Positions 1 to 30,268 of a stretch of DNA of 30,268 nt are shown here, piece by piece. This DNA is from a virus: positions 1 to 30,268 of IMG/VR virus record IMGVR_UViG_3300044502_000026; one strand, given 5' to 3'. A program made the translations under genes and the position numbers. Each line of letters starts with the position of its first letter. Positions within the stretch are counted from its first letter, which is position 1. Under the pieces are notes generated by a model. That model searched no databases. It was given only the letters and a program-made list of their open reading frames with translations, and had not been told where the DNA came from.

Positions 1-126
1 CAGCGCGCCCACGCAGCCCAGCGCGCCGACCGGGGCCACACCCGCGACGCCGCCCGCGATGGCGGCCTGCGGCAGCGCGGCGGGCATACGCAACCCGCCC
101 GTTCCACCAGGCGGCGCACCCAACCC
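1..126. repeat. Terminal direct repeat, left copy
   Basis: Bases 1-126 are identical to 30130-30255. A single open reading frame continues through both copies, so this is the overlap of a circular or terminally redundant assembly. Beyond base 126 the right-hand copy differs only by positions that have become C, which looks like poor sequence at a contig end. Confidence 0.95.
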
Positions 127-211
127 GCCCGCTCCCACCCAGCCACCGCGACCGGCACCGGAGCCGCCACCCGAAGGGACACCGACACCGCCCACTGGAG
201 GCACACCATGA
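2..211 (+). CDS. C-terminal part of proline-rich protein spanning the contig join
   Basis: This is the continuation of the frame that starts at 29981. Joined through the terminal repeat, the protein is about 109 residues. The part here is rich in Pro, Ala, Thr and Gly (repeated PTQPSAPT-type and PPxP segments) and ends at TGA 209-211. That stop overlaps the ATG of the capsid gene at 208 as ATGA, so the two are probably translationally coupled. It lies between portal and protease/capsid, a place often held by small connector or structural proteins, but no family is recognised. The Pro-rich tail is probably disordered. Confidence 0.7.
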   Translation, partial: SAPTQPSAPTGATPATPPAMAACGSAAGIRNPPVPPGGAPNPPAPTQPPRPAPEPPPEGTPTPPTGGTP

Positions 212-2301
212 CCGACATCGAACTGACTGACTTCGGACTGACTGAGCAGCACGCGCAATTCGCCGCCGCCGCCGACGTCAACGCGCGCGGCGAGTTCGAG
301 ATCGTCGCCATCACCGCCGGGCAGGCCAACGGCTGGAACTTCACCGCCAAGGCGCTCCAAGAGTCGGTCAAACTCTGGGACGGCACCAACTCGCTCATCG
401 ACCACGCCGGCTTCTTCGACATGCCCAGCATCATGAAACTCGGCGGCGTGTGCTACGGCCCCGCGTGGGACGAGAGCCGCCAGGGCATCAAGGCCACGCT
501 CCGCCCGTTCGGACCGTGCGGCCCGCTCGTCGCCGACCTGGGCAAGGAAGTCTTGGCCGCCAAAGCCAAAGGCGACCCCATGCCCAAGATCGGCTTCTCC
601 GCAGACATCTGGTTCAAGGCCAACGGCCGCGACGTGATCGAGATCACGCGCATCACCAGCCTTGACCTGGTGATCGACCCCGCGCGCGGCGGGGACTTTC
701 TCCGCGCTCTGAATCAGGCGGGCTACCCCCGCCGGGAGGCCACTATGGCAGACACTGCCACCCCCGCTCCCGCCCCGGCCACAGCGCCAGCCCCGGCGGC
801 CAACACAGCCCAGACGCCTACACCCGTCGCGGCCCAACTCGAAGCCGACCTCGCCGCCATCCGCAACATGGCCCAGGTTGACGAGGAGCGCCGCGCACTG
901 GCAAGCGAGGCCGCGAAGGCGCGCGAACTCCGCGCCGCCATGTGCGGACACCTGCTCGACACGGGCCTGGCCGCGTCGCGGCTGCCTACCCCCATGCAGG
1001 ACAGCGTCCGCAAGCAGTTCAGCACCATCGGCGCCGATGGCAAGATCAAGCCGCGCGCCTTTGAGCCGACCGAGCTCACCGACGCGATCGACGCAGCGCG
1101 CGACCTGGTCAGCGCGCTCACTGGCCCGTCCGCGGTCATCGGACCCGGCCGGACGCACTCCATGTTCAACACGGACGACAAAGTCCTGGCCGCCGTCGAG
1201 GACCTGATGGAGGTCCCGCGCGACGACGCGCTCAAAGCCGTCAAGACCGCCCAGCTCTCCGGTGTGCGCGAACTCTACCTGATGTTCACGGGCGACCGCG
1301 ACTTCAGGGGCGGCTACTACCCGGAGCACGTCCAACTGGGCACCGGCTCGTTCACCAGCATCGTGGCGAACGTGATGAACAAAGCCGTCGTCACGCGCTG
1401 GGAACTGATGGGCCGCAAGGGCTACGACTGGTGGAACCAGGTCGCCCACGTCGAGAAATTCAAAGACCTGCAACAAGTGCGCTGGCTCATCACCGGCACC
1501 ATCGCCACCCTGCCCACCGTCGCCAAGGGCGCAGAGTACACGCCGCTGATGATCGGCGTAGGCCACGAACTGAGTTCGTTCGCCAAGTACGGCGGCTACG
1601 TCGGGATCGACCTGGAAGACTTGATCAACGACGACACGCGCAAGCTGCGCGAGACCCCGCGCGAGCTCGCCTCCGCCGCGATCCGCAACATCAGCGAGCT
1701 GGTTGCCGCGCTCTTCACCATGAACAGCGCTGTTGGCCCGACGCTCGTCGACACCGGCGCACTGTTCAACAACACCGCCGTCGCCACCGCCGGTGGCCAC
1801 CTGAACCTGCTCACGACCGCGCTCGGCACGACCTACGCGGCCTGGGACGCCGCCGCCACCGCCGTCTACAACCAGCCCATGCTGGTCAGCAACGACACTG
1901 GGTACATAGGCACGGGCAAGAAGCTTGGTCTCAACCCGTCCATCTGTCTGGTGCCGCGCGCACTCCAGCCCGCCGCCGAAGCGCTCTTCACGCCGAACTG
2001 GGCGGACAGGGTGGAGGCCATCGCCGCCTCCGGAGGCCCGACCTACGCCGGGCACGTCAAGCCCCTCGTCGTCCCGGAGTGGACCGACGCCACCGACTGG
2101 GCCGCCGTCTGCGACAAGGACCTCGTGCCCGGCGTCTGCATCGGCCACGTCTTCGGCCTGATGCCGGAAATCTTCGTGGCCGGCGACGAACTCTCGCCCG
2201 CCGTCTTCGCCAACGACGAGTTCCGCGTCAAGGTGCGCCACCACCTGGCCGTCGGCGTCGCCGACTTCCGCCCGCTGCACAAGAACAACGTCGCGGGCTA
2301 A
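208..2301 (+). CDS. Prohead protease - scaffold - major capsid fusion protein
   Basis: 697 residues. Residues about 20-170 resemble an HK97-type prohead serine protease: a LIDHA segment puts the likely catalytic His at 66, IGFSAD puts the likely Ser at 131, and a SLDLVIDPARGG-type strand closes the domain. Residues about 180-245 are an Ala/Pro-rich linker followed by a charged helix (LEADLAAIRN to KARELRAA) suited to a scaffold or delta domain. Residues about 320-697 look like an HK97-fold major capsid protein, nearest in feel to Mu gpT-like proteins. Separate protease and capsid genes are usual; fusion is less common. A strong internal ribosome site and ATG at 745 would give scaffold-capsid alone. 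The start at 208 overlaps the upstream stop (ATGA). Residues 5-12 (ELTDFGLT) come from the GACTTCGGACTGA repeat. Family assignment is by motif only. Confidence 0.85.
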   Translation: MTDIELTDFGLTEQHAQFAAAADVNARGEFEIVAITAGQANGWNFTAKALQESVKLWDGTNSLIDHAGFFDMPSIMKLGGVCYGPAWDESRQGIKATLRPFGPCGPLVADLGKEVLAAKAKGDPMPKIGFSADIWFKANGRDVIEITRITSLDLVIDPARGGDFLRALNQAGYPRREATMADTATPAPAPATAPAPAANTAQTPTPVAAQLEADLAAIRNMAQVDEERRALASEAAKARELRAAMCGHLLDTGLAASRLPTPMQDSVRKQFSTIGADGKIKPRAFEPTELTDAIDAARDLVSALTGPSAVIGPGRTHSMFNTDDKVLAAVEDLMEVPRDDALKAVKTAQLSGVRELYLMFTGDRDFRGGYYPEHVQLGTGSFTSIVANVMNKAVVTRWELMGRKGYDWWNQVAHVEKFKDLQQVRWLITGTIATLPTVAKGAEYTPLMIGVGHELSSFAKYGGYVGIDLEDLINDDTRKLRETPRELASAAIRNISELVAALFTMNSAVGPTLVDTGALFNNTAVATAGGHLNLLTTALGTTYAAWDAAATAVYNQPMLVSNDTGYIGTGKKLGLNPSICLVPRALQPAAEALFTPNWADRVEAIAASGGPTYAGHVKPLVVPEWTDATDWAAVCDKDLVPGVCIGHVFGLMPEIFVAGDELSPAVFANDEFRVKVRHHLAVGVADFRPLHKNNVAG
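734..747 (+). promoter_or_regulatory. Internal ribosome site and ATG inside the protease-capsid gene
   Basis: GGGAGG at 734-739 lies five bases before an in-frame ATG at 745 (codon 180), exactly at the protease/scaffold boundary. Initiation here would make a 518-residue scaffold-capsid protein without protease. This is the arrangement of lambda C/Nu3, where the scaffold is an internal start product. Internal use is inferred. Confidence 0.6.
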
Positions 2302-2319
2302 GCTCAATAACCCAAAAGA

Positions 2320-2361
2320 GGGGCCGGGCGGCGCGTACATCGGAGTCCACCGCCCGGCCCC
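2320..2361. other. GC-rich gene-end stem-loop
   Basis: GGGGCCGGGCGG (2320-2331) pairs perfectly with CCGCCCGGCCCC (2350-2361) across an 18-base loop, between the capsid stop and the next gene. There is no T run on either side, so it is not a standard intrinsic terminator. Similar hairpins recur at 3145, 16711, 17343, 20373 and 21626. Confidence 0.7.
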
Positions 2362-2414
2362 ACCGCCGCACCATCGAGTAGCCCGGCCCCATTGGGGCAG
2401 GAAAAGGAACACCC

Positions 2415-3095
2415 ATGAACGCCTACCTTCTCTCCACCCTCGCACTCGGCGCGCTCGTGCTCGGCGCACTGCTGATCGCGCTCGTGCACGAAGCCCAACG
2501 CGGCACGCTCAACTTCTCAGCCCTCACGCGCTGGTTCAAGATCGCCAGCCGCTTCGGCGCAGAACTCGGCGGCTACGTCCACAACACCAGCCTGAGCCAG
2601 TGGATCTCCCCCGGCATGTGCAGCTACGTGACCGGCACCTGGACGGACGCGGTCGGCGCGGTCACCGGAACCGTCGTCAAAGAGAAGACCGCCGCCGACA
2701 ATACCGGCGTGGTCTACATCCCCATCAGCGCCGCTCTGATCGCAAGCAGCGTGGACCTGATGGGCTCGTATCTCAAGACCATCGACATCTGGTGGGCCAC
2801 CACCACCGCCGCGCTCGACGCGGCCGGCGCGACGGCGCTCATCGACCTGTTTGTGCTGCCCGCCAACGGCGCGGCCTTCCCCGCGCTCGTAGCCCAGCCC
2901 TTCACCTACGACACCGGCAACGACACCGCCGGCGAGACCGACGATCTGGACGAGCACAAGATGACGCTCACGCTCACCACCCCGATCTGGCTCGACGACG
3001 ACGACCTGGTGCAGGTGCGCATGACCTTCGACGCCGCCGCCACCAGCGTTGTCCGCTTCCACGGCGCACGCGCGAACTACACGCTGCGCCTGTAA
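2415..3095 (+). CDS. Putative membrane-anchored or processed structural protein
   Basis: 226 residues, preceded by AGGAAAAGG. Residues about 4-26 are a hydrophobic helix (transmembrane or signal anchor) followed by a short basic amphipathic stretch. From about residue 55 the protein is strand-rich with alternating Thr/Val/Ala and an acidic loop (ETDDLDEH, LDDDDL near 175-200), suggesting a beta-sandwich. It is directly downstream of the capsid gene, where decoration or minor head proteins are often found. I recognise no family. The N-terminal helix is unusual for a capsid decoration protein and could instead be a membrane-targeting segment. Confidence 0.6.
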   Translation: MNAYLLSTLALGALVLGALLIALVHEAQRGTLNFSALTRWFKIASRFGAELGGYVHNTSLSQWISPGMCSYVTGTWTDAVGAVTGTVVKEKTAADNTGVVYIPISAALIASSVDLMGSYLKTIDIWWATTTAALDAAGATALIDLFVLPANGAAFPALVAQPFTYDTGNDTAGETDDLDEHKMTLTLTTPIWLDDDDLVQVRMTFDAAATSVVRFHGARANYTLRL

Positions 3096-3144
3096 CTGGA
3101 AACACGCGGCGACTAGCCACGCCGCTGGTTTCTCTCCTTCGCCC

Positions 3145-3178
3145 GGGGGCGGCGCGCTCCCAATCACGCGCCGCCCCC
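3145..3178. other. GC-rich gene-end stem-loop
   Basis: GGGGGCGGCGCG (3145-3156) pairs with CGCGCCGCCCCC (3167-3178) with a 10-base loop in the gap between two virion genes. No T run follows. It is the same type as the hairpin at 2320. Confidence 0.7.
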
Positions 3179-3198
3179 CACTAGAAAGGACTCTCGCC

Positions 3199-3462
3199 AT
3201 GCCCCCCTTCTGGAAGACCATCGAATTTTGGACGGCTGTCCTGATGCCCGTGCTCGTCGTGCTCTGGCCGCTCGCCATCGCCGCGCTCCCGTTCCTGTCC
3301 GTGCTCACCGCCGAGCAGGTGACGCTCGTCATCGCGGGCGGCATCGTCGCCATCATCGTGGCGCTCACCGGCCTCGCGCACTTCCGGCTCACGCGCGCCC
3401 GCACCCTTGCCATCCTGGCCGCCGCCAACATCGCCGCCGCGCACAGCGCCAAAGGCAAGTGA
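3199..3462 (+). CDS. Two-helix membrane protein, holin candidate
   Basis: 87 residues. The ATG at 3199 is preceded by GAAAGGA; longer in-frame starts run into the upstream hairpin. Two strongly hydrophobic helices are visible at about residues 12-34 and 40-62, followed by a basic, Ala-rich tail (FRLTRART...AAAHSAKGK). Short length, two membrane spans and a charged tail fit holins in general, but position within head/connector genes is not typical for lysis genes and no endolysin is recognisable nearby. A virion membrane or DNA-delivery protein is an alternative. Three bases separate it from the next gene. Confidence 0.55.
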   Translation: MPPFWKTIEFWTAVLMPVLVVLWPLAIAALPFLSVLTAEQVTLVIAGGIVAIIVALTGLAHFRLTRARTLAILAAANIAAAHSAKGK

Positions 3463-3465
3463 CGC

Positions 3466-3780
3466 ATGACCCGGAGACCCGCCCCGCCCAACGCTCCACG
3501 CCCTACGCCCGCCGACCCGCTCACCGCCGCGCTCAAGATACTCGGCGTCAAGCCAAACAACGTGCAGGACAGCGCGACCCGCGAGAACGGCGACTTCGTC
3601 GCCATCGTCAACCAGGGACAGAAGTTCGTCTTCACCCCCAAGGAGCTTGCCGACCCGAAGGTCGCCCGCGCCCGCCTGCGCGCCGAGGGCCGCACCGTCA
3701 TCCCGCCGCTCGACCCAACGAAGAAGGCCAACGCCAGGCCCGACGACGGCCTGCCGGACGACGGACTGCCCGAGGATTAG
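3466..3780 (+). CDS. Hypothetical protein, acidic C-terminus
   Basis: 104 residues, starting four bases after the previous stop. The N-terminus is Pro/Arg-rich and probably flexible. Residues about 18-70 contain a compact region (LTAALKILGVKPNNV, DFVAIVNQGQKFVFTPKEL) and the C-terminus repeats DDGLP and ends in acidic residues. No family is recognised. Tight packing in the virion operon suggests a structural or assembly role, but nothing in the sequence proves this. Confidence 0.5.
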   Translation: MTRRPAPPNAPRPTPADPLTAALKILGVKPNNVQDSATRENGDFVAIVNQGQKFVFTPKELADPKVARARLRAEGRTVIPPLDPTKKANARPDDGLPDDGLPED

Positions 3781-3783
3781 CCC

Positions 3784-4005
3784 ATGTTCACCACCGACGA
3801 AGGCTCAAACACCAACTGGGCGATCCTGTTCAGCGAACGCGATCTGAAAGAGATTGCCTTCTGCAAGCTCTACGCCGATCAGTTCGCACACGGCACAGAC
3901 GGTCACCTGATCCGCCTGATCGTCGCGCGCCTGGCTGCCCAACTCGACGTACAAGAGCAGATGTTGAAAGAACTGCGGGCCAAGTCTCAGAAGCCCACCG
4001 ACTGA
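3784..4005 (+). CDS. Small hypothetical protein
   Basis: 73 residues. ATG at 3784 follows the previous stop by three bases; GAGG lies eight bases upstream. The protein is mostly helical (ERDLKEIAFCKLYADQF, LIRLIVARLAAQLDVQEQMLKELRAK) with a likely amphipathic C-terminal helix. Its last residues (KPTD) and stop codon lie in the start of the GACTGAGGACTTCGG repeat. No family recognised; it belongs to the virion operon by position. Confidence 0.55.
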   Translation: MFTTDEGSNTNWAILFSERDLKEIAFCKLYADQFAHGTDGHLIRLIVARLAAQLDVQEQMLKELRAKSQKPTD

Positions 4006-4047
4006 GGACTTCGGACTGACGACTGACTCACTTCGGACTTCCCGACC
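4001..4047 (+). repeat. GACTTCGGACTGAC-type repeat (family C)
   Basis: A string of GACTGA, GACTTCGG and ACTGAC words fills the whole gap between two genes. The upstream stop TGA is part of the repeat, and the downstream ATG at 4048 follows it directly. Related strings occur near 222, 7361, 12822, 13170, 22573 and 29944. Confidence 0.75.
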
Positions 4048-4722
4048 ATGCCTTTGACCCTCGCCCAACTCGAAGCCCGCGTCGCGCTCCGCTTGAAGGA
4101 CCCGGCGAACGCCATCTACTCCACCGCCGACCTCGACGACGCGCTCCGGCTCGCGCTCCACGACTACAGCCGCGCCTCGCCGCTCACCGCCGAAACGCTG
4201 CTCACGCTCCCCGGCGTCGGGCGCACCATCGCGCTCAACAATGTCACCGACCTGCTCAACGTCTCCGAAGTCTGGTGGCCCTACGACTCAACGCTGGACG
4301 ACGACACCAACGAGGCCGCCAACCAGGTGAGAGGCTTCTTCCTGCGCTTCGACGACGCGCAGCCCATCGTCACGGTCAGCACCATCGGCAACGCCAGCCC
4401 GCAGACCGACGACGAAGCGTATCTCTGGTACACCAAGCCGCACACGATCCAGAACCTGGACGCGGCCTCGACGACCACGCTCCACGCCCATCACGAGACC
4501 ATGCTGGCCGTCGGCGCAGCCGGCTACGCCGCCACCAGCGAGGCGCTGGACCAGGTCGGCAGCGTCCACATCGACCCGAAGGAAGTGGACTACCTGAAAA
4601 CATGGGGCGAGGCGCAGCTGCGCGTGTGGCGCGACTTCCTTGAAACCGTGCGCGCCGCCAGCGCGCGAGGCGGCAAGCCCTGGGCGGCCAAGGGCTGGAA
4701 GCTGGACGCGGACGATAAGTGA
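4048..4722 (+). CDS. Putative head-tail connector/adaptor protein
   Basis: 224 residues. The N-terminus (MPLTLAQLEARVALRLKDP...YSTADLDDALRLALHDYSRA) is the helical start seen in many gp6-like or podovirus-type adaptor proteins that bind the portal ring. A beta-rich middle (about 55-145, with FLRFDDAQPIVTVST and EAYLWYTKPH) and a C-terminal helical part (DYLKTWGEAQLRVWRDFLETVR) follow. Length and place after capsid genes fit an adaptor. There is no good ribosome site; the family C repeat abuts the ATG. The assignment rests on overall pattern, not a signature. Confidence 0.6.
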   Translation: MPLTLAQLEARVALRLKDPANAIYSTADLDDALRLALHDYSRASPLTAETLLTLPGVGRTIALNNVTDLLNVSEVWWPYDSTLDDDTNEAANQVRGFFLRFDDAQPIVTVSTIGNASPQTDDEAYLWYTKPHTIQNLDAASTTTLHAHHETMLAVGAAGYAATSEALDQVGSVHIDPKEVDYLKTWGEAQLRVWRDFLETVRAASARGGKPWAAKGWKLDADDK

Positions 4723-4725
4723 CCC

Positions 4726-5022
4726 ATGCACCCTTGTCTTCGCCCCATCGCCGAGCGCGACCCACGCGACATCTTCGCCGCGCTCGCCGACGGCGCCACC
4801 GCGCTCCGCTGGCTGGCGCGTGAGGTCGCCTACGACGCCAATCGCTTCGTCAACCAGGGCGACCGCGACCGCGTCGCCGTGAACGCCCACGCTCGCTACG
4901 AGCGCCAGCGCGCCCACGCCCTCCTGCTCGACATCCTTGCCGACGAACTCGCACTCGTGCAAGCGCAAGCGCGGCTCAACGCGGCGGCCCATTCGTTGAC
5001 ACCCGACGAGGAACACACGTGA
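4726..5022 (+). CDS. Small helical hypothetical protein
   Basis: 98 residues, starting four bases after the adaptor stop and ending in GTGA, which overlaps the next gene's GTG start. The sequence is nearly all helix with many Ala and Arg (DIFAALADGATALRWLAREVAYDANRF, RYERQRAHALLLDILADELALVQAQARL), so a coiled-coil or helical bundle is likely. No family recognised. Position suggests a connector or tail assembly role. Confidence 0.55.
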   Translation: MHPCLRPIAERDPRDIFAALADGATALRWLAREVAYDANRFVNQGDRDRVAVNAHARYERQRAHALLLDILADELALVQAQARLNAAAHSLTPDEEHT

Positions 5023-5423
5023 GCGCGCCAACCGGATACCCCTTCTACCTGCACGGGCGCGCCAGAAGCGCCGAGCACTTCGCCGAACTCTGCACCGCGC
5101 TCCGCACCTTCGACTTCGAGATCGTCGCCGCTTACATCGCCGCCGGAGTCGAAGCCGTCCCACCCGTCGTCGCCGTCCCACCGCCCCCTGAGCCTGCTGA
5201 GCCTGTCGAAGCACATCACAACTTCGCGCCGCGCATCAACCAGAAGGTGATCGACATCTTCCGCGCCGTCTTCGGCGGGGACTTCTGGGCCATCGTCACC
5301 CGCGCCGGGCTGGCCTACATGGCCGCATCACCCGCCGCGCGCCAGGCCGCCTACATCGGCCCCGACGTCGAAGACCTGCCACTCACACCCGACGAGCGCG
5401 CCCGACTGATTGCGGCGCTATGA
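5019..5423 (+). CDS. Hypothetical protein with Pro-rich linker
   Basis: 134 residues from a GTG start that overlaps the preceding stop (GTGA); its own stop overlaps the next start (ATGA), giving a chain of coupled genes. A Pro/Glu/Val linker (about 47-68) separates an N-terminal helical part from a C-terminal domain (RINQKVIDIFRAVFGGDFWAIV to PDERARLIAAL). Part of the linker is encoded by a CCTGAGCCTGTCGAAG repeat (5186-5211), which looks inserted in frame. No function assigned. Confidence 0.5.
   Translation: MSAPTGYPFYLHGRARSAEHFAELCTALRTFDFEIVAAYIAAGVEAVPPVVAVPPPPEPAEPVEAHHNFAPRINQKVIDIFRAVFGGDFWAIVTRAGLAYMAASPAARQAAYIGPDVEDLPLTPDERARLIAAL
5186..5211. repeat. CCTGAGCCTGTCGAAG repeat (family D), inside a gene
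   Basis: CCCTGAGCCTGCTGAGCCTGTCGAAG is one full and one partial unit of the element also found at 28978-28996. It encodes part of a Pro/Glu linker in the 5019 gene. Confidence 0.7.
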
Positions 5424-7354
5424 AAACGATCAACGCGACGCTCGCCACCGCCCAGAAGACCGGCGCAGGCCAGGCCCTCGCCCGCGCCACGCTGGCAGAC
5501 AACAACCACCTTCATTTAAGTCAGCAGCACACGCCCACCGACGGCGGACACGTCTGCGGCGTGAACACGGGCAGCGCCATCGTCCGCATCCGCCGCGCCG
5601 CGACCGGCAACATCCAATCCCAGATCATCACCGACCCGACCGCGCTCGCCGAGTGGAACGCCTGGACGGACATCACCGGCGCAACCCCCGCCGTCCCCGA
5701 CAAGGGCACGCTCTTCTACACCGGCACTTACCTGGTCGCCGTGTGGCAGGACTCGACCGACGCCGACATCAAGTACAGCCGCTCGAGCGACGGAGGCTCG
5801 ACCTGGTCGGCCCCCGCCGTCGCCTATGCACTCGCCGTCGCCGCCTTCTTCTGCGGCGTCTCGGGCGGCGCGGCCCAAAGCGGCCTCTTCCTGTCCTATG
5901 GCGGCCAACTCTATTGGGGCGCGTACAACCCCGCGACCAACACGTGGTCAGCCGTAGACTCCGCTGCGCTCGCCACCACTTCCATTACATCCATCGCAGC
6001 CGCCTGGGACGCGGACAACAGCCGCCACATCCTGGCTTTCGCCGCCGCCGGGCTGGCAACGGGCCTGAGTTTTCCAGTGATCTTGATCACCCGCTCGAGC
6101 GCGGGCGCGTGGGGCACGCCTCACATCCAGTACGCCATCTCCAGCCTCAACCAGGTCTACACCGGCCTGGCGCTTTCACAGGAGCAGATCGGAGGCTACT
6201 GGTGGCTCTCGGTTCTGCGCCTCGGCGACTGGACCGACAGCGAATACGGCCTGGCGTGCTCCGACGACGGGCTGGAGTGGGAGGACATCAACTTCCAGGC
6301 CGCGACCGACGACTCTGGATTGCTCCAGGTGCTCGGCACGCTCGCCGGTTCCGTGTGGGTCGCCAGCCGTGCAAAGGTCTGGAAGAACGTCGCGCAATCC
6401 TTCTGGTCCAACCGCACGCTCCGCAGCTACGAGATGGACCTGTCCGGCGACATGGGCCGTCTCACCGGCGAGCTGGTCAACCAGGACGGCGCGATCACCG
6501 CCGCGCCGCCTGAGCGTTGGGCCGTGCTCACACTCGAGCGCGGGCTGAACGTCGCAGGCACGGACTACTACGTCAGCGCGGGCGTCTTCTATCTCACCGG
6601 CTTCCACTTCACCCTACAGGACAACGTCGTCGCATTCAGCGCCGTGGACGCGGTGGGTCTTCTGACCCGCTGGGAGGCCGATCAAGCCTACACGTGGGTG
6701 GGCGAATCGCTCACACAACTCGTGCGCTTCGTCTGCGCATTGGCGGGCGTCCACATCGTCACGTTCGACGCCGCCCCACAGTGGGCCGACACGCTCCCCC
6801 TCGTCATCCACCCCGGCAGCAGCGGCCTGGCCGCGCTCGACTCGCTCGCCGCGCGCGGCAACTTCGACGTCGTCGTGCAGCAGGACGGTTCACTCTATTG
6901 CTTCGTCGCCACCACCGCCCCCGCCGCGCAACACACCTACGGCGACGGCGCAAACCAGCACCGCTACTGGCCGGGCGCGTTCGGCGAGGGGCTGGCCCCC
7001 AACTACGTGGCCGTTTACCCGGACGACGAGGCCAACAGCGACGCGACCATGGACACCGCCGACATGGCCGACCTCGGCCACCGCCAGGTAGACGCCTTCA
7101 TCGACCGACGGCTGCTCGCCGGGGCCGACGTGGCCGAGCTATCCGCCGCCCGACTCCTGCTCGCCCAGGAGCAGCGCCGCACCGGCTTCTTCGACTCACC
7201 CGTCAACTTCGCGCTCGAACCCGCCGACGTGCTGGAGTTCGACGCCCACTACGAGTCCGGCCTCAACTGGCGCGCCACCGGCTTCACCGAGCGCTACGGC
7301 ATGAACAAGCAGCGCCCCTACTTCCAGCACGTGCTCTTGCGAGGCACCGCGTGA
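5420..7354 (+). CDS. Beta-propeller / hub-like tail protein
   Basis: 644 residues. Residues about 50-325 are strand-rich with Asp-box (BNR) motifs: SSDGGSTW at 122-129 and CSDDGLEW at 280-287. These occur in sialidase-type beta-propellers. Residues about 338-640 change character: LSGDMGRLTGELVNQDG, LTLERGL, FSAVDAVGLL and ESLTQLVRFVCALAGVHI resemble the beta-barrel and helical parts of tail hub/baseplate proteins (gp27-like). A short-tail nozzle such as T7 gp12, itself a propeller, is an alternative role for the first half. ATG overlaps the upstream stop. The downstream OB-fold spike-like gene supports a tail tip complex. The domain calls are by pattern. Confidence 0.65.
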   Translation: MKTINATLATAQKTGAGQALARATLADNNHLHLSQQHTPTDGGHVCGVNTGSAIVRIRRAATGNIQSQIITDPTALAEWNAWTDITGATPAVPDKGTLFYTGTYLVAVWQDSTDADIKYSRSSDGGSTWSAPAVAYALAVAAFFCGVSGGAAQSGLFLSYGGQLYWGAYNPATNTWSAVDSAALATTSITSIAAAWDADNSRHILAFAAAGLATGLSFPVILITRSSAGAWGTPHIQYAISSLNQVYTGLALSQEQIGGYWWLSVLRLGDWTDSEYGLACSDDGLEWEDINFQAATDDSGLLQVLGTLAGSVWVASRAKVWKNVAQSFWSNRTLRSYEMDLSGDMGRLTGELVNQDGAITAAPPERWAVLTLERGLNVAGTDYYVSAGVFYLTGFHFTLQDNVVAFSAVDAVGLLTRWEADQAYTWVGESLTQLVRFVCALAGVHIVTFDAAPQWADTLPLVIHPGSSGLAALDSLAARGNFDVVVQQDGSLYCFVATTAPAAQHTYGDGANQHRYWPGAFGEGLAPNYVAVYPDDEANSDATMDTADMADLGHRQVDAFIDRRLLAGADVAELSAARLLLAQEQRRTGFFDSPVNFALEPADVLEFDAHYESGLNWRATGFTERYGMNKQRPYFQHVLLRGTA

Positions 7355-7360
7355 CCGTGG

Positions 7361-7397
7361 ACTTCGGACTGATGACTAACCGACTTCGGACTGACCC
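7361..7397 (+). repeat. GACTTCGGACTGA-type repeat (family C)
   Basis: GGACTTCGGACTGATGACTAACCG and CTTCGGACTGACC follow the tail-protein stop and abut the ATG at 7398. No other ribosome site is visible before that ATG. Confidence 0.7.
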
Positions 7398-7814
7398 ATG
7401 ATCAACCCGCACTCGCTCCCCGGCTCCGTCGGCCCCTTCATCGTGCGCAAGGCCGTGATCACCCCGCGTATGCGCCGGGGCCGCATCATCTCGTTCGACT
7501 CGCTCACCTGGAAGGCCGACGTGCAGCTGGACGGCGCGCTCGCCGCACTCACGATCAAGGTCGGCGACTGGGTCAACCCCACGTCGCTCGTCGTGGGCGC
7601 AGCCGTCGCGGTCACGCTCTTCAACGACAGCAACCCCGACGACGGCCTGGTCGCGGGCGTGTACGACGCCTTGGGCGGGTGGGACTATTTCGTGCGCGCG
7701 CAACTCGACGCGGGCGAATACCTGACCATCCCCGCCCAGCACCAAATGAGAGTCAAGAGCGCGTACACCGTCAACGGCACGCTCACCATCAACGGCGCAT
7801 TGATCGTGGACTAA
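7398..7814 (+). CDS. OB-fold spike-like tail protein
   Basis: 138 residues. Residues about 24-88 (RRGRIISFDSLTWKADVQLDG, IKVGDWVN, VGAAVAVTLFNDSNPDDGLVAGVY) have the spacing of the OB-fold in gpV/gp5-type tail spikes, in which a small barrel sits on the hub. The C-terminal 45 residues have short alternating strands (RVKSAYTVNGTLTINGALIVD) like a narrow beta-helix tip. It directly follows the hub-like protein and precedes fibres. It is short for a spike, and the role is inferred from fold pattern and position. Confidence 0.55.
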   Translation: MINPHSLPGSVGPFIVRKAVITPRMRRGRIISFDSLTWKADVQLDGALAALTIKVGDWVNPTSLVVGAAVAVTLFNDSNPDDGLVAGVYDALGGWDYFVRAQLDAGEYLTIPAQHQMRVKSAYTVNGTLTINGALIVD

Positions 7815-7856
7815 TTTGAACTTTGAAGTTTGCAGTTTGAAGTTTCTTCATCTCAC
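7815..7856. repeat. TTTGAAGTTTGCAGTTTGAAG low-complexity repeat
   Basis: The gap before the fibre gene is filled by tandem TTTGAA(C/G)TTT words. It is AT-rich against the surrounding DNA and unlike the neighbouring genes. There is no clear ribosome site before the ATG at 7862. Confidence 0.6.
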
Positions 7857-7861
7857 ATGCC

Positions 7862-10024
7862 ATGACTACTAAACAAACGGACACCCACTTCGAAGCCGAC
7901 GAGCAAGCCAGCGTCGCCACGCCTGACGCAAACAAGGTCCGCCTGTACGCCAAGACCGACGGCCGCTACTACTCCAAAGACGACGCCGGGGCGGAGGCCG
8001 GGCCGTTCGGCGCAGCCGCAGGCGGCAGCCAGCACGTCATCCGCGAGAACGGCACGGGCCTGACCGCCCGCACCGGTCTCAACTTCGTCGCCGGGCTGAT
8101 CGCCACCGACGACGCGGGCGGCGACGAGAGCGAAGTCGCGCTCGACTACGCCACAACCGAGATCGTCGACGTGGCCGCCGCCGAGGGCGCAGGCACGAGC
8201 GACAAAGTCCCGCGCGCCGACCACGCGCACGCGGTCCCCAACGACCTCATCACCAACGCCATGCTCGCCAACGTGGGCACCCAGACGTTCAAGGGCCGCA
8301 CCACCGCCGCGACCGGCGATTCCGAAGACCTGACCGCCACGCAGGCGACAGCCATTCTCAACGCCATGGTCGGCGACGCAGGCGCGGGCGGCACGAAAGG
8401 ACTCGTCCCAGCGCCCGCCGCCGGCGACACGGCCGCCGGGAAGTATCTCAAGGCCGACGGCGCGTGGACCGTCCCGCCCGGCGGCGGCAGCAATCACAAC
8501 CTGCTCGACGGATCAGTCCACCCCGACACGCTTGCCGACACGGTCACCGACGGCGACATCATCATAGGCAACGTCACGCCCAAATGGTCGTCGCTCGCAA
8601 TCTCCGTACCCGCCGCCAACGTGCTCAACGTCCTGAGCGTCGCCTTCGGCGAACTGCGCGCCTCGTGGAAGGCGCTCTTCGACGCCACCAACCCCGCCGC
8701 GCTCGGCACCGCCGCGCCCGGCACGTCGCTCATCGCCGCCCACCGCGACCACGTCCACCTCGACCCCGTCACCGCGCACGAGGCAGCCAGCGATCCGCAC
8801 ACCGGCTACGTCCGCGAGGCAGACCCGAACTGGACTGACCTGACCGACAGCGGGGCGACGACGCTCCACAGCCACGCGGGCGGTTCCGCACTCACCGTCC
8901 AGGAAGAAGACGGCACGCCCATTGACACCGCCGTCTCGGTCATCCGCGTGCCCAACGGCGGGCTGATTGACAACGGCGTCGGCGACGTCTCGCTCGGCTA
9001 CGAGCTTGCCGGTCTCAACGCCACACACCTGGCCGACGCCGCCGACGCGCACGACGCCAGCGCAATCTCCATCCTCGACACCGCCGCCGACTTCACCGCG
9101 ACCGACGTCGAAGGCGCACTCGCCGAACTGCAAGCCGACGCCGAAGCCCACGCCGCCGCCGCCGACCCCCACACCGCCTACGCGCTCGACACCGATCTCT
9201 CGACGCACGCCAGCGCCGCCGATCCGCACACCGGCTACGTGCTGGAGTCCTTGATCGACGCGGCCGGCGATCTCATCCAGGGGTCCGCCGCCGACACCGT
9301 CGCGCGACTGGCGATCAGCGTTCCCGCCGCCAACATTTTGAACGTCCTGGGCGTCGCCTTCGGCGAGACCGTCACCTCGTGGAAAGCGATCCACGACGCC
9401 ACCAATCCCGCCGCGCTCGGCACAGCCGCGCCCGGCACATCACTCCTGGCATCGCACCGCGACCACGTCCATCTTGATCCGGTGACAGCGCACGTGGCCG
9501 CCGGGGACCCCCACACCGGCTACCGCCTGGAGTCGGCTGACCACTCGCACGCTTCGGCGGGCGCGCAGGGCGGCACGATCCTGCTCTCCGACACCACAGT
9601 CTCGGGCCTGACCGACGGGCAGGTGCTCAAAGCCACCGGCGCGACGACCAAAGCCTTCGAAGACGACGTCGCCGCGATCGAGTTCATCATCGACGGCGGC
9701 GGAAGCGCGATCACCACCGGGCAGAAGGGCCATCTCGAAATCCCCTTCGCCTGCGTCATCACGCGCGTGACCACACTCGCCGACCAGACCGGCTCCATCG
9801 TCGTGGACATCTGGAAAGACACCTACGCCAACTTCCCGCCCACCGTCACCGACACCATCACCGCCAGCGCCAAGCCCACACTCGCCAGCGCGCAGAAGGC
9901 GCAGGACTCCACCCTCACCGGCTGGACGACCGCCATCGCGGCGGGCGATATCCTGGCCTACAACGTGGACAGCGCCACGACCGTGACGCGCGTCGTCATC
10001 TCGCTCAAGGTGCGCAAGACGTGA
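7862..10024 (+). CDS. Tail fibre protein with duplicated repeats
   Basis: 720 residues. Numerous DPHTGY/DPHTAY and DHVHLDPVTAH motifs, typical of collagen-free tail-fibre shafts, are spread through it. A block of about 90 residues beginning near 235 (AISVPAANVLNVL...ALGTAAPGTSL...DPHTGY) recurs near 480 with close similarity, so the fibre has grown by internal duplication. The last 120 residues (from about 600: FIIDGGGSAI, GSIVVDIWKD, AQDSTLTGW, NVDSATTVTRVVISLKV) form a strand-rich domain that I recall from the C-termini of other phage fibres. Its TGA overlaps the next gene's GTG start. It probably mediates host contact. Confidence 0.8.
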   Translation: MTTKQTDTHFEADEQASVATPDANKVRLYAKTDGRYYSKDDAGAEAGPFGAAAGGSQHVIRENGTGLTARTGLNFVAGLIATDDAGGDESEVALDYATTEIVDVAAAEGAGTSDKVPRADHAHAVPNDLITNAMLANVGTQTFKGRTTAATGDSEDLTATQATAILNAMVGDAGAGGTKGLVPAPAAGDTAAGKYLKADGAWTVPPGGGSNHNLLDGSVHPDTLADTVTDGDIIIGNVTPKWSSLAISVPAANVLNVLSVAFGELRASWKALFDATNPAALGTAAPGTSLIAAHRDHVHLDPVTAHEAASDPHTGYVREADPNWTDLTDSGATTLHSHAGGSALTVQEEDGTPIDTAVSVIRVPNGGLIDNGVGDVSLGYELAGLNATHLADAADAHDASAISILDTAADFTATDVEGALAELQADAEAHAAAADPHTAYALDTDLSTHASAADPHTGYVLESLIDAAGDLIQGSAADTVARLAISVPAANILNVLGVAFGETVTSWKAIHDATNPAALGTAAPGTSLLASHRDHVHLDPVTAHVAAGDPHTGYRLESADHSHASAGAQGGTILLSDTTVSGLTDGQVLKATGATTKAFEDDVAAIEFIIDGGGSAITTGQKGHLEIPFACVITRVTTLADQTGSIVVDIWKDTYANFPPTVTDTITASAKPTLASAQKAQDSTLTGWTTAIAAGDILAYNVDSATTVTRVVISLKVRKT

Positions 10025-11346
10025 TCGGCTACTTCGCCGCCCCCTACACCCGCGACCTGAGCAAGTCGCGCCCCACACGCTACTGCGCCATGCAGGACGC
10101 GCAGAGCGTGATCGCGCTCGACGGCGGCGACTGGCACGAGACCGAAATTCTCCATACGGCCATACCCGCCGCAGGCGACACAGCTGGCAAGGCCATCGTG
10201 CGAGTGCGCGCATCCGTGGCCACACTCGCCGACCTGGCGACGGTGTATCGCCGCCTGCCGAAGAATAGCCTCGACGATCCGCTGGCCGATCTGTCCACGG
10301 CGGTCAAGCGTGTGCTGCGCGACGAACTGGAGGACAGCGGGTACACCCTGACAGAAATCCAGGCACGCTTCGGCAATGATATCGGCGCATATACCCTGCG
10401 CGACGTGGTGTCCTTTGCGGCCAGCCGCCGCCGCAAGCCGCGCTACGACGCCGCCAACGACAGAATCATTTGTGACGGCGCGATCCAGTCCTGTCGCAAC
10501 ATCCAGGATGTGGAACGCTGGTGCTCCGATGACGCTGACTGGCAGCGGCTACTCGCGCTGCGCGATACGCTGCTCGCAGAGTGGGACGCCAACCAGAAAC
10601 TCATCCGCCTGTCCCAGCGCTTGCCGGGCCTGCCGCAGTGGGAGCGCAGTACGCTGCTCGCGCTCGTCGGGCAGGCCGGATATTTCTTCGACAAAATCAG
10701 GCCAGATACGTTCCCGACGACGGGCCTACTCGACGATGCCAATCGTGCCGATGATGCCACGCCCCCACCCGGCGCGGGCTGGGGAGGAATGCTGTATTCG
10801 GCGGGCGGACAATTTCAGGTTTTGACCAATCAATTCGCGCCTCTGGGTGGAGGCGCAAGCACGGATTATTGGGGGACACTCTTCGGCACTGATCAAGAGG
10901 CGTTTGTAGACATAGCAACAAAAAGCACCGTGAATGGGTCAGCCACGTTCGTTGATCTTCGGGTGGTTGCTCCCGGAACGTCAGCCTGGGATGGATATGA
11001 AATTGAAACTATTGTCGTCGCGGGAGCGGACGAATGCCGCATCTATCGCGTGGACAATGAAGCCTGGACACAACTCGGTGCTATGGTCAATCAGGAATTC
11101 GCATCGGGTGAAAGTCTGGGCGGAGAAGCCATTGGCAGTGCCCTGACTCTGTATCGCAAAAGCGCTGGCAGTTGGGCCAGCGTGCTGTCGCGCACGGATG
11201 CTACCTACGCACCCGCCAGCAGTTATATCGGCATGGGCTCCTACGAAGCCAGCACAACAGAATTCCGGCTTGACAACTTCAGCGGCGGGACGGTGGTCGC
11301 CGCGGGCGGCGGCTTCGCCCACAGCCAGGGCGTCATCGTCGGCTGA
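10021..11346 (+). CDS. Tail-associated protein with C-terminal LamG/ConA-like domain
   Basis: 441 residues from GTG at 10021, coupled to the fibre gene. The N-terminal 230 residues have a helical region (about 75-215) with no family I can name. From about 238 to 430 the sequence (LLDDANRADD, GFxx spacing, YEIETIVVAGADECRIYRV, ASSYIGMGSYEASTTEFRLDNFSGG) looks like a laminin-G/concanavalin-like jelly roll, common in glycan-binding parts of phage adhesins. That part (about 10790-11270) is visibly poorer in GC and in C-ending codons than the rest, so it may have been acquired separately. Likely receptor-binding protein. Confidence 0.65.
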   Translation: MIGYFAAPYTRDLSKSRPTRYCAMQDAQSVIALDGGDWHETEILHTAIPAAGDTAGKAIVRVRASVATLADLATVYRRLPKNSLDDPLADLSTAVKRVLRDELEDSGYTLTEIQARFGNDIGAYTLRDVVSFAASRRRKPRYDAANDRIICDGAIQSCRNIQDVERWCSDDADWQRLLALRDTLLAEWDANQKLIRLSQRLPGLPQWERSTLLALVGQAGYFFDKIRPDTFPTTGLLDDANRADDATPPPGAGWGGMLYSAGGQFQVLTNQFAPLGGGASTDYWGTLFGTDQEAFVDIATKSTVNGSATFVDLRVVAPGTSAWDGYEIETIVVAGADECRIYRVDNEAWTQLGAMVNQEFASGESLGGEAIGSALTLYRKSAGSWASVLSRTDATYAPASSYIGMGSYEASTTEFRLDNFSGGTVVAAGGGFAHSQGVIVG

Positions 11347-12103
11347 CGGCGACATTCCAAGCAAGTGCTACGCCGCCGTCTGGCGACGGCGCACGGCCCG
11401 GCGTAGCGGCCTGGGCCGAGGCGGTAGCGGGATACCGCGACCGCCGTCAAACAAGTGCAGGGGCGACGCCGCTCCGCTTGTAAGTGCTGCGTCGCTCGTC
11501 GCCCCGTCAAGCCAACCCAGTGCAAAAAGAACCCCGGGCGACGGGGGTGAGCTGGCGCGGAAAGAACAAGTGCCCGCGCCGAACCCCTGGTCGCCCGGAC
11601 GAGCAAAGGCTGAGGAGGCAAAACCCACACGCGGGGACGCGGGCAAGTGCGCCGCCCGGCCTTGAGAAAGTGCGCCGGGCCGCTGCCCGCTCGCGGCGTG
11701 GTTTCCGGCTGCAGGCGGCTGCTTCGACGCTTGCCCGGCGGCGCACTTCGCAAGAACCAAAACCGCTCTGCCGCCGCCGGTCTGCGCGCTCGCCCCACCC
11801 TTGCCGTCACCACCCCGCGCCCCGCAAGAGCCAAACCCCGGAGGCGGCGTGCGAAGCGCACCCCGCCGTCAGACAAGAGCCAAAGGCGACGCTTCGCCTG
11901 TAAGAACTGCGAAGCGTCGCCGTCAACCAAGATCAAAAGCAAAACCTAATGCTCAGGCGACGGGGGTAAGCTGGCGCGGAAAGAGCAAGAGCCCGCGCCG
12001 AACCCCCGTCGCCTTCGCACGGAAAAGGCTGAGGAGACAAAAGCAAAAGCCCCCACTCATCGCAGGGGCATTCGTTCCTCGGAAAAACTGCCGGGCCGAG
12101 CGC
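11347..12103 (+). ncRNA. Gene-free region with stem-loop array and A-rich linkers
   Basis: No convincing gene in 757 bases. At least six strong stem-loops are visible: 11368-11407 (GCTACGCCG with CGGCGTAGC), about 11420-11445 (GGCGGT with ACCGCC), 11460-11505 (GGGGCGACG with CGTCGCCCC), 11534-11598, 11884-11921 (13-base perfect stem GGCGACGCTTCGC with GCGAAGCGTCGCC), and 11955-12014 (13-base perfect outer stem). Linkers are A-rich on the + strand and repeat the word CAAGTGC or CAAGAGC. The 11534 and 11955 structures are two diverged copies: same inner stem GGCGCGG/CCGCGCC, different but still paired outer stems, then a shared AAAGGCTGAGGAG. Compensating change between copies argues for a structured RNA. 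A repeat nest without function is the alternative. Confidence 0.5.
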
Positions 12104-12412
12104 CTACCCCCGACTGCCCCCGACCTGATCGGGGGGGGGGCCAGCGCCTACCGCCCCCACGCGCACCCGCGCCAGCTTGTGCCCTTCAACGATCACGCTT
12201 CCCAGCGTGCCCATGTCGGGCTGCTCATGCAGCACACCGAAGTCTGACAAACTCTGCACGTTGTAGTGACCACAATCGCAGAACCAACCCGCACCCCCGG
12301 CCAACACGTTGGCCGTCTTCTCGCACACTCCGCAGGTTTCACCCGTGAAGCCGTTGTAATTGGCCCAAGTATCAGCCATCTCAGTTATTTCTGAAACAGT
12401 GTAGACTTCCAT
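12104..12412 (-). CDS. Small zinc-binding protein
   Basis: 102 residues, last gene of the leftward operon; its start overlaps the end of the preceding gene by 28 bases. GGGAG lies about ten bases before ATG. Cys residues in CGVC and CDCGH (about residues 27-48) form a plausible zinc ribbon. The C-terminus (GAVGAGPPPDQVGGSRG) is encoded by a CCCGACCTGATCGGGG repeat and a run of ten Gs (12131-12140), so the last 15 residues may be foreign to the original gene and the run could shift frame. Function unknown. Confidence 0.5.
   Translation of the reverse strand: MEVYTVSEITEMADTWANYNGFTGETCGVCEKTANVLAGGAGWFCDCGHYNVQSLSDFGVLHEQPDMGTLGSVIVEGHKLARVRVGAVGAGPPPDQVGGSRG
12118..12140. repeat. CCCGACCTGATCGGGG repeat (family B) with G10 run
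   Basis: A palindromic family B unit runs into ten consecutive Gs. It forms the 3' end of the leftward zinc-protein gene. Other family B units lie at 12839-12858, 21637-21656 and, diverged, at 25983-26029. Confidence 0.75.
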
Positions 12413-12723
12413 TTCGTTTGCTCTCCCATCACCGCCCGATGCTCATCGTCCAACACACCGCTCCGCGCCCCGCACACCGGGCACACAAGATCGCCCAGCA
12501 CGAGCGAGTAGACCATCTCGGCAGGCGCGCCGTACTTCCGCTCAGGGTGCAGACAGATCATCTTCACTTCCCCGCCCACCGCCGACATACTGCCAGGACA
12601 GCGTGTGCCCCCACGACCGTGGCTCTCATAGCGCGGCGTGCGATCTTGCCCAAGCGTGGTCTCACGAACAGCCACACCGCAAACCGGACACAGCGAGAAG
12701 ACCACAAGGTCCATCGCGCTCAT
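12385..12723 (-). CDS. Zinc-finger-like small protein
   Basis: 112 residues from the ATG at 12723, which overlaps the stop of the upstream gene (ATGA); an upstream in-frame start would run across that gene and is rejected. Two CPVCG knuckles (near residues 12-16 and 80-85) and further single Cys residues suggest one or two zinc sites, with a basic segment (RTPRYESHGRGGTRC) between. No family recognised. Probably nucleic-acid or protein binding; the operon position behind an HTH gene suggests early or lysogenic expression. Confidence 0.6.
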   Translation of the reverse strand: MSAMDLVVFSLCPVCGVAVRETTLGQDRTPRYESHGRGGTRCPGSMSAVGGEVKMICLHPERKYGAPAEMVYSLVLGDLVCPVCGARSGVLDDEHRAVMGEQTKWKSTLFQK

Positions 12724-12902
12724 CGCCACGCGCCCGAGATCCCCGACGCCCACCACTCCCCCAGCGCCGCGATCACCACGACCAGCGCGTACCAAAGCAG
12801 CTCGCGGTTGCGCCAAGCCCACCGACTGACCGACTTCGTCCCCGACCTAATCGGGGATCGGACTTCGGACTTACCGACTCCGGACTGACTGACCGCGCTC
12901 AT
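12720..12902 (-). CDS. Small single-span membrane protein
   Basis: 60 residues. The ATG at 12902 overlaps the upstream stop (ATGA) and the gene's own stop overlaps the next ATG, so it sits in a coupled chain. The first 23 residues (SAVSQSGVGKSEVRSPIRSG...) are encoded by family C and B repeats; one hydrophobic helix follows at about residues 31-50 (LLWYALVVVIAALGEWWASGI). The membrane part seems to be the real protein and the N-terminus repeat-derived. Possible roles such as superinfection exclusion are speculation. Confidence 0.55.
   Translation of the reverse strand: MSAVSQSGVGKSEVRSPIRSGTKSVSRWAWRNRELLWYALVVVIAALGEWWASGISGAWR
12839..12858. repeat. Family B repeat embedded in family C string
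   Basis: TCCCCGACCTAATCGGGGAT interrupts a run of GACTGACCGACTTCG words (12822-12898). The composite is translated on the minus strand as the N-terminus of the small membrane protein. Confidence 0.75.
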
Positions 12903-13225
12903 GTCCCCGACTCCTTCTCCGGCAGCTGCCACCAAAGCGGCCCCGCGATAGCAATCTGCCTGAGCCGCCCCCCATAAAGCGCCCTCTCCGCTTCGCCGAT
13001 GGCCGCTTCGATATAGGGAAACTTCTCACACCCATCGTGCTCAGTCAGATAGCGCATCACGGCCACGTACAGCGTCTCCAGCACCGCTCGATCAACGCTG
13101 GCGAACACGCGCACATGCTCTCGGCCTTCTGCCTCCTGTGAACTGCCTTCTGCCTTCTGCGTACTGCCTTCTGGCGACTGACCGACTTCGAACTTCGGAC
13201 TGACGACTGACGACTGAGTCTTCAT
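12899..13225 (-). CDS. Hypothetical protein with repeat-derived N-terminus
   Basis: 108 residues. The ATG at 13225 overlaps the stop of the HTH gene (ATGA). Residues 2-36 are low-complexity (TQSSVVSPKFEV..., then QKAEG/QEAEG units) and are encoded entirely by family C and ACTGCCTTCTGCC repeats. The remainder (about 37-95, VRVFASVDRAVLETLYVAVMRYLTEHDGCEKFPYIEAAIGEAERALYGG) is a compact helical domain of no family I recognise. The repeat appears to have entered at the gene's 5' end in frame. Confidence 0.6.
   Translation of the reverse strand: MKTQSSVVSPKFEVGQSPEGSTQKAEGSSQEAEGREHVRVFASVDRAVLETLYVAVMRYLTEHDGCEKFPYIEAAIGEAERALYGGRLRQIAIAGPLWWQLPEKESGT
13130..13222. repeat. ACTGCCTTCTGCC and GACTTCGGACTGA repeats
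   Basis: Three to four CTGCCTTCTGC-like units (13130-13168) adjoin a family C string (13170-13222). They are translated as the N-terminus of the minus-strand gene starting at 13225. Confidence 0.75.
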
Positions 13226-13518
13226 GTCCCCACCGGCCTTCCACGCTTCACCTTCAAGCGCCCGTCCGCGCGCCCCGCTTCCGAGCGACGCCGCGCGATC
13301 TCCTGCTCAACGTCTTTCACCAGCACGCGCCCCTGCTTTTGCACGTTCGACTCGCGCTCGTCGCGCAGCCAGGTAAGACGCCCACGCAGACACAACTCGG
13401 CCAGCGCCCCCGCCGAAATCCCGATCCGCTTCGCTGCCTCGCTCATCGTATACACGTCGCGCTCCCCGGCCACGTCCACCGGCTTCCATTCCTGAAAGTG
13501 CTGCAACATCTTCGGCAT
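13222..13518 (-). CDS. Excisionase/MerR-type HTH DNA-binding protein
   Basis: 98 residues. The ATG at 13518 is chosen because GGAGG lies five bases upstream; an ATG at 13533 would lie at or ahead of the transcription start. Residues about 20-75 (VYTMSEAAKRIGISAGALAELCLRGRLTWLRDERE...GRVLVKDVEQEIARRR) match the helix-turn-helix of the excisionase/AlpA/HTH_17 group, in which a winged helix binds DNA. The C-terminus is basic (ADGRLKVKRGRP). As first gene of the leftward operon it could be a regulator or the recombination directionality factor for the integrase. Which is not decided by sequence. Confidence 0.75.
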   Translation of the reverse strand: MPKMLQHFQEWKPVDVAGERDVYTMSEAAKRIGISAGALAELCLRGRLTWLRDERESNVQKQGRVLVKDVEQEIARRRSEAGRADGRLKVKRGRPVGT

Positions 13519-13535
13519 AGCGTCCTCCGCCACTC

Positions 13536-13563
13536 ATCATAATCAACTTCCGGTAATTGTCAA
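13536..13563 (-). promoter_or_regulatory. Leftward sigma70-type promoter
   Basis: On the minus strand TTGACA (13563-13558) and TATGAT (13541-13536) are separated by 16 bases. Transcription would start near 13529, about ten bases before the ATG at 13518, with GGAGG between. The -35 box is consensus and the -10 box has one mismatch. Confidence 0.8.
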
Positions 13564-13639
13564 GTGGATCAGGCTTATGGAGATAAAGCCGAACTATCTC
13601 ATCCCGTAGCGTTTGTCTCGAGCCCGAAGTAGTCGGCCA

Positions 13640-14245
13640 CCCCGACCTCTACGCCGCGAAGCGCGGCACGATCTCCTTTACGCCGCGAAGCGCGGCACGA
13701 GCAAAACCTTCCGCGCGGAAAACCAAGAGCCGCGCGGCGGGGGGGTCGCGGCCCCCCCCGGCTTCGCTCCCCCACCCCTCCAATGGGGGGACAGTAGCGC
13801 CCCGCCCCCCCGCCAAGCTCCCCCTCCTGATGCGCGTGACCCATCGCAGACGACCCGCAGAGCAAAGGCGGCTACGCCACATTGAGAAGAGCGTGGCGTA
13901 GCCAACGCGCAGGCCCACCAGCCCTTCCAACACACACGCACCAGTGACACCACCCGCAGAGCTCCCGCGCGCCGCGCGCGGGCGGGGGGCGACCCGACGC
14001 CCCCCAGATCAGACCTCCCCCTCGGGTCGCGGCTTTCAGCCGGCGCGCCGGACGGGGGAAGACCAAGTGCCCCCCGCCGGTACCGGGCGGCCCCCTGCCC
14101 GCCCGCGCGCCGTCCTCAGCCGCGGGCCACTCACCCCGGCCTGGGGGTTTACCATAGGCCGCCGCGCGAAGCGCGCGCTGTTGTCTTTCATCTTGGGTTT
14201 TTTCTTTTCTTTAAAAGCAAGGCCCGGCTTTCCGGGTCTTTTTTG
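13640..14245 (+). ncRNA. Second stem-loop array ending in an intrinsic terminator
   Basis: No convincing gene. Visible structures: a 22-base unit duplicated at 13650-13671 and 13679-13700, each with GCCGCG-AAG-CGCGGC; 13711-13737 (CCGCGCGG, loop AAAACCAAGAG, CCGCGCGG); 13739-13758 (G7/C7); 13870-13903 (11-base stem GGCTACGCCAC with GTGGCGTAGCC); 13984-14005 (GGGGGGCG with CGCCCCCC); 14053-14076 (CGGGGG, loop AAGACCAAGTGC, CCCCCG). Loops and linkers (CAAGAG, CAAGTG, GCAAAACC) match those of the 11.35-12.06 kb array. A terminator closes the region on the + strand, which supports a + strand transcript. No promoter was identified at its left end. Confidence 0.45.
14221..14244 (+). terminator. Intrinsic terminator
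   Basis: GGCCCGG, loop CTTT, CCGGGTC (one G-T pair) followed by six Ts (14239-14244). A T-rich stretch (14187-14212) lies just upstream. It would end rightward transcripts from the stem-loop region before the adenine-poor segment. Confidence 0.75.
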
Positions 14246-15068
14246 CCGGGTTTCGGGGTGGGCGGCGTGTGCTCTTTCGGGTGGGCCTGGCGTGTCTTTT
14301 GTGCTCTTTCGGGTGGTCAAACAACCGCTCTCTTGGGGTCTTGCGTTGGCTCTCTCTTTGTGTCATGCTGTCTCTGTTCGTTGGTTCTTCTTCCTGTTGT
14401 TGTTGCGCTCCGCTTCTTGCGGAGCCGGGTGGTCGCCGTGTTCGCTCCTTCTTCTCTCTCCGCTCCTGTTCTCGCTTTCGTCGGCCTGTGGGCCGTGTTC
14501 GCGCTGCTGTTGTGGGTGCGCCTGTGCCTGCGGCGCTGGGCGCTGCTGGCCGGTGGCGTGCCCGGCCTGGTGGCGGCGGGCGTCGCCGTCTCGTTCGTGC
14601 CGGGTGGTGTCGTGTTCCGCTGTTCGCCGCGCCGCGCTGTGCCGGTCGCCGCTCGGCTGCTGGCGCTCTGCCGCTTGCTCGGCGTGCCCGCCGCGGCGGT
14701 CTCGTTCCCGGCTTCCGCCGGTGGCGGTGTGTCCGTGTTCGCGGCGCCGTGGTTGGGTGCGTTGCTGTGCTGTCGCGCTTTCCGCTCGGCGCGGGCGGTG
14801 GGCTGTGGCGTCGTGTGGGGTGTGCTGTGAGGCCTGCTGTGTCTGTCTCTCCCGCCCTGTGCCTTGCGCGCGGCCTGCCCCGCGCCGCCCGCGCCGTGTT
14901 GCGCGGTCGCGCGCTCCTCGTCGGGCGTGGTGCGCTGTTGCGCGGCTTGCCCATCCCCGCGCGCGTGCTGGCGGCGCTGTCCTGCCCGGCGCTGGCGTCG
15001 TCCGCGCCCGGCGCTGTCCCGACCTGCGGGCGTGCCGGTTGCGTCTGCGGGCGGGTCTGCCCGTCCGC
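14221..15068. other. Adenine-depleted segment with a 406-base A-free core
   Basis: Bases 14424-14829 contain no A on the + strand (no T on the minus strand). The wider segment 14221-15068 has about ten As in 848 bases. All three stop codons contain both A and T, so every frame on both strands stays open here and the long frames are no evidence of genes. Left of about 14.2 kb the + strand is instead T-poor, so the A/T bias flips sharply. A 17-base direct repeat TGTGCTCTTTCGGGTGG is at 14268-14284 and 14300-14316, and GCTCCGC-TTCTT-GCGGAGC forms a hairpin at 14406-14424. Two GTG-started frames (14429-14830 and 14827-15096, overlapping as GTGA) would encode a hydrophobic and a Cys/Arg-rich protein; I do not accept them as genes. 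Function unknown. Confidence 0.9.
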
Positions 15069-15124
15069 ACAGCCCGCGCTGTTTGGGTTCGCGTAGCCCG
15101 TGCTCTGTTTTCGGAGGCTGTACT

Positions 15125-15547
15125 ATGAATCGGCTGACTGGCTCTGGCGGTGAGACGGTAAGCGCGGATGTGCGCGCGGCGATTGCCCGCGCCCACCGCG
15201 CCAATTCCAAGACAAACCCAAACCCGACCCGCGTCGTCGCCATCGCTTCGCCGTCATCGCTCTATCCGCGAGAACTCTCGCCGCTCCAGTTCCAGGCCGC
15301 GCGCCACCAGGCTGTCATGGCGCGTGTGAGGCGCTCGGCTCATGCGCCGTCCGGCGTGGTCGTCGTCGTTTCGTTCGGCGCGTTCGCAAACGCGGCAGCA
15401 TTCGGGCGCGAACTGGCCGCAAACCGGCGCGTGGTTGTGCGCCGCTCCGAGGTCGGGTTCGACGTGACCGTGCCAGCATCGTGCACGCTGCGTTCTCTGC
15501 TGCGCGGCGCTGAGGCGACCACGTGGCAGGCGATTGAGAATTTCTAA
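15125..15547 (+). CDS. Hypothetical protein following the adenine desert
   Basis: 140 residues. ATG at 15125 is preceded by CGGAGG with seven bases between, one of the best ribosome sites in this part. A flexible N-terminus (MNRLTGSGG...) leads to a helical stretch (ADVRAAIARAHRANSK) and a segment (VVAIASPSSLYPRELSPLQFQAARHQAVMARVRR). The C-terminal half alternates strands and helices (SGVVVVVSFGAFANAAAFGRELAANRRVVVRRSEVGFDVTV). Normal use of all four bases resumes here, in contrast to the adjoining segment. No family recognised. Confidence 0.65.
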   Translation: MNRLTGSGGETVSADVRAAIARAHRANSKTNPNPTRVVAIASPSSLYPRELSPLQFQAARHQAVMARVRRSAHAPSGVVVVVSFGAFANAAAFGRELAANRRVVVRRSEVGFDVTVPASCTLRSLLRGAEATTWQAIENF

Positions 15548-15754
15548 ATGGCTAATCCGGCCACTCTCTTACCCGGTCAGAGGCTTACGCTGTGGTGCGA
15601 GCAGCGGGCGCTGTGTGCCGATCAAGAGAAATGCCGCGAAGTGCAAACGAACCGGAGTTTTCAAAACCGGCACGCCGCCAGAAACTTTCGGGGTTTGCGC
15701 GCGAGGCGGCCTACAAATCACCGGGGAAACCCCAGAAGGCGACTGACTCGCTAG
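15548..15754 (+). CDS. Possible small basic protein
   Basis: 68 codons starting directly after the previous stop (TAAATG). The first half (ANPATLLPGQRLTLWCEQRALCADQEKC) could be a folded piece with three Cys; the second half is Arg/Asn-rich and of poor codon bias. There is no clear ribosome site and other frames are open in parts of the same stretch. It may be decayed or not a gene. Confidence 0.25.
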   Translation: MANPATLLPGQRLTLWCEQRALCADQEKCREVQTNRSFQNRHAARNFRGLRARRPTNHRGNPRRRLTR

Positions 15755-15795
15755 GCAATTATCCGCTGTCAACCGCCAACCATTACGGAGGACAC

Positions 15796-16059
15796 ATGAA
15801 CCCAACACAGAAACGCGCCACTACCCACACCGCGCCCATGTTCCCGACCGGCGACGACCTGCCCCTATTCAGTGGCACGCCCATGCGCGCCCAGGTGGAG
15901 GAGTTCAAACCGGAGGCCGTCGAGGAGCAGCCAACTCTCTTTACACTGCCCAGGCCAGAGATGCGCCCGCGCCGCCGACCCATTGCGGCTCCGCCCGCAA
16001 CCGGCATCCTGCTACCGATTCACGTCACTGCCGCCGCCGTCGCAGAGGCCGCACGCTGA
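15796..16059 (+). CDS. Small hypothetical protein
   Basis: 87 residues; CGGAGGACAC immediately precedes ATG, the same leader as several following genes, and this decides the start over a longer frame from 15592. The sequence is Pro/Arg/Glu-rich with no clear fold (FPTGDDLPLFSGTPM, EQPTLFTLPRPEMRPRRRPIAAPPA), then a short hydrophobic end. Probably largely disordered. It opens a run of small rightward genes. Confidence 0.5.
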   Translation: MNPTQKRATTHTAPMFPTGDDLPLFSGTPMRAQVEEFKPEAVEEQPTLFTLPRPEMRPRRRPIAAPPATGILLPIHVTAAAVAEAAR

Positions 16060-16109
16060 GAGAAAGACAGCGGCGACACCTACTAGCAACATTCACACCG
16101 GAGGACATC

Positions 16110-16415
16110 ATGCTCACCGATACCATCACCCCCACCCGCACCATCTCGCACGCGCTCGCGCTCGCGAGCGACGGCGGCTATGCTGCGCTGCACGAACTCG
16201 CCACGCTCACGCCGCTCAGCGCCGGCGACCTGTGCCTGCTGGCGACCGGCGCGAACCCGCGCATGAGCCAGGCCGGGATTGACCTGGCGCTGGCGCTGTA
16301 TCATGAGCGCGAGGGCACGCACATCGGCGCGCATGGAGGCAGCGTTTGTGAGGTCTGCGATCTGGACGCCGTGAATGAGTACGCGCTGAAAATCCTGCTG
16401 GAGGCGCAGCGATGA
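16110..16415 (+). CDS. Small helical protein
   Basis: 101 residues with CCGGAGGACATC before ATG. It is mostly helical (HALALASDGGYAALHELATL, LSAGDLCLLATGANPRMSQAGIDLALALYHERE) and contains CEVC near the C-terminus plus His residues. The stop overlaps the ATG of the SWIM-finger gene (ATGA), so the two are likely made together. No family recognised. Confidence 0.6.
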   Translation: MLTDTITPTRTISHALALASDGGYAALHELATLTPLSAGDLCLLATGANPRMSQAGIDLALALYHEREGTHIGAHGGSVCEVCDLDAVNEYALKILLEAQR

Positions 16416-16702
16416 ACACGCTCTCGCTCGAGGCCCAGCGCGCGGTCGAGGAGTCTGCCGCGCGCAGCCGCCTGCACGCAGCGCGCTACGGCGTGCGCTT
16501 CACCGTCATCCTGTCCGATCCCGGCACGCGGATGCGGCGCGCCGGCCAGGAGGTGCCGCTGCGCGCCGCCGTCGCCGGCAGCGACGGCACGATCAACTAC
16601 ATCAGCGCCGACGCGGACGGCCTGCTGCACTGCACGTGCCGCGCGGATCCCCGCGCAGGCGGGGACTGTGCGCACCTGAACGCCTACACGCGCCACATGT
16701 AA
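16412..16702 (+). CDS. SWIM zinc-finger-like protein
   Basis: 96 residues, coupled to the preceding gene. The C-terminus has C74-x-C76 then C86-x-H88, the CxC...CxH pattern of SWIM fingers, which bind DNA or proteins in recombination and transposase-associated factors. The nine residues between the two metal pairs (RADPRAGGD) are encoded almost wholly by an ATCCCCGCGCAGGCGGGGAC repeat (16647-16666), apparently accepted because the SWIM linker length is flexible. The N-terminal part is a short helix and strands (YGVRFTVILSDPG, TINYISADADGLLHC). Role in the phage is unknown. Confidence 0.6.
   Translation: MNTLSLEAQRAVEESAARSRLHAARYGVRFTVILSDPGTRMRRAGQEVPLRAAVAGSDGTINYISADADGLLHCTCRADPRAGGDCAHLNAYTRHM
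16647..16666. repeat. Family A palindrome inside SWIM-finger gene
   Basis: ATCCCCGCGCAGGCGGGGAC, translated as DPRAGGD between the zinc ligands. Confidence 0.85.
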
Positions 16703-16710
16703 AAACGAAA

Positions 16711-16739
16711 GCCCGCTGCGGAGGGGGGCCGCAGCGGGC
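16711..16739. other. GC-rich gene-end stem-loop
   Basis: GCCCGCTGCGG, loop AGGGGGG, CCGCAGCGGGC: an 11-base perfect stem nine bases after the SWIM gene. No T run follows. Downstream, TACAAT at 16775-16780 could be a -10 box for the next gene but lacks a good -35. Confidence 0.7.
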
Positions 16740-16802
16740 AAATGGGCGGACTGGCTCCGTGCGAACCAGCCGCCTACAATTAGGATAGCAGAAAGGAGCA
16801 CC

Positions 16803-17312
16803 ATGTCAACACCCAACGGCACACTCCATTGCACGATCTGCGGCGAAGTCCTGCCCGCTCACAAGCCTGGCTGCAAGCACAACCCGGCGAACGCCAGGCC
16901 CGCCGCGATCCAACGCGAGGCCCCCTACACCGGCCCGCGCATCACCTGGTCGTCGCTGGCGACGCACATCAAGGCGCTCTATCTCGACCCGCCCAAGACG
17001 CTCACGATCCGCGCGCTCAAATACGAGGTCACGCGCGGCCAGGACGGCAACGAGCGCAAGGTGGAGGTGCTCGCCTTCCGCGAGTGCCCGCAGACCTTGA
17101 TTTTGAATGAGAGCTGCAAAGACGCGCTCTTCGCGCTCTTCGGCGACGACGTGTCCGCGTGTGTCGGCAAGGCCATCACGCTCTACGCTAAGCCGTTCGG
17201 CAAGCGCCGCATCGCCGCAATCCGCGCCGCCAACGGCACGTCCCCAGCGGCGGCGCCGGTCCCCGCGCAGGCGGGGATGGCCGCGCCCGAGGCCGAGGAA
17301 GAGAAGTTCTAA
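16803..17312 (+). CDS. Zinc-finger/SSB-like DNA metabolism protein (tentative)
   Basis: 169 residues, preceded by AAAGGAG. A Cys10-x2-Cys13-x10-Cys24-x-His26 finger is at the N-terminus. Residues about 45-145 (ITWSSLATHIKALYLDPPKTLTIRALKYEV, KVEVLAFRECPQTLILNESCKDALFALFGDDVSACVGKAITLYAKPFGKRRIAAIRA) match a pattern I recall in phage proteins near replication/recombination genes, with likely OB-type strands. The end is acidic and finishes in Phe (EAEEEKF), like the partner-binding tip of SSB proteins. Just before this tip a family A repeat encodes PAQAG. The SSB-like role is an inference; the order finger-domain-acidic tail is seen. Confidence 0.5.
   Translation: MSTPNGTLHCTICGEVLPAHKPGCKHNPANARPAAIQREAPYTGPRITWSSLATHIKALYLDPPKTLTIRALKYEVTRGQDGNERKVEVLAFRECPQTLILNESCKDALFALFGDDVSACVGKAITLYAKPFGKRRIAAIRAANGTSPAAAPVPAQAGMAAPEAEEEKF
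17259..17278. repeat. Family A palindrome inside SSB-like gene
   Basis: GTCCCCGCGCAGGCGGGGAT, translated in a different frame from the 16647 copy (VPAQAGM). Confidence 0.85.
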
Positions 17313-17342
17313 CCCACCCCCGCCCTTGCGGGGGCAAGCCCA

Positions 17343-17372
17343 GGGGGCAGCGTCAGAAACGGCGCTGCCCCC
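17343..17372. other. GC-rich gene-end stem-loop
   Basis: GGGGGCAGCG and CGCTGCCCCC flank a 10-base loop. A smaller CCCCCGCCCTTGCGGGGG hairpin lies just upstream. No T run. It lies seven bases before the CCGGAGGACATC leader of the next gene. Confidence 0.65.
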
Positions 17373-17390
17373 ACCACACCGGAGGACATC

Positions 17391-17654
17391 ATGACACGCA
17401 CACAGAAAGAAGCCGCAGCGCACGCAAAACGAATCCTGTGGAACGCTACCGAGGCGATAGAGTACGCCGTCGCACTGCTGACAGAGTGCAACTGCCGCGC
17501 CGAAGCGGCGGCGATCTCGGCCACCTGCGCCGGAATCTACCCGGACGAGGACAAGCCCGAAAATTGGCCGGAGGACGATACGCCCGCACCCACGCCGCCC
17601 GCGCCCGTCGCCACGCTCTGGCAGGACGAGCCGGACGAGGAGGAGAAACCCTAA
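17391..17654 (+). CDS. Small acidic protein
   Basis: 87 residues with CCGGAGGACATC before ATG. The first 50 residues form helices (EAAAHAKRILWNATEAIEYAVALLTECNCRAEAAAISATCA) with a CNC motif; the rest is Asp/Glu/Pro-rich and probably disordered (YPDEDKPENWPEDDTP, WQDEPDEEEKP). Acidic tails of this kind occur in DNA-mimic or partner-binding proteins, but nothing specific is recognised. Confidence 0.55.
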   Translation: MTRTQKEAAAHAKRILWNATEAIEYAVALLTECNCRAEAAAISATCAGIYPDEDKPENWPEDDTPAPTPPAPVATLWQDEPDEEEKP

Positions 17655-17728
17655 CCGAACCGTTGCCATTCTCGCGCCAGGATCGTGCTACACTCAACTC
17701 ACACCATCACTCACAATCGGAGGACACC

Positions 17729-17992
17729 ATGAACAAGAATGAGATCAAAGCCAAGCTTGCGGAGTTCTTCCGCAACCATCAGATTTCTTCGCCGCACGGC
17801 ACGTTCGGCCACGTTGGAACAAACGACGGCATTACGACTTGCTCGTGTGGCGCGCGCTGGCACACGTTCTACTCGCGCTACGGTTTGGAGTGGCGCGCGC
17901 TCAACGAGCAGGCCACCGCGCACGACCAGGCGCAGGCCACGCTCCCGGACGGTTACGGCCTGGACATGGAAGGCAACCTGTTCAAGGAATAG
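17729..17992 (+). CDS. Small hypothetical protein with CSC motif
   Basis: 87 residues; TCGGAGGACACC before ATG sets the start inside a longer frame. The N-terminal helix (NEIKAKLAEFFRNHQ) is followed by a region with two Cys and several His (SSPHGTFGHVGTNDGITTCSCGARWHTFYSRYG) that could bind a metal. TACACT at 17689-17694 could be a -10 box but the best -35 (TTGCCA, 17663) is 20 bases away. It is the last gene of the run; a terminator-like hairpin follows. Confidence 0.6.
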   Translation: MNKNEIKAKLAEFFRNHQISSPHGTFGHVGTNDGITTCSCGARWHTFYSRYGLEWRALNEQATAHDQAQATLPDGYGLDMEGNLFKE

Positions 17993-18013
17993 CCGTCGCA
18001 CATCGCCCCACCT

Positions 18014-18042
18014 GCCCCGGCCCGTGCGCCGGGGCTTCCATT
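18014..18042 (+). terminator. Terminator-like hairpin
   Basis: GCCCCGG, 8-base loop, CCGGGGC, then TTCCATTT. The T tract is interrupted, so efficiency is doubtful, but the position right after the last gene of the 15.1-18.0 kb run fits. Confidence 0.45.
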
Positions 18043-18057
18043 TCGCAAAGCCATTTC

Positions 18058-18078
18058 CGATTTTGCTATGCGAAATCG
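18058..18078. repeat. CGATTTTGC-N3-GCGAAATCG palindrome (family G)
   Basis: Imperfect inverted repeat also present at 24289-24309 and, inverted in base order, at 28436-28457. Confidence 0.7.
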
Positions 18079-18129
18079 TAGCGAGGTGTGCTCCAATTTG
18101 TTCGCAGCCGGGCAGGCCAGGGCCGCGCA

Positions 18130-18170
18130 GCAAGCCACCGCCGAGGCAGGCCGGAGTATCTGCAGCGGTC
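18130..18170. repeat. 41-base imperfect direct repeat, copy 1
   Basis: Shares CAAGCCACCG and AGTATC(T/C)GCAGCGGTC at the same spacing with 18506-18546. The two copies bracket about 335 bases of structured non-coding DNA upstream of the HTH gene. Confidence 0.65.
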
Positions 18171-18505
18171 GGCCTAGGTCCCGGAAAGAAAGCGGGATCG
18201 GCGCGCGGCGCGCTGGGCGGAAGGGCGCGGAGCGGACGGCGCGACTCCAGCCGCGCAACGCGGCTTGGGCCGCGCCGACGCCCGCGCAGAATTTGAAGAT
18301 GCGCGCAAAGGACGCGCGTCGCAGGCCTGCCCCATCATGGGGATAAACTTATCACGTGAAGGCCCAGGGGCGCAGCGCCTGCGCTCCGGCGCGAAGCGTG
18401 CCGGGTGGGGGTGCGCTCCCCCCACAACCCCCCGCGCGGGAGACACCCCGCGACCCCGGCAGGGGAGCGAGCAAAGCCCCCTGCACCCCCACACCGAGAC
18501 CGGCA
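18171..18505. other. Gene-free structured DNA upstream of the HTH regulator
   Basis: No gene accepted. It holds GC-rich inverted repeats such as CCGGCGCGAAGCGTGCCGG (about 18388-18406) and GTGGGGGTGCGCTCCCCCCAC (about 18402-18424), and one AT-rich palindrome GATAA-AC-TTATC (18342-18353) that stands out from its surroundings and could be an operator. Confidence 0.5.
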
Positions 18506-18546
18506 ACAAGCCACCGCTCCGGGAGTCCGAAGTATCCGCAGCGGTC
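18506..18546. repeat. 41-base imperfect direct repeat, copy 2
   Basis: Second copy, ending 38 bases before the -35 box of the HTH gene. It runs into GTCAACCGTCAACC, a tandem 7-base word. Position suits an upstream regulator site. Confidence 0.65.
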
Positions 18547-18583
18547 AACCGTCAACCGCTTTCCAACCCGCCGAATCTCCCAC

Positions 18584-18612
18584 TTGACGCGCATCTAGAC
18601 CGGGTGTATAAA
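18584..18612 (+). promoter_or_regulatory. Sigma70-type promoter for a leaderless mRNA
   Basis: TTGACG (18584-18589), 17 bases, TATAAA (18607-18612). The ATG at 18619 begins seven bases after the -10 box, where transcription should start, so the message would have no leader. No ribosome site precedes the ATG. Confidence 0.8.
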
Positions 18613-18618
18613 GAAGCC

Positions 18619-18831
18619 ATGCCCAAACCCCAACCCCGCCCCGCCCCCTACATCTCCATCACCGAGGCCGCCGAGCGATCCGGCCTGACCCACCAGTGGA
18701 TTCACCAGCTCGTCGCCAAGGGCAAAGACGGCCCCTTCCCCGGCGCATGCCAACTCACCAAAGAGTCGAACTCGCCCTACCTGATCCCCGCCACCGAGTT
18801 CGAGGCGTGGCTGAGAGCGAGAGAGACGTGA
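18619..18831 (+). CDS. HTH regulator read from a leaderless mRNA
   Basis: 70 residues. Residues about 11-66 (YISITEAAERSGLTHQWIHQLVAKGKDGPFPGACQL...YLIPATEFEAWLRARE) are a compact MerR/excisionase-type helix-turn-helix with a wing, covering nearly the whole protein. It lies between the 41-base repeat pair and the integrase, so it may be the immunity or lysis-lysogeny regulator, or the excisionase. Leaderless translation recalls lambda CI from PRM. The stop overlaps the next gene's GTG (GTGA). DNA binding is well supported; the exact regulatory role is not. Confidence 0.8.
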   Translation: MPKPQPRPAPYISITEAAERSGLTHQWIHQLVAKGKDGPFPGACQLTKESNSPYLIPATEFEAWLRARET

Positions 18832-19094
18832 CCCCTAACATCTTCGCCACCTACTTCGCGGCCCAACTCTCCGGCCACCCGCCGAAGTGGCAGCCCGTGG
18901 ACACGCTTTCCGTCCAATTCGAGTCCGGCAAGATCGTCGGACTCACCTACTACAGCAAACACTTTGAACTCTCGCCCGACATCGAGATCAAGGGCGTGGC
19001 CCGCGTCGCCTACGACCAGGCGACCAACACCATCTACTACTACGTCCCCAAAGAAGAAAAACGCGGCCAGCCCCCCCGCGAAGGCGGGGGCTGA
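18828..19094 (+). CDS. Hypothetical protein coupled to the HTH gene
   Basis: 88 residues from GTG at 18828, overlapping the HTH stop. Strand-rich (QPVDTLSVQFESGKIVGLTYYSKHFELSPDIEIKGVARVAYDQATNTIYYYV), probably a small beta-domain. The final residues PPREGGG and the stop codon are supplied by a family A repeat (19073-19090), so the original C-terminus may have been replaced. No family recognised; co-expressed with the regulator. Confidence 0.6.
   Translation: MTPNIFATYFAAQLSGHPPKWQPVDTLSVQFESGKIVGLTYYSKHFELSPDIEIKGVARVAYDQATNTIYYYVPKEEKRGQPPREGGG
19073..19090. repeat. Family A palindrome at a gene's 3' end
   Basis: CCCCCGCGAAGGCGGGGG supplies the last codons of the 18828 gene; the stop follows directly. 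Confidence 0.8.
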
Positions 19095-19192
19095 CCGCGT
19101 CGTCGCACTACTCGGCCCTCCAGGCCGACCGCGCCCACATCCGCTAAGAGTGAGGGCAGCGGCCAGCACATTAAAAACCGAATAGCACGACA

Positions 19193-19228
19193 GTGAGCCG
19201 CCCAGGACTTGAACCCGGAACCAAGTGT
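19193..19228 (-). other. Probable attP core: tRNA 3'-end sequence next to the integrase
   Basis: On the minus strand, directly after the integrase stop, the sequence reads as the 3' part of a tRNA: a T arm CCGGG-TTCAAGT-CCTGG (19218-19202, one G-T pair), a seven-base acceptor strand GCGGCTC (19201-19195) and A as discriminator. No D arm or anticodon stem can be drawn from the upstream sequence, which is the integrase gene. Phages that integrate into tRNA genes carry exactly such a fragment at attP beside int. The target tRNA cannot be named with confidence. Confidence 0.7.
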
Positions 19229-20149
19229 TTAAGGCGCATGTGCCCCACCCAGCAGGTGCAGCACCGGCGAGTAGCGGTCAAACAGCGTCGCGTCCGCGCT
19301 CGCCATCTGCGCCATCAGCCAACGCGTGTACTCCTCGACGTGCTGAAAGTCGTCCCAGCGGCCGAAGAACTGTAACATGCGCGTGGGGCAGTTTGCAAGA
19401 GTCATCCCGCACGAGAACGCCCGCCGCCAGGCGTGCGGCGAGAACGCCTTGACCCCGGCGCGCCCGGCCGCCCGTCGGCACAGGCACTTCAGCCCGCCGC
19501 GCGTCAGAGCCTGCCCCCGCTCCGCACCAAAGCCCAGGCCGACGAAGAGCGTCTCCGCGCCCGCCGCCGCGACCTGCGGCCGCGCGCCCAGCCAGGCCGC
19601 CAGCGCCGCCGCGGTCGGCGCGCTGAAGAACCCAAACTTCGTCTGTCCCCCCTTCACGACCACGTCGAACACACGCCGCTCTAGATCCACGTCGCCGATC
19701 CGCAGCCGACAGACTTCCGAGGCGCGCAGGCCCGAGTCGTACAGCAGCATGAAAATGGCCGTGTCGCGTGCACCCGTGACCGTGCTCGTGTCGCACGCCG
19801 CCAGCACCGCCAACACTTCTCCGGCCGAGAGCGTGCGCTGCACCCGGCGCGGCACGCGCGGATAGGGCAGCCCGCGCGCCGGGGACGAGTCCCCGAGCGA
19901 CCACTTGAAGAAACTGCGCATCCCCGCGAGCGCGCGCCTGGTCGCCGAGGCCCCCACCCCCGCCGCCCGCCGCTCAGCCAGGTAGCGCGTCAGGTCCGCC
20001 GTCCGCCAATCGCCGAGGCCCACGACCGGCGGCGATTGCGCCGCACCCCATCGCACCAGTGCCCGCACGTCGAAGCCGTAGCCGACACACGTCTCCGGCG
20101 CGTGGCACAGGGCCAACCAGTTCAGCCAGTCCCCGATCAACTGCTCCAT
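19229..20149 (-). CDS. int: Tyrosine recombinase (phage integrase)
   Basis: 306 residues, XerC-like size. An N-terminal SAM-like core-binding domain (about 1-90) precedes the catalytic domain. Visible active-site residues: Arg142 in SGLRASEVCRL, Lys166 in VVKGGQTK, His239-x2-Arg242 in SPHAWRRAF, Trp265 in FGRWDD at the His/Trp position, and Tyr274 in VEEYTRW as nucleophile. A GGGGGAG ribosome site precedes ATG. Its stop abuts the tRNA-like attP fragment, as expected for a gene that integrates the phage into a tRNA. Two small hairpins (including 20185-20209) lie in the leader region. The set of catalytic residues is complete, so the enzyme should be active. Confidence 0.92.
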   Translation of the reverse strand: MEQLIGDWLNWLALCHAPETCVGYGFDVRALVRWGAAQSPPVVGLGDWRTADLTRYLAERRAAGVGASATRRALAGMRSFFKWSLGDSSPARGLPYPRVPRRVQRTLSAGEVLAVLAACDTSTVTGARDTAIFMLLYDSGLRASEVCRLRIGDVDLERRVFDVVVKGGQTKFGFFSAPTAAALAAWLGARPQVAAAGAETLFVGLGFGAERGQALTRGGLKCLCRRAAGRAGVKAFSPHAWRRAFSCGMTLANCPTRMLQFFGRWDDFQHVEEYTRWLMAQMASADATLFDRYSPVLHLLGGAHAP

Positions 20150-20184
20150 GTCTTTCTCTCCCCCGCTCCCCGCTTAAAAGGCGG

Positions 20185-20209
20185 GGCGCGGACTCAAAGA
20201 GTCCGCGCC
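20185..20209. other. Perfect stem-loop upstream of the integrase
   Basis: GGCGCGGACT, loop CAAAG, AGTCCGCGCC. A second hairpin CCCCGC...GCGGGG lies between it and the integrase start. It may affect integrase expression or be another interspersed palindrome. Confidence 0.6.
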
Positions 20210-20345
20210 GCCTCCCCGGCGCGTGATCTCTGACGCTGGCGCACCGCCGACACCGGCGCGCCCGTCATCACACATCAGCACTTTAGCACGAAGGAGAAGT
20301 GAGCGGCCACATTTCAAATCAACTTCAAACTATCCATGTGTCCCA

Positions 20346-20365
20346 ATCCCCGCGAAGGCGGGGAC
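20346..20365. repeat. Family A palindrome, intergenic
   Basis: ATCCCCGCGAAGGCGGGGAC in the gap between integrase and the next rightward gene. Confidence 0.85.
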
Positions 20366-20372
20366 CATCACT

Positions 20373-20405
20373 CGCCCGGCGCAGCCCGGCCCGCTGCGCC
20401 GGGCG
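20373..20405. other. GC-rich stem-loop before the 20428 gene
   Basis: CGCCCGGCGCAGC pairs with GCTGCGCCGGGCG over a 7-base loop, a perfect 13-base stem, ending 22 bases before ATG. Same class as those at 2320 and 16711. Confidence 0.7.
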
Positions 20406-20427
20406 ATCTTCACCCGAAGGAGAAACC

Positions 20428-20784
20428 ATGAAGCCAATCACCATTCCGCGACCCAGGGAGAACCCTATGCCACTGCCCGCCCACGTCGTCATCGTCACAA
20501 CCGGCGATCTCGACCTGTCAACCGAGCAGGGAGTCGAAACCTGCGTACGCCGCATGTGGGCTGTGCCGCTAGATAGGTCAATCCTTCTGGATTTCCTGTT
20601 GGGCTATCAGCGCGGCGGCGACCACACCAGCGAGGAGCACCTTGAGCTTCACCGCTTGCAGGCGCTGCTCAATTCGCAACTGCGGCACAAGCGCTTCGAC
20701 TTTCTGAGCAAGGGGTTGGCCGCAACGCTGTTTCGCCAAGCCGTGCGCGATCTGCCCAACATCGTGCGGAAAGCATCCGGCTAG
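20428..20784 (+). CDS. Hypothetical helical protein
   Basis: 118 residues. GAAGGAG precedes ATG 20428; a second in-frame ATG at 20467 also has GGGAG, so a 105-residue form is possible. The N-terminus after residue 15 is strand-like (AHVVIVTTGDLDL), the rest helical (GVETCVRRMWAVPLDRSILLDFLLGYQRGG, EEHLELHRLQALLNSQLRHKRFDFLSKGLAATLFRQAVRDL). No family recognised. First gene of the rightward early run. Confidence 0.6.
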   Translation: MKPITIPRPRENPMPLPAHVVIVTTGDLDLSTEQGVETCVRRMWAVPLDRSILLDFLLGYQRGGDHTSEEHLELHRLQALLNSQLRHKRFDFLSKGLAATLFRQAVRDLPNIVRKASG

Positions 20785-20797
20785 AAGGAGAAGCGCC

Positions 20798-21067
20798 ATG
20801 CCACAACACCCCGTGCACCACGTTCAATTCATCTCGAACATCCCCGACCTGCTCCGCGCCATCGCCGACGGCGGCGAACTCGTGATGACCCACGACGGCG
20901 AGGCGCGCGAGACCTGGCATGTCGCAAAGCCCGGCAAGCCCGACCGCCGCGTGCTCGCTTCCACCGCCCGCGCCGCCAAGCGCAAGGGCTACATCGTCCC
21001 CAGCGGCATACTCTACTGGCATCTCACCATCGCCGGTGAGCGCGCACGAGAGCGAGGCAAGACATGA
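20798..21067 (+). CDS. Small hypothetical protein
   Basis: 89 residues; AGAAGGAGAAGCGCC precedes ATG. Residues 8-45 (HVQFISNIPDLLRAIADGGELVMTHDGEARETWHV) give alternating helix and strand, followed by a basic segment (RAAKRKGYIVPSGILYWHLT) that resembles the exposed helix of small DNA-binding domains. Stop overlaps the next ATG (ATGA). Function not assigned. Confidence 0.6.
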   Translation: MPQHPVHHVQFISNIPDLLRAIADGGELVMTHDGEARETWHVAKPGKPDRRVLASTARAAKRKGYIVPSGILYWHLTIAGERARERGKT

Positions 21068-21270
21068 AACTCTGCGATCTCTGCTACCGCCGCCGCGCCG
21101 CCAAACGCTTCACGCTCCGCCCGCGCAATTCGACCACGTGCCGCTGCGACCGGCCCGCCTGCGCCGTGGACACGCGCTACGTCGCACATGCCGAGGTCAT
21201 CCCCATGCTGCCCGAAGACCCTTCGACCGTTCGACTAGCTCACGGCTCAGGAGAGACGCCCGATGAATAA
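21064..21270 (+). CDS. Small Cys-rich zinc-binding protein
   Basis: 68 residues, coupled to the previous gene. CDLC at residues 4-7 and CRCDRPAC at about 27-34 provide metal ligands for a zinc ribbon in a strongly basic context (YRRRAAKRFTLRPRN). The C-terminal part (LPEDPSTVRLAHGSGE) is encoded across a CCCTTCGAC...GGCTCAGG repeat, so it may be repeat-derived. The next gene's start overlaps by eight bases. Nucleic-acid binding is plausible. Confidence 0.55.
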   Translation: MKLCDLCYRRRAAKRFTLRPRNSTTCRCDRPACAVDTRYVAHAEVIPMLPEDPSTVRLAHGSGETPDE

Positions 21271-21619
21271 CAACGACGAACTCGCCAACACACCCATCGC
21301 GCACTACCACCGCCCCGACGGCATCACGTGCTCGCTCGTCGAGACCAGCCCGCGCGCCGCCGCCTGGCTGCACGTCTTCCACCGGCTCGACGGCATCCCC
21401 GTCACGTCGCTCTACGCCGAGAAGATGGAGCAGCCCGACCACAGCACCGCGCGCGTTCACATGCTCGACCTGTCCCGCATCACCGGCGCCGAGCGCGCAC
21501 GGCTCATCGTGCACATCGCGCAGAAGTCCGGCGCACCCGCGCACATCGTCGACCAGGAACTCGACATCGCCGGCTGCTCGATCCTGGCGACCGACGTCAC
21601 GGTCTCGATCCCGATCTAA
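21263..21619 (+). CDS. Hypothetical protein
   Basis: 118 residues; GGAGAGACGCCCG precedes ATG. Mixed strands and helices (ITCSLVETSPRAAAWLHVFHRLDGIPVTSLYAEKM, ARVHMLDLSRITGAERARLIVHIAQKSGAPAHIVDQELDIAGCSILATDVTVSIPI), consistent with one alpha/beta domain. No family recognised. A large stem-loop follows the stop. Confidence 0.6.
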   Translation: MNNNDELANTPIAHYHRPDGITCSLVETSPRAAAWLHVFHRLDGIPVTSLYAEKMEQPDHSTARVHMLDLSRITGAERARLIVHIAQKSGAPAHIVDQELDIAGCSILATDVTVSIPI

Positions 21620-21625
21620 CAACAG

Positions 21626-21671
21626 CGCCCGGCGTGTCCCCGACCTGATCGGGGATGACACACGCCGGGCG
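21626..21671. other. Stem-loop with a family B repeat nested in its loop
   Basis: CGCCCGGCGTGT (21626-21637) pairs with ACACGCCGGGCG (21660-21671). Its loop is almost exactly one TCCCCGACCTGATCGGGGAT palindrome, as though the repeat inserted into the loop of an older gene-end hairpin. Confidence 0.7.
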
Positions 21672-21696
21672 ATTGGGCCGGAGGACTCCAGCCACC

Positions 21697-21716
21697 ATCC
21701 CCGCCTTCGCGGGGAC
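21697..21716. repeat. Family A palindrome, reverse orientation
   Basis: ATCCCCGCCTTCGCGGGGAC, the only clear copy in the opposite orientation, between two genes. Confidence 0.85.
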
Positions 21717-21758
21717 ACCATCTGCCCACCATCTTACACCAAATCGCCGGAGGACACT

Positions 21759-22265
21759 ATGGATTACCTGGTCATGCTCAGCATCGGCTTCGCGCTCGGC
21801 TTCGCCTACCACGCGCTCGCCCCCTGGCGCGAGAGCAAAACGCTCTCGCTCCAACCCATCACGCGCTACGAGTTCACCCCGCCCGTGCGCGTCGAGCCGA
21901 CCAGCCACCGCGAACAGTGGTGCCTGTGGACGCACCACTACATCGCGCTCGTCGAGGCGCTGCAACGCGAACGCGGCGCACACCATCCCCGCGCAGGCGG
22001 GGACTGGCTGCCCAGCTACAGGATGCTGCGCGACGAGACCGGGCAGACCTGGCGCACATTCAAAGTTTACGACGACCTACTCGCACATTCCGGCGTGATC
22101 GCCGTCGTCGGGCAGGGGGGCCGACGCTGGCGCGTGCGCAAGCCGCTGCGCCGAAAGTGCCTGAGCACCCTGCCCTACCCTTTCCCCACCCGCCCGCCGC
22201 GCTTCGACTTCACCGTACAGCGTGACAGCGTGACAGGCGTTACAGCGTTTCAGGAGATGCAATGA
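21759..22265 (+). CDS. Membrane-anchored protein with winged-helix-like domain
   Basis: 168 residues; CCGGAGGACACT before ATG. Residues about 2-21 are hydrophobic (single span). Residues about 60-130 (REQWCLWTHHYIALVEALQRERG...WLPSYRMLRDETGQTWRTFKVYDDLLAHSGVIAVVGQGGRRWRV) look like a winged helix-turn-helix of the kind in replication or regulatory proteins. Within it a family A repeat encodes HPRAGGDW. The last gene bases overlap the next ATG (ATGA). A DNA-binding domain on a membrane anchor is unusual; the hydrophobic N-terminus could be a buried helix instead. Confidence 0.55.
   Translation: MDYLVMLSIGFALGFAYHALAPWRESKTLSLQPITRYEFTPPVRVEPTSHREQWCLWTHHYIALVEALQRERGAHHPRAGGDWLPSYRMLRDETGQTWRTFKVYDDLLAHSGVIAVVGQGGRRWRVRKPLRRKCLSTLPYPFPTRPPRFDFTVQRDSVTGVTAFQEMQ
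21985..22004. repeat. Family A palindrome inside a gene
   Basis: ATCCCCGCGCAGGCGGGGAC, translated as HPRAGGD. Confidence 0.85.
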
Positions 22266-22585
22266 AAACCTACAACGCCACCCCGCGCGCGCGCGAGGCC
22301 GCCGATCAAATTGAAATGCTTATGGCCGTCGAGGGCCAGCCAGTACACGTCATCGTCCACGACACCGGCCGCGCCATCGAGATCGTCGTGCCCGCCGACG
22401 TGCCCGACAAACTCCGCGCCAGCCCGCACGTCCCGGCGAGTATGGCCGTCGGACTCGCCACCCACGCGCGCTACGTCCAGTGGGCGCGGAGGCCCAGCAC
22501 GAGTCTCTTCGTCCTGTGCGACGACCAGGAGACATTCGAGCAGTACGACCAAATGCTCAACCCGCCCCAGCCGTCTGACGACTGA
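22262..22585 (+). CDS. Hypothetical protein
   Basis: 107 residues, coupled to the previous gene by ATGA. An N-terminal helix (REAADQIEMLMAVEG) precedes strands (VHVIVHDTGRAIEIVVPADV) and a further alpha/beta part (TSLFVLCDDQETFEQYDQML). The last residues PSDD and the stop come from the GACGACTGAGGACTGA repeat. No family recognised. Confidence 0.6.
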   Translation: MKTYNATPRAREAADQIEMLMAVEGQPVHVIVHDTGRAIEIVVPADVPDKLRASPHVPASMAVGLATHARYVQWARRPSTSLFVLCDDQETFEQYDQMLNPPQPSDD

Positions 22586-22614
22586 GGACTGAGGACTGAG
22601 AACTGAGGACTGAC
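22573..22614 (+). repeat. GACTGAGGACTGAG repeat (family C)
   Basis: Five tandem GACTGAGGACTGA-like units fill the gap. The first TGA ends the upstream gene and a final GAGG, seven bases before ATG 22616, serves as ribosome site of the downstream gene. Confidence 0.8.
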
Positions 22615-22615
22615 C

Positions 22616-23005
22616 ATGACCACCCGCCTACGTTCCGTGCACACCCACCCCGCCCGCCGCCTGACCGTGCTCATCGGCGCGCTCACTGCGCTCCCCGAGG
22701 TCGCCGAGGCATCCCCCGCCCCGAGGCGCAACGGGCGCAGACACCCCGCGCCGCACCTTGTCTCCGCGCCGCCCCAGGTCGCCGACATGGGCCGCCTGCT
22801 CGCGGCCTCCGGCGCCTTGGAGGTCTACTACGTGCGCGGCGCCGCCGACATCATCACCGGCCAGGGCGCGCCACACGGCCTTGCCGTCTCGCTCGACCCC
22901 GGCTGCTACCTGCTCGCCCGCTTCCCCAAGGATCACGAGCCGATGGACGGCCAGGTCGCCGTCTTCACCCACCAGCCCGAAGACAGATGGGGGGACGAGC
23001 CATGA
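22616..23005 (+). CDS. Hypothetical protein
   Basis: 129 residues. The first 55 are basic and Pro-rich and likely flexible. Residues about 55-120 (VADMGRLLAASGALEVYYVRGAADIITGQGAPHGLAVSLDPGCYLLARFPKDHEPMDGQVAVFTH) form a small alpha/beta domain of no recognised family. Its ribosome site is provided by the repeat upstream; its TGA overlaps the ATG at 23002. Confidence 0.6.
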   Translation: MTTRLRSVHTHPARRLTVLIGALTALPEVAEASPAPRRNGRRHPAPHLVSAPPQVADMGRLLAASGALEVYYVRGAADIITGQGAPHGLAVSLDPGCYLLARFPKDHEPMDGQVAVFTHQPEDRWGDEP

Positions 23006-23211
23006 CCACCCGACCCCGATTCTACGCCAAGAGACTGTTCGCGTCACCCGCGCGCCGCGACGCCAACCCGTCCATCTTCGAGCGCGGCAACAACTTTGCC
23101 ATCGGCCTGGCCTACAGCACGAATGAAGCCCAACTCATCGTGGACGCGCTCAACGCCTACGTCGAGATGCCCGTCGTCGCCCGCGACGACAAGCAGCCCG
23201 AGGAGTCCTGA
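23002..23211 (+). CDS. Small hypothetical protein
   Basis: 69 residues from the ATG that overlaps the preceding stop; GGGGGGACGAGCC lies upstream. Basic N-terminus (TTRPRFYAKRLFASPARRDANPSIFERG), then NNFAIGLAYSTNEAQLIVDALNAYVEM, a pattern of small phage proteins of unknown function. Next gene starts three bases downstream. Confidence 0.6.
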   Translation: MTTRPRFYAKRLFASPARRDANPSIFERGNNFAIGLAYSTNEAQLIVDALNAYVEMPVVARDDKQPEES

Positions 23212-23213
23212 CC

Positions 23214-23363
23214 ATGTTCACCCGCCAGTTCAAAATCGCCATCGAGATGAAGATCGTCGCCGTCGAACTGATCGTCCGCCGCCTGTGGAGGCGGCTGCTC
23301 ATCGTCACACTGATCGGCTTCCTGCTCGGCGTGCTCATCGTACTGACCTACAGGCTCCCATGA
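23214..23363 (+). CDS. Small single-span membrane protein
   Basis: 49 residues, with CCCGAGGAG upstream and its TGA overlapping the next ATG. A basic amphipathic N-terminal half (FKIAIEMKIVAVELIVRRLWRRL) leads into a hydrophobic helix (LIVTLIGFLLGVLIVLTY). Coupled between hypothetical and replication genes; it might tether replication to the membrane, but this is speculation. Confidence 0.6.
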   Translation: MFTRQFKIAIEMKIVAVELIVRRLWRRLLIVTLIGFLLGVLIVLTYRLP

Positions 23364-24007
23364 CAACCCCCCGCGATCCCGCCGTCCAGTTTCTCCAGCA
23401 CACCGCGCCCACCGCGCTCAAGGTGCTCGTCACCCTGGCCGTCTTTCACGACCGCAACGGCCCGGAGGCCGCCGCCGCCCTCCACTGGCTGTGCTGGGCG
23501 GCCAAGATCGGCAGCGCCACCGCCACCCGCACAACCAAATGGCTCGAACACGAGGGCCTCGTCCAGACGTTCTACATCAAAGGCGACAAGCACCTGCGTC
23601 TCACCGCCGCCGCCGCCCAACTGCCCTTGCCGCTCTCCATTACCCCGCCCAACGGAGAGAGTCATCAAAATGATGACTCTCTCGTCCACAGCCCTACTAC
23701 TGCTACTGTTTTAAGTATTAAGTACCATACTATGGATAACTTGCCTGTGGAAAAAGAGAGTCATCAAAATGATGACTCTCTCAGCTTCGCCGACCAGACC
23801 GCCCGCGTGCTCGTCAAACTCGGCGGCGTGCTATACGACCAGGCGCTCGACGCCGTGCAGACCGCCCTGGAGCAGGGCGACAAACAGGCCGACGTGCTCA
23901 GCCAGATCGAGCAGTGGTCAGGCTGGATCGCCGCCCACATGCCCGAGGTCATCCCGACCATGGGGCTGTCCATTGCGAAGAACTTACAGAAAGGAGCTTG
24001 GATGTAA
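23360..24007 (+). CDS. Winged-helix replication initiation-like protein
   Basis: 215 residues, start coupled by ATGA. Residues about 10-90 (TALKVLVTLAVFHDR...AALHWLCWAAKIGSATATRTTKWLEHEGLVQTFYIKGDKHLRLT) are a MarR/DnaD-like winged helix. A linker (about 98-145) follows, in which ESHQNDDSL occurs twice because a 28-base palindrome is duplicated in the DNA. The C-terminal 70 residues (QTARVLVKLGGVLYDQALDAVQTALEQGDKQADVLSQIEQWSGWIAAHMPE) are helical. An initiator with the origin inside its gene is the lambda O arrangement. No polymerase or helicase gene was recognised nearby, so host enzymes must do the synthesis. Specific family not proven. Confidence 0.7.
   Translation: MTTPRDPAVQFLQHTAPTALKVLVTLAVFHDRNGPEAAAALHWLCWAAKIGSATATRTTKWLEHEGLVQTFYIKGDKHLRLTAAAAQLPLPLSITPPNGESHQNDDSLVHSPTTATVLSIKYHTMDNLPVEKESHQNDDSLSFADQTARVLVKLGGVLYDQALDAVQTALEQGDKQADVLSQIEQWSGWIAAHMPEVIPTMGLSIAKNLQKGAWM
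23655..23782. other. Putative replication origin inside the initiator gene
   Basis: Two identical 28-base palindromes (arms AGAGAGTCATCA and TGATGACTCTCT, loop AAA) at 23656-23683 and 23755-23782 are 99 bases apart. Between them lie an AT-rich tract (23709-23740, with TTTTAAGTATTAAGTA) and DnaA-box-like 9-mers: TGTGGAAAA at 23746-23754 (fits TGTGNAWAA), TATGGATAA at 23731-23739 (one mismatch), and TCGTCCACA at 23682-23690 (weaker, opposite strand). Initiator-binding palindromes, unwinding tract and DnaA boxes are the usual parts of an origin. Confidence 0.65.
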
Positions 24008-24100
24008 GCAGCCTGGCCGAGACATCCGGGAATAGGCCCTTTGGGATGATAGCCCCACAGCGCATCGAGGCGCTGGCGGCCACTGAAAGGAGTCACGAAC

Positions 24101-24217
24101 ATGCTACGCAAACTCTTGCACAAATGGATCTGCCCCCGCTGCTTGCAGGCTCTCTTGAACATCGGCTCGCGCGGCCACTGCGGCAACTGCGCAAACTGTC
24201 CCGGCTGCCAGAAGTGA
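24101..24217 (+). CDS. 38-residue Cys-rich mini-protein
   Basis: ATG 24101 is preceded by GAAAGGAG at good spacing. The protein contains CPRC followed by CGNCANCPGC (Cys 11, 14, 27, 30, 33, 36), enough ligands for one or two zinc sites, and a basic N-terminal helix (MLRKLLHKWI). It lies between the replication protein and the methyltransferase group. No family recognised. Confidence 0.6.
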   Translation: MLRKLLHKWICPRCLQALLNIGSRGHCGNCANCPGCQK

Positions 24218-24221
24218 AGCC

Positions 24222-24332
24222 ATGACCGCGCCCAAGCGCAACGGGACCGCGCTCACCTGCATCCTGCGCCAACTCGCCCGCGCTGCCGCGATTTTGCTTA
24301 GCGAAATCGTCCAGCCCGGCGTCCCGCAGTAG
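24222..24332 (+). CDS. Possible 36-residue protein
   Basis: Short frame starting four bases after the previous stop. It reads as an amphipathic helix (TCILRQLARAAAILLSEIV), the second half of which lies in a family G palindrome (24289-24309). A ribosome site (GAAGTGAAG) is weak. May be a chance frame created by the repeat. Confidence 0.35.
   Translation: MTAPKRNGTALTCILRQLARAAAILLSEIVQPGVPQ
24289..24309. repeat. Family G palindrome CGATTTTGC-N3-GCGAAATCG
   Basis: Same element as at 18058-18078, here inside a small reading frame. Confidence 0.7.
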
Positions 24333-24368
24333 ACACCGAGGCTGACGGGAGGCCTGACCATCGGCCTG

Positions 24369-24593
24369 ATGCTCGACGGCGGCGCGGGCCGCCCGACGCT
24401 CACCCTCCAACTCGTGCGCGCCTACCAGCACCCGTCCGAGATCGAGTGGGCCACCGTCGTGCGCGCGCTCCCCTATTCGTTGACACCCACCACCTTCCGC
24501 CCGCGCGCCGCGACCGGGGCCAACAGCCGACACGTCCTGTGGGGCACCACGAAGGTCGACGTGCAGGCAAAACTCTTCAATGAAACTCCTTGA
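24369..24593 (+). CDS. Hypothetical protein upstream of the methyltransferase
   Basis: 74 residues from ATG 24369. The strong ribosome site GGGAGG (24347-24352) is 16 bases away from this ATG but seven bases before an in-frame ATC (24360) in the context GACCATC, where other genes have GACCATG; the start may be a mutated or non-standard codon. Content is mixed strand/helix (RPTLTLQLVRAYQHPSEIEWATVVRALPYS). It overlaps the methyltransferase start by 14 bases. Function unknown. Confidence 0.45.
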   Translation: MLDGGAGRPTLTLQLVRAYQHPSEIEWATVVRALPYSLTPTTFRPRAATGANSRHVLWGTTKVDVQAKLFNETP

Positions 24594-25239
24594 TCTCTTC
24601 TGCGGCGCAGGCGGGGCGGCGATGGGCTACCACCGCGCGGGCTTCGACGTGATCGTGGGCGTGGACACCAAACCGCAGCCGCATTACCCGTTCGAGTTCG
24701 TGCAGGCCGACGCGCTCGAATTCTGCGCGGCGCACGGGCGCGAGTTCGACGCCGTCCACGCGTCACCGCCGTGCCACCACTACAGCACTGGCACACAACA
24801 CAGGAAAAACCGGGGCATCGTGTACCCTGCCTTAATCGAGCCGACGCAAGCGCTTTTGCTTGAGATAGGACTGCCTTACATCATTGAGAATGTGCCCGGC
24901 GCAAAAAACGACTTGCGAAAACCCGTCATGCTCTGCGGCAGTATGTTCGGGTTAGGCGTGATGCGGCACCGGCTATTTGAGACGAACTGGCCGCTCCCCG
25001 TGCCTGCCCATGCCTGCAACGGCAACGACATTGATCGGGATGCTCTATCGGTGACGCGGCATGGCCCGCCTGCACGCTGGTATCGCAACCACCCAGACAA
25101 AACGTTCAATATCAAGACGTGGCACGCTGCGATGGGCATAGATTGGATGACACGCAGCGAGTTGACCCAAGCCGTCCCGCCCGCCTACACGGAGTACATC
25201 GGCGCGCAACTGCTCGCCGCCGTCCGAGGCGCGAGATGA
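24580..25239 (+). CDS. C5 cytosine DNA methyltransferase
   Basis: 219 residues, short for the family. Motif I DLFCGAGGAAMGY (5-17, cofactor S-adenosylmethionine), motif IV SPPC with catalytic Cys65, motif VI ENV (103-105), a motif VIII-like MRHRLF (128-133) and a motif X-like VPPAYTEYIGAQLL near the end are all present. The target recognition region between motifs VIII and X (about 140-190) is only some 50 residues. No restriction enzyme gene was recognised beside it, so it is likely an orphan enzyme that protects phage DNA from host restriction. The middle (about 24790-25110) has less GC than its neighbours, suggesting recent acquisition. Confidence 0.9.
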   Translation: MKLLDLFCGAGGAAMGYHRAGFDVIVGVDTKPQPHYPFEFVQADALEFCAAHGREFDAVHASPPCHHYSTGTQHRKNRGIVYPALIEPTQALLLEIGLPYIIENVPGAKNDLRKPVMLCGSMFGLGVMRHRLFETNWPLPVPAHACNGNDIDRDALSVTRHGPPARWYRNHPDKTFNIKTWHAAMGIDWMTRSELTQAVPPAYTEYIGAQLLAAVRGAR

Positions 25240-25619
25240 AACAGAAGCGCGGCCACTGCCGCACGTGCTCCTGCCAGGTGCTCGGCGCGATCCGGCCCGA
25301 GTGCCTGCGCGGCGTCACCGGCTGGCTCGACGCCCAGGGCGTCCGCCACTTCGACCCGCTCCCGTGCGCGCTCGACGCCGGGCGCGTGCTCGACGCCCCG
25401 CCGCGCCACCACAAACACGGACGCGGCGGCTACCAGCACCCCGGCAACTACAGCCACGACAAGCGCTGCTCCGACTGCGGCAGCCCCATCTCTAACAACT
25501 CTGGCGGGCGCTGCCGCACATGCTCGAGCAAGATCAACGGCGCGAAGCGCAAGGGCGGCCCGCCCAACGAAGCCTGGCGCGTGAGCATGAGCCCGAGCAG
25601 ACGGGCGCGCCAGGCATGA
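25236..25619 (+). CDS. Double zinc-ribbon protein
   Basis: 127 residues, coupled to the methyltransferase (ATGA). CRTCSC near residue 8-13 and a second cluster CSDCGSPISNNSGGRC plus CRTC/CSSK (about 78-100) form probable zinc ribbons; between them is a His-rich basic stretch (PPRHHKHGRGGYQHPGNYSHDKR). The second cluster resembles the ribbon that precedes HNH or homing-type endonuclease domains, but no HNH motif is present here. Basic throughout; probably binds nucleic acid. Confidence 0.6.
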   Translation: MKQKRGHCRTCSCQVLGAIRPECLRGVTGWLDAQGVRHFDPLPCALDAGRVLDAPPRHHKHGRGGYQHPGNYSHDKRCSDCGSPISNNSGGRCRTCSSKINGAKRKGGPPNEAWRVSMSPSRRARQA

Positions 25620-25696
25620 CGATGGACGCGGCCATCCCCGCGAAGGCGGGGACCACAACTGCCCCCGGCCGCCCGGGCAACCCAGGCCATAAATGA
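25616..25696 (+). CDS. Possible 26-residue ORF built around a family A repeat
   Basis: The ATG overlaps the upstream stop (ATGA) and its own TGA overlaps the next ATG (ATGA), so it would be coupled on both sides. A family A palindrome (25634-25653, read IPAKAGT) makes up a third of it. It might be the remnant of a gene damaged by the repeat, or simply a translational bridge. Confidence 0.35.
   Translation: MTMDAAIPAKAGTTTAPGRPGNPGHK
25634..25653. repeat. Family A palindrome
   Basis: ATCCCCGCGAAGGCGGGGAC between the zinc-ribbon gene and the next membrane protein gene. Confidence 0.85.
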
Positions 25697-25875
25697 CGAT
25701 ACCGGCCGCCGTTGCGCTCTCCTTGGTCTGCTTGACCTGCATCATCGCTGGCGCAACGGTCATCATCATCGTCGTAAACATGCGCTCGTCACAGATCAGC
25801 CGCAACGAAGAGCACGCGCCCGCACCCGTGCCGTGGTGGGAGCGCATCCCAGGCCACTGGCACGATTCTGCCTAA
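25693..25875 (+). CDS. Small single-span membrane protein
   Basis: 60 residues. A hydrophobic segment covers residues about 4-28 (PAAVALSLVCLTCIIAGATVIII), followed by a polar tail (MRSSQISRNEEHAPAPVPWWERIPGHWHDSA). It is the last gene of the early rightward run; a perfect hairpin starts inside its last codons. No family recognised. Confidence 0.55.
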   Translation: MTIPAAVALSLVCLTCIIAGATVIIIVVNMRSSQISRNEEHAPAPVPWWERIPGHWHDSA

Positions 25876-25883
25876 CAGAATCG
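25863..25883. other. Perfect stem-loop over the gene end
   Basis: CGATTCTG, loop CCTAA, CAGAATCG. It overlaps the stop codon of the preceding gene and is followed by G-rich rather than T-rich sequence, so termination is doubtful. Confidence 0.65.
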
Positions 25884-25907
25884 GGGCAGGGGGGCAGGCC
25901 ACGCTCA

Positions 25908-25947
25908 CAAATCGTTAGCCATAAGATTAGTTAAGTCTAACGATTTG
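25908..25947. promoter_or_regulatory. AT-rich 11-base inverted repeat, operator candidate
   Basis: CAAATCGTTAG (25908-25918) and CTAACGATTTG (25937-25947) flank an 18-base AT-rich spacer. It stands out in GC-rich DNA, about 80 bases before the late promoter. A regulator site controlling the virion operon is the likeliest reading; a recombination or nicking site is possible. Confidence 0.5.
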
Positions 25948-25982
25948 CCAATTTCCCCCTTCCCCCCTCCACTTCTTCCTTG

Positions 25983-26029
25983 ACCCCCGACTTGGATCGA
26001 GGGCTGGCCCCCAATCTGGTCGGGGGTTG
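25983..26029. repeat. Diverged double family B repeat touching the late promoter
   Basis: CCCCCGACTTGGATCGAGGG and CCCCCAATCTGGTCGGGGG follow each other. The TTGA at the end of the second unit is the beginning of the -35 box at 26027. Confidence 0.65.
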
Positions 26030-26055
26030 ACGCCCCCGCTCAATCGTTCTACTAT
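26027..26055 (+). promoter_or_regulatory. Late (virion operon) promoter
   Basis: TTGACG (26027-26032), 17 bases, TACTAT (26050-26055). It stands before the whole terminase-to-fibre block. The first ATG (26064) is eight bases beyond the -10 box, so the first message is leaderless or nearly so. Confidence 0.75.
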
Positions 26056-26063
26056 ACCCACCC

Positions 26064-26207
26064 ATGGACAAGCCGCTGGCGCTCTTCTCGCTGCTGCTCG
26101 TCGCACTTGCGGCGCTCGCCTACACGCTGCTTTTCCACGTCGCCCGCCGCTGGGCCGTCCCGCCTGACTTCTTCAATGCCCAGGTCCCGACCCACTCGCT
26201 CCAGTAA
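26064..26207 (+). CDS. 47-residue membrane protein at the head of the virion operon
   Basis: The ATG lies at or one to two bases from the expected transcription start and has no ribosome site. Residues about 3-27 are hydrophobic (LALFSLLLVALAALAYTLLFHVA), followed by a short polar end. It overlaps the next gene by 32 bases in another frame. No family recognised; may serve mainly as a leaderless first cistron. Confidence 0.55.
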   Translation: MDKPLALFSLLLVALAALAYTLLFHVARRWAVPPDFFNAQVPTHSLQ

Positions 26208-26553
26208 GACCCGCAGCCGCGGCGCTCAACGCCGCAACTCCAACGCCAAGACCCACGGCTTTTACTCTTCACTCCCGCCCCGCAAACTCGACACCATTAC
26301 CGACATCCTACTCGACGCCCAGGCGCGCCAGGCGCAGCTCTCCACCTACATCGACGCCGTGCTGGCCGAGGGGGCCACAACCGACGACGTGGTCAAGCTC
26401 ATTGGCCTCCACGCGCAGGGCGCCACTCGACTGGCCCGCCTGCTCCGCGACCAGCGCGCCCTCGGAGGCCAGGCCGCCGAGGGCCTGACCGCCGCCATCG
26501 CCGCCGCGCTCGACGAGCTGGGAACAGAGATCGGACTCCCCGAGCCGCCCTAA
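26176..26553 (+). CDS. Probable terminase small subunit
   Basis: 125 residues from ATG 26176; a longer frame from 26107 would run fully through the overlapping gene. The N-terminus is basic and contains QRRNSNAKTHGFYS, close to the GNxNAxKHGFYS signature common in small terminase-like proteins. The rest is helical (KLDTITDILLDAQARQAQLSTYIDAVLAEG, VVKLIGLHAQGATRLARLLRDQRAL) as in the oligomerisation part. It stands just ahead of the large subunit. It should bind the packaging site and hand DNA to the motor. Confidence 0.65.
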   Translation: MPRSRPTRSSKTRSRGAQRRNSNAKTHGFYSSLPPRKLDTITDILLDAQARQAQLSTYIDAVLAEGATTDDVVKLIGLHAQGATRLARLLRDQRALGGQAAEGLTAAIAAALDELGTEIGLPEPP

Positions 26554-26572
26554 AGGGTCGCAAAGAACGCTG

Positions 26573-26821
26573 ATGAACAAAACCCGCCGCCCACCGCGCC
26601 AACTCGGAGCCGCGCTCCGCCGCTTCGCCCAAGCGCTCGTGCCCACCGTCGGCGCCGACCAGGAAGCGCCGCCGCCCGAAAACGACTGGCAGCGCGCGAT
26701 AGAGCTGCGCATCTCCAAGCTGGAGCAGGCCACCAACGCACAGAACCGCCTGCTGCTGCTGACCCTGATCAGCATCCTCGCCGAGTTCCTTTATGGATTG
26801 CGAACGTACATGACGCCATGA
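26573..26821 (+). CDS. Coiled-coil plus membrane-helix protein (XhlA-like)
   Basis: 82 residues. A basic N-terminus is followed by a short heptad segment (WQRAIELRISKLEQATNAQNR) and a C-terminal hydrophobic helix (LLLLTLISILAEFLYGL). This order is seen in XhlA/holin-associated proteins of Gram-positive phages and in some spanin-like proteins. Its TGA overlaps an ATG, and the terminase starts seven bases later. With the 3199 gene it is the best lysis-related candidate, though the evidence is weak. Confidence 0.5.
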   Translation: MNKTRRPPRQLGAALRRFAQALVPTVGADQEAPPPENDWQRAIELRISKLEQATNAQNRLLLLTLISILAEFLYGLRTYMTP

Positions 26822-26827
26822 TCACTT

Positions 26828-28387
26828 ATGGACCCATCCTTATTCGCCCAGGCCAAGGAAGCCGCCAAGAAATGGCTGACCCGCATCAGCGGCTTCTCGC
26901 GCCTCGTCATCCACCGGCCCCTCTACCGCTACCAGCTCGCGCCCGCCTGGGCCATCGTGGACTCAGTGCTCCGCAAGCGCGGGCGCGAGTTCGCAATCAT
27001 GTTCCCGCGCCAGTCGGGGAAGAACGAGACCCAGGCGCAGATCGAGGCTTACTTGCTCAATCTCTTCCAACTCGTGCCGCAGGCGCAGATCGTCAAGGCC
27101 TCGCCGACCTTCAAGCCGCAGAGCATCAACGCGATGCTGCGGCTCGAGGCCGCGCTGCGCAACGACTGGAACAAGAACGAGATGCGCAAGCGCGAGGGCT
27201 ACATCTTCCAACTCGGCCAGGCGACGATCACTTTCTTCTCCGCCGAGCCGCAGGCCCAGGCCGTGGGCGCATCGGCAACGCTCCTACTGGAGGGCGACGA
27301 GGCCCAGGACATCAGCGAGACGCAGTGGGGGTTGAAGTTCGAGCCGATGATGGCCTCCACCAACGCCACCATGGCCCTGTGGGGCACGGCCTGGACTTCC
27401 AAAACATTGCTCGCCCGCACGATCAAGCGCCTGCGCGCGCTCGAAGCGCAGGACGGAGTCAAACGAGTGTTCGTCGTCACGCCTGAGCAGGTCGCCCGCG
27501 AGAACCCGGCCTACGGCGTGTTCGTCGAGCGCCAGGTCGCAAAGCATGGCCGCCAGCATCCGCTCGTGCGCACGCAGTATTTCAACGAGGAGATCGACGC
27601 CGAGGGCGGGATGTTCCCGCCCACCCGCCGCGCACTCATGCAGGGATCGCACCCGCGCCAGAAAGCCCCCCGCCCCAGCGCGATCTATGCCTTCCTATTG
27701 GATGTCGCCGGCGAGGACGAGGGCGCGACCGGCGACCGCGTCGTCGTGGATCGCGCCGAGCTGGCCAACCCGGAGCGCGACGCCGCGTCGCTCACCATCG
27801 TCGAGATAGACCTGTCCACGCTCTCCGACCCGCTCATCGCCAAACCCACCTACCGCGCCATCCAGCGCGAGCTGTGGGTCGGCACGAAGCACACCGCGCT
27901 CTATGGCAAACTCCGCGCGCTCATCCACCTGTGGAAGCCGCGCTACATCGCCGCCGACGCGACCGGAGTCGGCGCAGGCATCACCAGCTTCCTAGACACC
28001 GCCTTCCCCGGCCGCGTGCTCCCGTTCGTGTTCAACAGCGCGACCAAATCGCGGCTCGGCTGGGATTTCCTGAGCATCGTCGAAACCGGCCGCTGGCAGG
28101 ATTGGGCTGTCCCGGAGGACGGGGCCGATCCAGACTCAGAGACATTCTGGCGCGAACTGGAGGCCGTGCAGTACGAGGCCGGTCTAAACCAGACGCTCCG
28201 GTGGGGCGTGCCCCCCAACACGCGCGCTGATGATCCCCGCGCAGGCGGGGACCGGATCGTCCACGACGACACCGTTCTTTCCGCCGCCCTCTGCGCCGTG
28301 CTCGACGAACAGGAGTGGTTCGTCGGCGGCCCGACGCTCGTCGTGCGAGGCCGCGACCCGCTCGAGGAGATCGACCGTGGCCGCTAA
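26828..28387 (+). CDS. terL: Terminase large subunit
   Basis: 519 residues. The ATPase part has a Walker A variant FPRQSGKNE (59-67, Lys65) and Walker B LLLEGDEAQ (152-160, Asp157 and Glu158). The RNase H-like nuclease has acidic residues at Asp292 (FLLDVAGED), Asp377 (YIAADATGVG) and Asp480/481 (RIVHDDTVLS), the usual three-part metal site. The enzyme cuts and pumps DNA through the portal. Close to the last nuclease motif a family A repeat encodes DPRAGGD (28233-28252), apparently tolerated in a loop. The end overlaps the portal start by 11 bases. Confidence 0.93.
   Translation: MDPSLFAQAKEAAKKWLTRISGFSRLVIHRPLYRYQLAPAWAIVDSVLRKRGREFAIMFPRQSGKNETQAQIEAYLLNLFQLVPQAQIVKASPTFKPQSINAMLRLEAALRNDWNKNEMRKREGYIFQLGQATITFFSAEPQAQAVGASATLLLEGDEAQDISETQWGLKFEPMMASTNATMALWGTAWTSKTLLARTIKRLRALEAQDGVKRVFVVTPEQVARENPAYGVFVERQVAKHGRQHPLVRTQYFNEEIDAEGGMFPPTRRALMQGSHPRQKAPRPSAIYAFLLDVAGEDEGATGDRVVVDRAELANPERDAASLTIVEIDLSTLSDPLIAKPTYRAIQRELWVGTKHTALYGKLRALIHLWKPRYIAADATGVGAGITSFLDTAFPGRVLPFVFNSATKSRLGWDFLSIVETGRWQDWAVPEDGADPDSETFWRELEAVQYEAGLNQTLRWGVPPNTRADDPRAGGDRIVHDDTVLSAALCAVLDEQEWFVGGPTLVVRGRDPLEEIDRGR
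28233..28252. repeat. Family A palindrome inside terL
   Basis: ATCCCCGCGCAGGCGGGGAC, translated as DPRAGGD eight codons before the nuclease Asp480/481. Confidence 0.88.
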
Positions 28388-29963
28388 AAGGATTCGGGTA
28401 GCCACAAAGAGAGTCAAGGGGCGCGCCGCACGCTCCGATTTCGCCCACGCAAAATCGCAGGCCCCGCGATTCACCGCCGCGCAGATGAAAGCCGAAGTCG
28501 CCCGCCAGGTGCAGCTGAGCGTGTCGAAGCTCGCCGTGCGCGAGACCGACGACACCTTCATCCTCGGCGCGCGCCAGGCGTCTCAACAGAACTGGCGCGA
28601 CCGCTACGACTACGACCGCGAAAAGATTTTGCTCGACGCGCTGCTCGTGTGGCGCTCCAACCCGCTCGCGCGCCGCATCGTCGAGCTGACCAGCCAGTAC
28701 GTCGTCGGCGGAGGCCTGGTCCCCATCTGCAAGCACCCCGAGACCGCCAAATTCCTGACGAAGTTTTGGGACCACAGACTCAATCGCATGGAGACGCGCT
28801 GTATCGAGTGGTGCGACGAACTGACCCGCTCCGGCGAACTCTTCATCTTGATCGCCACCGACCCCGGCGGCCAGTCCTACGCGCGCGCCGTCGCCGCCGC
28901 CGACATCGAGGCGATCACCCCATCCGCCAACGACATCGAGCAGGCCGTTTCCTTCCAGCCCAAGCTCAGCGTCGACGCCCTGAGCCTGTCGAAGGGCGAC
29001 CCCGCGCCTTACATCGCCTACGACGAGCAGAACGACGAGCCGGACAGCCAGGGCAAGTGGCAGCCGCGCATGGTCCAGTACGCCGTCAACCGCCCCGTGG
29101 GCGGGCAGCACGGCGAGAGCGACCTGGGGCCGCTGCTCCGCTGGCTCACGCGCTACGACGGCTGGCTCGAAGACAGAGTCCGGCTCAACCGCTACCGGCA
29201 AGCCTTCATGTATATCCTCACCGGCACGTGGGAAAACGAGACCGCGCGAAAGAAAAAGCAGGCCGAAATCAACGCCGACCCGCCCCCGCCCGGCTCGACT
29301 CTGGTGACAGACAAGTCCGAAACTTGGGGCGTGCTCAACCCGCAGCTCGCCAGCTTCGAAGCGGGCGAAGACGGTCTGGCGATCAAGAAACACATTGCCA
29401 CCGGCGCCGGCATCCCACTTCACTTCGTCGCCGAACCGGAGGGCGAGACGCGCACGACCGCCGCCGCCTCGGGCAGCCCCACCTTCCGCCACTACGAGCA
29501 GCGCCAGCTCTACTTCCTATCGTTCGTCAAAGACATTCTCAACATCGTCCGCCGCCGCGGCATCGAAGCCAAACGGCGTCTCTCCACCACCGCCGACATC
29601 GTCATGCGCGGCGGTGACATCTCCGGGCGCGACAATGCCGCGCTCGCGCTCGCCGCTTCGCAGATCGTCGCTTCGTTCGCCGTGATCCGCGACCGGGGGT
29701 TGATCGACGACGCGGAACTGCTGCGCCTGTCCTATCGTTTCGCAGGCGAGCTCGTAGATGTGGAGGAGATGCTGGAACGCGGCCGGCAAGCGCCAATGCC
29801 TCGCATCCTGCCCAAGGCCGGAGCCGCCGCGCCGCCCGGAGGCAACAAGAAGAAGGTCAAGCCCACCGATCCGCTCGTGGACGCCGACGTCGAGAAGCCG
29901 CAGGGCGACGCCGCGCTCAGCGCCGTGCAACGCCGCAACGGTCAGCTGACGACTGACGACTGA
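28377..29963 (+). CDS. Portal protein
   Basis: 528 residues from GTG 28377: GAGGAGA lies seven bases upstream, and the longer frame would run far into terL. Portal features: YDREKILLDALLVWRSNPLARRIVELTSQYVVGGG near the N-terminus (wing/clip), a YGxx-free stem region with RLNRYRQAFMYILTGTWENE, and GIPLHFVAEPEGETRTTAAASGSPTFRHYEQRQLYFL, a motif common to lambda/SPP1-type portals. The last 60 residues are basic and flexible. Residues about 17-25 (SDFAHAKSQ) come from a family G palindrome and DALSLSKGD (about 200-208) from a family D element; RRNGQLTTDD at the end comes from the family C repeat. It forms the ring through which DNA passes. Confidence 0.92.
   Translation: MAAKRIRVATKRVKGRAARSDFAHAKSQAPRFTAAQMKAEVARQVQLSVSKLAVRETDDTFILGARQASQQNWRDRYDYDREKILLDALLVWRSNPLARRIVELTSQYVVGGGLVPICKHPETAKFLTKFWDHRLNRMETRCIEWCDELTRSGELFILIATDPGGQSYARAVAAADIEAITPSANDIEQAVSFQPKLSVDALSLSKGDPAPYIAYDEQNDEPDSQGKWQPRMVQYAVNRPVGGQHGESDLGPLLRWLTRYDGWLEDRVRLNRYRQAFMYILTGTWENETARKKKQAEINADPPPPGSTLVTDKSETWGVLNPQLASFEAGEDGLAIKKHIATGAGIPLHFVAEPEGETRTTAAASGSPTFRHYEQRQLYFLSFVKDILNIVRRRGIEAKRRLSTTADIVMRGGDISGRDNAALALAASQIVASFAVIRDRGLIDDAELLRLSYRFAGELVDVEEMLERGRQAPMPRILPKAGAAAPPGGNKKKVKPTDPLVDADVEKPQGDAALSAVQRRNGQLTTDD
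28436..28457. repeat. Family G palindrome inside the portal gene
   Basis: CGATTTCGC-CCAC-GCAAAATCG, translated as SDFAHAKSQ. Confidence 0.75.
28978..28996. repeat. Family D element inside the portal gene
   Basis: CCCTGAGCCTGTCGAAGGG, translated as LSLSKG. It is an imperfect palindrome known to me as a widespread interspersed bacterial repeat. Confidence 0.8.
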
Positions 29964-29980
29964 GGACTGAGGACTGACCA
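29944..29980 (+). repeat. GACTGACGACTGAGGACTGA repeat (family C)
   Basis: Tandem units supply the portal stop codon and, through GAGG, the ribosome site of the gene at 29981. Confidence 0.8.
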
Positions 29981-30268
29981 ATGACCGCTCCCCACGTCAC
30001 CCGCTTCCGCAAGGCGCTCGCCGGTTCTTTCTTCCGCGTAGGCTACTACAGCGGCGGCGGCGCGGGCACCGTCGACCCGGAAAAGTTCTGCGTACAGTAT
30101 CAGAAGAACCCCACCGCGCCCACGCAGCCCAGCGCGCCCACGCAGCCCAGCGCGCCGACCGGGGCCACACCCGCGACGCCGCCCGCGATGGCGGCCTGCG
30201 GCAGCGCGGCGGGCATACGCAACCCGCCCGTTCCACCAGGCGGCGCACCCAACCCCCCCCCGCCCCCC
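29981..30268 (+). CDS. Proline-rich protein spanning the contig join (N-terminal part)
   Basis: The frame opens at ATG 29981 after a family C repeat, runs off the window end and continues from base 2 to the stop at 209-211. The N-terminal 40 residues (VTRFRKALAGSFFRVGYYSGGGAGTVDPEKFCVQYQKNP) look folded; then comes PTQPSAP tandem repetition. No family is recognised; a small connector or head-associated protein is suggested by its place between portal and capsid. Confidence 0.65.
   Translation, partial: MTAPHVTRFRKALAGSFFRVGYYSGGGAGTVDPEKFCVQYQKNPTAPTQPSAPTQPSAPTGATPATPPAMAACGSAAGIRNPPVPPGGAPNPPPPP
30130..30255. repeat. Terminal direct repeat, right copy
   Basis: Identical to bases 1-126. 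The 13 bases after it differ from 127-139 only by G, T or A being read as C (30256, 30260 and others), plus one T read as G. Confidence 0.95.

Follow-up and report, generated by a model that had tools for sequence, protein, structure and literature searches.

A gene-free hairpin array with a recurrent loop word in a phage genome, a candidate multi-hairpin non-coding RNA

The DNA analyzed here (the window) is the whole of a virus record of 30,268 bases, in which capsid/protease, terminase, and portal genes were found, as well as a DNA cytosine methyltransferase gene at 24580-25239 (Pfam PF00145, phrog_363). As shown in Table 1, a gene-free stretch that we call R1 begins directly past the stop codon of the + strand ORF 10021-11346, a tail-side gene for which no relative was found among viral contigs, and it ends at a terminator-like hairpin. 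On its far side is a leftward gene block, in which ORF 13222-13533 gave a weak HTH match, followed by a second gene-free hairpin array, R2. Short tandem heptamers (e.g., CTGACGA, CTGAGGA, and CGACTGA) were seen at gene junctions of the window (3999-4027, 7815-7845, 13198-13217, 22575-22613, and 29946-29978), and, since 7 is not divisible by 3, those containing TGA stop every reading frame.

A coding function for R1 was considered and ruled out, because the G+C content by codon position was flat (0.66/0.67/0.71, compared to 0.66/0.48/0.90 for the capsid gene) and the AAGTGC words that recur in R1 are not in one frame. A preliminary description of this DNA had identified 11347-12060 as a gene-free stretch, and the location between an ORF stop and a terminator-like hairpin, together with the absence of codon-position periodicity, confirms that this stretch is real and non-coding.

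Table 1. Positions of the arrays, hairpins, repeats, and flanking features in the window.
Feature	Position	Strand	Basis or remark
R1, gene-free hairpin array	11347..12060	+	Between end of + strand tail-side genes and leftward gene block
Internal duplication, copy 1	11441..11623	+	Linker, hairpin, composite hairpin, AAAGGCTGAGGAG
Five CCGTCA tags after hairpins	11444..11925	+	Starts 11444, 11504, 11804, 11866, 11920; none on - there
Composite hairpin, copy 1	11534..11598	+	Outer stem, 7-bp inner stem, 13-nt loop AAAGAACAAGTGC; fold
AAAGGCTGAGGAG after composite hairpin 1	11605..11617	+	Again at 12024-12036 after copy 2
Third hairpin, 7-bp stem, 13-nt loop, GCCCGGC-CTTGAGAAAGTGC-GCCGGGC	11654..11680	+	Loop scan, hairpin model
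Internal duplication, copy 2	11863..12042	+	Alignment to copy 1
13-bp stem, loop CTGTAAGAACT	11885..11921	+	Diverged partner in copy 1 at about 11460-11504
Composite hairpin, copy 2	11950..12019	+	Loop AAAGAGCAAGAGC; fold
Terminator-like hairpin, T-rich tail, for leftward block	12049..12069	-	Terminator scan
Leftward gene block	12104..13533	-	ORFs 12104-12412, 12385-12822, 12899-13225, 13222-13533
Promoter-like TTGACA-16-TATGAT for leftward block	13536..13563	-	Promoter scan
R2, second hairpin array, same loop word	13620..14244	+	Beyond leftward gene block; gene-free
R2 hairpin, loop GAAAACCAAGAGC on 7-bp stem	13711..13737	+	Loop scan, hairpin model
R2 hairpin, 11-bp stem, loop ATTGAGAAGAGC	13870..13903	+	Loop scan, fold
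R2 hairpin, loop AAGACCAAGTGC	14053..14076	+	Hairpin model match E 0.05, outside training set
Terminator-like CCCGGCTTTCCGGGTCTTTTTT	+ strand end of R2	+	Read from sequence; not listed by terminator scan

The predicted fold of R1 had a better energy than 20 of 20 shuffled sequences on both strands (z -5.3 on the + strand and -7.1 on the - strand). Therefore, folding energy does not pick the strand of R1, and the earlier statement that strong stem-loops are present on one strand only was found to hold for the A-rich linkers, which occur between strong hairpins on the + strand only, but not for the folding energy, which is stronger on the - strand. The two composite hairpins fold as had been described, one at -45.3 kcal/mol (z -4.9) and the other at -46.2 kcal/mol (z -6.4), with 0 of 200 shuffles as good for either, and they do share an inner part (48 of 51 nt in common) and the sequence AAAGGCTGAGGAG that follows each of them. 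Among other viral contigs, none contained an extended form of this pattern, AAAGGCTGAGGAGNCAAA.

The interpretation of the composite hairpins as two covarying copies was overstated. They are parts of an internal duplication of about 180 nt, the copies of which have 76.7% identity over 189 alignment columns, and most of the outer stem is identical, including 12 nt of the outer 5′ arm (GGCGACGGGGGT). As read from the folds, the sole clean double compensatory change between the copies is G11536-C11596 versus A11955-U12014; in copy 2, the two pairs outside A11955-U12014 are mismatched, and pairing resumes farther outward. The observation itself thus holds, but "covarying" is too strong a term.

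The feature that recurs throughout R1 is a short word, AAGWRC, which the preliminary description missed, as it did the CCGTCA tags and R2. The word occurs 14 times on the + strand of R1 and once on the - strand, relative to 0.52 expected on the + strand from the rest of the window, a comparison that is after the fact because the word was first noticed in R1. These sites are in hairpin loops and linkers, often in a 13-nt loop on a 7-bp stem, and the two halves of R1 differ in the form of the word: the first half has AAGTGC six times and two AAGAAC, whereas the second half has AAGAGC and AAGAAC and no AAGTGC. In the window as a whole, 10 of 38 + strand AAGWRC words lie in a loop with a closing stem of 6 bp or more, compared to a mean of 1.2 (maximum 7) when positions were permuted, and 9 of these 10 fall in R1 or R2, although the enrichment in R2 is weak (3 words). 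The CCGTCA tags of R1 are on the 3′ side of hairpins, and some of the tag bases may pair. The five best matches of a hairpin model in the whole window were all on the + strand of R1 and R2, four of the five being training sequences; because this model and a table of covariation in 12 hairpins were built from hairpins chosen for intact or good stems, the table is biased and descriptive only.

The location of R1 suggests one interpretation in which the hairpins would stop or protect the mRNA of the tail operon and a terminator would serve the leftward block, R1 being the zone in which two converging transcription units end. The genes flanking R1 are convergent, there is a good - strand terminator (12069-12049), and 9 terminator-like sites were found in 9800-13600 versus 3.3 expected. 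The + strand hairpins, however, are without U-tracts, termination requires neither a loop word nor a loop of 13 nt, and R2 and other arrays are located upstream of genes instead of at convergent ends. We consider it unlikely that this interpretation accounts for R1.

The RNAs GOLLD and ROOL assemble into RNA-only multimeric cages, and the preliminary description had likened R1 to them on the basis of its size, complexity, and phage setting. They are, like R1, large, structured, apparently non-coding, and encoded in phage genomes, and they often adjoin tRNA islands (PMC12286853). Comparison of the window with all 4227 Rfam families gave no match at the gathering threshold, and for 11200-14400 only chance matches at E<=10; chance matches alone were also obtained with the relatives described below. 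A direct search for ROOL (RF03087) gave no match, as was also the case for the control genomes, and GOLLD was evaluated solely through the full Rfam scans. No tRNA was found in the window or in ten related loci. Given the lack of a sequence or structure match to either family and of tRNAs nearby, and an architecture that is a modular, repetitive array of hairpins rather than one conserved fold, the likeness was not borne out, and it is very improbable that R1 belongs to GOLLD or ROOL or is closely analogous to them.

A blastn search of phage and plasmid records with R1 gave no significant match, and exact patterns of the loop region of the window gave chance matches in viral contigs, mostly in coding DNA; closer homologues of R1 may be present among metagenome contigs. 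Relatives of the phage were reached through its genes, namely L226, L205, and L210 by a search with the capsid gene, and most others by way of a gene for a SLOG-fold protein. In L226 (capsid 46% identical), a long tail-side ORF and the SLOG gene are separated by a gap that contains an array with AAGWRC nine times on the + strand and once on the - strand, and AAAGAACAAGAGC is present twice, as an exact 13-nt loop on two different 7-bp stems. An AlphaFold model of the protein encoded by the L226 gene that follows the array (pLDDT 93.5) has the SLOG fold, with DprA and ShosA as best matches. In the relatives found by the SLOG gene, this gene is preceded by a stretch without genes that is mostly hairpin-rich, except that L250 looks different, as judged by reading. 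The relatives L205 and L210 have the same layout as the window, with a tail gene, a hairpin stretch, leftward genes, a second hairpin stretch, and rightward genes that include the SLOG gene. A closer relative (L073/L154, capsid 65% identical) has a plain terminator at the place of R1, which is lacking there.

The arrays upstream of SLOG genes in L226, L242 to L249, L205, and L210 resemble R1 in having the same loop word on the same strand and, in the L226 group, loops of 13 nt, as well as the R1/R2 layout of L205 and L210, whereas their overall sequences cannot be aligned with that of R1. Like them, R1 is a gene-free stretch in a comparable part of the genome with AAGWRC enriched on the sense strand, most strongly in R1 and L226. 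In most of the phage arrays examined, AAGWRC is mostly on the sense strand of the neighboring genes, the exceptions being L247 and L248, and the enrichment is absent from R2 of L205 and R1 of L210. Six contigs, the very diverged L205 and L247 among them, have an AGARC-type bulge of 5 nt within a GCAAG-type stem. No SLOG ORF was found in the window at E<=1 using a profile of eight relatives, and therefore the SLOG gene is not a candidate for a general partner of R1. In L248, tandem repeats with CATGCACTTCTGAAAGAGC and CACTCAGTTCTTTTCTATAACC were seen upstream of the SLOG gene, at about 600-850.

Four closely related contigs, L242 (the L226 contig), L243, L244, and L245, could be aligned over this element, and their consensus fold is branched. 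Double compensatory changes were found at 12 of 114 pairs, including 283-410, 289-404, 418-444, and 515-521, some of the 12 being in a segment that is replaced in L245. Because R1 has no homologue by DNA similarity, the covariation comes from the elements of relatives, which were matched to R1 by word and place only. Thus, the covariation among relatives that the preliminary description had anticipated was seen in a related element, and none of it came from the sequence of R1 itself.

When the SLOG profile was used to search a genome collection, one match was obtained, a Chloroflexi MAG, and we infer from this single related locus that the window phage probably infects Chloroflexi. The MAG locus (L306, 3700-3960) contains, upstream of the SLOG gene, hairpins that are repeated in tandem with AGATCAAGAGC as the joining sequence. 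The sequence AAAGARCAAGWGC occurs in the MAG as four exact copies, three of them in loops of interspersed palindromes, and a palindrome of the form GATTGCTTCG...CGCAATGAC occurs in 122 copies, often as close inverted pairs. Of 100 copies that were read, 34 have AAGARC-type loops and 3 have the reverse, and the copies are on both strands and in either orientation to genes, as far as the crude gene calls there allow. The possibility that AAGARC is the usual loop of all MAG hairpins was rejected, because it was carried by 0 of 129 perfect stems of at least 9 bp in 400 kb; therefore, the loop word belongs to the REP-like family, the stems of which are interrupted. In other phages (L251, L258, L261, L296, and L304), composite hairpins with a AAAGARCAAGAGC loop were also seen, located shortly before a start codon. 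Since MAG repeats and single phage hairpins share the loop, the AAGWRC-type word is not private to R1-type elements, and it may be characteristic of the hairpin repeats of this group.

These repeats bring up a different interpretation, in which R1 would consist of clustered REP-like palindromes with tags, DNA-level and possibly mobile or selfish hairpins that accumulated between converging genes and have no RNA function of their own. R1 consists of extragenic stem-loops, contains a duplication, and shares its loop word with the abundant repeat of a MAG that has a related SLOG locus, and the CCGTCA that follows its hairpins five times, always on the + strand, recalls the unpaired end tags (GTAG or CGTC) of REP families (PMC3733652), but it lies on the 3′ side and some of its bases may pair. 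Yet REP elements are defined as short, highly similar sequences in multiple copies per genome (PMC12306157), whereas the stems of R1 are not one repeated family, just two copies being alike, and R1 has no copy elsewhere in the window. Moreover, in 396 genomes from the class of the MAG, the matches to R1 were all short and chance-like, and the phage arrays differ from REP/REPIN elements in the sense-strand bias of the word and in their similar positions in the genomes of related, even distant, phages. The concern that R1 might be a nest of ordinary interspersed repeats was thus justified for the shared loop word but not for R1 itself. We regard a REP-like cluster as a serious competing interpretation, though on balance doubtful.

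The interpretation that we favor, with a rough probability of 0.4, is that R1, together with R2, is a clade-specific array of hairpins in a non-coding RNA that would present many copies of one candidate binding site, as in a sponge. Transcription would proceed along the + strand, with R1 as the last part of the late transcript, and this RNA would fold into G+C-rich hairpins with stems that are free to change, while the loops (7 to 13 nt) and linkers would keep presenting AAGWRC. Such a platform could collect or titrate a factor that reads AAGWRC, either a protein or a complementary nucleic acid. The finding of fixed loops and linkers on changing stems indicates that the loop word, and not the stem, is what is kept, and a multivalent binding platform is suggested by the display, on a rigid scaffold, of a short, purine-rich, single-stranded word in many copies. 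The recurrence of such arrays in relatives and the compensatory changes in the element of L242 to L245 also favor this reading. It is weakened by the relative L073/L154 that lacks R1 at the corresponding place, the folding energy on the - strand, the derivation of the covariation from elements of relatives, the presence of the same loops in MAG repeats, the weak enrichment of the word in R2, and the absence of enrichment in R2 of L205 and R1 of L210.

A corresponding logic is known from the CsrB and RsmZ RNAs, which titrate CsrA/RsmE and have GGA motifs in their hairpin loops. These RNAs have been described as protein sponges (PMC12047976). R1 would follow the same logic with another word and is not itself CsrB/RsmZ, because its loops have AAGWRC instead of GGA and it is longer and phage-borne. 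The partner that membership in that class would call for, CsrA, was found neither in the MAG nor in the window nor in three relatives, and Hfq was not found above the cut-off in the MAG; the absence of both proteins above the cut-off in the MAG also weakens the platform interpretation.

A more far-reaching possibility is that the arrays are a new class of large phage hairpin RNA that often adjoins a gene of the DprA-fold (SLOG) type, with loops that copy the loop word of host REP-like hairpins and so act as a decoy or sponge for a factor that reads those hairpins; this we hold to be rather improbable. If R1 is an RNA, it would add to the few large phage RNAs known an element in which a series of stems is interchangeable and the loops are fixed, and which is similarly located in phages with capsids only about half identical. 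It would also connect phage RNAs with host REP-like hairpins and a DprA-fold protein in a way that can be tested. If R1 is instead a cluster of REP-like repeats, one type of hairpin loop would be common to phages and a bacterial genome, which bears on the origins of such repeats. With either reading, the loop word is a simple experimental handle in a little-studied group. Past R2, the window is pyrimidine-rich at 14260-14420 and contains two copies of GTGCTCTTTCGGGTGG, which is complementary to the loop word AAAGAGC and might pair with it.
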